Made by a program: the position numbers and the translations under genes | From: Escallonia rubra | Taxonomy: Eukaryota > Streptophyta > Magnoliopsida > Escalloniales > Escalloniaceae | DNA: 64,000 nucleotides | Direction of reading: 5' to 3' | Assembly (NCBI GenBank): GCA_033065855.1 | Contig: JAVXUO010002403.1 | Location: 48,019-112,018, forward strand | The notes under the pieces: generated by a model | What the model was told of the DNA's origin: nothing | Databases searched by the model: none | Seen by the model: the letters and a program-made list of their open reading frames with translations, nothing else | Part shown: in pieces, positions 1 to 64,000 of the stretch | Numbering within the stretch: the stretch's first letter is position 1 | Layout: every line of letters starts with the position of its first letter

Positions 1-1235
1 GGGGATCAACCTTGTCTACATCATATCATTTTTGCAAAATACATAGCAACTACAACATCAACATCATTAATGTACATCACAAATGCGTCTTTACAAAAAT
101 TTTCTTAAAGTACTCAACGTATTGCAGCGGAAGTCTATTAAAACTTGATACAACTTAGTATTTACCACATAACTCGTTCCGTCGCGGTGACACTTCCCTC
201 ATTGTGTCTCATTACAACTTCTTTTTACCTTTTTAGAGGGTTCACCCATTTGGACGTAGTACCTGAAACATGTCAAATAAGGGATGAGTGCAAATCGCTC
301 AGTAAGGATAATACGTGGAGTAAAACGCATAATCCATTAGGAAATGTCGGAGAATCAATTATGAATTCTCAACAAAGGTAATAAATTTAGGAGGCCAAAG
401 AATAACGTCTGCAATCATCTCGAACATTACCTTTGTTCTGACTGAGCGGCTTCAAGCCCAACATAACATCATCATTCCACTTGTACAAGAACAGACAGAC
501 TCATTGACTATGCATATGTAATGTAACAGAAAACATTAAAGTAAACAACGATAATGGAAAACATAAGATAATACAATCAACAATATCAATTAAAATTAAT
601 TACAATGCATACTCGACTTGACACGGCACGGATTTACTCTAGCCCTTAAAAGTGCACCAACGGCATCATTCTCTTTCTTTGAACCCATATTAGCATAGTT
701 TTCTTATTTCTTATGCTCATTGCTACTTAATTATGAGTTTCACTAAATTTGCCACTGGGTGTGAAAAATTACCAAAACACCCCCATGTATTAGTAATATT
801 ACCAAAACACCCTTTGACGACTCATGCACCCACAAACACCCAAAAATAACTTAGAACAACCTTTTTAAGCAATTGAAACTGGTTGTTAGACTAAAAAGTC
901 ATTCGGGAATGTTTGCTCAAAAACCCCTCTTTGGTTATCCAAATCGAGTGCTAGGTGGCCAATTTTGTTAAAATATGAAATTTTAGAAACTGAAGTGTCC
1001 CAATGATATAAGGTCCTCATCAAATTTTCAAACAAAAAATAACTTGATTTGATATATTTAATAATTTGAGAACCTCATTTTACCGATACAATTATTTAGC
1101 ATCCTTTGCGGACACGAAACCATAAAAACAATGGGGGTCTCTTTTTCACACTTGGCCAAAATAAGGTTGGAAATGACTTTTAAACATCCAACTAGGGACT
1201 ATTGGAAATATGGATCTTTTTAGCGACACTTTTCT
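1..1235. mobile_element. Left part of an old long LTR (element F)
   Basis: No protein-coding gene is seen. Parts of this stretch, mainly 720-1235, resemble the interior of the solo LTR that follows (about 4010-4660), for example the shared pattern around GATCTTTTTAGCGAC just before position 1235. I read it as a diverged LTR of the same family, entering from outside the window and split at 1235 by element E and later by element C. It resumes at 5763-6156 and 24778-25473, where it ends in GAGATATTACA. The family is probably Ty3/Gypsy, judged only from TGTAAC...TTACA termini. No internal region is attached in this window, so solo LTR or 3' LTR cannot be decided. Confidence 0.55.
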
Positions 1236-2743
1236 TGTAACATCCCCGAAAATCCGGAGCTCCGTCACCCCGAACTCCCGGGTCGTTAACCTACCGGATC
1301 ACATCAAACCTGTCAGATTTACTCACTAACACATACTCCAAAACATCAAATCCGACACCATCTTAAATTCTTCAAATACAAGCTTACAAGACTGCCTAAG
1401 CTCAAACTGTTAAAATCTAAGTTCTTTACAAACTCGAGTCCTTATAAATGAATCGACAGTACCGACCCGCACAGGGGTCTCATTACACGGAACTGGCAGG
1501 CTCGCCGGAGCTCACACAGATTCTAACCCATTCCCAAATCTGCTACAGCTTATCCTCACCTGCAGAAGGGAGTCAAACGAAGGGTGAGCTTTTGAGAGCT
1601 CAGTAATGTCGCACAAGGACTAACAACAGGATTACAAGCGATTCCGAAGAATCTAACTAATGAAACTTCCCAGAATACTTCAGATGGTAAAAAAAACTCA
1701 ACGCTTTTCAAAAGGGTCAAAACTCATCAGAAATAGATACCAAAATAAACCAGAACAAACACGACAGATTCCAAATCAATCAATAACAGATCATTTTCAG
1801 AAAACAATGAAGATTTTCCAAAGAATTTCAACAGAAGCACAAATCATTTCAGATAATACTTTCCAGATTTCCGTAACAGTCACGGCAGTATACAGAGCAG
1901 ATAAAATCAAAAATCAACGTTGATCCTGGGCAATAGCAATGTCATTCCGGCAAGCTAACATAATGTACACATGCATGATGTACCAGAATAATTACTAGTC
2001 CACTTGGGTACTAGCCTGCATTCCATGCAGGATTCAGACCAGCCTTATAACGCCCGCCTCAAAACAGAACAGAAAACCCAGGTCAACACAGAAAAATCAA
2101 CAATATCAATGAGCATTAACATAAGCTCAATCACCGAAATCAATTCAGATTCCAATAACAATAATCATACTGACATAAGTCAGCATTCAAAATTTTCAGA
2201 AGAAATCAGAATTTTCACCGGAATCAGATCAGATTTCAATAACCATGACTTATCAAAATAAGTCAGCATTCAGAATTTCCAGAAGAAAATCACAATAAGT
2301 AGCAAAACGATTATCGGATTTTGGCATAACAATTCGGAAGAATGGGATACAAAGAATTATCAAATTTACTCAGTATGAAATACATGCGAGCATCACAAGA
2401 TTTCCAAATAATCGATTCAGGTTCAATATTGGAGTTTCTAGGCAATAACATGCTGATAGCAATACACAATTCAGAGTTCGGCATTAACCATAAGTGAATC
2501 AATGAGTACTTACGAGTACGAGTTATCAAAATAAGGGTTCGGACAAAAGTCCTTACCCAGGGTTCAGATAGAATTCCTTATCTGGATCCGTAGCTAAACT
2601 ATCTAACCGGAAGTCTTTAACGTTAACCTAAACGGAATAATCAAACCATTAGAACACGGACTATAGCAAAATATTATAACTTAATACAAACTCACACATA
2701 CTCCCAAAATGAACCTTCCTCACCGCGTATGTAAAATTATCAA

Positions 2744-2818
2744 GGGTAAATTACACTAAATATCCCTGAGGTTTTACGTAATTACACTCCACTACCGCTA
2801 TCTTTAAAAATTACACTC
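2744..2818 (+). repeat. Left terminal inverted repeat of the Pack-MULE
   Basis: Begins GGGTAAATTACACTAAATAT and pairs with the reverse complement of 3941-4015. Two T/C differences near position 20 are the only mismatches I counted. Confidence 0.9.
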
Positions 2819-2910
2819 AGCTCAAAAAGTAACTTTTTCTTTTACGGTGTTAATGATGCAATGCAAAAAGACATGAATGCCCCTCACAAATGTCAAATCC
2901 CCAGAGAAAC

Positions 2911-2932
2911 CCTCTCTCTCTCTCTCTCTCTC
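2911..2932. repeat. (CT)n microsatellite inside the Pack-MULE
   Basis: About eleven CT units. On the minus strand it would encode the Arg-Glu run seen at the end of the captured reading frame. Confidence 0.9.
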
Positions 2933-3249
2933 GCGCCATATTCCCCGATTTTTCGCTCGGCAGTGGCTGCTGGAGTCGGCGCCACAGCAGTTACCGGCAA
3001 AATAAATCTCGGAGGGAAGCACCTTTGGCACGTAGACCCATACCGGACGGGCTTGATTTCGGTGCCCAATGCCACGCAAAGGACATCGACGGAGAGGGCA
3101 ATAAACGATTTGGCAATCTTCTTCTCTTTTTTTCTTATGGGATGTTGTTGTATCTGTTCCGGGAACTTCACGCCGGCAGTTTGTGCCGCCGGAGATTGAA
3201 GTTTGCACCAGTGAGAATCTTGATTGAGGTGGTGTCACGGTTCCTGTCT

Positions 3250-3540
3250 TGGGGTTAGTAACCTTCTGAAGCTTGGTATCGAACTTGAGAATATTCTCCC
3301 TCTTCTTCCTCTTCTCCACCTTGTTTGTCCTTATCTCCTCCTTGAGCTCTGTAATCCTCTCCTTGTACGCCACCTTTATCTCGTTCTCTTTGGCCCTCTG
3401 CTCGAATGTACTCCTCTTCAAACTCACCTTCGAGGAGGATGATCTGCGGCCAGAGACCTTCCCGGCGATGACGCCGTTGTATGTCGGGTTTCCGAACACT
3501 AATTTGTTCGGATCTGCGTCGGAAAGGACGGCTTGTCTCT
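3250..3540 (-). pseudogene. Captured fragment of a CGR1/CCDC86-like rRNA-processing gene
   Basis: Read on the minus strand this gives GVIAGKVSGRR, then STFEQRAKENEIKVAYKERI, TELKEEIRTNKVEKRKKRE and TKLQKVTNPKT. That order is typical of the basic, coiled-coil CGR1 family (plant CCDC86-like proteins), nucleolar factors for 60S ribosome biogenesis. It is recognised from family knowledge, not by a search. The reading frame is open through this part and continues from the adjacent J-domain piece with no stop between them. Relative to the family it looks internally shortened: the usual charged segment between KKRE and NILK is missing, and so is the C-terminal basic tail. It lies inside a Pack-MULE, so it is a transduplicated fragment. 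Expression is unknown. Confidence 0.75.
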
Positions 3541-3604
3541 TGGATGATGAGGGGATCGACATCCATGGAACCATCGGCATCGGCGCCATTAACACGGTGT
3601 CCTC

Positions 3605-3733
3605 AGTGGGGGAGAAGCCGAACTGGGAGAGCTTGTCCGGGTGGTGCTAGAGGGCAAGCCGGCAGTAGGTGGAGCGAATCTCGTCGACGGTGTAATCGCG
3701 GCCAAGCCTTAGCACCTCGTAGTGGCACCGTTT
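3605..3733 (-). pseudogene. Captured J-domain fragment of a JJJ1/DNAJC21-like gene
   Basis: The minus strand reads KRCHYEVLRLGRDYTVDEIR, then STYCRLAL, a TAG codon (plus-strand bases 3648-3650), then HHPDKLSQFGFSP. This matches the N-terminal J-domain of plant JJJ1-type co-chaperones (KRCHYEVLGL...LALQ.HPDK), which stimulate Hsp70 and act in late 60S maturation. The HPD tripeptide needed for Hsp70 stimulation is intact at 3636-3644. The TAG stands where the family usually has CAG (Gln). The fragment covers helices I-II and the HPD loop; helices III-IV are replaced by the CGR1-like piece. This is therefore a chimaera of two captured genes that both belong to ribosome assembly. Confidence 0.75.
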
Positions 3734-3940
3734 CCCGGAAACACCATGTTATACGGCGTTTAGGGTTTTTCTTTTTTTGGAGAATAGTATATGTATTTTT
3801 TGCTATAAAATGTTACAAATGGGGTATTTTGGGTATGAAAATAACAAAAAGTAGTGTGTCAGGGAATCTTTTCACGGAGTTGGGTCTGCCGTTAAATATG
3901 TGTAGTTGTGTGTAATGCGGGTACAAACCTCGGGGGGATG

Positions 3941-4015
3941 GAGTGTAATTTTTAAAGATAGCGGTAGTGGAGTGTAATTACGTAAAACCTCAGGGGTGTT
4001 TAGTGTAATTTACCC
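3941..4015 (-). repeat. Right terminal inverted repeat of the Pack-MULE
   Basis: Reverse complement begins GGGTAAATTACACTAAACAC and matches the left TIR through the block ending AAAAATTACACTC. Confidence 0.9.
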
Positions 4016-5762
4016 AATTATCAAAATGCCCCTCTCGGACTTAAATCACCCAAACGGCCTTCCCGTAAGTAGAATCACCCAAATAACCCTATTGTATGTC
4101 AATTTACACAAAAATACCTTTCTTAGGTCAAATTACCAAAATACCCCTTTGGGGGCAAATTACCAAAATGCCCCCGGGGGTTTCCAGCACCGGAAAAATC
4201 TCAAAATATCTTAAAATGCCATTTTAAGCATCCTGATATCATTTCTGGTCTAAAAAGTATTTTAAAGAATTTTCACCTGAAAATCCCGAAACCGATGTTC
4301 CGACCGAGCGCCAAAAGGCCAGTTTCGCGAAAAATGAAAAAATACCTACCGGCCTCAGAATGGCCCAAAATTTTAGAATATGAATCATATCAGTAAAATA
4401 GAGTTTCCATAAAACTTTCAGATTAAAATAACTTAGTTTACTAGGTTAAATAAATTCGGACTTCCGCCTAATCGATACTCTAATTTAACGCCCTTCGCGG
4501 ATACCGAAAATTCCTAAAAATTTCTAGAACGTACGTCTCGTAGAAATAATGTGGGTTACTGTTTTGGACTTTATCTAATTTTGCTTCTAACTATTTATGA
4601 AAATTCGTGGGAAAAACTGCCTAAAGTAATTTTGATCTTTAGCGACAATAACGATCACTATTCAAATTAATACACACACTAGTTCACCCAAACTGCACAC
4701 GGCTGTCTTCTTCCTTCAGCCCAGATTTTCATCCCACAAACACTTCATGAACACCAATTGATTCACTTCCAATCCGTTCTAAATTATTATGAATGCATTA
4801 GATTACCTTAATTACACTCTAACACACCCATAAACACACAATTTAACCCACAATCCTACACCTACACCATAGCCGAACCATAAACACACACAAGAACACC
4901 CCCCCTGCACACACACTCACATACAGTCACAGTAAACACGCTAAAACACACACAAAATCCCGAATTACTCCACAACACACCCACCAACACTTGTTTATAC
5001 ACACTGCTGCACCTTTGATCCATTTTTTGACATAAATACAACACATATACTCACGCAGATACACTGTCTTCCCCCCAACAAGTCACTAAAATTCATCCCC
5101 TTCCCTCATACTCACTTATTGACATATAATCTTGCGAATCATGCTCATAAAATAGCTGAACATACACACTTAACTCCCTGACTGTTTAGCCGTGTTCATG
5201 GCCACGCCATCCACCGTGCAAAGCTCAAACTCTCTCCCAAAAATTAAGATTGCAGACTAGGGAAAAGGGGAAAATTACCTTCAAGTTCTTCTTCACTCTC
5301 TCTCTTTCTCTCTTCGAATTATTCGGCTGAGATTTCCCCCATCCACGAAGGTTCCCCTGTTTTTTTTCTCTTCTCTGTTTCTGGTTTCATTCTCTGTTTT
5401 GTTTCTTGCTTTAATTTCCCGAATTTCTTTTCTATTTCTTTTGTTTGAATTTTATCCAATACTTTTGTTTAACATAAAATTCCCTGAGTCATCAGATCAC
5501 ATAGCAGGAGGTGGCGCCAACTTAGAGAATTTCCTCCAAAATGTGATACCAAGACACAAAATTACAAAATAGTCCCTCAAGTTTTCAAAATTACAAAAAT
5601 GCCCCCAAAATTTTTAAAAAAATTATATTTTTGTCCAAAAATTCTTTTAAGCTTCGATACTCTACTAACACTCGAACATTGCTCAAATTTAGCGCCCGTT
5701 TATTTCTCAGGTCACGAATGACTATTTTAAACAGCTCCCGAAATTCGGGATATTACATTTCT

Positions 5763-6156
5763 GCTCTGAAGAACCCTAACCTTAATCTCCTCTTGCAGTT
5801 CCCCCTTCTTCTTCACTTGCATAGCACACCCTCACACATATTTCATGCGGCCCCATACACACATCGACATAATTACACACACACACACATTGTTGTACAC
5901 ATATACACACAGTCACAGACCCATTAATTTACACATCTAGAACATTCTTTGTATACACACGCGCCAACACACACCTGTAAACACTCACACTGCATACACG
6001 CATACATCTCTATTAACACACCATACACACATACTCTCCCTCCATAACACCTTCCAACACACCCACTTATTCTTCATCATCCCATCAATACACCTACACA
6101 ACACACATCCACACAGCAACGCTGTTGCTGCAGTAGCGATACCTCCAACACCATTG
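5763..6156. mobile_element. Middle part of the old LTR (element F)
   Basis: Lies between the right TSD of solo LTR E and the left TSD of element C (CATTG, 6152-6156). It is rich in ACACAC and CACACT, like 4.7-5.1 kb of LTR E and like 24.78-25.0 kb. No gene is seen. Confidence 0.5.
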
Positions 6157-6347
6157 TGTTACATGATATTAGAGAGGAAGAGAGAAGCATGATAGAAATG
6201 AGAGTAATCTTGCATTTATTGGTGTAATTGAAATGGTGTACACAAAGCTCCATTTATAGAGCAGAATGAGAGGATTGAGTGGAGAGGAAGAGCCTAGCTT
6301 ATCTAGGACCTATGGACCTATATTAACATAACAATTTTACATTAACA
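6157..6347 (-). repeat. 3' LTR of element C
   Basis: 191 bp, TGTTA...TAACA ends, matches 24582-24772 at about 97% by eye. Confidence 0.9.
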
Positions 6348-6362
6348 TCCCCCCTCAAACTT
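6348..6362 (-). other. Polypurine tract of element C
   Basis: The minus strand reads TTTGAGGGGGGA immediately before the LTR start TGTTAATG, as expected for plus-strand priming. Confidence 0.75.
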
Positions 6363-6479
6363 AAGGTGGTCGACATGAAACCAACTTAAGTTTGGAGGTT
6401 AATGATCGGTGCTCTGAATGACGACTCTTAAGAGCATTGAGAATGTAGTATCCTGAAGTAACACAAATGATCCAAGTGA

Positions 6480-7015
6480 TGCCTGAGTAAATCAATGTTC
6501 CTGACGCGGCTATTGGTGAACCCATAATACAGATCCAGCGACCAAGTGATTGGAGGTCCTGGGGCGATTTCTGATAATCCTTGAGGACAAATCCAGCGAC
6601 CAATTAGAGGCCCTGGGGAGGTTTCTGATAATAAATATTTTGAGTGATCCAAGTAAATGAAGTCCCCGAAGTAAATTCTAAAAATCCCAAGTAAGGTCTA
6701 GTAACCAAGAGACCTAAAATATTGGGCTGATGATGTCCAATAATCTCATATGAGAAATGAGAAATCTGACGACTTTGACCTGGAGATCATGGATGAAGGT
6801 CTTGGCACGATTCCCGGTAATCCCGAGGTTGAGTTCCAACAACCATAGTGAATCAGGGGCTTAGCATGATTCCCGTTGATCCCGGGGTTGAGTTCTAATG
6901 ACCACAGTAAAGTGAGGATCTTGGCATTATCCCCGATGATTGATCCAACGACCACGATCAGTGAGGGTCTTGGCATGATTCCTGGCGATCTTGGGATTGA
7001 GATCCAACGACCAGG
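6480..7015. repeat. Degenerate tandem repeat in the interior of element C
   Basis: A unit of roughly 60-66 bp with the core GATCCAACGACCA...GGTCTTGGCATGATTCC...GATC recurs several times with drift. There is no coding logic that I can see. 7016-8083 is non-repetitive interior with GTG/GGTGG-rich purine-pyrimidine skew and no recognisable protein. Confidence 0.65.
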
Positions 7016-8083
7016 GTGAGCCTTGCTCTCGGATATCTCTTGTATCTCTCTATTCTCGCTCTTCTATCCTCTCTCACCTTTCACCCTCCGAACAATTTTT
7101 GTCTAACCTATCTCTCCTTATTCGTTGAACGAATACAAGGGAGAAGTTGGATGAACAACAGAGTTGGCAATATTGCCAAAAATGGGGAGATGACAAAAGG
7201 TGACAGGGATGTTGTGATAGCATTAGGGCGACGATAAGTGGCAGATCGGTGCAAGCCGCGACACGGCATCGACGGATAGCTCCGACGACAGTGGATGATG
7301 GCTGTGAGGGACGTTTGTGGTGTCGAATGGGCTTGTGAACGGCTGTAATGTGGTGGTTGTGAGTGACCAGTGCGGCGGTGCTGGATATTGACACCGGTGC
7401 TGGATGGCGATGATAAGTGTCAATTTGGACATTGACGGTGCTGGTGTTTTTGGGTCATTGCCGGCGGCGGTTGTGCTTGATTTGAGGTAGATCGTCGGCA
7501 AAGAGATGTGGTGGAGATGCGCCTGCGGTGATTGATGAGGTCAAATCGGCGAGGACAGGCTGGTCGGTGGTGATGTCGATTTTATAGCGGCGATGATGAT
7601 TATGGTCTTGGCGCCGACAGTCATGTGATGAGACCGGCACTGGAGGTGATTTGCATGAAACCGTGTGGTTGAGGTGGTGAAGGGATGACAGTGGTGACCG
7701 GCGGCAACACAACGGCAGAAGAGGAGATTTGGTCGTTTGGCGGCGATTTTGCATCGTTATTGAATGGTGTCAACAGATGGTTGGTTTGTGGTTCTTATAG
7801 GTGTCGGTTGTTGTTCTTATAGGTGTTGGTAGTACGGTAATTTGCTAGGCGTGGTGATTTGGTGCTTTGCTGGCGTTACGGCGGTGACACGAACGACAGA
7901 TCGTGCAGATTGGTTGGTTGTTTCCAGATGTTGGGTCGTGGCAGATTGTGGGTCCAGATTTTGAGGCGGTGGCCGCGGTCAGATAGCGTCGATGATGTTG
8001 ATGATTGGTGCCGATCGTGACGCAGGTTCTCAGATGGTATTAATATAACAGAAGAGACTGAAGAAGATGTGTATATATATATA

Positions 8084-8305
8084 GGGAGCTGATAAAATGA
8101 TAGCGCTAGCAACTTAACCCAAGTTGCTAGCGCGATCTGGCCGTCCACGGGCGAGAATGGACGGCCAGATCACGCGCCACAACAGCGAATTTTTTCACCG
8201 TCCGCTACATAATGTAGCGGACGGTAAATTATCGTCCGCTACATTATGTAGCGGACGGCCAAACAGCGCTAGCAACTTGCTAGCGCTATCAACGGATCAG
8301 CTCCC
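8084..8305. mobile_element. Foldback MITE made of stacked hairpins
   Basis: 222 bp with ends GGGAGCTGAT...TGATAGCGCTAGCAA and the matching inverse at the right, set in a TATATA tract that supplies a TA-type TSD. The interior folds into a series of short perfect or near-perfect palindromes: 8103-8133 (arms GCGCTAGCAACTT), 8134-8171 (arms GATCTGGCCGTCCA), 8198-8224 and 8233-8258 (arms around CCGTCCGCTACAT), and 8266-8286 (arms GCGCTAGCAA). The TIR does not match the Stowaway or Tourist consensus I know, so the superfamily is open. Confidence 0.75.
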
Positions 8306-8329
8306 ATATATATATATATATATATATAT
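8306..8329. repeat. (AT)n microsatellite at the insertion site of element A
   Basis: Alternating AT directly before the LTR of element A; the TSD TATAT comes from it. Confidence 0.9.
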
Positions 8330-10612
8330 TGTTGCCAAGGAAAGAGGGTTCGTTGCCACATAGAGGTGCCACAGTGGGAGACAACAGGGATGGAGCAAGG
8401 GCTGAGAGCAAGGCTCCCCAGACAGGTCGCGAGGGCTGGCAGCACTGCGCAGGCAGGGTGACGACGAACAGGGCCGGCGGTCGACAGTCCGTGTCAAGGG
8501 TACAGCGTCAAAGGTCCGATGACAGGAATTCAAATGTAATTATCTCACTAGAAATCCAGAGAGAATAAGTTTTAGAGAGAGAAGTGAAATCTTGAAATGA
8601 GAGAGAACTCCTCAAACAAGCTGCAGAATCCACTATATATAAGCACAAATGCGCGCGTGTCATCAGCCGACACGTGTCGTCCCCCGGGAGTGACACGTCG
8701 CCGGTATGGTCCCAGAGTATTGATTGTCCGTTGAATTATTGGTCTCCGAGTTCGTGTCGTCCTGCCCTTGCAGCGTCCCTCTGCCTGTCTGAGGAGACTG
8801 ACCACACCGCGGTAGCATGGTCAGAGTAGCCCGTTGCCCCAGCCTCCAGTCCCACCCTTACTGAATCCCACGAGATGTGTCAAGAGATGCGCAGAGATCC
8901 TGACAGCGGTGAGGGTTGCCCCTATAGCCAACTGCCAGGAAGACTAGGCACGATGCCCTCCGAGGACCTGCTCCCGTCCTCGAGTGACCCGTGGGTCATT
9001 GTCCTGGCGGCATCGATGATCAATGGTAACATGAGCGTACATGCTCGCAGCTCAGCGTTCAGAGTCCGTGGTGAGGGGTACACGTGCCGGGGCACTCTGA
9101 GCGGAGCCTCCTGTGAGCTCGTCGGGTGATTGTGCCGGCGATGGCTTCGGGGTCGAGAGTCCATCCTACTGCAAGAGCCGGAGCCCCCGGTTGAGTGTGC
9201 TGGTGAGGGCATTATGGTTGTGAGCCCATCCCGCCGCAAGGGCCAGAGCCCGTTGGTTTGTTATTCGGGCGAGGGCCGGAGCCCCCGATTGATTGTGTCG
9301 GTGAGGGCTTTAGGGTTGTGAGCCCATCCCGCTTTGAGGGTCGGAGCCCCTGGTTGAGTGTGCCGGTGAGGGCCTTAGGGTTGTGAGCCCATCCCACTGC
9401 GAGGGCCGGAGCCCTCGGTTGATTATGTCGACGAGGGCTTTAGGGTTGTGAGCCCATCCCGCCGCGAGGGCCGAAGCCCGTCTGTTGATTGTGCGGGCGA
9501 GGGCCGGAGCCCCCGGTTGATTGTGCCGGTGAGGGCTTTAGGGTTGTGAGCCCATCCCGCCGTGAGGGCCGGAGCCCGTTGTTCGATTGTGCAGGCGGGG
9601 ACCTTAAGGTTATGAGCCCATCTCGCTGCGAGGGCCAGAGCCCGTCGATTGATTTTGTGGGCGAGGGCTGGAGCCCCCGGTTGACTGTGTCGGTGAGGGC
9701 CTTAGGGTCATGAGCCCGTCCCACCGAGAGGGACGGAGCCTGTCGGTTGATTGTGCTGGTGAGGGCCAGAGCCCCCGGTGGATTGTGCCGACGAGGGCTT
9801 TAGGGTTGTGAGCCCGTCCCGCTGCGAGGGCAGGAGCCAGTCGGTCGATTGTGCGGGCGGGGACCTTAGGGTTGTGAGCCCATCCTGCCGCGAGGGCCAG
9901 AGCCCGTCGGTTGATTGTGCGTCGAGGGCCGGAGCCCCCGGTTGAATGTGCCGGCGAGGGCTTTAAGGTTGTGAGCCCGTCCAACCGCGAAGGCCGGAGC
10001 CCGTCGGTCAATTGTGCCGGCAGGGGCTGGAGCCCCCGATTGATTGTGTCGGCGAGGGCTTTAGGGTTGTGAGCCTGTCTCGCCGTGAGGGCCGGAGCAG
10101 CGACGGGCATCGCAGAACGGTACCTAGATGATGATGCACGTCCGTGCATGACGGTTGTTGCGACAATGATGTGCGGGTGACAACGGGCGTCACGCGACCA
10201 CTGGTGATGAGTGGGCATTGCAGAATGCGTTGAGTGAGATGATAGCCGTGGCAAGCAGGTTCCCCCCCCCCCAAGGATAAGGGAGGCCGACCCCCCCCCC
10301 TCATTTACAAGAAGGGTGGCCGACCCCCATGGGGTGGCCAACCCTCTTACAAAGTGGGTGGCCGACCCCTCTTAAAGAGGGTGGCCGACCCCCTTCTCAA
10401 GTGGTGGCCGACCCCTCGGGGGGGAAGTGCAGTTTCGATCGCCGTCTGGATGCTTGAGGCGCGGAACGCTTTGACCGAGCAACGATGTCGAGGCACGGAG
10501 CGCTTTGACCGAGTAACGATGTTGAGCAAATTTGACTACCGAGCGGGTGACGTGTCTTGCCACTGGGGTCTTTTAGCGGGCCCTGGGGTGCGGTCCGGAT
10601 AGGTTGTGAACA
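8330..10612 (-). repeat. 3' LTR of element A
   Basis: Starts TGTTGCCAAGGAAAGAGGG and ends GGTTGTGAACA in plus-strand reading. Compared with its partner it lacks about 40 bp near 8384. It contains a tandem array (9120-10100) and a block of GGGTGGCCGACCCC repeats (10290-10420). Confidence 0.88.
9120..10100. repeat. Tandem array inside the 3' LTR of element A
   Basis: A unit near 65-100 bp built from two alternating motifs, GTGAGCCCATCCCGCCGCGAG and GAGGGCCGGAGCCCCCGGTT, spaced by TTGATTGTGCGGGCG. About ten copies of the first motif are present, imperfectly kept. The array creates long open frames on both strands that are repeat artefacts, not genes. Confidence 0.85.
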
Positions 10613-10626
10613 TAAGCCCCCTACGT
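10613..10626 (-). other. Polypurine tract of element A
   Basis: The minus strand reads CGTAGGGGGCTTA directly before TGTTCACAACC, the LTR start in element orientation. Confidence 0.8.
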
Positions 10627-10800
10627 GCGGGGTGCGCGGAGGGGCAACCCGAGCGGGCGTCCCATGCATAAACAATGTTGAATGCGTTCGGGGAGCGAAA
10701 CATGAACTTTGCGAAAATACGTAAGTGGCTGGAAAAGGCGAGCTGTGGCACTTTTTTGTTGACACTTGAAATGGGTGGTTGAGATTGGAAGGCCCACCCC

Positions 10801-10808
10801 TATAAATA
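10801..10808 (+). promoter_or_regulatory. TATA box facing the antisense gene of element A
   Basis: TATAAATA follows the block GGCCCACCCC on the plus strand. It lies about 190 bp inside the LTR border and about 570 bp before the first long open stretch of the antisense gene. GGCCCA is a common plant promoter motif. It points away from the element's own LTR promoter and would drive the plus-strand gene. Confidence 0.6.
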
Positions 10809-10884
10809 GTGAAGGGATGGAGGGTTTTGCCAAAAAAAATCAATTGTACATTTTGAGCAAGTGAAAGAGAAGAGAAAAAGAGAG

Positions 10885-11370
10885 AAGGCGAAATGGTGAG
10901 AGAGGGAAAGCAAGTGGCCGAGGTTTCGGCCGGAGATGGGGGTCGGCGTGGCCAAGGGGTCGGCGGGGGTGGAGAGAAGGAAAGAAGAGGGGAATGGGGA
11001 ATGAGGGAAGAAGAGGGGAAATGGGAGGGGGTCGGCCGGAAGAGAGGGTCGGCGGGGGCAGGGGGGTCGGCCGGAAGAGGAGGGTTGGCCACCCGAGGGG
11101 GGTCGGCCAGCACGGGGGAGAGAGGGAGGGAAGAAGGGGGAGAGGGGAGGGGGTCGGCCACACGAGGGGGGTTGGCCACATGAGGGGGGTCGGCCACCCC
11201 AGGGGGGTCGACCGGAAGAGGAGGGTCAGCGGGATCTACTGCCGTGGGGGGAATAGGACGAGAAGAAGGAAGGAGAGAAGAAAGGGGTCGGCAGGGCCGA
11301 AGAGGTCGGGAGCTAGAGGGGGGTCGGCGGGGGCAGAGGGGTCAGGAGCTGGAGGGAGGTCGGTAGGGGC
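10885..11370 (+). other. G-rich low-complexity leader of the antisense gene
   Basis: Dense GGGGGTCGGCC and GGGGTCGGC repeats with strong G over C skew on the plus strand. The open frames on either strand are low-complexity (Gly/Arg or Pro/Ser rich) and I do not call them as genes. It probably serves as leader or spacer. Confidence 0.5.
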
Positions 11371-14300
11371 ATGGAGGTCAGCGGGGACAAGGAGGTCGAT
11401 GGGGCCAAGGCGATGCCTGCCGAGCCGGTACCCGTTCTGAAAAAGTTGAAGCAGAAGATGTGGGTGAAGCCACGAAATGGTGCGACGAGCGCAGCGCGGC
11501 CACCACGAACTGCGACGACAGAACCGGTGCCGCCCCCACCGATAGATGAGGACGAAGCTGCGGTAGGTGGTGAGACGGGAATGCCATTTACATTTGATGA
11601 TTCATTGGGGAGAACGTATGATCCGGACCCGGATAAGACGAACACGCTGCTGAGAGTAAAAGGGGTAGTACCGACCGTGCCTGACCGGGAGTTATGGAGG
11701 GAGTTGGCCATCCGAGTAGCTGATGGTGCGTTCACAGTGCCTTGGAGTGGTGCGTCACAGGAGCCGCGAGTGCCGTCACCGTATGTGCGGGCTACGAGCT
11801 GGGAGGATGCGCATGTGCCGTCACCGAGGTATGTTGCGGGGGTGTTGGTGGAGCGGGAGGATATACCCTGGGCACCTGTGGTGTTCAGGGCCATGGTGCG
11901 ATGCCAATTGGGTGGGACTTCTGGTGTGAGCATATGATGGAGACGCCGAGGTGGTCAGCGTTATTGCAGGTGTTGGGGTTGGTACCGGCGATTGACATTA
12001 CAGCAAGGGGGCTGGAGTTGTATAGAGATACGCCTGGGATGGCCCTGTTTCTGTCGAGGTGGAGCACTCAGACACATACCTTTGTGACTGAGTTTGGATA
12101 GATTGGGCTGACGTTGTTGGATGTGATGATGTTGACGGGACTGCCGATGCATGGAGAGTTGGATGGGCGTGTCACGCGGCTCAGTGGCGAGGAGCGGCTA
12201 TTGCAGATGCAGCTACTTGACATTTTGGCGAAGATGAGGCAGCACCGGAAGGTGACATATAGTGGGTGGCTCCGATTGTTCTATGGTACGCCGCAGCTGA
12301 GGTCGAGGCAGAGATTGGGCAATGTTGCCCACTTCGTGATGGGGCCGTATCACAAGGACGAGCGATACAAGATGGTGGCCTTCTTGACGATGTTCTTGTC
12401 GAGGTAAGTATTATGTGTTCCATTGTTTGGATGATTGTACATGCGATGCTAGTTGAGGTTGTGTATAATGTGTTGTCGTGGTGTTGCAGATTCGTGTTTG
12501 AAGGGACGCCAGATGACGGCATTTCCTCGAAGGTGATTCCCCTGGCGATTCGGATGGCGCAGGGGAAGCATGTTGGGCTAGCTCCCGTGTATCTGGGCAC
12601 CTTGTATTCACGGCTGGATCAGTTTGTGAATGAAGTGAAGAGATCGCACGGGCGGTACCAAGTGGCGACGTACGTGGATTGGATGTTCCTACAGCGGTAC
12701 TTGTACGAGTGTTTTCTGGATTATCGTCCGGCAGGATACCCGCTTGAGTATCCAGTACCGAGGACAAGGACGGTGATGCACGGTGGCAGGTCGCAGGAAG
12801 TGGCGCTGTGGTGCAGCGGCTCACGGGCATTTGCATGGGCGAGCATCAAGAGACCGGAGTGTCCGTTGTCACAGCTGATAGACTCGAGGGAGGCATGCTT
12901 AGCACGGCCGTACAGAGAGATGCATGCGTCATATGGAGTATCCCCCTGGTTGCACGGACAAGAGATGACGATAGACTTGAGCAGGAGGGGGAGTTTGCCA
13001 CCGGCAGACGTTGTGCTCTTGGTGGCTTATTTTCCAGGTTGGCTGCCAGTGATGACTGATGATGGCGGGAAGCCTACAGAGAACCTGTTGTCGCGGACAT
13101 TTGGCTATGACTTGGAACCGCCGTGTGGGTATCGTAACCCGTGGAGTGTGACGACCGCATTCGGGTATACGCGGTATGACAGAGTTTGTGAGTGGCCGGC
13201 GTCGGTGGTAGCATGGAGGAAGCTGGGGAGAGCGGCAGTGGGGGCGGTGACGGGGGGAGTATGCACAGTAGTGGGAGCGTCTGCGGACGGTCTGGACAGA
13301 GTGGTTGGCACAGCCATCGGGGACACGGTGACTGGTTGACGTGTTTGCCTGTGACCGGGCTGTCTGGGCGGAGCTGCGAGGCAGGCTGGCATGCTGGTGC
13401 TAGTGATCGGGAGTGCGGTTGTGAGCTCGGAAAGAGATCCTGATGAGGAGGGCGAGGAGTCTGAGGAGGATGCCCTGGCGGAGGACCAAGGAGAGGAGCC
13501 GGTGGTGTCGGTGTCGAGGGTGCCAGGGGCCGGCAAAGGGCCGCTGTCGGCACTGTGAGTTGGGATGATGGAGAGTGCTCGTCAGGCGAGTGCGGGTACT
13601 TCAGGCTCATGGCCGACAGGCTCGCAGAGGCCGTCAGATGCGTCGGAAGAGCCAGTGGTTGAGGTAGGCCTGACTATTGCCGCTTTTGATTAAATCTTGT
13701 TTATTGATGTCATACAATAGGAAAAAATGTTGATATGCTAACGGCTGGTTTGGACAGGCGTACGAGGGACACGCGGTGCAGAGGGGCGGTGATGCAAATG
13801 TAGCGGTTGAGACAGAGGAGGTGAGAGCAGCCGAGGTTGACGAGCCAGCAGGCGGAGATGAGCCGGTAGCGGCCGACATGTCTGGGGCCGAGGCGAGGGG
13901 CAGGGTGAATCCACTACCAGATGTTGAGGAGAAGGTGGAGGACGTGTATGGCGGCTTGGTCGACGAGTCGCTGATGTTCGATGCCAGTGGCTACTGGTGG
14001 ACAGGCACGGCAACGGAGGCCGCGGTGGTTGAGCGGGAGGATTTGGTGGAGTTGAAGCCTGCAGTGGAAGTCCCGATTCAGGAGGCGGAGATCCCGATGC
14101 AGTCGGTGCAGTCTGTTGCGGGGGCGTCGTCAGGGTCGGCTGTTGAGGCGAGTGCGACGTTGATGGCGATGCACTCGATGACCGTCGGTGTACAGGCAGC
14201 AAGAGGAGTCCGCGAGAGGCCTGTGATGGTGGTGAGTGGCACAGCAGCTGGAGAGGCGAGCAGGGGATCGTCGAGCGGCCAGACCGACATGGTAGTGTGG

Positions 14301-14908
14301 GAGAACCTCCAACTACCTTCTGAGACAGTGCGCCGATTAGAGCTGGTGAAGGCGGCGTACCCGCAGATGTTTGAGGGGGTGACTGTGGGGAACCCGTGCT
14401 GCAGAGGTGGGTGTACTCAGGGTTTGTGGAATGGCTGCTGCCTTTTGCGAGTGTTCTCGCGGCGGGCTGGACGACAGAGTTTATTGAGCGGTCACTGACA
14501 GAGTTCACGCCGTTCACGTCTTTAGGCGTCCAGCTAGATTGGCTGGCCGAGTTCTTTAGGTCGAGGAGCGAGGGTGGTGGTGTGGGCGAGAGGATGGCCT
14601 TGGTGCGTATGGAGGAGGTGCTGCTTGAGAGGTGGCGCACAGGGTTGGAGGTGGAGCGGTCAGAGATCAACAGAGAGTTAGTCGTGATCGACAGAGAGGT
14701 GGCAAAGATAGAGAGGCAGCTGACTGACTTGCAGAGACGGCTGAGTGATCTCCAGAGGTGGCGGGCAGATGTGGAGGTGCGAGAGGCTGAGCATCTGAGG
14801 CGACAGGCTGAGTTCGAGGCAAGATGGTCAGCGCTGCAGGTTCAGCGTCAGACATTACATGCGTTTAGCTCTCATCCGGTAGCAGCTTTGTTATCTAGCT
14901 TTCGATAG
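11371..14908 (+). pseudogene. Antisense plant-mobile-domain gene carried by element A
   Basis: Plus-strand coding remnant, opposite to gag-pol. The middle (about 11.9-13.35 kb) resembles the plant mobile domain (PMD, also called aminotransferase-like, PF10536): LSRWSTQTHTFVTEFG followed by LTLLDVMMLTGLPMHGELDG is the typical start (W.....TFH...GE...TL.DV..L.GLP..G), and LAPVYLGTLYSRLDQFV the typical later helix. A canonical GTAAGT...TTGCAG intron-like gap lies near 12.40-12.49 kb. The 5' part is Pro/Ala rich; the last 110 residues (about 14.58-14.9 kb) are a charged coiled coil (ERSEINRELVVIDREVAKIE). PMD proteins occur both as host silencing factors (MAIN/MAIL1) and inside transposons. Its role here is unknown. 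It appears to have a few breaks. Confidence 0.7.
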
Positions 14909-15360
14909 GTCTTACTATAGATTTGATGTATAGGCAGTGCCCAATATTGGCCGACAACTTCTTATGCATATATATATCTTGTTGGTACGTAAAGTGTAGC
15001 TGTGTGTTGTCTTGTTAATATTTGTCGTGGAGGCATGGTACGATCGTTGTCTATTGCGATTGTTTGAATGTCTTGCGCCTGTTGGTGTTCCCCTGTTCCC
15101 CCCCCCCCCCTTTTTTTTGGCGAGGGCAAACACTTAACGACTAGAAAAGAATACATAAGTGTAGGCTAAGCATAAATGTAGGTAGTGAAAAGACGGTTGA
15201 TTGTGCTTGGATCAAAGAAACGTCATTACATAAAAGGAACTTGTAATAAACAACAGAAGTTACAAGTCAGTACATGTGTGTATATACACAAAATACTGCG
15301 TTAAGCGTTCTAAACTACAGGCGGTGAGTCGGGGGGAACAAGCTGTAAACCGGTCATGCA
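14909..15360. other. Spacer between the antisense gene and pol of element A
   Basis: No gene seen. It contains a poly-C/poly-T tract (about 15099-15118). It is the convergent 3'-end zone of the two opposite transcription units and so the likely site of both polyadenylation regions. Confidence 0.5.
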
Positions 15361-15379
15361 TAGTACTTCTTTAGGTAGC

Positions 15380-16350
15380 GACCATTGACAGGGGCGGTAA
15401 GCTGTCCATCATCTGGATTGAGCAGGAGGTAGGAGCCGTTGCTTTTGACTGTATGTACTTGAAATGGCCCCTCCCAGTTGGGCGTGAACTTAGGAGCTGA
15501 CACGTTGGCCCATACATGCTTGGCGGCTTAGAGGACAAGGTCGCCTTTTGTGAAGGAGCGAGGTTTGACGGTCTTCCCGTAGGCTTTGACAAGCTTCTCA
15601 TGATATTTCTTCATTCGGCACATGGCGTTGGCCTTTTTTTCATCAAGGCCCTCAAGTGCCACCATTCTGGTTTCCTCTTCCCCGAGACCACTGCTGAGGG
15701 ATAGTCGTGCCGAGGCGACTGCAATCTCGGCAGGCACCACACATTCGTCTCCGTAGACGAGGGAGAAGGGTGTGGCCTTCGTGGCTGTGTGTCTCGAAGT
15801 TATGTAAGCCATAGGGCATGGCTTAACTTTTCAGACCAGGAGTTGCTCGCGTCATGGACCATGCGTGACAAAACGCGCAATAGAGTTTTGTTGGAGGCTT
15901 CAGCTTGACCGTTGCCTTGCGGATAATAAGGAGTTGACGTGGCATGATTGATGTCGTCTACTTCCGTGAGAGTCCAAACATCCCGATTGATGAACGGCGT
16001 GCCGTTGTCAGAGATGATGCATCGGGGGATGTCGAAGCGACATATGATGTGATCGCCTAAAAAGTTGGCGATGGCGCCCCCCGTGGCTTTTCGCAGAGGT
16101 ATGGCTTCGACCCACTTTGTGAAACGCTCCGTCGCGACCATGATCCAAATGTGACCTTTCGATGGCGGATGTATGGGGCTGATAAGGTCAAGAGCCCAAG
16201 AGGGAAACGGCCAAGGGGCCACGATCATACGAAGGTCGGATGCTGGCATGTGCATTCTGTTGGCGTCTCTCTAGCAGGGTTGGCAGTGTCGGACATGAGA
16301 GATCGCGTCAGATTCCATAGTAGGCTAGTAGTACCCCAACCTTAGCAACT
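15380..16350 (-). pseudogene. Integrase region of element A
   Basis: Minus-strand reading shows the Gypsy integrase core: FPSWALDLISPIHPPSKG, a segment with KWVEAIPLRKATG, then DNGTPFIN and YYPQGNGQAEASNK, which carry the second Asp and the Glu of the D,D-35-E triad. The C-terminal part begins with YGDECVVPAEIAVAS, typical of Tat/Athila integrases. Fossil; broken. Confidence 0.85.
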
Positions 16351-17186
16351 CTGCATACAACTTCTGAGAGCCTTGATGCTCACCACAAGCACCGTTGTGC
16401 ACTTCACTGATCACCTTGACTACTTGGGCACCCTGCAAGCATCGCAGGGTGCGTCCTGAAAATCCCTTGCGAAACAACTCGCCTTCCGTCACAAAATACA
16501 TGACCGACTTGTGCTTGATAGATCATGCCGAGCTGTGGTCAGGTGGTAGTAGTCCATGGGATAGATATTGTAGGAAAGGCTGACGCCAGTCACCCTCGAT
16601 GTTGATGACAAGAGCTTCCGTACTATCAGGCGCATATAGGCATTCCGAACAATCCTACTATATAACCGAAGCATCTTTGGCCACGGATGGCCAAAAGAGG
16701 CTCATTCGTTGGAGACGACGGTATAGAGGTGGTCCGTCGAGGCGACAACACTTTTGATGTCCGAATTGCAGCTTGTGCTTTGCTTCTGCTGGTGCAAACA
16801 TCAGGCCAGAGTGCCTCCGAGACATCGTCTGTACAAGACGTCTCCCAACATTAAGAAATCTGTGAGGGTGTAAACAGAAGCGAGTGACGGCGCCTTAAGT
16901 TGGTCGACAATCGGCTGCCTCCAATCATCGGTCGTAGTGTCCTTTGGGACTAAATTCAATGCTGTGCATGGTGTTGTTCTTCTGATGATGGTTCATATGC
17001 GCTGTTCACCGTCGATATCTATTTTTGACGCGATTGTGGCTAATCTTTCTGCATGTCGTTTGTGGCACCTGTTGTGATGTTCATATTGAACATGGCCAAG
17101 TCGTCCCTCCAAGTGTTGTACCAGGGCACGATAAGGTGCCAAAGATGGCTTTTTGACTGTGAATTCTCCGTCAGCCTGCTTCATGA

Positions 17187-17900
17187 TCAAGTTCGAGTCC
17201 CTTTTATACGTAATGACTTAGCCCCCATGTTGATAGCTAGTAGGAGGCCGATGACGAAGGCCTCGTACTCAGCTTCGTTGTTAGATATCGGGAATACAAG
17301 CTTGAAGGATAGAGATATGGTAACACCCTCTGGGTTCCGGAGGACAATGTCGGCACCTCCTTGCCGGAGGGGAACTCCATTGCGACCTTTGCTAGTGGCT
17401 GAGCAGTAGAACTCGAGCGTCCATAATTCATCGATGTCAGAGATCAGGGCTGTCTCTTCCCCAGGCAATTGATGTGAGGTTGGTTCATAGTGTTGGCGCG
17501 GGAAGAAGGCCAAGAGGTCCGCGAGTGCTTGGCTTCGTAAAGCCGTAGGATTTTTTATGGATAGGTCGAATTCGGCCATGAGCAGCAACCAACGAGTAAG
17601 TCGGCCAGACAGGGCAGGGCGCGTGAGCATGTATCGTAATGGATCAGCCTTGGTGACGAGTGTAATCTGGTGTGACAAGAAGTAGTGCCTGAATTTCTGC
17701 GAGGCATAGACCAAGGCGAAGCAATGTTTTTTGAGTTCAGAATAATTAGCCTCGGGTCCCCTGATTGACCGACTGAGATAATAAATCAGGCGCTCCACTC
17801 CGTCCACTTCTTGAGCAAGTAACGCCCCTATGGATCTGGGCGTGGAGGTTAAGTAAAGCAAGAGTGGTAGACCTCGTTACGGCACAACCATTGTTTGCGG
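17187..17900 (-). pseudogene. RNase H region of element A
   Basis: The minus strand gives LYLTSTPRSIGALLAQEVDG, LIYYLSRSIRGPEANYSELK and SHQITLVTKADPLRYML, the standard end of Gypsy RT and its RNase H (RT_RNaseH_2). A second RNase H-like block with NEAEYEAFVIGLLLAINMGA follows, a hallmark of the Tat lineage (dual RNase H). 16350-17187 continues pol without a clear open frame. Fossil. Confidence 0.8.
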
Positions 17901-17999
17901 TGACATGAGGACCACCTTGATTTGTTCAAATGCTTGCTGTTGGGGGGCACCCCAATCCCATGATGCGCTCTTGCGCGTCAAATACTGGAAGGGCGTGAT

Positions 18000-18720
18000 A
18001 AGCTCAGCCAAGGCAGGGATGAACCTGCGAAGATAGGAAACCTTGCCGAGGAAGCTTTTTAACTGCTTGGTCCTTTTGGGCGGTGGCATTTCTCGGATAG
18101 AGGCAGCTAACATCGATACCCTGTCGACTGACCAAGAAGTCGAGGGACTTACCGGAGGAGACTCCAAAGGCACATTTGAGCGGGTTCATCCGCATGTTGT
18201 ACTGACGACACCGGTCGAAGACTGCTCGAAGGTCCGTAAGATGCTCACTTTCCTTTTTAGACTTGATAATGAGGTGGTCAACATAGTCTTCCATTGTGCG
18301 GTGTATCATGTCGTGGAAGATAGCTGTCATAGCTCGCTGATAGGTAGCACCCACATTCTTGAGAGCGAAGGGCATGACTTTCCAACAAAAGTTACCCATT
18401 GGGGTCTGAAAAGTTGTCTTGGCACAGTCGTCTGGGTTCATTCAAATTTGGTTGTAGCCGGCGAAGCCGTCCATGAAGGACAAGGGTCTCATGTCCGGCG
18501 GCAGCCTCCGTGAGCATGTCAATAATGGGTAGTGGAAATTCATCTTTAGGGCACGCCTTATTCAAATCTCGGAAGTCAATACAAATGCGGACTTGTCCGC
18601 TCTTCTTTTGTACGGGAACAACATTAGCCAACCAGATAGGATGAGTGATGGGTTCAATGAAGCCAGCCTGTAGAAATCGTTCGATCTCTTGCTTGATTTT
18701 TAATTCGAGTTCGGGGTGAA
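18000..18720 (-). pseudogene. Reverse transcriptase region of element A
   Basis: The minus strand gives MANVVPVQKKSGQVRICIDF and RDLNKACPKDEFPLP (RT motifs 1-2), PFALKNVGATYQRAMTAIFH, and the Y-[VI]-D motif region followed by HLTDLRAVFDRCRQYNMRMN PLKC, all standard for Gypsy RT. Fossil; broken. Confidence 0.85.
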
Positions 18721-19301
18721 ACTATCGCGAATCCTGTCGAACAGGGCTGAACCCGTTAGCAATGTTGAGATGGTGTGTCACCAAGGCAGGATCCAATCCG
18801 GGCATTTCATTGTAACTCCATGCCAATACATCACGATATTCGCGGAGGAGGGTAACCAGTTCCTCTCTTCGGCCCGGGGCGAGTTTCGTGCCAATGTAGG
18901 TCTGTCAAGGTTCCTCGCCCGCGTCAGGCGGGTTAATTTCTTCAAGATCTTCGGCCTGCGGTCGAGGGCCGTCTTCATAGCAAGGCAGGGCAGCGCCCGG
19001 GGTAAGCTCGGGGTCTGGCGAGCAATGCTCGGCCGTACAACACCACTATGTCTTCGTATATGGGTCGTGGTCGAGGGGGTCAGGCGGCGGACCCCCTGGA
19101 GCCCCCCGAACACCGTCATAATTGGTAGATCACTCTTCCGTCTTTGATGACGCGTTGGAAGGTGGCTTCAAACTTGTGTGTCTTGGACTTGGGGGATGAA
19201 GGCGGGGAATTGGTCGTGACAGCAGATGGCGCTGTCGAGGTTGATGCTTTGTTTCTGTTGCTTTTCTTGGACTTGGGGGGCTTGTTCCCACACAGCTCGT
19301 C

Positions 19302-19955
19302 CTAATCTGGTAGTTTGGTGGAATGGATGTGAGTAGCATTCTCACCATCTGCAGCAAGCTCAGTGAAGAAGGAGGCCTCGACAAAGTAAGACTCGGCACA
19401 TTCAAAAGGGGCCTTGGTCGCTGGAATGGTTACTGCTACCTCATGCCCCGTAGGACCGGCCACCAGTTTCACACACTGGTGGTACGTCGAGGGCACAACC
19501 TTGTTGATATGAATCCAAGGTCGCCCAAGTTGGAGGTGGAAGGAAGACTCGTTGTCTATCACATGAAAAATAGTGTCACGACGAACAGTTCTGACCATGA
19601 GGTCGACAGTAATGTGGCCAAGGGTGGATTGGGGGCCTTGCCCAAAGCCAGTAATTTTGATGGGGTCACGGATAATCCTCCTTGGTGGTATATCGGCCTG
19701 CTGCAAAGTGATGAGAAGGATGATGTTGATCGAGGCGCCGCAGTCTACCAAGGCGCGGCGGAAGTCGGTGCCGTTAACAGTGCACTCAAGGTACAGCGGC
19801 TGGTTATGGTGTTCAACTGGTGGTGAGTCCTCGTCCGAAAAAATGAATGCGGTGGAAGGGATATGTCTGAGCTCGGCCTGGGCGGCGAAGCATTCGGGCC
19901 CGAGGCCTGTGGTGACCTCGATCAAGCAGTCTGAGTGAAAACCCCATTTCATCAA
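19302..19955 (-). pseudogene. Aspartic protease region of element A
   Basis: The minus strand gives LYLECTVNGTDFRRALVDCG, ASINIILL and ITGFGQGPQSTLGHITVDL, the retropepsin pattern of plant Gypsy elements, followed by FHVIDNESSFHLQLGRPWIH. Protease lies between gag and RT as the family requires. Confidence 0.85.
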
Positions 19956-21608
19956 AGAAGCCTTTGATCTTCGTCATTTGGCCAGCCGAGGACACTGGCT
20001 GGGGGGCAGGAGGTACACAAGTTGTGACCATAGGTGAGATTTCCGCAGGAGCTTTGCGGACGAGGGACTTGATGTGGTCGGTAGCAACCATGAGCACCTG
20101 ATGCTTGCGGTTGTTGTTCCCATGATTTGGGTACGGTTCCTTCCGCACATCGTGGTTCTTTCGCAGCTGTAAGTCGCCCGACGCGATCTTCCTTGCAAAG
20201 ATGGCTCGCAATGCACTGCAGTTTTTGAGAGGGTGGCCAAAGGCCTGGTGAAAGGGGCAATAGTTGGGCCTGGTTCTTTCTTCGTCTGTGATGGGGATCC
20301 GCACAGGTGGCAATTGGAAGTTATTGTCATTAGCAACCCATTCTGTCAAGAGCTCTTTCACCGTATTCAAATCACATGGAAAGGCAGGCGGAGTCTCCTG
20401 TTGTCGTCGTTTGTCAGAGCGTTGGTCCTCATCCGGGAGCTGATGCTTAAAGCCAGTGTAATTATTGATGTTGCTGTTGCCAGTGCTGTTGTTGTTACGC
20501 TGAATGCTGGATGTGTCTGCTGAGGCCAGCAGCGCATTCTGTGAGCGAGGCCTCCATGGTTTGACGAGCCCAACTGTCTCGTAAGTACGTCGTGCCGTTT
20601 CCTTGAGGTGCCCCCATGACTTCAACTACAAGTTCTCGAGGTGCACCCGGTAGACGTCGTTCATGTTCTTGATGCATATGGGCACCAATGTCTCATCTTT
20701 ACTGAAATTTATACATTCAAGACACTTAAGATGAAAACGGTGCACATATTTGGTCAAGTCTTCGCTGGTGGCCTGGCGAATACCGGCGATGTCTACTATG
20801 GTGACGCGTTTAGCTTCATAGTGGAATTTGTCCAAGAAGAGTTGGACCATCTCACTCCATGAACGGACCGTCCCCGCAGGGATCTGATGGTACCAAGTAT
20901 ACGCCAAGCCTGTGAGGGACTTGTGAAACTCCCTCAGCTTCAAACTATCGCCCGGTCCATATTGCTCCAATGAACCGGTGAATCTGGTTAAGTGCTCACG
21001 GGTGTTGCATTCACGTCCGTTAAAGAGCACAAAAGTAGGTTGAGTGGATATGGTATGATGGCTATCTCATTAGCATATGGCACATGGCCTGTCAATCAAT
21101 CTGATGAGTCGGATGCGGAATTCTGTGACAGACGGTGAAGAAGTGCATCGAAGTCAACCTTGGAAACATAATGGGAGGGCGGCTCTTCCTGGCCGACTAA
21201 AGGTTGATGGCTGGCCGGTGCTGTGCGAGTCCCGAAGTCCCCCGACGGTGTGACTTGGTGGGCAGGATCAGTGGAAGGACGATACATGGTAGGTGTTGAT
21301 GCAGGCAGGTGTACGGTGGCGTGGGTGGGTGGACGAGACATATCCACCACTTGGCCAGTCGTTTGATGTTGCTTCGTCGGGTAGGGGTTAGGCGCCATCT
21401 CAATGGATTCGTGAGTCTCGGAAGAGCTCATGGCTGGTACATGTCGAGGCGCAACAGTAAGGAGGACTTGTTGTAATACTGGTCCAAGGTCCGGTTGTAG
21501 TCTGTGTGATGGCATCATGAGATGCAGTATGTCAGCTACGGGCGGTGAAGACGTCGCGAGTCCTACCGCCAGGGGTCTAGATGGTAGAGGCGGCAGTGGT
21601 CGCGACAC
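19813..21608 (-). pseudogene. gag region of element A
   Basis: The minus strand shows the Retrotrans_gag core at 20626-21030 (REHLTRFTGSLEQYG, LREFHKSLTGLAYTWYHQIP, WSEMVQLFLDKFHYEAKRVT) and a knuckle-like CPFHQAFGHPLKNC near 20250. The N-terminal part (21.1-21.6 kb) is Pro/Ser/His rich. It closely resembles the gag of element B at 41.4-44.0 kb. Fossil. Confidence 0.85.
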
Positions 21609-21967
21609 TGGGGCCTAGGCGACGTCAGGGGACAGCCCAGGTCCTACAGGCTGGATTGGTGAACGATTTGCTGCGAGGCCATCGCCTGTATAGATTTCTG
21701 CATTTCCATTATGGCGGCCATGAGAGTAGCTTGTGAGTCTTGTATGCTGGCTATGGTGGGAGTGAACTGTTGGATGGCCGCATTGACTGCAACCTGCACG
21801 TCAGGTGCGGGATGGACTTGGAGACGTACGGCATTAGTCCCTTCTTGTTCACCCGAGTGGCCTTTTTTCTTACATGGTATGGATAAGGCCTTGGCTGGTA
21901 GCGCTCGTAACTTTTCGTTGGATAGGCATGGCGCCTAGGTGCAGCAGACTGCAACACGATGCTCACC

Positions 21968-21987
21968 TCCCCGGTAGAGTCGCCAAA
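21968..21987 (-). other. Primer-binding site of element A
   Basis: The minus strand reads TTTGGCGACTCTACCGGGGA directly after the 5' LTR. The GGCGACTC core is the kind seen in Tat/Ogre elements; I assign it to a tRNA-Arg-type primer from memory only. Confidence 0.65.
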
Positions 21988-22324
21988 TATTGCCAAGGAA
22001 AAAGGGTTTGTTGCCACGTAGAGGTGCCACAAAGGATGCAGTCTGAATCAGCTTCCAGGTGGCCAAAGTGGGAGACAGCAAGGATGGAGTAAGGGCTGAG
22101 AGCAAGGCTCCCCAGATAGGTCGCGAGGGCTGGCAGTGCCGCACATGCTGGGTGACGACGAACAGGGCCGGCGGTCGACAGTCCGAGTCCAGGGTGCAGC
22201 GTCAAGGGTCAGATGTCAGGAATTCAAATGTATTTATCTCACTAAAAATCCAGAGAGAATAAGTTTTAGAGAGAGAAAGTGAAATGTCGAAATGAGAGAG
22301 AACTCCTCAAACAAGCTCCAAAGT

Positions 22325-22338
22325 CCACTATATATAGG
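22325..22338 (-). promoter_or_regulatory. LTR promoter TATA box of element A
   Basis: The minus strand reads CTATATATAGTGG in the 5' LTR, with a counterpart at about 8631-8643 in the 3' LTR. About 340 bp of LTR follows before the primer site, consistent with R-U5. Confidence 0.6.
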
Positions 22339-22809
22339 CACAAATGCGCACGTGTCATCAGCCGACACATGTCATCCCCAGGGAGTGACACGTCACCGAT
22401 GGGGGTCCCAGAGTATTGATTGTCCGTTGAATTGCTGGTCTCCAAGTTCGTGTTGCCCTGCCTTTGCAGCTCCCTTCTGCCTGTCTGAGAAGACTGACCA
22501 TACTGTGGTAGCATGGTCAGAGTAGCCCGTTGCCCCAGTCTCCAGTCCAAGCCCTTACAGAATCCCACGAGAAGCGTCAAGAGACGCGCAGAGATCCTGA
22601 CAGCTGTGAAGGTTGCCCCTGTAGCCAACTGACAGGCGGACTAGGCGCGATCCCCTCCGAGGACCTGCTCCCGTCCCGGAGTGACCCGTGGGTCATTGCC
22701 CTCGCGGTGTCGATGATCAATGGTAACATGAGCATACATGCTCGTAGCTCAGTGTTCAGAGTCTGTGGCGAGGGGTACTCGTGCCGGGGCACTATGAGCA
22801 AAGCCCCAT

Positions 22810-23705
22810 GTAAGCCTGTCGGGCGATTGTGCCGGCGATAGCTTCGGGGTCGTGAGCCCATCCTACTGTGAGAGCCAGAGCCCCCGGTTGAGTGTGCTGG
22901 CGAGGGCCTTAGGGTTGAGCCCATCCCGCTGCGAGGGCCGGAGCCCGTCGGTTGATTGTGCGGGCGAGGGCCAGAGCCCCCGGTTGATTTTGCCAGCGAG
23001 GGCTTTAGGGTTGCGAGCCCATCCCGCCGTGAGGGCCGGAGCCCGTCGGTTGATTGTGCCGGCGAGGGCCTGAGGGTTGTGAGCCTATCCAGCCGCGAGG
23101 GCTGGAGCCCGTTGGTTTGTTATTCGGGCGAGGGCCGGAGCCCCCGATTGATTGTGTCGGTGAGGGCTTTAGGGTTGTGAGCCCATCCCGCTTTGAGGGT
23201 CGGAGCCCGTCAGTTGATTGAGCGTGCGAGGGCCGGAGCCCCCGGTTGGCCTGTCGGTTGATTGTGCAGGCGAGGGCCGGAGCCCCCGGTTGATTGTGCC
23301 AGCGAGGGCTTTTAGGGTTGTGAGCCCATCCCGCCCCGAGGGCCGGAGCCCCCGGTCGATTGTGCGGGTGGGGGCCTCAGGGTTGTGAGCCCATCCCGCC
23401 GCGAGGGCTGGAGCCCGTCGGTTGATTGTGCGGGCGAGGGCCGGAGCCCCCGGTTGATTGTGCCGGCGAGGGCTTTAGGGTTGTGAGCCCATCCCGCCGC
23501 GAGGGCCGGAGCCCGTCGGTTGATTGTGCTGGCGAGGGCCGGAGCCCTCGGTTGATATTGCCGACGAGGGCTTTTAGGGTTGTGTGCCCATCCCGCCGTG
23601 AGGGTCGGAGCCCGTCGGTCGATTGTGCGGCGAGGGTCGGAGCCCCCGGTTGATTGTACCGGCGAGGCTTTAGGGTTGTGAGCCCATCCCGCCGTGAGGG
23701 CCGGA
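22810..23705. repeat. Tandem array inside the 5' LTR of element A
   Basis: Same motifs as 9120-10100, with a different copy number and order, as expected if the arrays expand and shrink independently in the two LTRs. Confidence 0.85.
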
Positions 23706-24568
23706 GCGGCAACGAGTGTCGCGGAATGGTACCAAAATGCCGATGAGCGTCCGTGCGTGACGGTTGTTACGGCAACGATGTGCGGGCGACAACGGGCGTC
23801 ACACGACCACTGGTGATGAGTGAGCATTGCAGAATGCGTTGAGTGAGATGATAGCAGCGGCAAGTAGGTTCCCCCCCAAGGACAAGGGAGGCCGACCCCC
23901 CCCCCCCCACTTACAAGGAGGGATGCCGACCCCCTTACAAGGTGGGTGGCCGAGCCCCTTACAAAGTGGGTGGCCGACCCCCCTTGAAAGAGGGTGGCCG
24001 ACCCCCTTCCTCAGGGTGTGGCCGACTCCCTTACAAAATGGGTGGCCAACCCCCCCTTAAAGAGGGTGGCCGACCCCTTTCCTCAGGGGGTGGCCGACCC
24101 CTCGGGGGGGAAGTGCACTTTCGATCGCCGTCTGGATGCTTGAGGCGTGGAGCGCTTTGACCGAGTAACGATGTCGAGGCACGGAGCGCTTTGACCGAGC
24201 AACGATGTTGAGCAAATTTGATGACGAGCGGGTGACGTGTCGTGCCACTGGGGTCTTTTAGCGGGCCCTGGGGTACGGTCCGGATAGGTTGTGAAGATAT
24301 ATATATATATCTCATCAGGTTGTGCCGATCGGGTACAATTATGTGGTGATTTTTGGTGTTGCGATGAGGTCGTGGGTTGGGTGGTGATATATATCAGGTG
24401 GTGCTGGGTCAGATTATTGGTGGTAGGCATGAGTGAGATAATGGGTGGTGGTGGTAGGCATGGTGGTTTGAGTGAGATAATGGGTGGTGTAAAGTGGGTC
24501 AGAGGTGGTGATCAGTGGACCGATGGTGGCTGGTGGTGGTCCGAGTCCAAGAGACCACCACAAGTGGT

Positions 24569-24581
24569 GGCTCTGATACCA
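24569..24581 (-). other. Primer-binding site of element C (initiator tRNA-Met type)
   Basis: The minus strand reads TGGTATCAGAGCC directly next to the LTR end. This is the classic plant Copia primer site. Confidence 0.85.
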
Positions 24582-24772
24582 TGTTACATGATATTACAGA
24601 GGAAGAGAGAAGCATGGTAGAAATGAGAGTAATCTTGCATTTCTTGGTGTAATTGAAATGGTGTACACAAAGCTCCATTTCTAGAGCAGGATGAGAGGAT
24701 TGAGTGGAGAGGAGGAGCCTAGCTTATCTAGGACCTATGGACCTATATTAACATAACAATTTTACATTAACA
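24582..24772 (-). repeat. 5' LTR of element C
   Basis: 191 bp, same length as its partner at 6157-6347; followed on the right by the TSD CATTG. Confidence 0.9.
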
Positions 24773-24777
24773 CATTG

Positions 24778-25473
24778 TATCCCTTCCTTGAACCTACACC
24801 ACCCCCTCCCCCCCACACACAGAGCCACATGGTTGCCTCATCCTCTCTCACCACTCACGCACAAACAAACTAACATGAGCAGCTATGGTTGCTTCCCTTC
24901 CCCTTCACCACTCACACACTAAACGGGCACGCGTGCACGCACATACACAGACACTAAACGCGCACGCGTACATACAGAGAGGGAGACACAGATATAGAGT
25001 ATATACACACACAAAAGGCTTGGGATTTACCTTTCCAATTTCTCTTCTCATCATCCTCTCTCTCTCTCTCTCTCTCCCCGCTTCTTCTCTGTTGCACTCC
25101 TAGTATTTCTTCTTTTTGTTTCTTTTTCTCTTATTTCCTTAATTCCCTTTCTTTCCCCTTTTTCTATAATTTAATTTTTTTGCTTAGTCACCCCCCTAAG
25201 TAGGAGGTGGCTAACCACCAAGGGTTTTCATTATGACACACCCACATAAATGCCACTAATCCTAACCAAATTTTGAAATTACAAAATAGCCCCAAAACAA
25301 TCCTTAATTACAAACTAATCCCAAAACTTTACATAATTACATCTCAACCCTGAAACCATTTTAACCTCTCATGCTATACCAATTCTCGATTATCACTAAA
25401 ACTATTGCCTTTTTATTTTTTTGACCGACATATAATTATTTTTGACACCTCTGAAAGTACGAGATATTACATA
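24778..25473. mobile_element. Right end of the old LTR (element F)
   Basis: Continues F after element C. 25195-25473 aligns loosely with the end of LTR E (about 5500-5757): both run from AGGAGGTGGC through ACAAAATAG(T/C)CCC to a final GATATTACA. It includes a (CT)n run at about 25057-25075. No gene is seen. Confidence 0.55.
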
Positions 25474-27100
25474 TCACCATAACAAATCACTGTTGAACCC
25501 ACTTGTATACTTGCCTAGTTTGCAGGACAGTTCAATAGAGCCAATATTTTAGGACAATGTGACCCGCCCATTATAGAGAAAATTTTAATCCGGTGCCCAT
25601 CTTCAAGGTCTACATTACTGCTTTTTGGCTTTCAGTTGGAATAAATTTAATCAAGTTAAGAGAGATGGATCATATTGATGTCAATCAAAATTCGGCTTGC
25701 AGTTAGAATAGACATTAAATATTGATATCCAACTTTATTTTTCGCTCTCAATTTTAAATATTTAAACATAGGCAATAAGAAATGTTTGCAAGTGTATCTT
25801 GCTGATCTCCATTTGGTCACATAGTATATTTTGGTCACTTTGCAGTGCAAATTGCTGATCTCCATTTGGTCACATAGTATATTTTAAAGAGTAGTGATTT
25901 TGGTCACCAAATTGTAAATGTTGGTTATTCGATAGAAACTTTGGTCAAATTATTGTATACTAGCCTTTCGATGCTACTAATAGAATGTACATGTGTTGCA
26001 CATAGACACCTAGGTTTATTAAGATGATTTTTTTGGTATATAAAATGACGGAACTATAAGGTTATGATCCAACCAGTAGGGAGTATTGCGCCTCGGGGAC
26101 CACAAGGTCAATCACATACATCTTATCCCCCGATGAAGCAATTTTACGTTCGTATCTGAATTTGAAAATTACATCAATTAGGGGCGGACCTATTGTAGGG
26201 CCGGGAGAAACCATGGTCTCCCTCATATTTGCTATTAAAGGTTGCTTATTTCGCTTATATGCATTTGTTGAAAGCCTTAAAGTAAATAAGTTAGAAAATC
26301 CTAGCTTATATCTTGAAAATTTGATGAACCATTGCTAATCCAATTGTAAATTTAGGTCATCTAAAGTAACTTTTATTCATCTTCCTAAGTCAGCACATGT
26401 ATATTTTCGTCACTTAATACTAAATTGGTGTATGATTTTGACTACCATCGAAAATGTAGAAAGATGCCCACAATTATCTCATGTGGCGACATAATCACTA
26501 TACGTACTTAGTAACTTTTCTGTTGACACCATCTGGAAGTCAACTATAATTTCAGAGTCTAATACGCCGATGACCAATTACCAATGACCAATGAACTTTA
26601 CTCCTATTGCCAATTTGCTTACTCGACTACTGAGTTGACCATTGGATTCATTGATTAGCCCTGTTCGGCCGCTCTACTAGTCTTAGTCAGCCCCAAACCC
26701 GTTCAATATTGTCCTGTGAGAGGCACCTGGGGCTCAAGTTAAGAGCACATGGAGAGTAACAGTTTTGCCCCTAACTTAAGAATCAAACACGTTACTCGGT
26801 ACTATATATTAGAGCAGCAAGAGCATTTATGCCTCGAACCTACGGGAATACTTCGTTTTATTAACTCTGTACAATGTATATGTTGTTTTGAATTAAAAGA
26901 CAGTTAAATTAAAAGACAAGCTTGAATGGTTGTTCCTTCAAATCATCAAGAAAATGTTTCTGGTCCCCCCCTGCCTCCCCTAAAACAACCTTCAAAGAAG
27001 TACTTTGCACGAGTAACAACCTCCAAAAACAGTTAATCCAATGAGGATATACTTACAGTACAGCTATTCAGTTTATCCCAAAATGTTTTTGACAACCATG
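25474..27100. other. Low-copy AT-rich spacer
   Basis: No gene is recognised. A direct duplication of about 34 bp, TTGCTGATCTCCATTTGGTC plus ACATAGTATATTTT, occurs at about 25799-25832 and 25853-25886. Several lines near 26.5-26.7 kb are rich in short CCAATGACCAAT-like repeats. Confidence 0.5.
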
Positions 27101-27109
27101 TTGTCTGCA

Positions 27110-27540
27110 GGCAGAAAAATCCAACAAAACACAAGTTCTGTCACAGAATGAAAAAACTCATTTAGACCTTGCTTGACTTGGCCATCTGAGCAACTTCTTT
27201 CAGTGTTTTTTTTGGGTAACAAAACTTCTTTCAGTTGTATCACAAGAAATGGAAGAGGAACCCTCGAACCTTTCCTACTTGTCTAGAGGATCACCTGCCA
27301 TAACATCCTCTGGTGTTATTGCACCTTCTTTCTCTCTTCGTGCTGCTGAGGCCTTCTGTTTAGCCTCACTCTCCAGTTGCCTTTGATTCTCCAGATGGCT
27401 TTCGAGCATTCTTGCCTCCTCTTCACGACACACCCAAGACTCAATGCCGGACCTAATGCTTTCTCCATAATATCTCAGCTCTGTCTCCGAAAACTTTCCT
27501 GCTGCAAGTAACATGTCTGAAATGGTAAACATGACGAAGG
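27110..27540 (-). pseudogene. Duplicated last exon of the DUF629-like gene
   Basis: Minus-strand reading ARMLESHLENQRQLESEAKQ, ...REKEGAITPEDVMAGDPLDK mirrors the last exon upstream (ERQQESNLENQRQLGSEATQ ... RERGGAIRPEEVRASVPVDK). DNA similarity extends past the coding part (27110-27270 against about 28535-28680: both have GTTGTCTGCA, ACCTTG(C/T)TTGACTTGGCCAT and TCACAAG). Where the upstream exon continues DKLEELK, this copy has TAG after DK. An acceptor-like TTTCAG sits ahead of it. It is either an alternative 3' exon or, more likely, a decayed tandem copy. Confidence 0.65.
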
Positions 27541-27669
27541 GTCAGACTGAACTCCTTTTTCAATAGCGGAAACCACTGTTTAGAAACAAAAAGAAATCCT
27601 CAAAATATTTCTTTCGGATGCAAATATCTCCAAGCCATCTAGTACTTACCAAAAAGTACGGAGTAGTAT

Positions 27670-27987
27670 CTAAAGGTACATACAAAAACAATGTATTGAC
27701 ATGAACAAACAGCAAAGGTGCCAGTAATGTGCAGCCAAAACTTCAAAGGGATACGTACATGAAATAATGTAATGAGGAAAGTTCGATTTCAACCATGCAG
27801 CAGAATGTGGATCGCCATAAAAAGATCCACGTCCTTGAGATAAGTCGACAGATACGAGTTTACACCAAAACATACATTTTCGTGCACTAGCCACTAAAGT
27901 ATCGTCTTCACACGAACAACGATCATATCCAGAACTGGCTCTATTTAAAGCTTCAGTGAAACCAGTAAAGCAAATTATGCTTACCAA
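27670..27987 (-). CDS. Uncharacterised open segment between the two exon copies
   Basis: 105-codon minus-strand frame with a Cys-rich start (SSGYDRCSCEDDTLV) and the segment GDPHSAAWLKSNFPHYI. I recognise no family. It could be part of a further 3' exon or chance; composition is not low-complexity, which is the only reason to list it. Confidence 0.2.
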   Translation of the reverse strand: MVSIICFTGFTEALNRASSGYDRCSCEDDTLVASARKCMFWCKLVSVDLSQGRGSFYGDPHSAAWLKSNFPHYIISCTYPFEVLAAHYWHLCCLFMSIHCFCMYL

Positions 27988-28418
27988 AAATCAAAGGATC
28001 TTTATGCATGCTTATTGGTGAAGATCCGAGCAGGGTTTTCTTAGAGACTGCACTGAGTTACTAGACATGAACTCTCACTCCTATCAATATTGCAAGTTGC
28101 ATCAGCAACTCCTTTCGGTTCAGGGATGGAGCGAGGACCTTATGCCCACCAACATGTATTAACATCAGAAGAATGTGTTCTTCCTGAGTATCAGTTCGAA
28201 CTTTTTCAAGCTAAGTGCCTCTATGGATGTAAAATCATATCGATATTCATAAGACAAATCAGCATAAATGAGGTTATTCATAAATACTATCTGTTAATTC
28301 TAATTCTTGGTACATGAACTACTAGTAGTGGGTCTAGACACGGCCCTCGTGTTCTCAAACAAACAAAGAGTGATGGACAGAGCAACTTTAAACCCAAAGC
28401 ATAAACTAAGTGGACGAG

Positions 28419-30284
28419 TTACAGTAGATGATAGTTCTCTATTTTTTTCTGGTGAGAAATGCAATGGGTCAACAATAATCTAAGTTCTACTCCTCCCGAT
28501 ATGGAAGAGTAGTGCCAAAGAGTCCCTGCGAAGCATGTTGTCTGCATGTGGAAAAATTCAAGGACCCGTAACTTTTTTAACGAACAAGATTTCTGACCTT
28601 GTTTGACTTGGCCATCTGAACAAGTACTATCACAAGGAAGGGAAGAGGTAGCCTTAAGCTCCTCCAACTTGTCAACAGGAACACTTGCCCTAACTTCCTC
28701 TGGCCTTATTGCACCTCCTCTCTCTCTTCGTTCTGTTAACAGCTTCTGTGTAGCCTCACTTCCTAGTTGCCTTTGATTCTCCAAATTGCTTTCTTGCTGT
28801 CTTTCCTCCCCTTTAAGACCGAGTACAGAAACACAAGTCCAAGAATCCGGATCATGACCAAAATCCGATTGCTCAGCACCGGCTCCTTGTAGCTTGAATT
28901 TCTGTTCAACATCAGAAGCCTGCATACAAGGAAATGTTATTCTACCTCTTACAACGACGAATGAAAAATACCACCATGAGAATAAGATAGCAGAGGACTA
29001 GTCAAAATCAAAACCTGGGAATCCTTGGGTTTTTTGGAACCTTTCTTCTTTTTTTTATTACCCAATTTCCCCTTTGTATCCTCAATCTGATCACATTTTC
29101 TGCTGATATTCTCGCTGCTATCTAGTTCGATCTCTGCTAACAGTGCATCTTGTACAGCATCCGCCTTCCTGGAAAGCAGATCCATCAAGCGTTCCTGGAA
29201 AGGGTAAAGTCTGACAATGTTAGCAAACAGGGCCCATAACTCCAAGTGTTTCTGAGAATTTATTTGCAGACAAACCTTCATGAATAACTTCAGCAGTGGC
29301 TTCACAATCCGCTGGTAGTCATTAACAGACGTACTTACAAGTAAAAGAGGTAGCTGCTTCACCGTGCACTGTTGAATTGCGGCAAGCTGCAAGGCTTAGT
29401 AAAGTGAGACCATGAGGTAAATACTGAAGAAACCAGTACGCGACAGTTGTTTCTGAAGCGTTAGGAAATTCTGCCACATGCATAATAGAATTACTACGGT
29501 TGGAGAAGCAAAGAAACGAGTGGGTGGAATATTGCTGGCGTGAGTTAAAGATTAAATGATAAACAATCTGAAGATAAGTAACCTAAATCAATAAAAGGAA
29601 GGAACACATAAACTATTCCTAAAAAATAAATAACAATAGGAGTGACGGATTGCCTGCAGATACCTTTTTTGTTTTCCGGTCTATCCAACGTTGTAAGATT
29701 GTTTCAATTTGCGTATCTGCTCCTAACAACCAATTTATGAAACTAACACCATGAGCAACAACAGAACCATCGCAACCATCAACAATAGGATTGAAAATAC
29801 CGCAAGCCTCTTCATCCTCTCTTGGGGATGGGAGATATAACGCGTCACCACTAGCACTAACATTAATAAAAACCTGTTCCTTAAGCTTCCTCTGGTTGAA
29901 AAAATTGGCAAAGTACCCTTCTGAAAGTGGTGGGATGCCCTTGATGTGGTGGGTTTGAATGTGATAAAGGAAGGATTTAGTATCAGGAGTCATGTCCTCA
30001 TCACAGAAGCTGCAGTCCCAGAACCTCCATGTGTGATGCTCTTTTGCATATCCAACAGCTTTTACTAAAATTTCTGCCCCTAAACCACCATTGATCTTAC
30101 TGTAATGTTCTATTACATGTTCAACTCTAGGCAGGAAGACTGATTGTTTCTCTCCATGACTTGAGTTTTCCCAATGTGGCAAAGCCCGCTCAGCTGCTCC
30201 TTGAGCTTCCATCGTCCCTTTTCCCTTACCTGCCTTCTTTTTGTCTGCCATCATTCCTGAACCAAGCGGTCGACAAGATGCCAT
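28419..30284 (-). CDS. DUF629-related protein gene, four exons
   Basis: Predicted exons on the minus strand: 30284-29664, 29386-29276, 29194-29015 and 28919-28419, with introns of 277, 81 and 95 bp. All have GT...AG borders and all are phase 0 (for example AAAAAG/GTATCT and TTGCAG/CTTGCC), giving about 470 residues. Exon 1 starts MASCRPLGSG; a second start (MMADKKK) lies ten codons in. Residues around 70-100 carry WRFWDCSFCDEDM and FLYHIQTHH, a C-x2-C...H-x4-H finger as in plant DUF629 proteins, the N-terminal part of inactive ubiquitin-hydrolase-like proteins. Exon 3 ends in a Lys-rich stretch (NKKKKKGSKKPKDSQ); exon 4 has the NLENQRQLGSEATQK helix. The hydrolase domain of the long family members is not present here, so this is a short or truncated paralogue. 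A donor-like AAG/GTCAG at 28598 may allow another 3' end. Confidence 0.65.
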
Positions 30285-31617
30285 TCATGCAATTCTTCTT
30301 CAACACAAATACACCACCCAGACACAGAATATGTAAAAGAAAGAACTGTGAGAAGAAGAGGACTAATTCTTGGAATTGAGTGCTATGCAAAACCGAGAAA
30401 AAAAAATGATGCGACGTTGAGTTCTTGTGTGCACTAGAGATAGGGATGTCTTATAGGGGAGTAGACTGGAGTTCTTGGAGATTGGCGTGTAATAGGAGGA
30501 GGAAGGAATTAATAAGGGCAAGTGAATTTTGACATGCCAATGCTATCAAAGAAGAAAAAATCTATGCTTCTGATTTTTTGCTTTCGTGAAAATGATGTTT
30601 AGCCGAAGAGAAAAGGGTTGAGTGCTTGTGTGTTCTTTTGTGTGTGTGTGCGCGAGAGAGAGAGAGAGAGAGAGAGAGGAATTGTATGGAGAGCGAGATT
30701 AAAAGGCAAACGGAATACCAGAAAGTTATGGTTGCAGTTCTTGAAGCAGGCAAGCGTGAGTTCTTGGAATTGAACTTGCCCTACCCAGGAAATCGTAATC
30801 ACCAAAACTGAGCAAGTGGGTGTCCTTGAATCGAGCGTACAGGGGTTCTCTTGGAAAACACTGAAGAATTTCCTGTTCTTGGAGGAAGCGGAAGAAGGAA
30901 TTATAGGCAGAGTTGTTAAGAGAAGCGAATGGGCTCTTGAGACTGATGGTTTTCTTGGGAGGAAGAAGAAGAAATTATAAGCAAGAGGAGCCAATCGCAA
31001 AAGTAAGTATTGTTGGTGTTGCAACCAGAGAATACAATCTTTTTTAGGCAAAACTTCATACAGAGACGTTGGTTAAATGAGCGGGAAGGGGACTGACTGT
31101 TGAACAGAAGAAGCTAAAACGACTAGGGGTAGCACCTTTTCTCGGAGCTACTTTGTTCCTTGCCCCCAAAAATGTAGAGCGCATCAAGCACTGGTCGATT
31201 CATGACCATTGACCAGCAAAATCAACCGTCTGTCTCTTCCCACCAGATTTCTTTTTTCCTTTTCCTCCCCTTTCTCTTCATCTTCTTCTGCTGCTTCTTC
31301 ATTGCCACTGCTAATCTGCTATAACCCATTTGCCCATCAACACCTTAAGCCCTACCATCTGCCCCCAATTACCGGACTGCCTACAAATCGTTGAGGAAAG
31401 CTGCTGGTGTGCAAGAGTGTGTGTGTGTGTGTGATTGCTGTTGTATGCATGTGTATTTGCTCGTATGTGTGGGAAGAGAGTGATCGAGGAACCGAGTACA
31501 GAGAGAGGGGCAGATTGAAGAGGGCATGCTGCTGTGTGGAAACAGTAAGAGAGTCTTTATATTTGGGACCGATGTGGTAGCGCATCCGACAGTCCCAGGA
31601 GGGAAGCTACACTTAAA
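30285..31617 (-). promoter_or_regulatory. Upstream region of the DUF629-like gene
   Basis: No convincing gene. It contains a (GA)n tract at about 30654-30679, which is common in plant 5' regions and bound by GAGA-type (BBR/BPC) factors, and a (GT)n tract at about 31417-31431. Purine-rich, repeated phrases of the type GAGTTCTTGGA...GTG recur at 30.42-30.85 kb. No clear TATA box was found. Confidence 0.4.
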
Positions 31618-31685
31618 AGGTTTCATATAGCGACACTAAAGAGTAAAGGCTTCATATAGCGGCACCAAAGAGTAAAGGTTTCATA
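31618..31685. repeat. 29-bp tandem repeat, two and a third copies
   Basis: Unit AGGTTTCATATAGCGACACTA plus AAGAGTAA at 31618-31646, repeated at 31647-31675 with three changes, then a partial third copy. Confidence 0.85.
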
Positions 31686-32869
31686 ACCACCAACCGTAAA
31701 ATGTTTGAACCAACTGTCGAGGCATAATGGCAATTTTAAAAATTTATGTATACTACATCAGAAAAGTTTATTGTTAATTAAAATGTAAATGACTAGTTAG
31801 ATGCGGATATAATAATGAAATTTATATCCATTTTTTTGTACTCCAAAAACAAAAGGAAGTCCAAAGTTTTGGTTGAGTAGGCTCACAAAGGAAAATCGAC
31901 CGTTCAAGTATTCCAAATTGCATAAAGTATGATGATAAATAAGATAAAAAAAAATACAGCTCGTGTTTGTTGTATTATCATCTTACCAACTTGTTGGCTT
32001 CTCCTCCTACCCGCTTGCTGGCCTCCGTTAGCAAAGACTACTAAAGGCCATGTTAGAACATTAAAGTGAAGCATGAGATCTTCGGCACCAAAATTAAAGA
32101 CGACTATCGCCATCCGCTTGCAAGTCTCTGGCAGGCCAAATCTTATTACTTTCAAACATCTTCTTCTCGCTAAATCATCCTCACTCCTGCAAGTGAACCA
32201 GCCTTTTTGTGCACAAGCTCATGGGTCGTTCATTAAAAACCCATTGATGACAGTTTGCAAAATCAACGAGCTAGACTTGAACAAAAAATTGAACTTATTT
32301 AATACTTCAGAGATTTGTGTACATAATTATGTGGTTGTGTACTAAGTCAAACCATTAAAATTAACAACTCAAAAAAAAATGGAATGACATGATATATACT
32401 AAGCATCAAGACAAAAAGGTTGCCAAAAAGATGTTAGAAGTAGAGAAAAAGGAAGAGAGATTACCCAAGACTTCTCATAGATGGATATGAGATTTCCCCT
32501 TCGTACAAGTAGCCGTTAAGCTTTCTTCTCAATGGAACCGGCAGTCGGTTTTGATGCTTGGCATGGCAATCAGCCTCTATCTCTGTCTTTTTTCCAGCTA
32601 AATAACAAGATTCCCCATGAAACAAAAATTACAAAGAAGGAGATAGGTCCAAGAAACCCAAAAAAAGCTGAAAAATACACATGAAGAAACAAAGATTGAC
32701 ACTAACGGGAGTAAATCCAGACTTTAAAGTTTGGATAACCCCTAGATCCCAAGCCTAGAAACATCCCCTCTAACTACAGAGCAACTACCAAAACCCAAAT
32801 CCTAAAGAGAAGCGGTTTCAAACACCACGTCCACAACTATTGATTTGATCATCTTCTAATTGAACTCAC
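31686..32869. other. Spacer without a recognised gene
   Basis: A minus-strand open stretch near 31990-32160 (VIRFGLPETCKRMAIVVFNF, GAEDLMLHFNVLTWPLVVFA) has normal amino-acid composition and may be an exon relic; I recognise no family. The rest is AT-rich. The 5' boundary of the LINE lies somewhere near 32.75-32.9 kb and could not be fixed. Confidence 0.35.
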
Positions 32870-32911
32870 TTCTGAGGAAGAAAGTGAGGATGAAGACTAG
32901 TAGCAGAAGGA

Positions 32912-33684
32912 ATGGAGGAGGAACAAATCTTGGATCCTATGTTACCTAATGTCCAACTACCTCCCAATCTCATCATAAGGATTCGTAAGCCATGGAGGAG
33001 AAGTCTAATCATCAAATTGCTAGGTAAATCTATAGGATACAGAGCATTGACAACAAGACTTCAAAATCTATGGAGTTTACAAGGGTACTTCGAAATGATA
33101 GACATTGATAAAGAATTCTATCTCCTCAAGTTTAATTTCACGAAAGATTATCACTATGAGGCAAATAGAGGTCCTTGGGTTATCCTCAATCACTACCTGT
33201 CCGAAAATGGAAACCGAACTTCAAACCATCTGAAGCAATCGAAATCAAGACAGTGATTTGGATGAGACTATCGGAGCTACCCATCAAATACTATGAAGAA
33301 AAAGCCCTATTTCGGATAGGCGAGAAGTTTGGAAAACTCATCAAGATCGACATCAATACAAAAACATCAACAATGGGCAAATACGCCCTCATATGTGTCG
33401 AGATTGATCATGCAAAACCCCTTATTCCTGGTTTTACCCTTAGAAGTAGAAAATACATGGTGGAATACGAGTATATTAACAATTTGTATTTTAATTGTGG
33501 TAGGATTGGTCACCGAAAGAAGTGGTGCAAGGAACCTATCATCGGGAAAGAACCAGGGAAATTGCCGCAGAAGAGAACACCAGAGGAGGGAAACAGTCAA
33601 ATTTTCAACCGTTTCAAAAGAAAGACAGATGGATCAAAACGTAAACCAGATGGAGAGCTCATAGGCCCAAGCCTAATTAACTGA
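32912..33684 (+). pseudogene. LINE ORF1 (DUF4283 and CCHC-type zinc knuckle)
   Basis: Starts MEEEQILDPMLPNVQLPPNL. The DUF4283 region (YFEMIDIDKEFYLLKFNFTK, RGPWVILNHYL) passes by a frameshift near 33200 into VRKWKPNF, ELPIKYYEEKALFRIGEKFG, YALICVEIDHAKPLIPGFTL and YFNCGRIGHRKKWC, the zinc knuckle. ORF1 proteins bind LINE RNA. 33685-34070 continues as the low-complexity C-terminal tail and inter-ORF spacer. Confidence 0.8.
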
Positions 33685-34070
33685 AGGTAATTTTGGCCCA
33701 TAGATGCTTGCTAGGAAAACTAGAAGAAAACTCATCACTAACAAGACTATGACAAATTCGGGCCCATCTCCAAGATCCAATGTAACCAATAACTCGACCA
33801 ATAGGTTTAGCCTACTAGAAATAAAAATGAATGGATTGGAGAAAGAAAAAAAGAAAACCCATAAAAGCCAATCCAATAATGGTGGATCATTGGTAGAATT
33901 AAGCCCCACATATGGAAATATAAAAAGGATAAAAGCCCAAAGCTTCAAGAATCCAATGTGATTTCTACAAAGGCTTTAAATAAGTTCTTGAGTGATAAGG
34001 CCCAATAGGCCTCACTAGGTCAACTCGTTAGTGGTAAGATTTAGTCTGATGACCAAGGGACGGCTGAGAT

Positions 34071-34603
34071 TAGGGCTGTATACGAATCGAGTACGAGCCA
34101 AACAGAGGTATTTTCAAACTCGTTTGTTTAGTTTCAGGTCGTGTTCGTGTTCGTTTAATCTTCAAATTTTTGTTTGAACTCGTTCGTGGTTCGTTTCAAA
34201 AACTCATGTTCGGCTCGAGTTTGTTCATTTATTTATACGAACCGAACTCAAACTTGAAAACTCATGTCCTCGTTCAAAACAATTATTTCCAAACCAGAAC
34301 TACACCTTACTTGATCCAATTGTCTAACTGATTTTAGGACTTCCAAGTTTAAACTAATTTATACTATAATTAAGTTATATGACTTTTAAATTTGGAGCAT
34401 ATTATAATTAAATTATTATCCAGACGAGTTGTTCATGAACACATTCATCAACACTTTGGAATGTTCATGCTCGGCTCATTTAATAAACGAGCTCTAATAT
34501 TTTGTTCATGTTCGATTTGTATATTATATAAATAAACATGAACGAGTTCTTTGGATAACGAACCACAAGGGTTTATGAACAACTCGGTTCATTTACAGCC
34601 CTA
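34071..34603. mobile_element. hAT-type MITE in the LINE
   Basis: 533 bp with ends TAGGGCTGTATACGAATCGAG and, inverted, TAGGGCTGTAAATGAACCGAG. The 8-bp TSD GCTGAGAT lies at 34063-34070 and 34604-34611. The 8-bp TSD and TAGGG start mark hAT. The interior is rich in GTTCGTGTTCG and CTCGTTC subterminal repeats and has no transposase. Confidence 0.9.
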
Positions 34604-34779
34604 GCTGAGATGGTCGTAGAAGAAAATTCTAAGAACATGATCAAGAGTAAAAAAAAAACCTAAGGTCTGATGGCTTATTTAAATGGAGAACCCTAAAGAG
34701 GTTTTATAGCCGCCGAATATCGTCGTCCTCCCCCGCCACTAAAAAAACCATACATCCTGATCTCCACCACGTTTCCAAT

Positions 34780-35440
34780 ACAATCGACCAGATTGTACCT
34801 AATGGTAGACCATCAGCCCCAAACCAATTGGAAGGAGTGGCAATCTTATAACCATACTCTAATTCGATCGATGGTATGTCCATTGATATCGTCGGATATG
34901 GAGGCACTCCACTCCATCAAGATATTTTGGACAAATGAAGAAATAGAGTCGAACCTGGAAAGAGAGATTATAAAGACTAGGTACTTTCAGCTGTTTACGC
35001 TAGTCCCAACCCATGGAAGAGAGGGAGCTTTGGAAGAATATGCACAATTTTGCAGCAAATTCTGATGTACCGTTGCTTGTAGGAGGGGGCTTCAATGATA
35101 TAGCAGACATCTCAAAAAGAAAAGGCAGAGGAGGTGAAGGAGAAACCAGCAGACTTAGAAAATTCAGGGAAAATATAGACAAATGTGGGCTGATGGACCT
35201 GGGGTGTACGGGCCCAAAATTAACTTGGACAAACAGAAGGAGTGGATGGGCAACCATTCAAAAATGGTTGGATCGTGCCGCCATGGCCAACCCAAAATGG
35301 AGAGAAATCTTCCCGGTCGCAGAGGTCTGCAACCTCCCTCGCACTACCTCTAACCATTCTACTATTGTTGTGAATTGTTCATGTACATTTTTCAATAACC
35401 CTAATTCTTTTAGGCCTTTCGAATTGAAGCTGCTTGGATG
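34780..35440 (+). pseudogene. LINE ORF2 endonuclease domain
   Basis: Shows VPLLVGGGFNDIADISKRKG (family pattern GGDFN with D replaced by G), RKFRENIDKCGLMDLGCTGP, KLTWTNRRSGWATIQKWLDR and PRTTSNHSTIVV (family SDHSP). The catalytic Asp of GDFN and the SDH triad are both altered, so the nicking activity is lost. Several frame changes separate it from ORF1. Confidence 0.8.
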
Positions 35441-36067
35441 TTAAATAATCAGTTTATAAATATGGTTAAAAATAGTTGGGATCCTAATCAAAATGATATC
35501 TTTCATAACATCGATGAGTTTAAGAAAGAAGCTAGTAGGTGGAACAAAGAATGTTTTGGTAATATATTTAGAAGAAAAAGATTGTTGTTGGCTAGACCCA
35601 AAGGAATTCAAACTGTTTTGTCCAATTATAACTCTCATAACCTTGAACTTCTGTTAAAACAACTTAGGAAAGAGCATTTAGATACTCTTGAGCAGGAGGA
35701 GATTTTATGGCACCAAAAATCTAGAATTAAATGGATTAGTCAGGGTGACAAGAATACTAGATATTTTTACATCGCTGCCATCAATTGTAGGAAAAAGAAT
35801 AGGAAGTTAGTTGGGATAGTCTTAATAACTTTACTTCGATCCCTAAACTTCAAGATGAGGATAATAAAATCTTGGATTTATCGGTTTCCGATGCTAAAAT
35901 AAAACTTGCCTTTTAAATATAAAGGCTTTAAAAACTCCTTAACCTGATGGCATTAATGTTATGTTTTATCACAAATATTGGAAAGTTGTTAGAAGTTCCT
36001 GTTGCAACTTCATTAGGAAGTGCTTCACTGATGGCAACATGCCTTGGGAGAACAATAAAGCTCTTTG
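35438..36067 (+). pseudogene. LINE ORF2 linker and start of reverse transcriptase
   Basis: The linker reads EEILWHQKSRIKWISQGDKN, TRYFYIAAINCRKKNRK, the standard segment before plant L1 RT. The RT start (PDGINVMFYHKYW in one frame) is recognisable to about 36067, where the Copia-type LTR G breaks it. Confidence 0.8.
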
Positions 36068-36275
36068 ATGATAACTACACATTGATTATGTTCTAATGTA
36101 TGCTTTGAGTGGATTCTTAGTAGGTATGTACATACACACTCATGAAGATACATTTGAGAAGTTGGATATATGGATTAAAGACAAAAAAGCTTAAAGCTAT
36201 AGTGGACATGCTATGGAAGCTTCATCAAGCCCAATATCAAAGAGCAAGAAAGAATGCATAGGCTAAGTTACTATC

Positions 36276-38442
36276 TGATGCCAAGGAAAGTGGGTTCGTA
36301 CTTACGTGGAGGTGCCACAAAGGCTGCAGTCCGAGTCAGATGCCAAGTATGTTGATGTAGGACACAACAAGGGTAGAACAAGGGCAGAGACCAAGGGCTT
36401 CCCAGACAGAGCTTAAGGGTGGCAGTGTTGAGAGGGCGATGGTGCGGGAAGAATATACGATGACAATCACAGTCCGATGCTTAGGTCCAGAGTCAAGGTC
36501 TTGTATGTTCTCTAGCTTCTAGAGTGAAGAAGAAGTCCTGAAAATGTCCAACCGTAATGTTCCGTGCAAATGAATTCTCAAGACCTTTATTTAGAGAGAT
36601 TAAGATGATGATGTCATTAACCGACACGTGGTGCTCCCTGAGAGTGACACGTCACCGGGGGGTCCACGGGTGCCGGTGCTCCATGGACTGTCAGATCGCA
36701 TATTCACTCGGCCTGCCCCGCACAGCGTCGCTCCGTCTGTCAGGAAAGACTGGCTCCCACCGCATTGGTGTGGCCAGAGAACCCCCTTGATCTAGCCTCC
36801 AATCCAAGCCCTTGCGGAGTCCCACAGGCCTGGCAGCGGTGGGGAAGACCCGACGCCCAACTGCCAGGTGAACTAGGCGCGATGCCCTCCGAAGACCTGC
36901 TCCCGTCTCGGAGTGACCTGGGGGTCATAGTCCCTAAGGGTGCCGACGCAAGCCCCCAGTGCCGGAGCACGTAGGCCAGTCACGCAGGCACCCTGACGGA
37001 GATAGTGTCCCGGAGGAGTCGCCTATTCCGTAGGCTGAGGTAGCATCCCGGAGGAGCCGTCTACCTGGCCGGCCAAGGTAGCATCCCGGAGGAGCCGTCT
37101 ACCTGGCAGAAGGGGGAGTCTTCGTGTCGGAGCACTTAGAGCTCCCTGGCAAAGATAGTGTCCCAGAGGAGTCGCCTATCCCCGCGGGTGAGTCCTTATG
37201 CCGGAGCACTTGGAGCGAGTCAAGGTAGCATCTCGGAGGAGCCATCTACCCGATTGGCCGAGGTAGCATCCTAGAGGAGCCGTCTACCTGGCAGAAAGAG
37301 AGTTGAGGAGCTCCATGGCAGAGATAGTGTCCCGGAGGAGTCGCCTATCCCCGCGGGTGAGTCCTTATGCCGAAGCACTTGGAGCGAGTCAAGGTAGCAT
37401 CCCGGAGGAGCCGTCTACCTGGCGGAAGGGGAGTTGAAGAGCTCCCTGGCAGAGATAGTGTCCCGGAGGAGTCGCCTATCCCCGCGGGTGAGTCCTTGTG
37501 CCGGAGCACTCGGAGCGAGTCAAGGTAGCATCCCGGAGGAGTCGTCTACCCGACTGGCCGAGGTAGCATCCCGGAGGAGCCGTCTACCTGGCGAAAGGGG
37601 AGTTGAAGAGCTCCCTGGCGGAGATAGTGTCCCGGAGGAGTCGCCTATCCCCGCAGGATGATGTACGCTCTTGAGAGTGGGTCGAAGCATGTTCCATGAC
37701 AGAGGCAAGGTGTGCATGGTGTGATGATTGAGTGTGGTGCCCAGGGGCATGATGACATGATTGTGGCGCATGGGCACGATGAAGTGAGTAAGGTACCAGG
37801 GGCACGTTTGTGTCAATGGCGGGGCGCATGGGTGCGACGAAGTGCGTATGGTGCCGGGGGCACGATAATGTGACAGAGAGCCGGGGGGAACGGCGCGACG
37901 CATGGGCGCGACGAAGTGTTGAAGTGCGATGCCCAGACGCCGACGACGGGGATCGCGGAGTTGTGTCCAGACGACGGGGTCACGGAGTTGTGTGCGAGCG
38001 ACGGGGGTCGCGGAGGTATGTATGGTCCTTCGGATATAAATGAATGTGCAAAGGATGGAGGCCAACGGCCAACCCTTCAGGGAAGGCCAAGGCCAACCTC
38101 ATGGGGAGGCCAAGGCCACCTCAAGGGGAGGCCGAGGCCGACCCCAAGGGGGAGGCCGAGGCCGACCCCAAGGGGGAGGCCAAGGCCAACCTCCTTGGGC
38201 AAGTGCCATGGCACATCGACGGGCGACGGGCGAAGTGCGACGGTTGAAGCGTGATAAGGCTTCGTGCGAAAATGAGCTTCTTAGTGACGAAGTAACGTGA
38301 CGAAAGTGAGAAGTGCACGTGACTTGAGCGTGCATGCCTTGACCGGTGGTGAGCGTTGAAAATGACTGTTGCTTGTGCGGATGTGTCATGCAAAATGGGA
38401 CCACAGTGGGCCTTTGGGTACGACCAGAATAGGTTGGGAACA
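36276..38442 (-). repeat. 3' LTR of element B
   Basis: Starts TGATGCCAAGGAAAGTGGG and ends GGTTGGGAACA in plus-strand reading. Contains a tandem array at about 36990-37660 and GGCCAAGGCCAACC repeats at 38050-38190. Confidence 0.88.
36990..37660. repeat. Tandem array in the 3' LTR of element B
   Basis: A unit of about 168 bp with the sub-motifs AGGTAGCATCCCGGAGGAGC, CGTCTACC and GATAGTGTCCCGGAGGAGTC; about four copies. Confidence 0.85.
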
Positions 38443-38456
38443 TAAGCCCCCTACGT
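38443..38456 (-). other. Polypurine tract of element B
   Basis: The minus strand reads CGTAGGGGGCTTA before TGTTCCCAACC, the same tract as in element A. Confidence 0.8.
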
Positions 38457-41376
38457 GTGGTGTGCGCGGAGGGGCAACCCGAGCGGGCACTGCACGCATA
38501 ATCACTTAGCAAGATTTTGATGTTGTTTGGCCGGCGAGTTGTTGACGTCGTCAATGCATGATGATGATGAAGAGTAGGTGGCTCGAGCCACCTCGTGCAC
38601 CACTTACGAAAGCCTTGGGATGCTTGGGTGTTGACGCAAGGGCATGATGATGGGGCGCGAGCACGCAAACGGCGCCCGGGCGACGGACGACGAGTGTCGC
38701 AACCATGTCGCCCGGGCGATGGCCGACAAACGTCATGGAGACGGCGCACGGGCGTTGGCGACGGGGGTCGCGGGGACGGCGCACGGGCGCTGGCGACGGG
38801 GGTCACGGAGACGTTGCCCGGGCGACGGACGACGATCGTCGAACAAAGAGTATGAGTAAGTGGTTCGAGCTACCTCGCACACGACCTACCAAGGATGTTG
38901 ATGTCGGAGGACGTCGTCACACGGGACGTGATCAAATTAGCAAAAAAATTCTAAGTGTAAAAAAGTATGAAATGTGTAGGGGCGCGATGTGCGCGATCGG
39001 GCGTCGCGATGCGGGGGCAGTCCATGACGGGCGCATGTGCGCGGGCAATGCATGTCGGTCTATGTTGCAAAAGGAAGATTTTGAAGTTGCCGGCCTTGGA
39101 TGTCGGCCATGATGTGAAGGTGAGAAGGTCGAAGGTGGCGGGGTGAACTTGGGTGTTATAATTGAAGTGAAGAAGTTGTGGAGGGGGGTGCGCGTTGGTC
39201 GTCATGATGATTTTTTTTTGTGCATGCGTGTGAGGATGGTTGGTGATGGTTGTTGGCCTTTGGGTGAATGTGTGTAAGCCGAAGTTGGCGGGTAGACTTG
39301 GGTGGGGGGACCGAAGGGAAGAGGTTATGGGTTTGAAGGAAAAATGAGAGATGGAGAGGTGGTTGAAGGTTAGTGGCCTTGGTGTGGAGAAGGCCGAAAT
39401 GGCATGGAGGATGGTCATGCGTTAGTGTTGAAGGTTGGCCGAGGGTGAAGAAAAGAAGATGAAGGTTGAAGGTGGGTGAAGGTGAAATGTATAGGGAGAG
39501 GGTATGGGGATGGAGAGCCAAGGCTGGCCGACCAAGTGGCCTAGGCCGACCAAGGCCCCTTGGCCAAGGCCGAGGCCGAGCTTGCACGGCGCGGGGCAGG
39601 TTACGGGCGAGGGGGAAAGGGGAAGGGGAGAGGGGGAGGGGAGAGGGGGAAGGGGGCCGAGGCCGAGGAGGAAGGGGGAGAGGGAGAGGGAGGAAGGGGA
39701 AAAGGGGCGGCGGGGTGGTGAGAAGAAGAAAGAAGAAGAAGTGTCGAGGTCGGCGTCAGGGTTGGCGGCAGCGATGTGCCACGGGTGGCCGAGGTCGAGG
39801 GGTAGGGGGAAAGGGAAAGAGAGGGAATGAGGAAGGGGAATGAGGGGGAAAGGGAAGGAGGGGGCGGGGTCGGCCTAGGGGAGGGGGTTGGGGAGGCCGA
39901 GGCCGAGGGGGGAGAGGTCGGGGTGGCCGAAGCCGAAGGGTGGGTGAGGCCGAGGTCGAGGGAGGGGAAGGGGGAGGGGTCGGCCTTGGGGAGGGGGCTG
40001 GGGAGGCCGAGGCCGAAGGAGAGGAGGGGGAAGATGGAGGGGAGAAAGGAAGGGGAAAGGAGGGGAAAGGAGGGGAAGAAGGGGGCGGTGGCGGCGGCGG
40101 GGTGCCGCGGGTGGCCGAGGGGCGGGGGAGAGAAGAGAGGGAGGTGGGGGCGAGGCCGAAGGGTCAGCACCGGCGAGGGAGGGCTGCCGGCAAGGCCGAA
40201 AGGGATGGCGGCGCATGGAAGGATGGGCGGTGGCTGCGCATGGTGAAGAGAAAGAGAGAGATGATTAGGGTTTCCTTGCATTAGGGTTTGTGAGAGAAGA
40301 GAGGCGCGGGTCGGGTTCGGGTGGGAGTAGAAAGAGAGAAAGAGGGAGGTGCGGGTCGGTTCGGGGAGGGTTCGGGCGTTCGGGTAATCTGGGTTCGTGG
40401 GTAGGGTTTGCCCAGATTTTTTGAAATTCAAATAAAATAATAATAATAATATTTATTAAATTTTTTTTTTTTTTTGACAGCCCTAAAGGGGGAATCCCCG
40501 ATGACATTTTCACAATGTACATGAAGAGAAAGAGAGGAGTGGGATGGGGGAAGTATGAAAAATTTTCCATAAGAAAGAGAAAGAAATTGTGTATGAAGTA
40601 GGGAAAGGGTGATGGGGTGTTGGATGGTGAGAGGGAGAGTGAATGGAGGTATAGAGAGAATGAATGGAGGTATAGAGAGAGTGATGAGAGCATGAATGTG
40701 GGGAGTAGTGGGGAAGATGAAAAACTTGAAAAAAATTCTAAGTATTGAATTTTTTTTTTGAGTTCGGGCAAGGATGCTAAGGGGAGGCCGTTGAGGGTGG
40801 TGACTCGGCTGCGAAAAAAATGAAATTTTTTCTAAGTTTTGGGCTGAGACAAGGATGCCGAGGGAGAGCACTAAGAATGATCATCGATGACCGATGCGAA
40901 AAAAATGAAATTTTTTCTATTTGTTGTGCTGAGATAATGATGGCGAGGGAGACCGCGGACGATGATCATCGATGACCGGTGCAAAGAAAAAAAACTGAAT
41001 TTTTTTTCCCTAAGTGTTAAGAAAAGTGAATGAAGGATGATAATGCAACCGTAGTAGCGCGGCTCGAGCCACCCCGCGCACCACGTACCAAGTCGTTGCA
41101 ATGTGAGGCCGAAGGGGTTGGAAAAGGGTGAAGCCCCCAAGGGAGTGGGTGATGGCATGAAGGGTGATATCAATAGACTTGTGTAAGAGCAATGTAGCTT
41201 GAAAATTTTCTAAGTCTGGAAAATGTAACTTCATTGATAACGAAGGATAGGCAGCATGCCTTGATACATGGGTTTGACGTACATGAAAACTTGCAAAATG
41301 AACGTAAAAAATTACAAGTGTGAAAAATGCACTAAGGCATGCCAAGGCTTGGTCGGGTGCGTCAAATGTCCCGTAC
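38457..41376. other. Non-coding 3' region of element B
   Basis: No gene is recognised. 39590-40250 is an extreme G-rich, GAGGCCGAGG-type low-complexity block whose long Pro/Ser and Gly/Glu frames are artefacts. 40745-41010 holds about three copies of a roughly 90-bp repeat (GAAAAAAATGAAATTTTTTC ... GATCATCGATGACCG). The phrase GGCTCGAGCCACC...GCACCAC recurs near 38580, 38865 and 41055. Confidence 0.6.
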
Positions 41377-44011
41377 TTAGAGTTTGAGCTCTCCGGACGC
41401 AATCTTGTCGGCGAAGACAAACTTGAGGCCCCTGTACCACTTGAGGCCGTGACCGACCTTCCGATGATAGGGGCAGTAGTTGTGACGGGCTAAGTCTTCC
41501 AGGGTAGGTTCATTGTCAACATTGGGCAGGGTTATGGCATTGTCATTGATCCATGTCTCGAGGAGATTTCTAACAGTCTTCAAGTCACACGGGTATTTCG
41601 GGGCAGGCATCGGCTGCCCTCTCTTGTCAGAACGCCCATCCCTTCCTTGGGACCGACGCTTGCCGTTGTTGTCGTCGTTACTAGCTGCTTCCAGCGTCGT
41701 GGCCAAGGCAATATGAGGTTGGGGCTTTGGGGTCTTTGACGGACCGACCGAGTCATATGTGTGTCGTGCAGCTTCCTTGAGATGTCCCAACTGGATGTTT
41801 TCAAGGTTGACCTTGTGGAGGTCATTCATGTTGTTGCTGCAAATGGGCGCAAGGGTGTCATCCTTGCTGAAGTCAGTGCGCTGCAAGCACTTGTGGTGCA
41901 ATCGCGTAACATAGGTGTTGAGGTCTTCCCCGGGGTTCTGGCGGATTTCGGTGATGTCAACGATGGTCACCCGTTCCGTCTCATAATGAAATTTGTCAAG
42001 GAAGAGCTGGACCATGTCGGACCATGAGTGGACAGTATTGTCGAGAATCTGATAATACCAAGAGTAGGCGAGACCAGTCAGTAGAGTTGTCAAAGGGCCG
42101 GGCTGGGGCCGGCCCAGCCCAAGCCCATCGGGCCTGCTGTGGGGCCGGGCCAGTGGGGCTGCCAACCGGGCCGGGCCGGGCCTGCCGAAGGCAAACCTAG
42201 GCCCAATATCTAGGCCCGGGCCCGGGCCCTTTTTTTTTTTTAACAAAATTCTTTAGCTATTCTTCGTATAACAAGAATTAATACTTACTAAATTTGGTTG
42301 ATAGCATTTTACAATAATAGGAAGTTGTATCTATTGTAGCATTACCAAGAAATTGACACTAACCATATTTAGTAGTCATCAATATCAACAAATAGGAGGT
42401 TGTATCTTCTAGTTACAATCCAAGTTGCAGGTAAAATAATCTTTTTGTTTTTTTCATATTCCAAGCCACTGCTAGTCTCATAAGAATAGCAATCTAGCCT
42501 ATCATAATCTTGACCTTTTTTGACCTTTTGAAGATTTCTCAAACTTGTCATCTTTAAAGGACTACTAATAATTTAGTATAAGAGTTATGAATTGTTTATT
42601 GTAGACCCACAACAAAATCTAATTCCGTATCATTTCAATCTTTGCGACAAATATATCTATAAGTTCGAACTCATGTGGACTTATTAGTAGTGGAATTTTG
42701 GAAAAGGGGTGGAAGAAAGGGAAAAAAAAAAAAAAAAAAAAAGTGGGGCCAAACCGGGCCGTTTTCGGGCCGGGCCGGGCCGGGCCGTTTTCCAGATTTT
42801 GAAGGCCTGGTCCAGGCCCAGGCCCTCTGCACGCGGGCCGCTACTGTTCATCGACGGGGCCGGGCCAGCCCGGGCCAGAACCGGGCCGGGTCGGGCCAGC
42901 CCGCGGGCCGCCCAGCCCGTTTGACAACTCTACCAGTCAGGGACTTGTGAAATTCTCGAAGCTTCAAAGTGTCGTCCTCCCCGTAGTGCTCCAGGGAGCC
43001 AACAAAACGGGTGAGGTGATCGCGGGCGTTGCCCTCTTTGCTATTGAACAAAGTGAAGGATGGTTGCTTGTACTTAATGGGGTAAGGCTTGGTAGCAAGG
43101 CTACCAGAGTAGGGAGCATGGCCTGACAGCTTAGAGGGGGAGTGGGGTAAGGATGACTGCTTGAGACGGTGAAGGAGGGCATCAAGGTCATGCTTGGTGA
43201 CGTACGACGCATGTGAGGGTTTGTGCCCTGTCGTGATGATCCGAGCACCAGAGCCCCCAGACGGTACAACCTGAGGCATTGAGGGGATGACGATGGTAGA
43301 GAGGGGTTGGTGGTGGTGAGCAACTTGTTGGGGCATGGTTTGCACATGGGTAGTGTCAGCTGCTGGAGGCCGGTCGTCAGGAAAGGTCGACTGGAGTAAG
43401 CTGGGGGAATGACTTGTGTTTAGGTTTCGGCTGGTTATGATCGGGTTAGGCTCCATCTCAATTGATTTGTGAGTCTCTGAAGTGCTTTGATCAAGGGTAA
43501 GGCGTGGCGCCAGGGGCTGAGGTGCCGCAAGTCCTACTGTCGAGTGCCCGAAGGACCAAGGCAGCGGTGGTCGCGACACTGGGACCTGAGGAATGTCCAA
43601 AACTAGCCCATGCCTTGAAGGTTGGATATGAGCAGGAGGGGCCAAACCTGGATCTTGGGATAACACGGGGTGAGTAATGGGCACAGGGTGCAGAGCTCTA
43701 AGGCTTTGGGAAATCGGTGATTGTGAAGTCAAGACTTGGATTGATTTTTTCATTGCCACCATAGCTGTCATAAGATTGGCTATCGTGGGCGAAAACTGTT
43801 GGATGGCCGCGTTGACTGCAACATGTATGTCAGGTGCGGTAGTTTGTGGCTGGTCTTGGGGACGCACAACACTGGTCCCCTCTTGTTCACCCGAGTGGTC
43901 CACTTCTTGCACGGCATGGATAAGGCCCTGGCTGGCAGCCCTCGTAACTTTTCGTTGTCTAGGCATGGAGACTGAGTGCGGAAGATAGACATACTGCAGT
44001 ACGATGCTCAC
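41377..44011 (-). pseudogene. gag region of element B
   Basis: The minus strand begins with a leader ending in SMPRQRKVTRAASQG, then a Pro/Ser/His-rich part, then the Retrotrans_gag core (ARDHLTRFVGSLEHYG, LREFHKSLTG, YSWYYQILDNTVHSWSDMVQ, LFLDKFHYETERVTIVDI) and a knuckle-like CPYHRKVGHGLKWY. Close relative of element A gag. It is interrupted by element K (42082-42932). Fossil. Confidence 0.85.
42082..42932. mobile_element. hAT-type non-autonomous element (K) with GGGCCGG-rich ends
   Basis: 851 bp. Ends TAGAGTTGTCAAAGGGCCGGG and, inverted, TAGAGTTGTCAAACGGGCTGG; the 8-bp TSD CCAGTCAG lies at 42074-42081 and 42933-42940. GGGCCGGGCC repeats fill about 100-200 bp at each end, while the middle (42240-42700) is AT-rich. 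There is no transposase. It sits inside gag of element B. Confidence 0.9.
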
Positions 44012-44013
44012 CT

Positions 44014-44033
44014 CCCCAGCGGAGTCGCCAAAA
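44014..44033 (-). other. Primer-binding site of element B
   Basis: The minus strand reads TTTTGGCGACTCCGCTGGGG next to the 5' LTR, sharing the GGCGACTC core with element A. Confidence 0.7.
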
Positions 44034-46394
44034 TGATGCCAAGGAAAGTGGGTTCATACCTACGTAGAGGTGCCACAAAGGCTGCAGTCCGAGTCAGATG
44101 CCAAGTATGTTGATGTAGGACACAGCAAGGGTGGAACAAGGGCAGAGACCAAGGGCTTCCCAGACAGAGCTTGAGGGTGGCAGTGCTGCGAGGGCGATGG
44201 CGCGGGATGAATACACGATGACAGTCACAGTCCGATGCTTAGGTCCAGAGTCAAGGTCCTGTATGTTTCTCTCTCTAGGATTCTAGAGTGAGAAAGTGAA
44301 AATATGAGAGAGTGAAGAAGAAGTCCTGAAAATGTCCAACCGTAATGTTCCGTCATAAATGAATTCTCAAGACCTCTATTTATAGAGATAGAGATGGTGA
44401 TGTAATTAACCGACACGGGGCACTCCCCGGGAGTGACACGTCACCGGGGGGTCCACGGGTGCCGGTGCTCCATGGACTGTCAGATCGCATATTCACCCGG
44501 CCTGCCCCGCACAGCGTCGCTCTGTCTGTCTGGAAAGACTGGCTCCCACCGCATCGGTGTGGCCAGAGAACCCCCTTGATCTAGCCTCCAATCCAAGCCC
44601 TTGCGGAGTCCCACAGGCCTGGCAGCGGTGGGGAAGACCCGACGCCCAACTGCCAGGTGAACTAGGCGCGATGCCCTCCGAAGACCTGCTCCCGTCTCGG
44701 AGTGACCCGGGGGTCATAGTCCCTAGGGGTGCCGACGCAAGCCCCCAGTGCCGGAGCACGTAGGCCAGTCACGCAGGCACCCTGACGGAGATAGTGTCCC
44801 GGAGGAGTCGCCTATTCCGCAGGCCGAGGTAGCATCCCGGAGGAGCCGTCTACCTGGCCGGCCAAGGTAGCATCCCGGAGGAGCCGTCTACCTGGCAGAA
44901 GGGGAGTCTTCGTGCCAGAGCACTTAGAGCTCCCTGGCAGAGATAGTGTCCCGGAGGAGTCGCCTATCCCCGCGGGTGAGTCCTTATGTCGGAGCACTCG
45001 GAGCGAGTCAAGGTAGCATCCCGGAGGAGCCGTCTACCCGACTGGCCGAGGTAGCATCCCGGAGGAGCCGTCTACCTGGCGGAAGGGGAGTTGAAGAGCT
45101 CCCTGGCAGAGATAGTGTCCCGGAGGAGTCGCCTATCCCCGCGGGTGAGTCCTTATGCCGGAGCACTCGGAGCGAGTCAAGGTAGCATCCCGGAGGAGCC
45201 GTCTACCCGACTGGCCGAGGTAGCATCCCGGAGGAGCCGTCTACCTGGCGGAAGGGGAGTTGAAGAGCTCCCTGGCAGAGATAGTGTCCCGGAGGAGTCG
45301 CCTATCCCCGCGGGTGAGTCCTTGTGCCGGAGCACTCGGAGCATGTCAAGGTAGCATCCCGGAGGAGCCGTCTACCTGGCAGAAGGGGAGTTGAAGAGCT
45401 CCCTGGCAGAGATAGTGTCCCGGAGGATTCGCCTATCCCCGCGGGTGAGTCCTTGTGCCGGAGCACTCAGAGCAAGTCAAGGTAGCATCCCAGAGGAGCC
45501 GTCTACCCGACTGGCCGAGGTAGCATCCCGGAGGAGCCGTCTACCTGGTGGAAGGGGAGTTGAAGAGCTCCCTGGCAGAGATAGTGTCCCGGAAGAGTCG
45601 CCTATCCCCGCAGGATGATGTACACTCCGGAGAGTGGGTCGAAGCATGTTCCATGACCAAGGCAAGGTGCGCATGGTGTGATGAATGAGTGTGGTGCCCG
45701 GGGGCATGATGACATGATTGTGGCGCATGGGCGCGATGAAGTGAGTAAGGTGTCGGGGGCACGTTTGTGTCAATGGTGGCGCATGGGCGCGACAGAGTGC
45801 GTATGGTACCGGGGGCACGGTAGTGTGACAGAGAGCCTGGGGGCACGGCTGTATCAGCGGCGCGGCGCATGGGCGCGGCGGAGTGTTGAAGTGCGACACC
45901 CGGACGCCGGCGATGGGGTCGCGAATTTGTGGGTGACGGGGTCGCGGAGTTGTGTCCGAGTGATGGGGGTCGCGGAGTTATGTATGGTCCCTTGAAGAGA
46001 AGTGAATGTGCTAAGGATGGAGGCCAGAGGCCAACCCTTCGGGGAAGGCCAAGGCCAACCCTTCGGGGAAGGCCAAGGCCAACCCCAAGGGGAGGCGAAG
46101 GCCGAGGCCGACCCCAAGGGGGAGGCGAAGGTCGAGGCCGACCTCCTTGGGCGAGTGCCATGGCGCGCCGATGGGCGACGGGCGAAGTGCGACGGTCGAA
46201 GCGTGATAAGGCTTTGTGCGAAAATGAGTTTCTTAGTGACGAAGTAACTTAACAAAAGTGAGAAGTACACGTGACTTGAGCGTGTATGCTTTGACTGGTT
46301 GTGAGCGTTGAATATGACTGTTGCTTGTGCGGACGTGTCATGCATAATGGGACCGCAGTGGGCCTTTGGGTACGACCAGAATTGGTTGGGAACA
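44034..46394 (-). repeat. 5' LTR of element B
   Basis: Pairs with 36276-38442 and is about 190 bp longer because of extra array copies. A TATA box (TATAAATAG on the minus strand) lies near 44378-44386. Confidence 0.88.
44780..45615. repeat. Tandem array in the 5' LTR of element B
   Basis: Same unit as 36990-37660, about five copies. Spacing of the GATAGTGTCCCGGAGG motif is close to 168 bp for the best-kept copies. Confidence 0.88.
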
Positions 46395-47518
46395 CTATCA
46401 ATTATGATTGATCTTTACTATTATGTAACTAGTATTGGTTTAATGCTTGAATTGATGACTATGACCTAAAATGACTATAGGACACCTTGTGCATTACATG
46501 TGAGTTCATAACCATTCACAAAAGTGTGGTTCTTGAAAATGAATGAACTTTGGAGCTTACTCAGATTTTTCCAAAATGTTTTTGGTGCTAAACTTTTCAT
46601 ATTTTGATATAAAAAAAAATTATTAGCTTTCCAACACAAAAAACGGCACCTCAATCCAATTTTCCTAGAAAAAGTTATGCCCAAAATAAGAAAAAGGGTT
46701 ATGTGAGGCAACCGATAGGCAATAGGGTAATACAGTCGACTGCATTGGTCAAAATTCAGTTCCAACGGCTATTTTCGAGGACAAGACCCTAACGGCTAGT
46801 TTAGAGGAAACGCAGTCAACTGCATTGGGAATACAGTTGACTGTAATAGCAATTTTGCTTATTTAATGCCTCTAACGGCTATATTTCATATCTTCTCTAT
46901 ATAAATGATTTGGAGCTTCATCATATACCATGGAAACCACATTCTAAGTTTTGATTCATTAGAGAAACATTAAGGCTCATAGATTAAATATTTATATCTT
47001 CATCTTCATAATTTTACATCATTAAAGATAGCATATTTGTGAGCCATTTTTTGATTGAGAGTGAGCATCCTTCAAGTCATCAATTCTCTCATATCTCTAT
47101 TGTACCAGAGCTTCATTGGTACCCATTTTCTTTCAAGAGGGTTTCGTTGTACACAATTGATCTTTGTAAAAGTATTGTGATAAGGCTTAGGTTTTTCAAG
47201 TCTTGGGTGAGCTTTGTGGATTCAAGGCTTGTGCTTGGAGTATGGATATCACCAAGTATTGTAAGGGTTTTGATCTTGACCTGGAAGAAATTTTTTGCTT
47301 GAGGGTAGTTCAAACCGAACCATTTAAATCTCCTTGTTAAGTATATCTAACTCAATCTCTTTACTTATTACTCTATAATTGCTTGAGATTGTGTAGATAG
47401 TATCTTCATCGAAATATTGTTTGGTATGATTGAGATTCATTATTATGCTTAGTTTAAATTCCCGATTAATTTTCAAAAACCGTATTCACCCCCCTCTAGG
47501 GTTGTTTTATTGGTTTCA

Positions 47519-47749
47519 ATCTCCAAAAGTGAAACCCCCCCCAAAAAATAAGTCAGTTTAGACCTGTTAATTTGCTCAATGTCACTTACAAGGCCCTTTA
47601 AAAAATCTTAGTGGCTAGTGTAAGGCTTTTCTGAAACAGATTACTAGCCCTGCCCAGAGTAGTTTTGTCCCTAGTAGAAGCACTATTGATAATGCCATCA
47701 TCTCCTAAGAAATCATTTGTTCTATAAAAAATATGAAAGGGGAGAGAGG
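47519..47749 (+). pseudogene. LINE reverse transcriptase, second piece
   Basis: Contains KISQFRPVNLLNVTYKA in one frame, the conserved RT segment (family ..FRPISL.N..YK..SK.L), then STIDNAIIS. It continues the RT broken at 36067 and is broken again by the solo LTR at 47750. More than one frame is needed to follow it. Confidence 0.75.
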
Positions 47750-49545
47750 TGTAATACCCCGAAAATTTCCTTTTCCTTATGCAAAATTTGTATATTTATG
47801 AATAAATAGTTTGTGGTCTTTTGTTAAAACTAAGAAAATGAATTGGGATTGTTTCTGAAAATTTTGGTCAAATGAACAGTAACTTTTAGTCGAATTTAAA
47901 AGGTTTTAGTCGACTAAAAGAGTGTTTCAGTCGACTAAAAGTGCTTCGGTCGACTAAAAAGTGTTTAAATTGTGTAAAAATGGTTTTCTGGACTTTTAGT
48001 CGAATTTAAAGGTTTTAGTCGACTAAAAGTGTGATTTCAGTCGACTAAAAGTTTAGTCGATGAACAGTGATTTTTGAACAGTAACTATGAACAGTATTTT
48101 TGAACAGTGCCATGAACAGTGTTTTTGAACAGTACTTTCAGTCGACTAAAATGTGTTTTCAGTCGACTGAAAGTTGATTTCGGTCGACTTAAAGGTTTAA
48201 AATTTTGTTCCCTATAAATAGTGTTCTATTTCATTCCTAGCCCTTTTGTTCTTGATTTCTTGCTCCTTTGCGGCGAAGAGAGAGAGAATAGGAGGCTTGG
48301 GAAGCTCATTGGCGCTAGAGTGGTGCTTTAAGGTTTTCTTTGGTTCAAAAGCTTGTTTGAGGTAAGGGTTTGAACGTTCTTGCTGTGGTAAGGGTTTGTA
48401 ATGTTTTTGCTATGGTATGAGTTGCTTCTTTAAATCTGAAAAAAAAAAAGAGTTATTGGAGTTGATTAATCTTGTTTTGTAAGGGATTCTACCTTTTGAT
48501 TTTGGCTTGGGTTTTCCTTCTTTAAATCTGGAAAATTATTGGATTTTGATCAAGCTTGTTATGAAAGGGATTTTATCATCGTTTTGTTGTGGGAAGGGTA
48601 TCTGTCAGAATCCGAAGGTTTATGCTTCGTCAATTTTGGTTCATCTATATTTGTTTGCATTTGATTTGTCCCACTTGTACCCTTTCGTCTATAATATTGT
48701 TTACCCTTTTCGTTTGTGCCTGATGATGCACATCATTGAATTCGTATATTTGTGACCGTCAATTTAAGATTGACATTGACTATGTTGAACAACTCTCGAA
48801 AATAGAGAGGGTCCTATGGACACATGTTTGTTATACTAGAGAGCCGAAGCCTCCTAGTATGCTCCGGAGCACACGTTTGATGTTTGATGTTTGGTTCGAC
48901 ATTTGGGTCTTATGACCACCATAGTCATCGTATGTTTGTAGCGTACCCGACATATAATTGAAATGTGTTTTGGGTTAAACGCTTAATGACGTTTGTTTTG
49001 GTATTTGACAGTAAGATATATTGCACTTTCGTACCTTCGGGCTTGTATTTGATTTGGGTTCTTTGGACCACCTCATGAACATTTCGTATATTTGATTCGC
49101 CTTATTTGCATTGTGGTCAATTGTTATTAATTGCTCGTCAGATATTTGATTTTGTTTTGGACTACGAATCATCGTATTTGCTTCCCTTTTGTTTTCCCCA
49201 CTTACTGGGCTATTCGAGCTCACCCCCTACTCGTTTGTTTTGTCCTTTACCACAGGTATCGGACGTGATTTTCGGGCGTGGCATGTTTGGGGGAAATTAG
49301 AGTTTTTAGTCTTTGTTAGTATATTTGAGCAATGTAAATTATTTCGCCGCTGCGTTTGGTAATTATTTTGTAATCGAATACTCAGTGGAATTATTTTGGT
49401 GAACGGATTGTCTTAGACTTTTGTTTGTGGAGATATATTATCTTAGAGGATTTAATTGCTCTGTCTATACCGTTTTCTTTAGAACTGTAATGGTATATAA
49501 TGGAGTTTGATGTTAGTCGCGGCCTCGCGTTTTCGGGGCGTGACA
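47750..49545. mobile_element. Gypsy-type solo LTR (1.8 kb)
   Basis: Starts TGTAATACCCCGAAAATTTC and ends TTTTCGGGGCGTGACA, a terminus style common in plant Ty3/Gypsy LTRs. It is flanked by the TSD AGAGG (47745-47749 and 49546-49550). The LINE reading GKRG / MIFKIDFKKAYD is split exactly here. No internal region remains. A TATA-like CTATAAATAG lies near 48203. Confidence 0.88.
47885..48195. repeat. Cluster of AGTCGACT palindromes in the solo LTR
   Basis: The motif TTTTAGTCGACTAAAAG or CAGTCGACTAAAAGTG occurs about eight to ten times, followed by GAACAGT repeats. Confidence 0.85.
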
Positions 49546-50214
49546 AGAGGGGCATGATCTTTAAGATCGATTTTAAGAAAGCTTATGATAGACTAAGTTG
49601 GCAATTCATCCAACAGACTCTCTTAGATTTTAATTTTCCTAAAAGTTGGATCAACATCATTATGAATTGCATCACTTGTAGTTCTTTATTTATTTTGTGA
49701 ATGGTTCTCCCCAAAATGCTATTACTCCTACCAGGGGAATTAGATTGTCTCGTTATATATTTGTGCTATGCATTGATAAACATTCACACATGTTAGAGGA
49801 TTGCAATAGGAGAAAGAACTTGATTGGGCTTAAAGCTGCTAGAGGTGACCCTACCATAACTCATTTATTTTATGCTGATGAACTTATGATCTTTAGTAAA
49901 GCTTGGGAAAAGGAACGTGGCATAATAATGGATGTTTTGGATATTTTTTGTGATATACGTGGCCAAAAGGTTAACCTACAGAAACCTAGGCTGTTCATTT
50001 CCCTATTGTTCCTCTTTTAAGAGCCCACAAACCTAGACAACAATGTGGAATTCCTCTAACTAATAATCTGGGTACTTATCTTGGCATACCTCTTATTCAT
50101 AAAAGGCTTTCCGGAAACATTGATGACCATATAATCCAAAAGGTTAACAAAAAACTTGTTGGGTGGAAACTAATGTCTTACCTTTAACTGGAAGTTACAC
50201 CCTGATTCAATTTG
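49546..50214 (+). pseudogene. LINE reverse transcriptase, third piece
   Basis: Carries motif A (KIDFKKAYDRLSWQF, with the first catalytic Asp), NGSPQNAITPTRGIR (family G..QGDPLSP), and motif C as FYADELMIFSKA where the family has (F/Y)ADD, so the second catalytic Asp of motif C is Glu. Then TNNLGTYLGIPLIHKR, the usual post-RT segment. Broken at 50214 by the CACTA element. Confidence 0.85.
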
Positions 50215-50239
50215 CACTACAAGAAAAAAGGTATTTTGC

Positions 50240-50560
50240 GACGGAATTTTAGCGACGGACTGGATTCCGTCGCTAAACTGGCATTTACCGACGAAAATAA
50301 CCGTCGGCAAAATTCCGTCGTTAAATATTATTAGCGACGGAATAATCCGTCGAAAAAGGTTTTTCACGATAGGCTTTTTCCGGCAGTCTTTTAGTGACGG
50401 AATTTTTCGTCGCTAAAATCTTTTTATTTTACTTTTTTTTGGAGGGTTTAATAAAAAAATTGTTATCAACGGAATGACCCCGTCGCTAATAATTTCGTCG
50501 GTAAAAGTACGACTTTCACCGATAGACATTTAGCGACAGGATAATTCTGTCGCTAAAAGC
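50240..50560. repeat. Left subterminal repeat array of the CACTA element
   Basis: Repeated GCGACGGAA / TTCCGTCGC in both orientations, the kind of array bound by the accessory TNPA-type protein in En/Spm. Confidence 0.85.
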
Positions 50561-51699
50561 CATCGTTTAAAACAACTAGATCTATTTTTTCTCTATCCCC
50601 GTTTCTCTCTTCAAAAATCTGGAAAAATAAAATCTGTCGGCGACTTTCACCGCCGTTCTCACCTCCACGGTGCCCCACCTCCGACGACACCACATCCTCC
50701 CCCCGACGCCGATAGACCAATATATACCTCCATTACTGTCGCGCCAGTGCCGCCCTCCACTGCCGCCTCGCCACCAACACCGCCGCCCTCCACTGTCGCC
50801 GACAACCACTACTCGTCAGCCGCACTTAGAAGGTAAGTCACCCACTGTCCACTTTCTTTGGTTTGGCATGGTAAATATGTCAAGATTTAGCACCCACTGT
50901 TGTAATTTTTGGGATTAGATCATGCTACGTTGTTCAATTATATGGTGTTTTGACTGGTTATCTAGAAAAGTATGGTTGAATATTAAAAAAATTAAAATAA
51001 TTGAGGTGTTGATTTGAGACAGCCCTGCTGAGAGAGAGAGAAGGGGGGGCTGCGGGTTGGTGTGTTTTGGGCTGTGCGTGAGGAGGTGGTTATGGAGTCG
51101 CGGTGATGGCAGTCGTGACTGCAAGTGCATTTTCTGAGTGTAGTGTGTGCGTATAGTGTGTTGTGTACTTATATATGTAGGTGGTGTAGTGTAAAGTGCT
51201 CAGTGTGTGCAGTGGGTAAAAGGAGTGGGCAGGCTGTGAGGATACATGGGGTGGAGGGAGAGAGGCTACAACAGGTAGTCTGTGTGCTCAGGTGTGTGTG
51301 TGCGTGTGCGCGCATTGTATGGGTTGTGTGCATAGGTGTGTGTGTGTGAGTGAAGCTGCTACGCAGCTATGTGTGTATGTGTGTCAGAGCTGTGTGCATG
51401 GTGTGTGTTTATGTGCCCATATGTGTGTGTAGCTGCCAAGAGGCAGCTGTGTGCGTGTGTTTTTTTGGGTGTGTATACAAGTGTGTGTGAAGGTGTTAGA
51501 CGAGTGCGTGAAGTTGTTGAAGCATATCAAAGTGACTGAATATGACATTTCGTGGTATTTGGCATGAGAAGTCTTTTTAGGCAAACACCTTCTGGGCGAG
51601 AGTTACTTCTCCTCAATTATAACTTGGTTCCAAAATGCTAAGTGTATTGCGATTCTTCGATAATCCTCTTCCAACAACAACGATGAGGACGGTCATCCT

Positions 51700-51873
51700 C
51701 TTCCAACAACACTTCATGTAGGAGAAGAAGTCGTAAATGATGACGCGGAAGACGTGGAAAGTGTTGGAGATGATGTGACTGAGTCTACTGATGAAGAGGA
51801 TGAATTAGAAGATGAAGAGGACGACGAGTCTTGTGATGAAGATGATGATGACTCCCAAACTAAAAATGATTGA
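51700..51873 (+). pseudogene. Acidic C-terminal tail, possibly the remains of a CACTA transposase
   Basis: A plus-strand frame reading VESVGDDVTESTDEEDELED, EEDDESCDEDDDDSQTKND then stop. An acidic tail just upstream of a second gene fits the end of TNP2-like transposases, but nothing catalytic is left before it; 50.58-51.6 kb is a leader-like CCGCC-rich segment followed by GTGTGTG-rich DNA. Confidence 0.35.
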
Positions 51874-52042
51874 CTTGTAATGTTGTAACACGTTCTCTAA
51901 AATGTAGTAACATTTTAGAACTCTGTTCATATTGATGTGTTTTTGCAGCTCCGTTCATATATATAGTGCCGAAGATGATTTCTGTCATATTATTATTTTT
52001 AATGTGTTAATGTCTTTGCAATTTATCTATACGAAGTCAGAT

Positions 52043-53730
52043 ATGGATAGGATACGGGCTATTCGTGGCCGGGGTGGACGCCGAGCTGCTTCCTCATCAG
52101 TGGGTCCCACCTCGTCGTCATCGCCCACTGATGACGAGGCACAGAGTGGTCGCGTACAGCAGGCGGGGCCCCAGCTCCAGCTTCAGCCCCAGCCGTCGCC
52201 CCAGCCCCAGCCGTCTCCAGCCCCAGCCGTCGCCCCTGCCCCAGCCGTCGCCCCAGCCCGACGCTGATTCATCCCACACGCGCGTTGATTCTCCTTCTCC
52301 CGTGGGTTCTACCTCAGGTATAGTTGATAACGGTGTTTAGTCAAATTTCGCTTACCTTATTTAAAGTATATTTGAAATGTATTAATGTCTGTGTTTTGTA
52401 GGATCTCAACAAGGCCATGGCCCGACACGCGGGGTACGCATCGACCCCCAGCGTAAACAGAGAGTTACGCTCACCCAGGAGGGCCAGTAAGTAAAAAAAT
52501 CACATCATGCGTTATATTTAAATTTTTGGGGTGTTAATTTATATTTGAACTATATTAATTAATTTATTTACTGATTTGGCAGGATCCTGTAGAATCAGGC
52601 GAGGACGAAGATCGGTGTTCTTGTGAAGGGCCAATTCTTCGAGACACGCATGTACTGGAAGGACTGGGATGCCGATGCGAGGGAGTCCCTATGGGAGGAG
52701 TGGCCGGTACGTTGAAGTATTTTTTTTCTGCGATAGTATTTGTTTAATTAGAATTTAGTATTTAAATTAATTTGTGTTATTGAATGCCTTGCAGTAGGGG
52801 TTCACATTTGACTCGCTTGATCAGCAGGCGCTAGGGCGGCAGGCCTTCTTTGCTTACATCGGTAAGAATTACCGCCGATGGCTCCACGACGCACGGGACC
52901 GAGCGAAGAAGATGCTGCCCAAGGGTGCCTCGATGACGGAGATGAGGACATATCCCCCACATTGGATATCTCCGACCATATGGGAGCAGATGATAGATCT
53001 GTGGGTTGCAGATCCAGGCTGGGATGCCAAGAGTAAGAGCGGGGCTGAGAACAGACATAACAGAGATCCGACGCACACGGGGGGGTTGGTGGCACACGAC
53101 ATCGTTCGACACATGAATGCGGTCCAGAACCCAGATTTGGAGGAGGATGAGGTCATAGCTCTGACGTATAATCAGACACACGTGCGGAAGAAGGATAAGG
53201 ACGAGGAGCACCGGGGGGGGGCGGGGGGGGGACTATGTTTCGGATATTGCCTGGCGTATCGATGTAAGTCAATTTGTTTAAGTTAATTTTTTGTCTTTCT
53301 ATTCAATGTTTGTTGCATTAATTAATGCACTAACATATCTTTGACTCACTGTTCTTGCAGGCCTCGTATGAACAGCTTAGGGGCTCCGAGCAGGCGTCCA
53401 GACAGCCATCAACATCCACTAGTACGGGTGCAAGTACTGGGGCATTGAAGCGATGGCTAGATGTACCGGAGGTTGTCAATCGGCCGAAAGGCCGCATACG
53501 TGGCCTGCCTAGCACGACTACACGTGTCGTGATAGGATCGTCCCCACCCCTCGTTGCCCCTCCGTAGACACCGGCTCCTCAATGTCCGTTGGCCGACGAG
53601 GAGATCCAGCGCATTGCTACTGTGGTGTTGAGGATAATCAGGGAGCAGGATAGGCAGGGTACTGCTGCTGGACATGCAGAGCTGGCCCCGGATCAGCAAG
53701 ATCCAGATCCGGGACTCGGCAACCCCTGAT
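52043..53730 (+). pseudogene. Transposase_24-like (TNP1-type) gene of the CACTA element
   Basis: Probable exons: 52043-52316, 52402-52486, 52583-52706, 52795-53263 and 53361-53730, with GT...AG borders (for example CCA/GTAAGT and TTGCAG/GCC). It starts MDRIRAIRGRGGRR, then a Gln-Pro-Ala repeat (QPQPSPQPQPSPAPAVAPAP), then GVLVKGQFFETRMYWKDWD and WLHDARDRAKKMLPKGASMT, and IWEQMIDLWVADPGWDAKSK followed by SGAENRHNRDPTHTGGLVAH, the PF03004 core (W...V......K..S...NR....HT.G). A frame change lies in the Pro repeat near 52.2 kb, and TAG at 53568 interrupts the last exon, which otherwise stays open to about 53728. In related elements this protein is thought to bind the subterminal repeats. Confidence 0.7.
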
Positions 53731-53959
53731 AAGCCCCTTCTCGTGCCCGGTCCCAGCTTGTCCCCCCCCGCTTGTACTCTTCTCCCCTCCCCTAACTGGT
53801 TGTATCTGGTTCTCGGCTTGTACATCATGAGTTTTTTTATAATAAACATTTTTTATGAATACTGATATATATATTCCTTTGTGTATTGATTATTGTGCAT
53901 TGTTGTTGAGAATTGAATTTTTTATTACAGGTCTGGATAATAGAAAAATATTAAAAAAA

Positions 53960-54315
53960 AATTGTCTTTTGGCGACGGATTAATTCCGTTGCTAAAAGTG
54001 TTCTTACTATCAGCTTTTTAGCGACGGAATAATCCGTCGCTAAATATCTTATTTAGCGACGGAATGTTCTGTCACTAAAACAGTTATTCCGTCGCTAATT
54101 TCACAAAACAAAATATAAATTAAAATACGTAAAATATAATTAGCGACGGATATTTCGTCGCTAATTAATAAATAACTCTGTCGCAAAAAGTACAATATTA
54201 GACGACGGATTTGAAAATTCTGTCGCCAAACTTTTAGTACGGGCTTTTATACGAGGGACTTTTAGCGACGGTAAATCTGTCGCTAAAACTTTTAGCGACG
54301 GATTTTCCCGTCGCT
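53960..54315. repeat. Right subterminal repeat array of the CACTA element
   Basis: About ten copies of TTAGCGACGGA and its inverse, same motif as the left array. Confidence 0.88.
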
Positions 54316-54337
54316 AAAAGCCTTTTTTCTTGTAGTG

Positions 54338-56040
54338 TTGTTGCTTCAGCCATTCCTACACATATCATGCAAAATCAAGCCCTTCCTATTAAAATCACTG
54401 AGAAGTTAGATAAAATAAATAAATCTTTCTTGTGGGGAGATAATGACAGCATGTAGAAGATTCATCTCATAAAGTGGAATGTTGTTTGCTTTCCTAAAGC
54501 CCAAGGAGGCCTGGGGTTAACAAAAGCTAAAGATCATAATTTAGCTTGTCTTACTAAATTGGGTTGGAAGGTTGGAATCAATGAGGATCTTTTATGGGTT
54601 AAATTACTAAGGCAAAAATATGTTAAAAGTGATAATCCTAGAGATTGGACTAAACCCAATAAAAGCTCTCATACTTAGAGGAGTACTCTTAAGGGAAAGC
54701 ACATGTCCAGTAAAGAATAAAATGGATTATCAATAAAGGAGATAAAATTGACTTTTGGCAAGACTTGTGGTACAGAAATGGCCCTATAGCTGCTGAAGAC
54801 AACATGGTTAATCAAGAACATAAAATTAAAGAGAATATTTGCAGCAATCGATGGGACCATGACAAGATCCTCTCTATGGTTAATTCTAATTGGCATAAAA
54901 AGTTAACTAGAATTTATCTGCCTAAAGAGGAGATCAACAATGATGGCTTTTGTTGGGGGGCTAATCCTAGTGGGAAGTTTTTTATATCCAGTGCTTATAA
55001 TCTTTCCTTTGGCAGGCAGAGTGATTCTAGTACCAATATAGAATGGAAATATCAAAATTCCTAACAAGATTATCCTGTTGTTGTGGCTTGTCTTGCAAAT
55101 TTTTGTTTATGTCTAACAGTCTTCGTGCCTTTAGAAACTTAATCCAGGATTCAAGATGTATTAGATGTGCTCAGGCTGATGAAACTACTGAACACATCAT
55201 CAAATATTGTTCTAAAGTTAAAGAGTTTTGGAGGAAATTATACACAAGAAAACAAATGGAGGAAGATGACAAACTAGAGATGAGAGGCTGGCTAAAGAAA
55301 AATATCAAGGATAAAGATGATGCTAAATTCTGATAAATCAAAAGGAGCTATATATTCTCTGCTACTCTATGGGAAGTTTGGAAAGATAGAAACATAGAAA
55401 GTGATGAAGGAGCTAAGATACAGTTAGATATTTCTTGGAGAAATATTCTAAATCTAGCTAATGAAATGGAGAAAGCTTTTGATAAGAAGGATAAAAACTT
55501 GATGGGATGACATAAACTAATACCCTAGTGTCGTCCTTTGACATGTATTATGAAGCTAAATATTGATGGGAGCACCAAAGCTGACAAGCGTGGATGCTTT
55601 GGAGGCTTACGTGGAACAGTGCATGTGAGTGGATGGGAGGTTTCTATGAATTTTTTCGAGTGTGCAATGCGCTTGAGGCCGAACTGTATGGCTTTATACA
55701 TGGAATGCAATTGATAAAAAACATGGGGTTGACAAATGTGACTGTGGAAATATATTCACAAACCGCCAAAAACCTCCTTTTGAGAAACAACAATAGATTC
55801 CACCCTCTGAGCAACCTCATCGAAGATAGTAACCACCTTATTAGAGCTACGAATTCCAAACTTTACATGTATACAGAGAGGGTAACAAATGTGCTGATAA
55901 ATTGACAAATACTGGTGTGCAACCAGGGGATTCTTTTGTGTACCGCATGCAACCACCAGAAGTGGTTATTCCTTTGTTAGCAGCTGATGTAGCAGTAATT
56001 ACCCATGTTAGTTTGTAAACTGTTCTAATGTTATTATTTT
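54338..56040 (+). pseudogene. LINE ORF2 C-terminal part: zf-RVT and RNase H
   Basis: Starts VASAIPTHIMQNQALPIKI and FLWGDNDS (family FLW.G), then AQGGLGLTKAKDHNLACLTK. The zf-RVT segment includes FCWGANPSGKFFISSAYNL and RCIRCAQADETTEHIIKYC. The RNase H block (55.55-55.9 kb) gives LKLNIDGSTKA, EAELYGFIHGMQLIKNMGL, VEIYSQTAKNLLL (family ..ESDS..); the catalytic D of the S-D-S motif is replaced by Y. Several frame changes occur. An RNase H domain at the end of ORF2 marks a plant L1 subgroup. Confidence 0.8.
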
Positions 56041-57505
56041 CCATTGCACCAAAGAGAGATAGAGAGAGAGAGAGAGAGAGAAGGAAACCTTAAATTGGAT
56101 TTCAAAGAGAAGTTTTGAGTGCTTTTTCTCTAGAATTTAGAACGATGGAAAACGAAAAGCTTTTACATCTGATAGGTTCTTCTGATTTTATTTAGCTAGC
56201 GAGAAAGAATTTAGGAGATTTAACACAAAACATTTAGAAAATAAACATGATTTAGTCATAACTGATACTGAATGACAATCAAAAACTTGTGGAGATCATG
56301 TGCAAAAAAATTTAAAAAGCAAAGACGTAAAAGAGAAAACAATCAAGAACAAAGCAAAGAAAAAGGGCTTCAATGTGATTGATAGTTAGAGTTCTTAGAT
56401 TGAACTCGTATTGACTCTGTGAGTTGGACACTGGTACAAAAACTGCTAAAATACTCATAACAAGTTTACACTTATTTGGTGACTAGTAATATCAAAATGA
56501 GTAGTTATAATAATAATAATATTAAAATTAATAATAATGATAACCCAAATGTTGAGGCTTGTAATAATAGAACTCTCTAAAAAGAGTATAAAAAGATGTG
56601 AAATATAAGAGAAAATGAATATGAGAAAAAATTTACGTATACCTACTCATATGGTCTCTTATGTTTGACTTAGCTTTTAAAAAGTCCTTCACATTTAACT
56701 TATTTTATCTTTTTATCTAAGCTCCTATTTCACCATTGGACCTCCTCAACCTTAAGGGGGCAAACCTGGAAGTTCAGCTTCTTGGTTAAAATGAAAAAAA
56801 ATCCAAGCTTGAATACCTTGGGTGTTAATTTGGCGGTGGTGTATTGATGGAGCTGGCGAGGTGGGTCGCGTCAGTAGAAAAGTGAGTGCGAATATTTCAT
56901 GAAAAAATAACTAAACAAAAGTGAAAAAGAATTAAAATAGTAACTTATTAGCGGTGATCTATCAAATTTGCCGTCCGAAAATCACAATGCCTTATATTTT
57001 TGAGACTTTGGGAACAAAAAAGAAGGAATTATAGATTAAGAAAAGAGACATGATTTTCTTATCCTTTAGTTAATGAAGATGTCAAAGATCCATATGACAT
57101 ATATTAAATCGAGCATCATATGCACAATTTTCACCATTGGCATTCTTGTAATGCTTGGATATCGACATTCATGCACCATGAGTGAACCATTCTAGACCCT
57201 TTTGCAATTATATCACCCCACGTGCTTACGTAAAGAACCTTCTATTATCACAATAGTATGTATACAATAAAGAAAAAATAACATACCAAATAAATCTTAA
57301 CCTTAACACACCTAACAGCATGGTACCTACCCTTAGTAGGGTTCAACTCAAGAATTGCATTACCTCTTTTAAAGTAATATTGACTTCTTTGTTGCGATGA
57401 GGAAAGTCGTATGGTCATGTAATACTTTCTCGAGTCTTGATTACTGTAGAACCCAATGGGGTATAACGATTTGAAAATCATCGGAAAAACTTTAATCATT
57501 TCTTA
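56041..57505. other. AT-rich spacer
   Basis: No gene recognised. Holds a (GA)n tract at about 56054-56082 and an imperfect (AAT)n stretch at about 56507-56545. A minus-strand open stretch near 57250-57500 has no recognisable family. Confidence 0.5.
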
Positions 57506-57948
57506 TGATATAGCTAAAAATACATATTGGAAGATGACACGTGTCGGGTTTGACCCATGGTCAGCCTAGTCAACCACGAATTTGGTGGTTACCATATTGG
57601 AGGAACAAGGATTCTAAAAGGATCCTGATTAGATCTTAACGTAATTCTCAAGGATCTTAACATGATCCTAACAGATCCGCCCCATGGCCCAGTCACCAAG
57701 AATCCTAGTCCTACTAAGGGTTTTCTACCTACAGTTATATAAAGAAGACTACCCCAAGGTGTGCAGATAACTTCTCACAGATACACATTGTGCCTACTTG
57801 ATTTCTTAGATTTCTACTTTGTTAGATGCACTCTGACTTAAGCATCGAAGAGTTCCTTCGCCAGAATCCCTACCCGGCTGTCACTTATTTTTATCTTGCA
57901 GGTCAATTCTCCGGTCGTGGTTCCCGACCAAGTTTTTAGTAGAAACTG
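57506..57948 (+). repeat. 5' LTR of element J
   Basis: The left limit is approximate (TGATATAGC...). A TATA-like GTTATATAAAGAAG lies near 57735. The right limit is fixed by the primer-site-like sequence. Confidence 0.6.
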
Positions 57949-57982
57949 ATTGGCACCATCTATGGGACCACGATAAGGAACA

Positions 57983-59660
57983 TTGCCAAACATTCATCTT
58001 CCAGAAATTCTCCAGTCAGCTGCTCCAATCGGGATCTTCGTGCAGGATGCAGCAGCACTCGCTGGAAACGATCAGTGCTCGACACCTTTTCATCACTGTG
58101 CTAGTTATGTCGATGACATTTATATCAACGTAACCTCTGTTATGCCCAAGTTAGACAATGGATCTCGTAAGAACCGTTTGCCAACCACCATATTTAAAAC
58201 TAGTGACCTTTGTTGCCGTCTCAATCGCAGGCTATTCAAGACCCCACATGCAGACCTCACAAGGGAAATTCATGAATTGAAAGATGTCGTAAACAGGCTA
58301 TAGACAACCCTCGACGTAGCTATGGCTTCAACCTCCAGCAATCAACCTCACTTTGATCCCAGTGATCTCTGCCCCCGACTCTCCTCACAATCGAGCTATG
58401 GTCACAAATACAAGTCAGAAGCCGACCCAACATATTAACCAGAAGAAAAGAATCGATAGCATGTCACAAGGAGAGGTTCATGTTATCATCGAGACACATC
58501 ATTTGAAGATAGCACGAACTCGTCCCCCGAGCAGGGTGATAACCCTCAAAGATAGTACCGTCCCAAAGCAGAGCATCCTCAAGGACGACCTTACCTACAT
58601 ATCACACCTGAGAATCGTTCACAAGGACGGACCTCTTGGAAGGTAATATCTAAACCTCGTCCCTAAGGGTTGTCTCCCCCACAGAGGATTCTGGATATCC
58701 TTTATCGGAGGCAATCGAAAGAACAGAGTTGTCACCCAATTCAGAATGCCCCAGTGTAATTTGTATGATGGCAGCAGTGACCCCGGGTAACATGTTTACC
58801 AGTTCGAGACAAACATGTTGCTTCTTCAGGTTTCGAATGTCGTTATCTGCCGAGCCTTTCCAACTACCTTATAAAAGGCGACGCGCAAATGGTTCAAGTC
58901 CCTGCAACTGAGATCTATCCACTCTTTTCTCAGCTTTCAGACCAAACTCGACAAGCTTGCTCAATGGGGTGCAAGAAAATGACGAGTCCTTGTCTCATTA
59001 TCTTGGAGACTCAAAGTTACAACGTTGGAGATTAACAATCTGGATAAGTCGGTCAAGTACATGGAATTCTTGTGAGGCCTCCAACCCACATCCAAGTTCA
59101 TATTCTCGGTCAACAAGAGCTCTCTTGGGAACATAAATGTTCTTCTAGACAAAGCCAACAAGTATATTCAGGTAGAGAATACTTGGAAACTCATAGAGGA
59201 TGATGAGAAGGGAACGACCAAGAGCAAGAAAAGCCCTCCCGTGAAGATAGCTGGCGAAACGGGAGGAACTTCAAGCGTTCAAGATGCGATGAGAAGCGCC
59301 CCCAGGAGCAGCTCGACATGAAGAACTTGATGCCGCTCAATGCCGACCTTTAAGAATTTACATGAGATTAGGAAAAAGGCTCTTAACTAGCCAGAAAATA
59401 TTTGGTCGCCCGCAGGTAAGAGAGATAAGAGTTTGTGGTGTTTCTTCCACAATGATCGCGGCCACATTACTGACAATTGTAGTCGCTCAAGCGAGCAATT
59501 GAGGCCCTTATTAAGCACAGACACTTGAAGAAGTATGTAGCGCGCAAAGATGATCAGAGAGAAGCAACCCCAGTCGCCGAAGGAAGAGAAGAATGACAAG
59601 AGGATACGGGTAAGATTAACACTATCTTTGGGGGCATTGCAACATGAGGCTCATCCAAGC
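57983..59660 (+). pseudogene. gag region of element J
   Basis: Short open pieces with weak gag resemblance (for example the segment reading SVNKSSLGNINVLLDKANKY near 59110-59170, and a zinc-knuckle-like CFFHNDRGHITDNC near 59440). Fossil, many breaks. Confidence 0.55.
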
Positions 59661-59759
59661 AGGCTTGCAAGGCATACGCAATGGAGGTATGCCTAATAGG
59701 GTAACCACCAAGTAAGGAACAAAAGACTCTACCAGTGCCCGCCATCTCTTTTTGAAAGG

Positions 59760-62190
59760 TGATATAGAAGATGTGAAGACCCATCACGATGATCCACTGG
59801 TCGTCACACTCCCATTAGGGAATTTTGATGTTAAAAGGATTTTAGTCAATAACGGGATTCAGCTGAAGTACTCTTTTATGTCACATTTTAACAGATGAAC
59901 ATCCTATTTGATCGACTCATTTTGGATTCACCCCTCTATGGCTTCCCCAACTATCCAGTGACAGTTGAGGGAACTATTATGTTACTTGTTGCTATGGCCG
60001 GCTTAAGCCAAATTGATGTTAGACTTCGTGGTTGTGCGTATCCCGTCAGCCTGAAACGCCATACTTGGATAGACAACACTAAACCAGTTAAAGGATATAG
60101 TCTCTACATACCACTTGAAGATGAAGTTCCCTACGGAGCATGGATAGGAGAAGTGAAAGGTGACCAGACTATAGCCTGGCAGTGCTATGTAGCATCATGT
60201 CGAGCCAAGTACAAAGAAGCCCACGTCATCGAAGACCTTAGAGACGAGACAAAGATACAAATAGGCGAACCGGCTACAGATTTTTTAGACATTAAGATTT
60301 ATCCTGGAAAGATAGGTAAATATTGATAGAAGAAATGGATAGGCTACTAGATGTCGGGTTCATCAGAGAGATCCACTGGCCAGATTGGATTGTCAATGTT
60401 GTCATGGTTCCGAAATTAGGCAATAGATAGTGAATATGCATCGACTTTATAAACCTCCATAAAGCTTGCCCAAAGGATAGCTATCCACTTCCAAGGTTTG
60501 ATATCTTATTGATGCCACCTTAAGGCACGAGCTATTGAGCCTCATGGACGCGTACCTAGGATGCAACCAGATTACGATGCATGAAGATGACATCATTAAA
60601 ACTTCATTCATCATTGAGCACTAGCTCTACTGTTATAAGGTCATGCCTTTTGGACTTAAGAGCGCGGGAGCTACATATCAGCGTTTGGTGAACATGATCT
60701 TTCATGATCTGATCGAAAAAACATGAAAGTTTATGAAGACAATATGTTAGTAAAAAGTGCAGAGCAGAATTCCATGTCAAGGACCTCAAGGATACCTTCG
60801 ACATCTTAAGAAAGTACAAGATAAAATTAAACCTCTCAAGTGTGTGTGGAGTCACATCAGGAAAGTTCTTGGGGTTCATGGAGTGCGGCATTGAAGCTAA
60901 TCCAGAGAAGATAAAGGTCATCCAAGCCATGACACTTCCTAGAACTATCAAATAAGTTCAAGAACTAACATGAAGAGTTATGGCTCTAGGAAGGTTCATG
61001 TCTAAGTCAGCAGAAAGATGCCTACCCTTCTTCAAAGCCATCAGGAAAGCAAAAAACTTTGCTTAGATGGAAGAATATCAAAATTTCTTTGAAGAATTAA
61101 AACAATACTTGGCATCTCTCCCTCTTCTCACCAAGCCCTCCAAAGGAGAAGACCTATTTCTTTATCTATCAGTAAGTGAGGTGGTAGTCAGCATGTCTTT
61201 CGTCAGAGAAGAGAATGGTATAAACAGACCAATCTACTATATGAGCAAGATGTGGAAACAAGATACCCAAAGATCGATAAGCTGGCCCTAACCCTTATCA
61301 TATCAGTAAGATGTATTTGATCGTACTTCCAGTCTCACACAATTATAATATTAACAGACCAACCCATAAGGAAGATACTTCAAACCATGAAGCGTCAGGG
61401 AAATTGGTTAACTAGCCGGTAGAGCTGGGAGAGTTTGATGTCCAGTATAAACCTTGCACTGCGTTTAAGGCCCAAGCCTTGGCAGACTTTATAGTTAAAT
61501 GTACATTGCCTGAAGACCCCTGCAATTGATCATTTTTTAGGCCTCAGATCCTGGGGTACGTGGATGGCTCTTCAACACTTTGTCATCAAGTATGCTTTTC
61601 ACTTCAAGTTTTTCAAGCATCGATCAGTGAAGCAAAGTATGAAGCTCTTCTTGCGAGGATAAGGTAACTAATGCTTTAAAGGTAGATTCATTATCAGTGT
61701 ACAGTGACTCCCAGTTGGTGATCAACCATATATTGGGAGAATTTAAGGCCAGAGATGAGAGAATGGTCCAGTACCTTCATCTAATTAAGGCTTTAGCAGC
61801 AAGATTCAAGAACTTAACTACAATGCCACATTCCTTGAGATCAAAATACGCCGGCAGACTAATTGTCAAGGTTAGCCTTAAGGATACTTTTGAGTTCTCG
61901 TGCATAATTTACATTGAGCTCCTTAAAAGGAGTGTAGAATCAGCCCCAAGGCTAACATTGAAGTAATAGATAGGGAGCCATGTTGGATGGACCCCAATGA
62001 ATATCTCTCCATGGGAGAATTACCTAACAAAAGAAAAAGCATGCTACTTTTTGGCCAAAGCCTCCCGATAGGCCTTAGTAATGGAAGTCTTATACAAAAA
62101 ATCTTTTAGCCTTTCCTATCTCAAGTGTTTACACCCAACAGAGTCCTTATATGCACTACAAGAAGTAAACGAAGGGATATGCCCAAACAA
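59760..62190 (+). pseudogene. pol region of element J (protease to integrase start)
   Basis: Protease-like LVVTLPLGNFDVKRILV and ILFDRLILDSPLYGFPNYPV at 59.8-60.0 kb. RT-like segments at about 60.3-60.95 kb. RNase H-like LPLLTKPSKGEDLFLYLSVS with RPIYYMSKM at 61.07-61.25 kb. A second RNase H-like block with SDSQLVINHILGEFKARDER at 61.7 kb, and the integrase zinc-region phrase CLHPTESLYALQEVNEGICP at about 62.12-62.18 kb. The double RNase H supports the Tat lineage. Fossil. Confidence 0.7.
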
Positions 62191-62809
62191 TAAAGTCTTC
62201 ATTATTTTGCCCAAATAATAAAGTCTTCTTTCTGAACATGATTTTGACACTATAATTCTCACACAATATATCTCTTCGTAAGCAGATTGCTCGAGCAAAC
62301 ACCATTTTAAGGTTTCAAGTTCTCAAGAACTCTAGCATCTGCCGAACTTAGGCTGGTCCGTGCGGGTTGCCCAAGCAGGGTAGTTCATGAGATGACCCTG
62401 CTTTCATGAGTCTGGGATTCAAGTACCTCCAGCATGTACCCTTCTCCAAAGAAGAGTACTAGAAGTGCTATTATAGAACCCAATTAATATCCAAACGGTT
62501 TAGCAACAGTTCTAACGCGTGAAATAGCAAAGTCTTGTGGGAGGCCAAACGAGAGTATGAGTCTTTTTTGCTAGCTCTTAGCTGACAATAAGAGTTCGCT
62601 TCAAAGTACACATAATGCAAGTAAGATGTGGGCAGCATAAGCTCATGGAAACATAATTGCATTGACCAATTACACCTTCCAAAATAGTGGTGACGAATAA
62701 CATAGATACTTAAAACCCTCCAGGGGTATCAAAAGTACTTGGACAAAAATATCAATGACTACATCCAAAAAAGTCTAAAGTACTGAAAACAAGACATCTA
62801 CTCTAAGAC

Positions 62810-63115
62810 TTAGGGGCATCCCTGGGCTGACCATCGTTCTCAACTTTGGAAGCTACATCGGCCTTTGAAGGCGCAACCGTCTCTCCAAAGGCGACACAAA
62901 TATAGGCACAACAAATTCGTCCAGGGGAATGTCAGGAAACCACTAGGCGAACATCTTTATGGCCTTTTGGAAACCCAACTCATAAATCTCCAAGCCATCT
63001 ATAGTGCGCTTCTGGAGCCACTCGTCGCCAACGTTTCCATCGATGTAATATTGGATGCCCTTTTCCCTAGCCTCGGCCTCTTTCTTCTTCACCTTCTTGC
63101 ATATTTTTCATGGCT
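62810..63115 (-). pseudogene. Antisense coding trace in the 3' region of element J
   Basis: The minus strand reads WLQKRTIDGLEIYELGFQKA and FPDIPLDEFVVPIF, then SKADVASKVENDGQPRDAPK and a stop. This has protein-like composition and lies after pol, opposite to it, as the antisense gene does in element A. I do not recognise the family. Fossil. Confidence 0.4.
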
Positions 63116-63154
63116 AGTGTTAGCCCTAGGCTTGGATAACCTAGGCTTATATCT

Positions 63155-64000
63155 TGTTTTGATGATAACTACACATTGATTATGTTCTAATGTGTGCTTT
63201 GAGTGTATTCTTAGTAGGTATATACATGCACACTCATGAAGACACATTTGAGAATTTGGATAGATGGATTAAAGCCAAAGAAGCTTAAAGTTATAGTGGA
63301 CATGCTATAGAAGCTTCATCAAGTCCAATGTCGAACAGCAACAAATAATGCATCGGCCAAGTTACTATCGATTATGATTGATCTTTATTATTATGTAACT
63401 AGTCTTGGTTTGATGCTTGGATTGATTACTATGACCTAAAAAGACCTTAGGACACCTTGTGCATTGCATGTGAGTTCATAACCATTCACACAAGTGCGGT
63501 TCTTAAAAATGAGTGAACTTTGGAGCTTACTCAGATTTTCTCAAAAAATTTGGTGATAATATTTTCACATCTTGATAAAACTTTTCATTGGCTTTCCAAT
63601 GAAAAAAACGGCACCTCAATCCGATTTTTCTAGAGAAAGTTATGCCCAAAATAAGAAAGGGGGTTCCGTGAGGCAGCCGATAGGCAGTAGGGTAATACAG
63701 TCGATTGTATTTGAATCATGTCGACTGTATTTGAATCCAGTCGACTGCATTGGTCAAAACTCAGCTCCAATGGCTATTTTTTAGGACAAGACTCCAATGG
63801 CTATTTTAGAGGGAACCCAGTCGACTGCATTGGGAATACAATCGACTGCAATGGCAGTTTTGCCCATATAATGCCCATAACGGCTATATTTGATCTCTTC
63901 TCTATATAAATGATTTGGCGCTTCATCATACACCATGAAAACCACATTCTAATCCTCCATTCATTAAAGAAACATCAAAGCTCATAGATTAAACTTATCT
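63155..64000 (+). mobile_element. Copia-type LTR (element H), cut by the window end
   Basis: Starts TGTTTTGATGATAACTACAC and matches element G (36068-36275 and 46395 to about 47000) at roughly 90% by eye. It contains several CAGTCGACTGCATTGG motifs. Whether it is solo or the 5' LTR of a longer element lies outside the window. Confidence 0.7.

What the first reader, a model, noticed from the sequence alone, without database searches (positions are those of the whole stretch)
2744..4015. Chimaeric Pack-MULE fusing a JJJ1-type J-domain to a CGR1-type ribosome-assembly protein
Seen: near-identical 75-bp TIRs, a 9-bp TSD, and on the minus strand a J-domain with intact HPD followed in the same frame by a CGR1-like basic coiled coil. 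Known: JJJ1/DNAJC21 and CGR1/CCDC86 both act in 60S ribosome biogenesis, and Pack-MULEs capture and fuse gene fragments. Inference: two captures, from genes of one pathway, joined in one open frame apart from one TAG in the J-domain. An antisense or small-RNA effect on the parent genes is possible.
Basis: partly seen in the sequence, partly recalled or inferred. Interest (0 to 1): 0.75.

Follow-up and report, generated by a model that had tools for sequence, protein, structure and literature searches.

The report
Chimaeric gene-fragment-carrying Mutator-type transposon
This is a real but ordinary plant transposon that picked up broken pieces of two ribosome-assembly genes, multiplied to eleven known copies in the same genome, and now appears to be decaying without any detected selection on its fused reading frame.

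Summary
At 2744-4015 lies a 1,272-bp element with 75-bp inverted repeats (73/75 identical) and an exact 9-bp target duplication. Its minus strand carries a JJJ1 fragment (21 nt of 5'UTR, the ATG, about 51 codons) and a CGR1/CCDC86 fragment (codons 33-164). The host genome, inferred to be Escallonia rubra, holds one intronless CGR1 gene and two JJJ1 gene loci on other contigs, so these were two captures. Every CGR1 match found is that gene or one of 11 fused elements. A third, repeat-derived piece follows CGR1.

Many sibling elements carry JJJ1 without CGR1, most with the same capture junction and with nested JJJ1 intervals, so JJJ1 was probably captured first and CGR1 added once.

The functional reading is not supported. 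JJJ1's ATG is out of frame in 11 of 11 copies, CGR1 was joined out of frame and shifts again, the J domain ends just after HPD, the J-CGR1 frame is closed in 5 of 11 copies, and substitutions look neutral. A sibling carries an F-box fragment instead, so the shared pathway looks coincidental. This is a new member of a known kind, a chimaeric Pack-MULE. Small-RNA effects on the parents remain possible and untested.

The parts
2735..2743 (.). target-site duplication AATTATCAA (left)
   Evidence: exact match to 4016-4024
2744..2818 (+). left terminal inverted repeat, 75 bp
   Evidence: 73/75 identical to the right one; 868 first-look candidate places in the genome, 40 scored
2819..2952 (.). left subterminal region of the MULE, includes a CT simple repeat
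   Evidence: stretches of its TIR-side part are shared with J-only sibling loci at 86-95%
2953..3245 (-). third captured piece ('tail'), from an unidentified repeat; borders approximate
   Evidence: 34 of 46 match rows of window 2960-3250 lie outside the fused copies (59 candidates, 40 scored). Four of those loci fetched: all match the tail, two also the 38 nt beyond it, none matches J or CGR1
3246..3593 (-). CGR1/CCDC86 fragment, codons 33-164 of the 187-codon gene, lacking two 24-nt stretches and with a 1-nt insertion near 3550
   Evidence: 81% identical including gaps to the parent gene G000:C2913:566419-566979
3595..3768 (-). JJJ1 fragment: 21 nt of 5'UTR, ATG at 3745-3747 (out of frame by a 1-nt deletion), about 51 codons, TAG at 3647-3649 two codons before HPD
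   Evidence: 88% identical to JJJ1 gene G000:C1645:22711-24624 over -21..+153
3769..3940 (.). right subterminal region of the MULE
   Evidence: matched in each of the 27 J-only loci examined at 82-91%, and over 117 nt in the J-less element L028 at 95%
3941..4015 (-). right terminal inverted repeat, 75 bp
4016..4024 (.). target-site duplication AATTATCAA (right)

Best explanation
The element is a non-autonomous Mutator-like transposon (chimaeric Pack-MULE), most likely of Escallonia rubra. Shown: it has MULE-type ends with 9-bp target duplications and carries a 5' fragment of JJJ1, an internal fragment of the intronless CGR1 gene, and a third repeat-derived piece. It is present in 11 places as one subfamily. 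Inferred: an ancestral element captured the 5' end of JJJ1, amplified and lost parts of it by internal deletion; one descendant then acquired CGR1 and the third piece and amplified again, moved in trans by a MULE transposase. The fused reading frame is a by-product, and the cargo decays neutrally. If it acts at all, the likeliest route is small RNAs with long exact matches to the two parent genes.
For: Ends: of 21 elements examined, 16 have an exact 9-bp TSD, 3 have one mismatch, 1 lies in an AT repeat with 8 bp exact, and 1 has none. Of 18 further J loci, 10 have an exact 9-bp TSD; two of these share one sequence. Parents: one intronless CGR1 gene plus 11 elements, nothing else at E <= 0.001; JJJ1 at C1645 and C1644. 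One origin of the fusion: the 11 fused J copies form one branch, 96/98 (the bootstrap had not settled). JJJ1 first: in 11 of 13 J-only rows aligned, the same subterminal sequence runs into JJJ1 5'UTR, with nested JJJ1 intervals of about -98..+554, -40..+208 and -21..+153. Neutral decay: CGR1 pN/pS 0.93 in the true frame (0.88 and 0.53 in the wrong ones). Private changes in fused CGR1 are 13 synonymous against 16.4 expected under a context-matched null, in fused J 10 against 8.6. The frame is closed in 5 of 11 copies and the JJJ1 ATG is out of frame in 11 of 11. The window copy and three gene-model copies change 7-10 of 50 conserved CGR1 columns, gaps included, against a median of 0 and a maximum of 6 in 119 ordinary homologues (the columns were chosen on those same homologues, which lowers their counts).
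Against: The frame is still open in 6 of 11 copies, and four E. rubra gene models use the block as an exon. [quoted passage not shown] The number of substitutions is small, so weak selection would be missed. The position of the fused J branch relative to the J-only elements is unresolved in the tree (87/0), so a second, independent JJJ1 capture cannot be ruled out. No transposase-bearing element with these TIRs was identified.
Confidence: 0.92

Rival explanations
1. The elements act as a mobile exon: a splice acceptor inside the captured JJJ1 codons (AAG|CGG, just before RCHYEV) lets the J-CGR1 block be spliced into transcripts of genes where the element lands, creating new fusion proteins.
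For: Four gene models (P0121-P0124) use the block as one uninterrupted exon that starts at or within a few residues of RCH (exactly at R in P0122 and P0123); no other part of them matches within 1.5 kb of the element at E <= 1e-3. AAG|CGG is present in 9 of 11 fused copies.
Against: Two of the four partners are transposon protein domains, Transpos_assoc and Integrase_H2C2, which is typical of mis-joined predictions. No selection is seen. No transcript could be examined here. The window copy has lost the AG.
Confidence: 0.1
2. Small RNAs from the element repress the parent genes JJJ1 and CGR1 in trans.
For: All 11 copies share 21-mers and 24-mers with both parents; the longest exact match of the window copy is 52 nt to CGR1 and 25 nt to JJJ1. 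Captured donor genes in maize have been reported to give more siRNA (passage in PMC12030055).
Against: No small-RNA or methylation data could be examined. The maize passage itself adds that the conflict may not affect gene function. The J fragment is also in many sibling elements, so for JJJ1 the fusion adds nothing specific.
Confidence: 0.2
3. Two independent JJJ1 captures: the fused subfamily took JJJ1 itself and did not inherit it from the J-only elements.
For: The J tree leaves the fused branch unresolved. The fused right subterminal region resembles the J-less element L028 (95%) more than the J-only ones (82-91%). Two of 13 J-only rows aligned, L067 and L025, do not have the shared junction.
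Against: The same subterminal sequence, absent from L028, runs into JJJ1 5'UTR in the four fused rows and in 11 of 13 J-only rows aligned, with nested intervals and an A-run at the junction, as expected from an internal deletion.
Confidence: 0.25
4. Co-capture or co-retention of two genes of one 60S-assembly pathway is meaningful.
For: The relatives of both parts are named as JJJ1 homologues and as rRNA-processing CGR1 or CCDC86; the shared 60S pathway is recalled.
Against: A sibling element combined the same J fragment with an F-box fragment, and others with cargo that Pfam did not name. No constraint was detected on either part.
Confidence: 0.03

Closest known systems
Chimaeric Pack-MULEs (rice, Jiang et al. 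2004, as described in passages of PMC12030055 and PMC13317346)
   Same: MULE with TIRs and target duplications carrying fragments of more than one host gene. PMC12030055 states that about a fifth of rice Pack-MULEs hold pieces from multiple loci and that some captured segments are expressed as chimaeric transcripts.
   Different: Host is Escallonia. The parents are JJJ1 and CGR1, and siblings with JJJ1 but no CGR1 survive beside the fusion, so the order of capture can be inferred.
Tgm-Express CACTA gene-fragment carriers of soybean (PMC1947982; title and start of abstract seen)
   Same: A transposon carries host gene fragments that give new exon combinations by splicing.
   Different: CACTA elements have other ends and 3-bp target duplications (recalled); here the duplication is 9 bp.
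Host genes JJJ1 (DNAJC21) and CGR1 (CCDC86)
   Same: Source of the two fragments: 88% DNA identity for J, 81% including gaps for CGR1.
   Different: Truncated: about half of the J domain (Pfam positions 2-33 of 63), the rest of JJJ1 absent, and CGR1 without codons 1-32 and its last 23.

Membership tests
Pack-MULE | terminal inverted repeats of Mutator length | tested here: met
   75 bp, 73/75 identical; matches to this TIR at 90.7% or more at both ends of the 21 elements, which were chosen by similarity to this one
Pack-MULE | target-site duplication of 8-11 bp (length range recalled) | tested here: met
   9 bp exact here; 16 of 21 elements exact 9 bp; 10 of 18 further J loci
Pack-MULE | carries fragments of cellular genes whose parents are elsewhere in the genome | tested here: met
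   CGR1 gene C2913 and JJJ1 genes C1645 and C1644
Pack-MULE | no transposase of its own | tested here: met
   none of the seven ORFs of 90 aa or more inside the element matches a transposase family in Pfam
Pack-MULE | shares its TIR with a transposase-bearing MULE of the same genome | tested here: inconclusive
   MULE transposases are plentiful (150 scored of 3,309 candidates) but none was tied to this TIR (868 candidates, 40 scored)
Chimaeric (multi-gene) Pack-MULE | fragments from two or more unlinked genes in one element | tested here: met
   JJJ1 and CGR1 lie on different contigs; third piece from another repeat
Functional J-domain protein | complete J domain with HPD and a usable start | tested here: not met
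   profile positions 2-33 of 63; TAG two codons before HPD here; ATG out of frame in 11 of 11 copies and HPD changed in 3 of 11
Domesticated transposon gene | purifying selection on the reading frame | tested here: not met
   no excess of synonymous private changes over a context-matched null in fused J (P 0.34) or CGR1 (P 0.90); 23 and 48 changes only, so weak selection is not excluded

The most novel reading that the evidence does not exclude
The J-CGR1 block is a mobile exon. A splice acceptor that arose inside captured JJJ1 codons travels with the transposon and splices the same peptide, made by an out-of-frame fusion, onto whatever gene lies upstream, so one Pack-MULE subfamily seeds several new fusion proteins in Escallonia rubra.
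Probability: 0.08. Interest if true: 0.6.

Novelty: new member of a known kind. Interest (0 to 1): 0.3.

Why it matters
Chimaeric Pack-MULEs are well known. What is useful here is that one genome still holds apparent intermediates: elements with a long JJJ1 piece, a shortened one, a tandemly doubled one, and one fused to CGR1, beside the parent genes. The history of capture, shrinkage and fusion can largely be read from sequence alone. It also gives a warning: four published E. rubra gene models, one of them labelled CCDC86 and three J-domain proteins in UniRef, are built partly on this transposon.

Tried and rejected
Single fused host gene: rejected. CGR1 matches in the genome at E <= 0.001 are the intronless gene and the 11 elements only. 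Retrocopy capture could not be tested, because the CGR1 match is one unbroken 187-codon stretch with no introns to lose and the JJJ1 match at C1645 is one stretch over codons 1-628 (two in-frame stops noted by the tool). Same-pathway selection: rejected as above. Purifying selection on a J frame in J-only siblings: pairwise pN/pS over codons 1-50 was 0.33 (0.70 and 1.47 in the wrong frames), which looked promising. Over codons 1-71 it was 0.64, against the JJJ1 gene 0.95 and 0.91, and private changes fit a context-matched null (17 synonymous, 14.8 expected, P 0.28), so not claimed. The same tests scatter widely in stretches without a coding role: the tail read as coding gave pN/pS 2.79, 1.73 and 0.18 in its three frames, and a wrong frame of CGR1 gave the strongest synonymous excess (P 0.08). 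Origin of the tail: four loci fetched gave no identifiable gene. A Pfam scan of seven translated pieces of sibling elements named an F-box and a J domain only; the LEA-2-like reading of L025-L027 is from memory and Pfam did not support it. Literature: no paper held has 'Pack-MULE' with 'DnaJ' or the letters GGGTAAATTACAC; some searches were used as listings. PMC2648092 is not held. Of PMC10759652 I read part 1 of 2 of its text; of PMC13317346 and PMC12030055 passages only. Tying the TIR to a transposase led nowhere.

Full report
What was claimed and what is there. The finding gives 2744-4015 as a chimaeric Pack-MULE. The ends are real: 75-bp inverted repeats at 2744-2818 and 3941-4015, 73 of 75 identical, and an exact 9-bp duplication AATTATCAA on both sides. 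The window holds no match to the end pattern beyond these two, and none is expected by chance.

Cargo. On the minus strand a DnaJ domain is found at E 1e-8, limited to profile positions 2-33 of 63. The CGR1 piece is below Pfam's cut-off (E 0.017) but is 72% identical over 90% of its length to Escallonia herrerae CCDC86 (E 2.9e-34, the best of 230 matches). J-domain relatives lead to JJJ1 of E. herrerae and other plants. So a profile search alone would have under-called CGR1; the protein search settles it.

Host genome. The genome search was unanswered many times and then succeeded. The window is contig C2171:48019-112018 of an assembly of 566,129,122 bases in 3,222 contigs. The published E. 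rubra assembly is 566 Mb in 3,233 contigs (PMC10759652). Four E. rubra proteins (P0121-P0124) lie on contigs of 215,581, 791,130, 1,712,763 and 217,547 bases, the lengths of C2575, C1745, C1712 and C3129 here. I therefore take the host to be Escallonia rubra.

Parents and copies. A search with E. herrerae CGR1 protein scored all 56 candidates and gave one unbroken full-length gene (C2913:566419-566979) and 12 rows in 11 elements, nothing else at E <= 0.001. JJJ1 is at C1645:22711-24624 and, cut by the contig end, at C1644:86384-87490; 68 of 170 candidates were scored. CGR1 and JJJ1 lie on different contigs. The fused element has ten copies that span the whole query or nearly so, the window's own and nine others at 89-94% identity, plus one (C382) split by an insertion of about 6 kb in the tail. 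Nine-bp duplications are exact in 16 of 21 elements examined, one mismatch in 3, 8 bp within an AT repeat in 1, none in 1. Among the 11 fused copies: 7 exact, 3 with one mismatch, 1 in the AT repeat.

Exact borders. JJJ1 sequence runs from -21 to +153 relative to its ATG, window 3768-3595. CGR1 runs from codon 33 to 164, window 3593-3246, lacking two 24-nt stretches and gaining 1 nt near 3550. The first 14 codons kept (identical to E. herrerae CGR1 residues 33-46) are read in a different frame from the rest. So the fusion was out of frame when made, unless a small indel at the junction is hidden, and a 1-nt insertion, seen in the frames of all 11 copies, brought most of CGR1 into J's frame. 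JJJ1's ATG has a 1-nt deletion after it in all 11 copies, and a stop lies upstream in J's frame with no ATG between, so J cannot start from within the element. A third piece, about 2953-3245, follows; 34 of the 46 match rows of window 2960-3250 lie outside the fused copies (59 candidates, 40 scored). The four such loci fetched match the tail but not J or CGR1, and no gene could be named in them.

Order of events. Siblings with related ends carry JJJ1 without CGR1. Of 27 J-only loci compared with the JJJ1 gene (L019-L027 and L065-L082; a part of the 68 places), seven carry up to -98..+554 (L065-L071), most others about -40 or -36 to +208, several with a second, tandem J copy, and L025-L027 a 5'-truncated J. 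Fused copies carry about -21..+153. In an alignment of 4 fused and 13 J-only rows, the same subterminal sequence, ending in TATTCTCC or a near form and an A-run, precedes JJJ1 5'UTR in all 4 fused and 11 of 13 J-only rows; L067 and L025 have other sequence there, and the J-less relative L028 lacks it. This fits one JJJ1 capture followed by internal deletions. In a tree of 50 J rows (142 nt, bootstrap not settled) the 11 fused ones form one branch with support 96/98. Against this order: the tree does not place that branch among the J-only ones (87/0), and the fused right subterminal region is closer to J-less L028 (95%) than to J-only siblings (82-91%), so recombination between elements or a second capture stays open.

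Function. The J-to-CGR1 frame is open in 6 of 11 copies (L009, L012, L013, L014, L017, L018) and closed in 5 (TAG in L001, L011, L016; frameshift in L010, L015); HPD is changed in 3 (L009, L011, L017). Pairwise pN/pS in CGR1 is 0.93 in the true frame and 0.88 and 0.53 in the others; in J it is 0.59 against 0.57 and 1.02; the tail, read as coding, scatters from 0.18 to 2.79. Private changes against a null matched for base, transition and CpG context: CGR1 13 synonymous of 48 (16.4 expected, P of as many or more 0.90), J 10 of 23 (8.6 expected, P 0.34); wrong frames gave P from 0.08 to 0.81. The window copy and three gene-model copies differ at 7-10 of 50 columns that are at least 95% conserved in 119 plant CGR1 proteins, whose own median is 0 and maximum 6. 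That contrast is partly built in, because the columns were chosen on those proteins. Mean pairwise divergence of ten copies is 3.8%, about 2.7 million years at a recalled rate of 7e-9 per site and year. I conclude that the cargo is most likely passenger DNA.

Why the shared pathway is probably not meaningful. Another member of the family holds different second cargo: L079 encodes an F-box at E 5.8e-6 beside a nearly complete J (profile 3-60 of 63), and L020 has a similar frame that was not scanned. L025, L028, L067 and L082 hold further sequence that Pfam did not name. No constraint was detected on JJJ1 or CGR1 in the element.

Gene models. Four E. rubra gene models contain the block as one uninterrupted stretch starting at or near RCH. 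Their other parts include a Transpos_assoc domain and an Integrase_H2C2 domain and, by the database's listing, a B3-type domain (PF02362; name recalled). None of these parts matches within 1.5 kb of the element. Mis-joined predictions are likeliest; real splicing is not excluded.

Small RNAs. All 11 copies share exact 21-mers and 24-mers with both parents; the window copy shares up to 52 nt with CGR1 and 25 nt with JJJ1. The effect is possible and could not be tested here.

Verdict. A genuine chimaeric Pack-MULE with two verified gene captures and a third piece, amplified and apparently decaying.

Noticed in passing
L079 (C1093:299900-301470) and L020 (C2899:37246-38976): Sibling elements with a JJJ1 fragment plus an F-box gene fragment on the opposite strand; Pfam F-box E 5.8e-6 for L079, L020 not scanned.
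   Followed up: partly
L025, L026, L027 (C2692, C1595, C1552): Elements that join a different, membrane-protein-like coding fragment to a 5'-truncated J (sequence seen in L025 and L027). It looks like an NDR1/LEA-2 type protein from memory, but Pfam gave no match.
   Followed up: partly
L053, L055, L056, L058: J-only elements with JJJ1's ATG in frame and an open 72-aa nearly complete J-domain frame (4 of 17 ATG-bearing copies listed). Pairwise pN/pS hints at constraint in codons 1-50 but private changes do not.
   Followed up: partly
L019-L021, L023, L024, L073, L074: Tandem duplication of the captured J fragment inside single elements.
   Followed up: no
P0121, P0122, P0123, P0124 (E. rubra gene models RJ640_025060, RJ640_015106, RJ640_014561, RJ640_029756): Published gene models built partly on this transposon, labelled J-domain or CCDC86 proteins in UniRef; likely annotation artefacts.
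   Followed up: partly
L067 (C1749) and L068 (C436): Two J-only elements with the same 9-bp duplication TTTGAGTTT and neighbouring in the J tree, so probably one insertion in a duplicated or allelic segment.
   Followed up: no
P0004 (E. herrerae RJ639_023597): A second, diverged CGR1-like gene model in E. herrerae with 14 of 55 conserved columns changed and 4 gapped, possibly a pseudogene or another captured copy.
   Followed up: no
window 17190-17861 (-), 41380-42246 (-), 12266-13336 (+), 29622-30284 (-): RT_RNaseH, Retrotrans_gag, plant mobile domain (below Pfam's cut-off) and DUF629 matches among 15 ORFs of 200 aa or more scanned: retrotransposon remains and other fragments in the window.
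   Followed up: no
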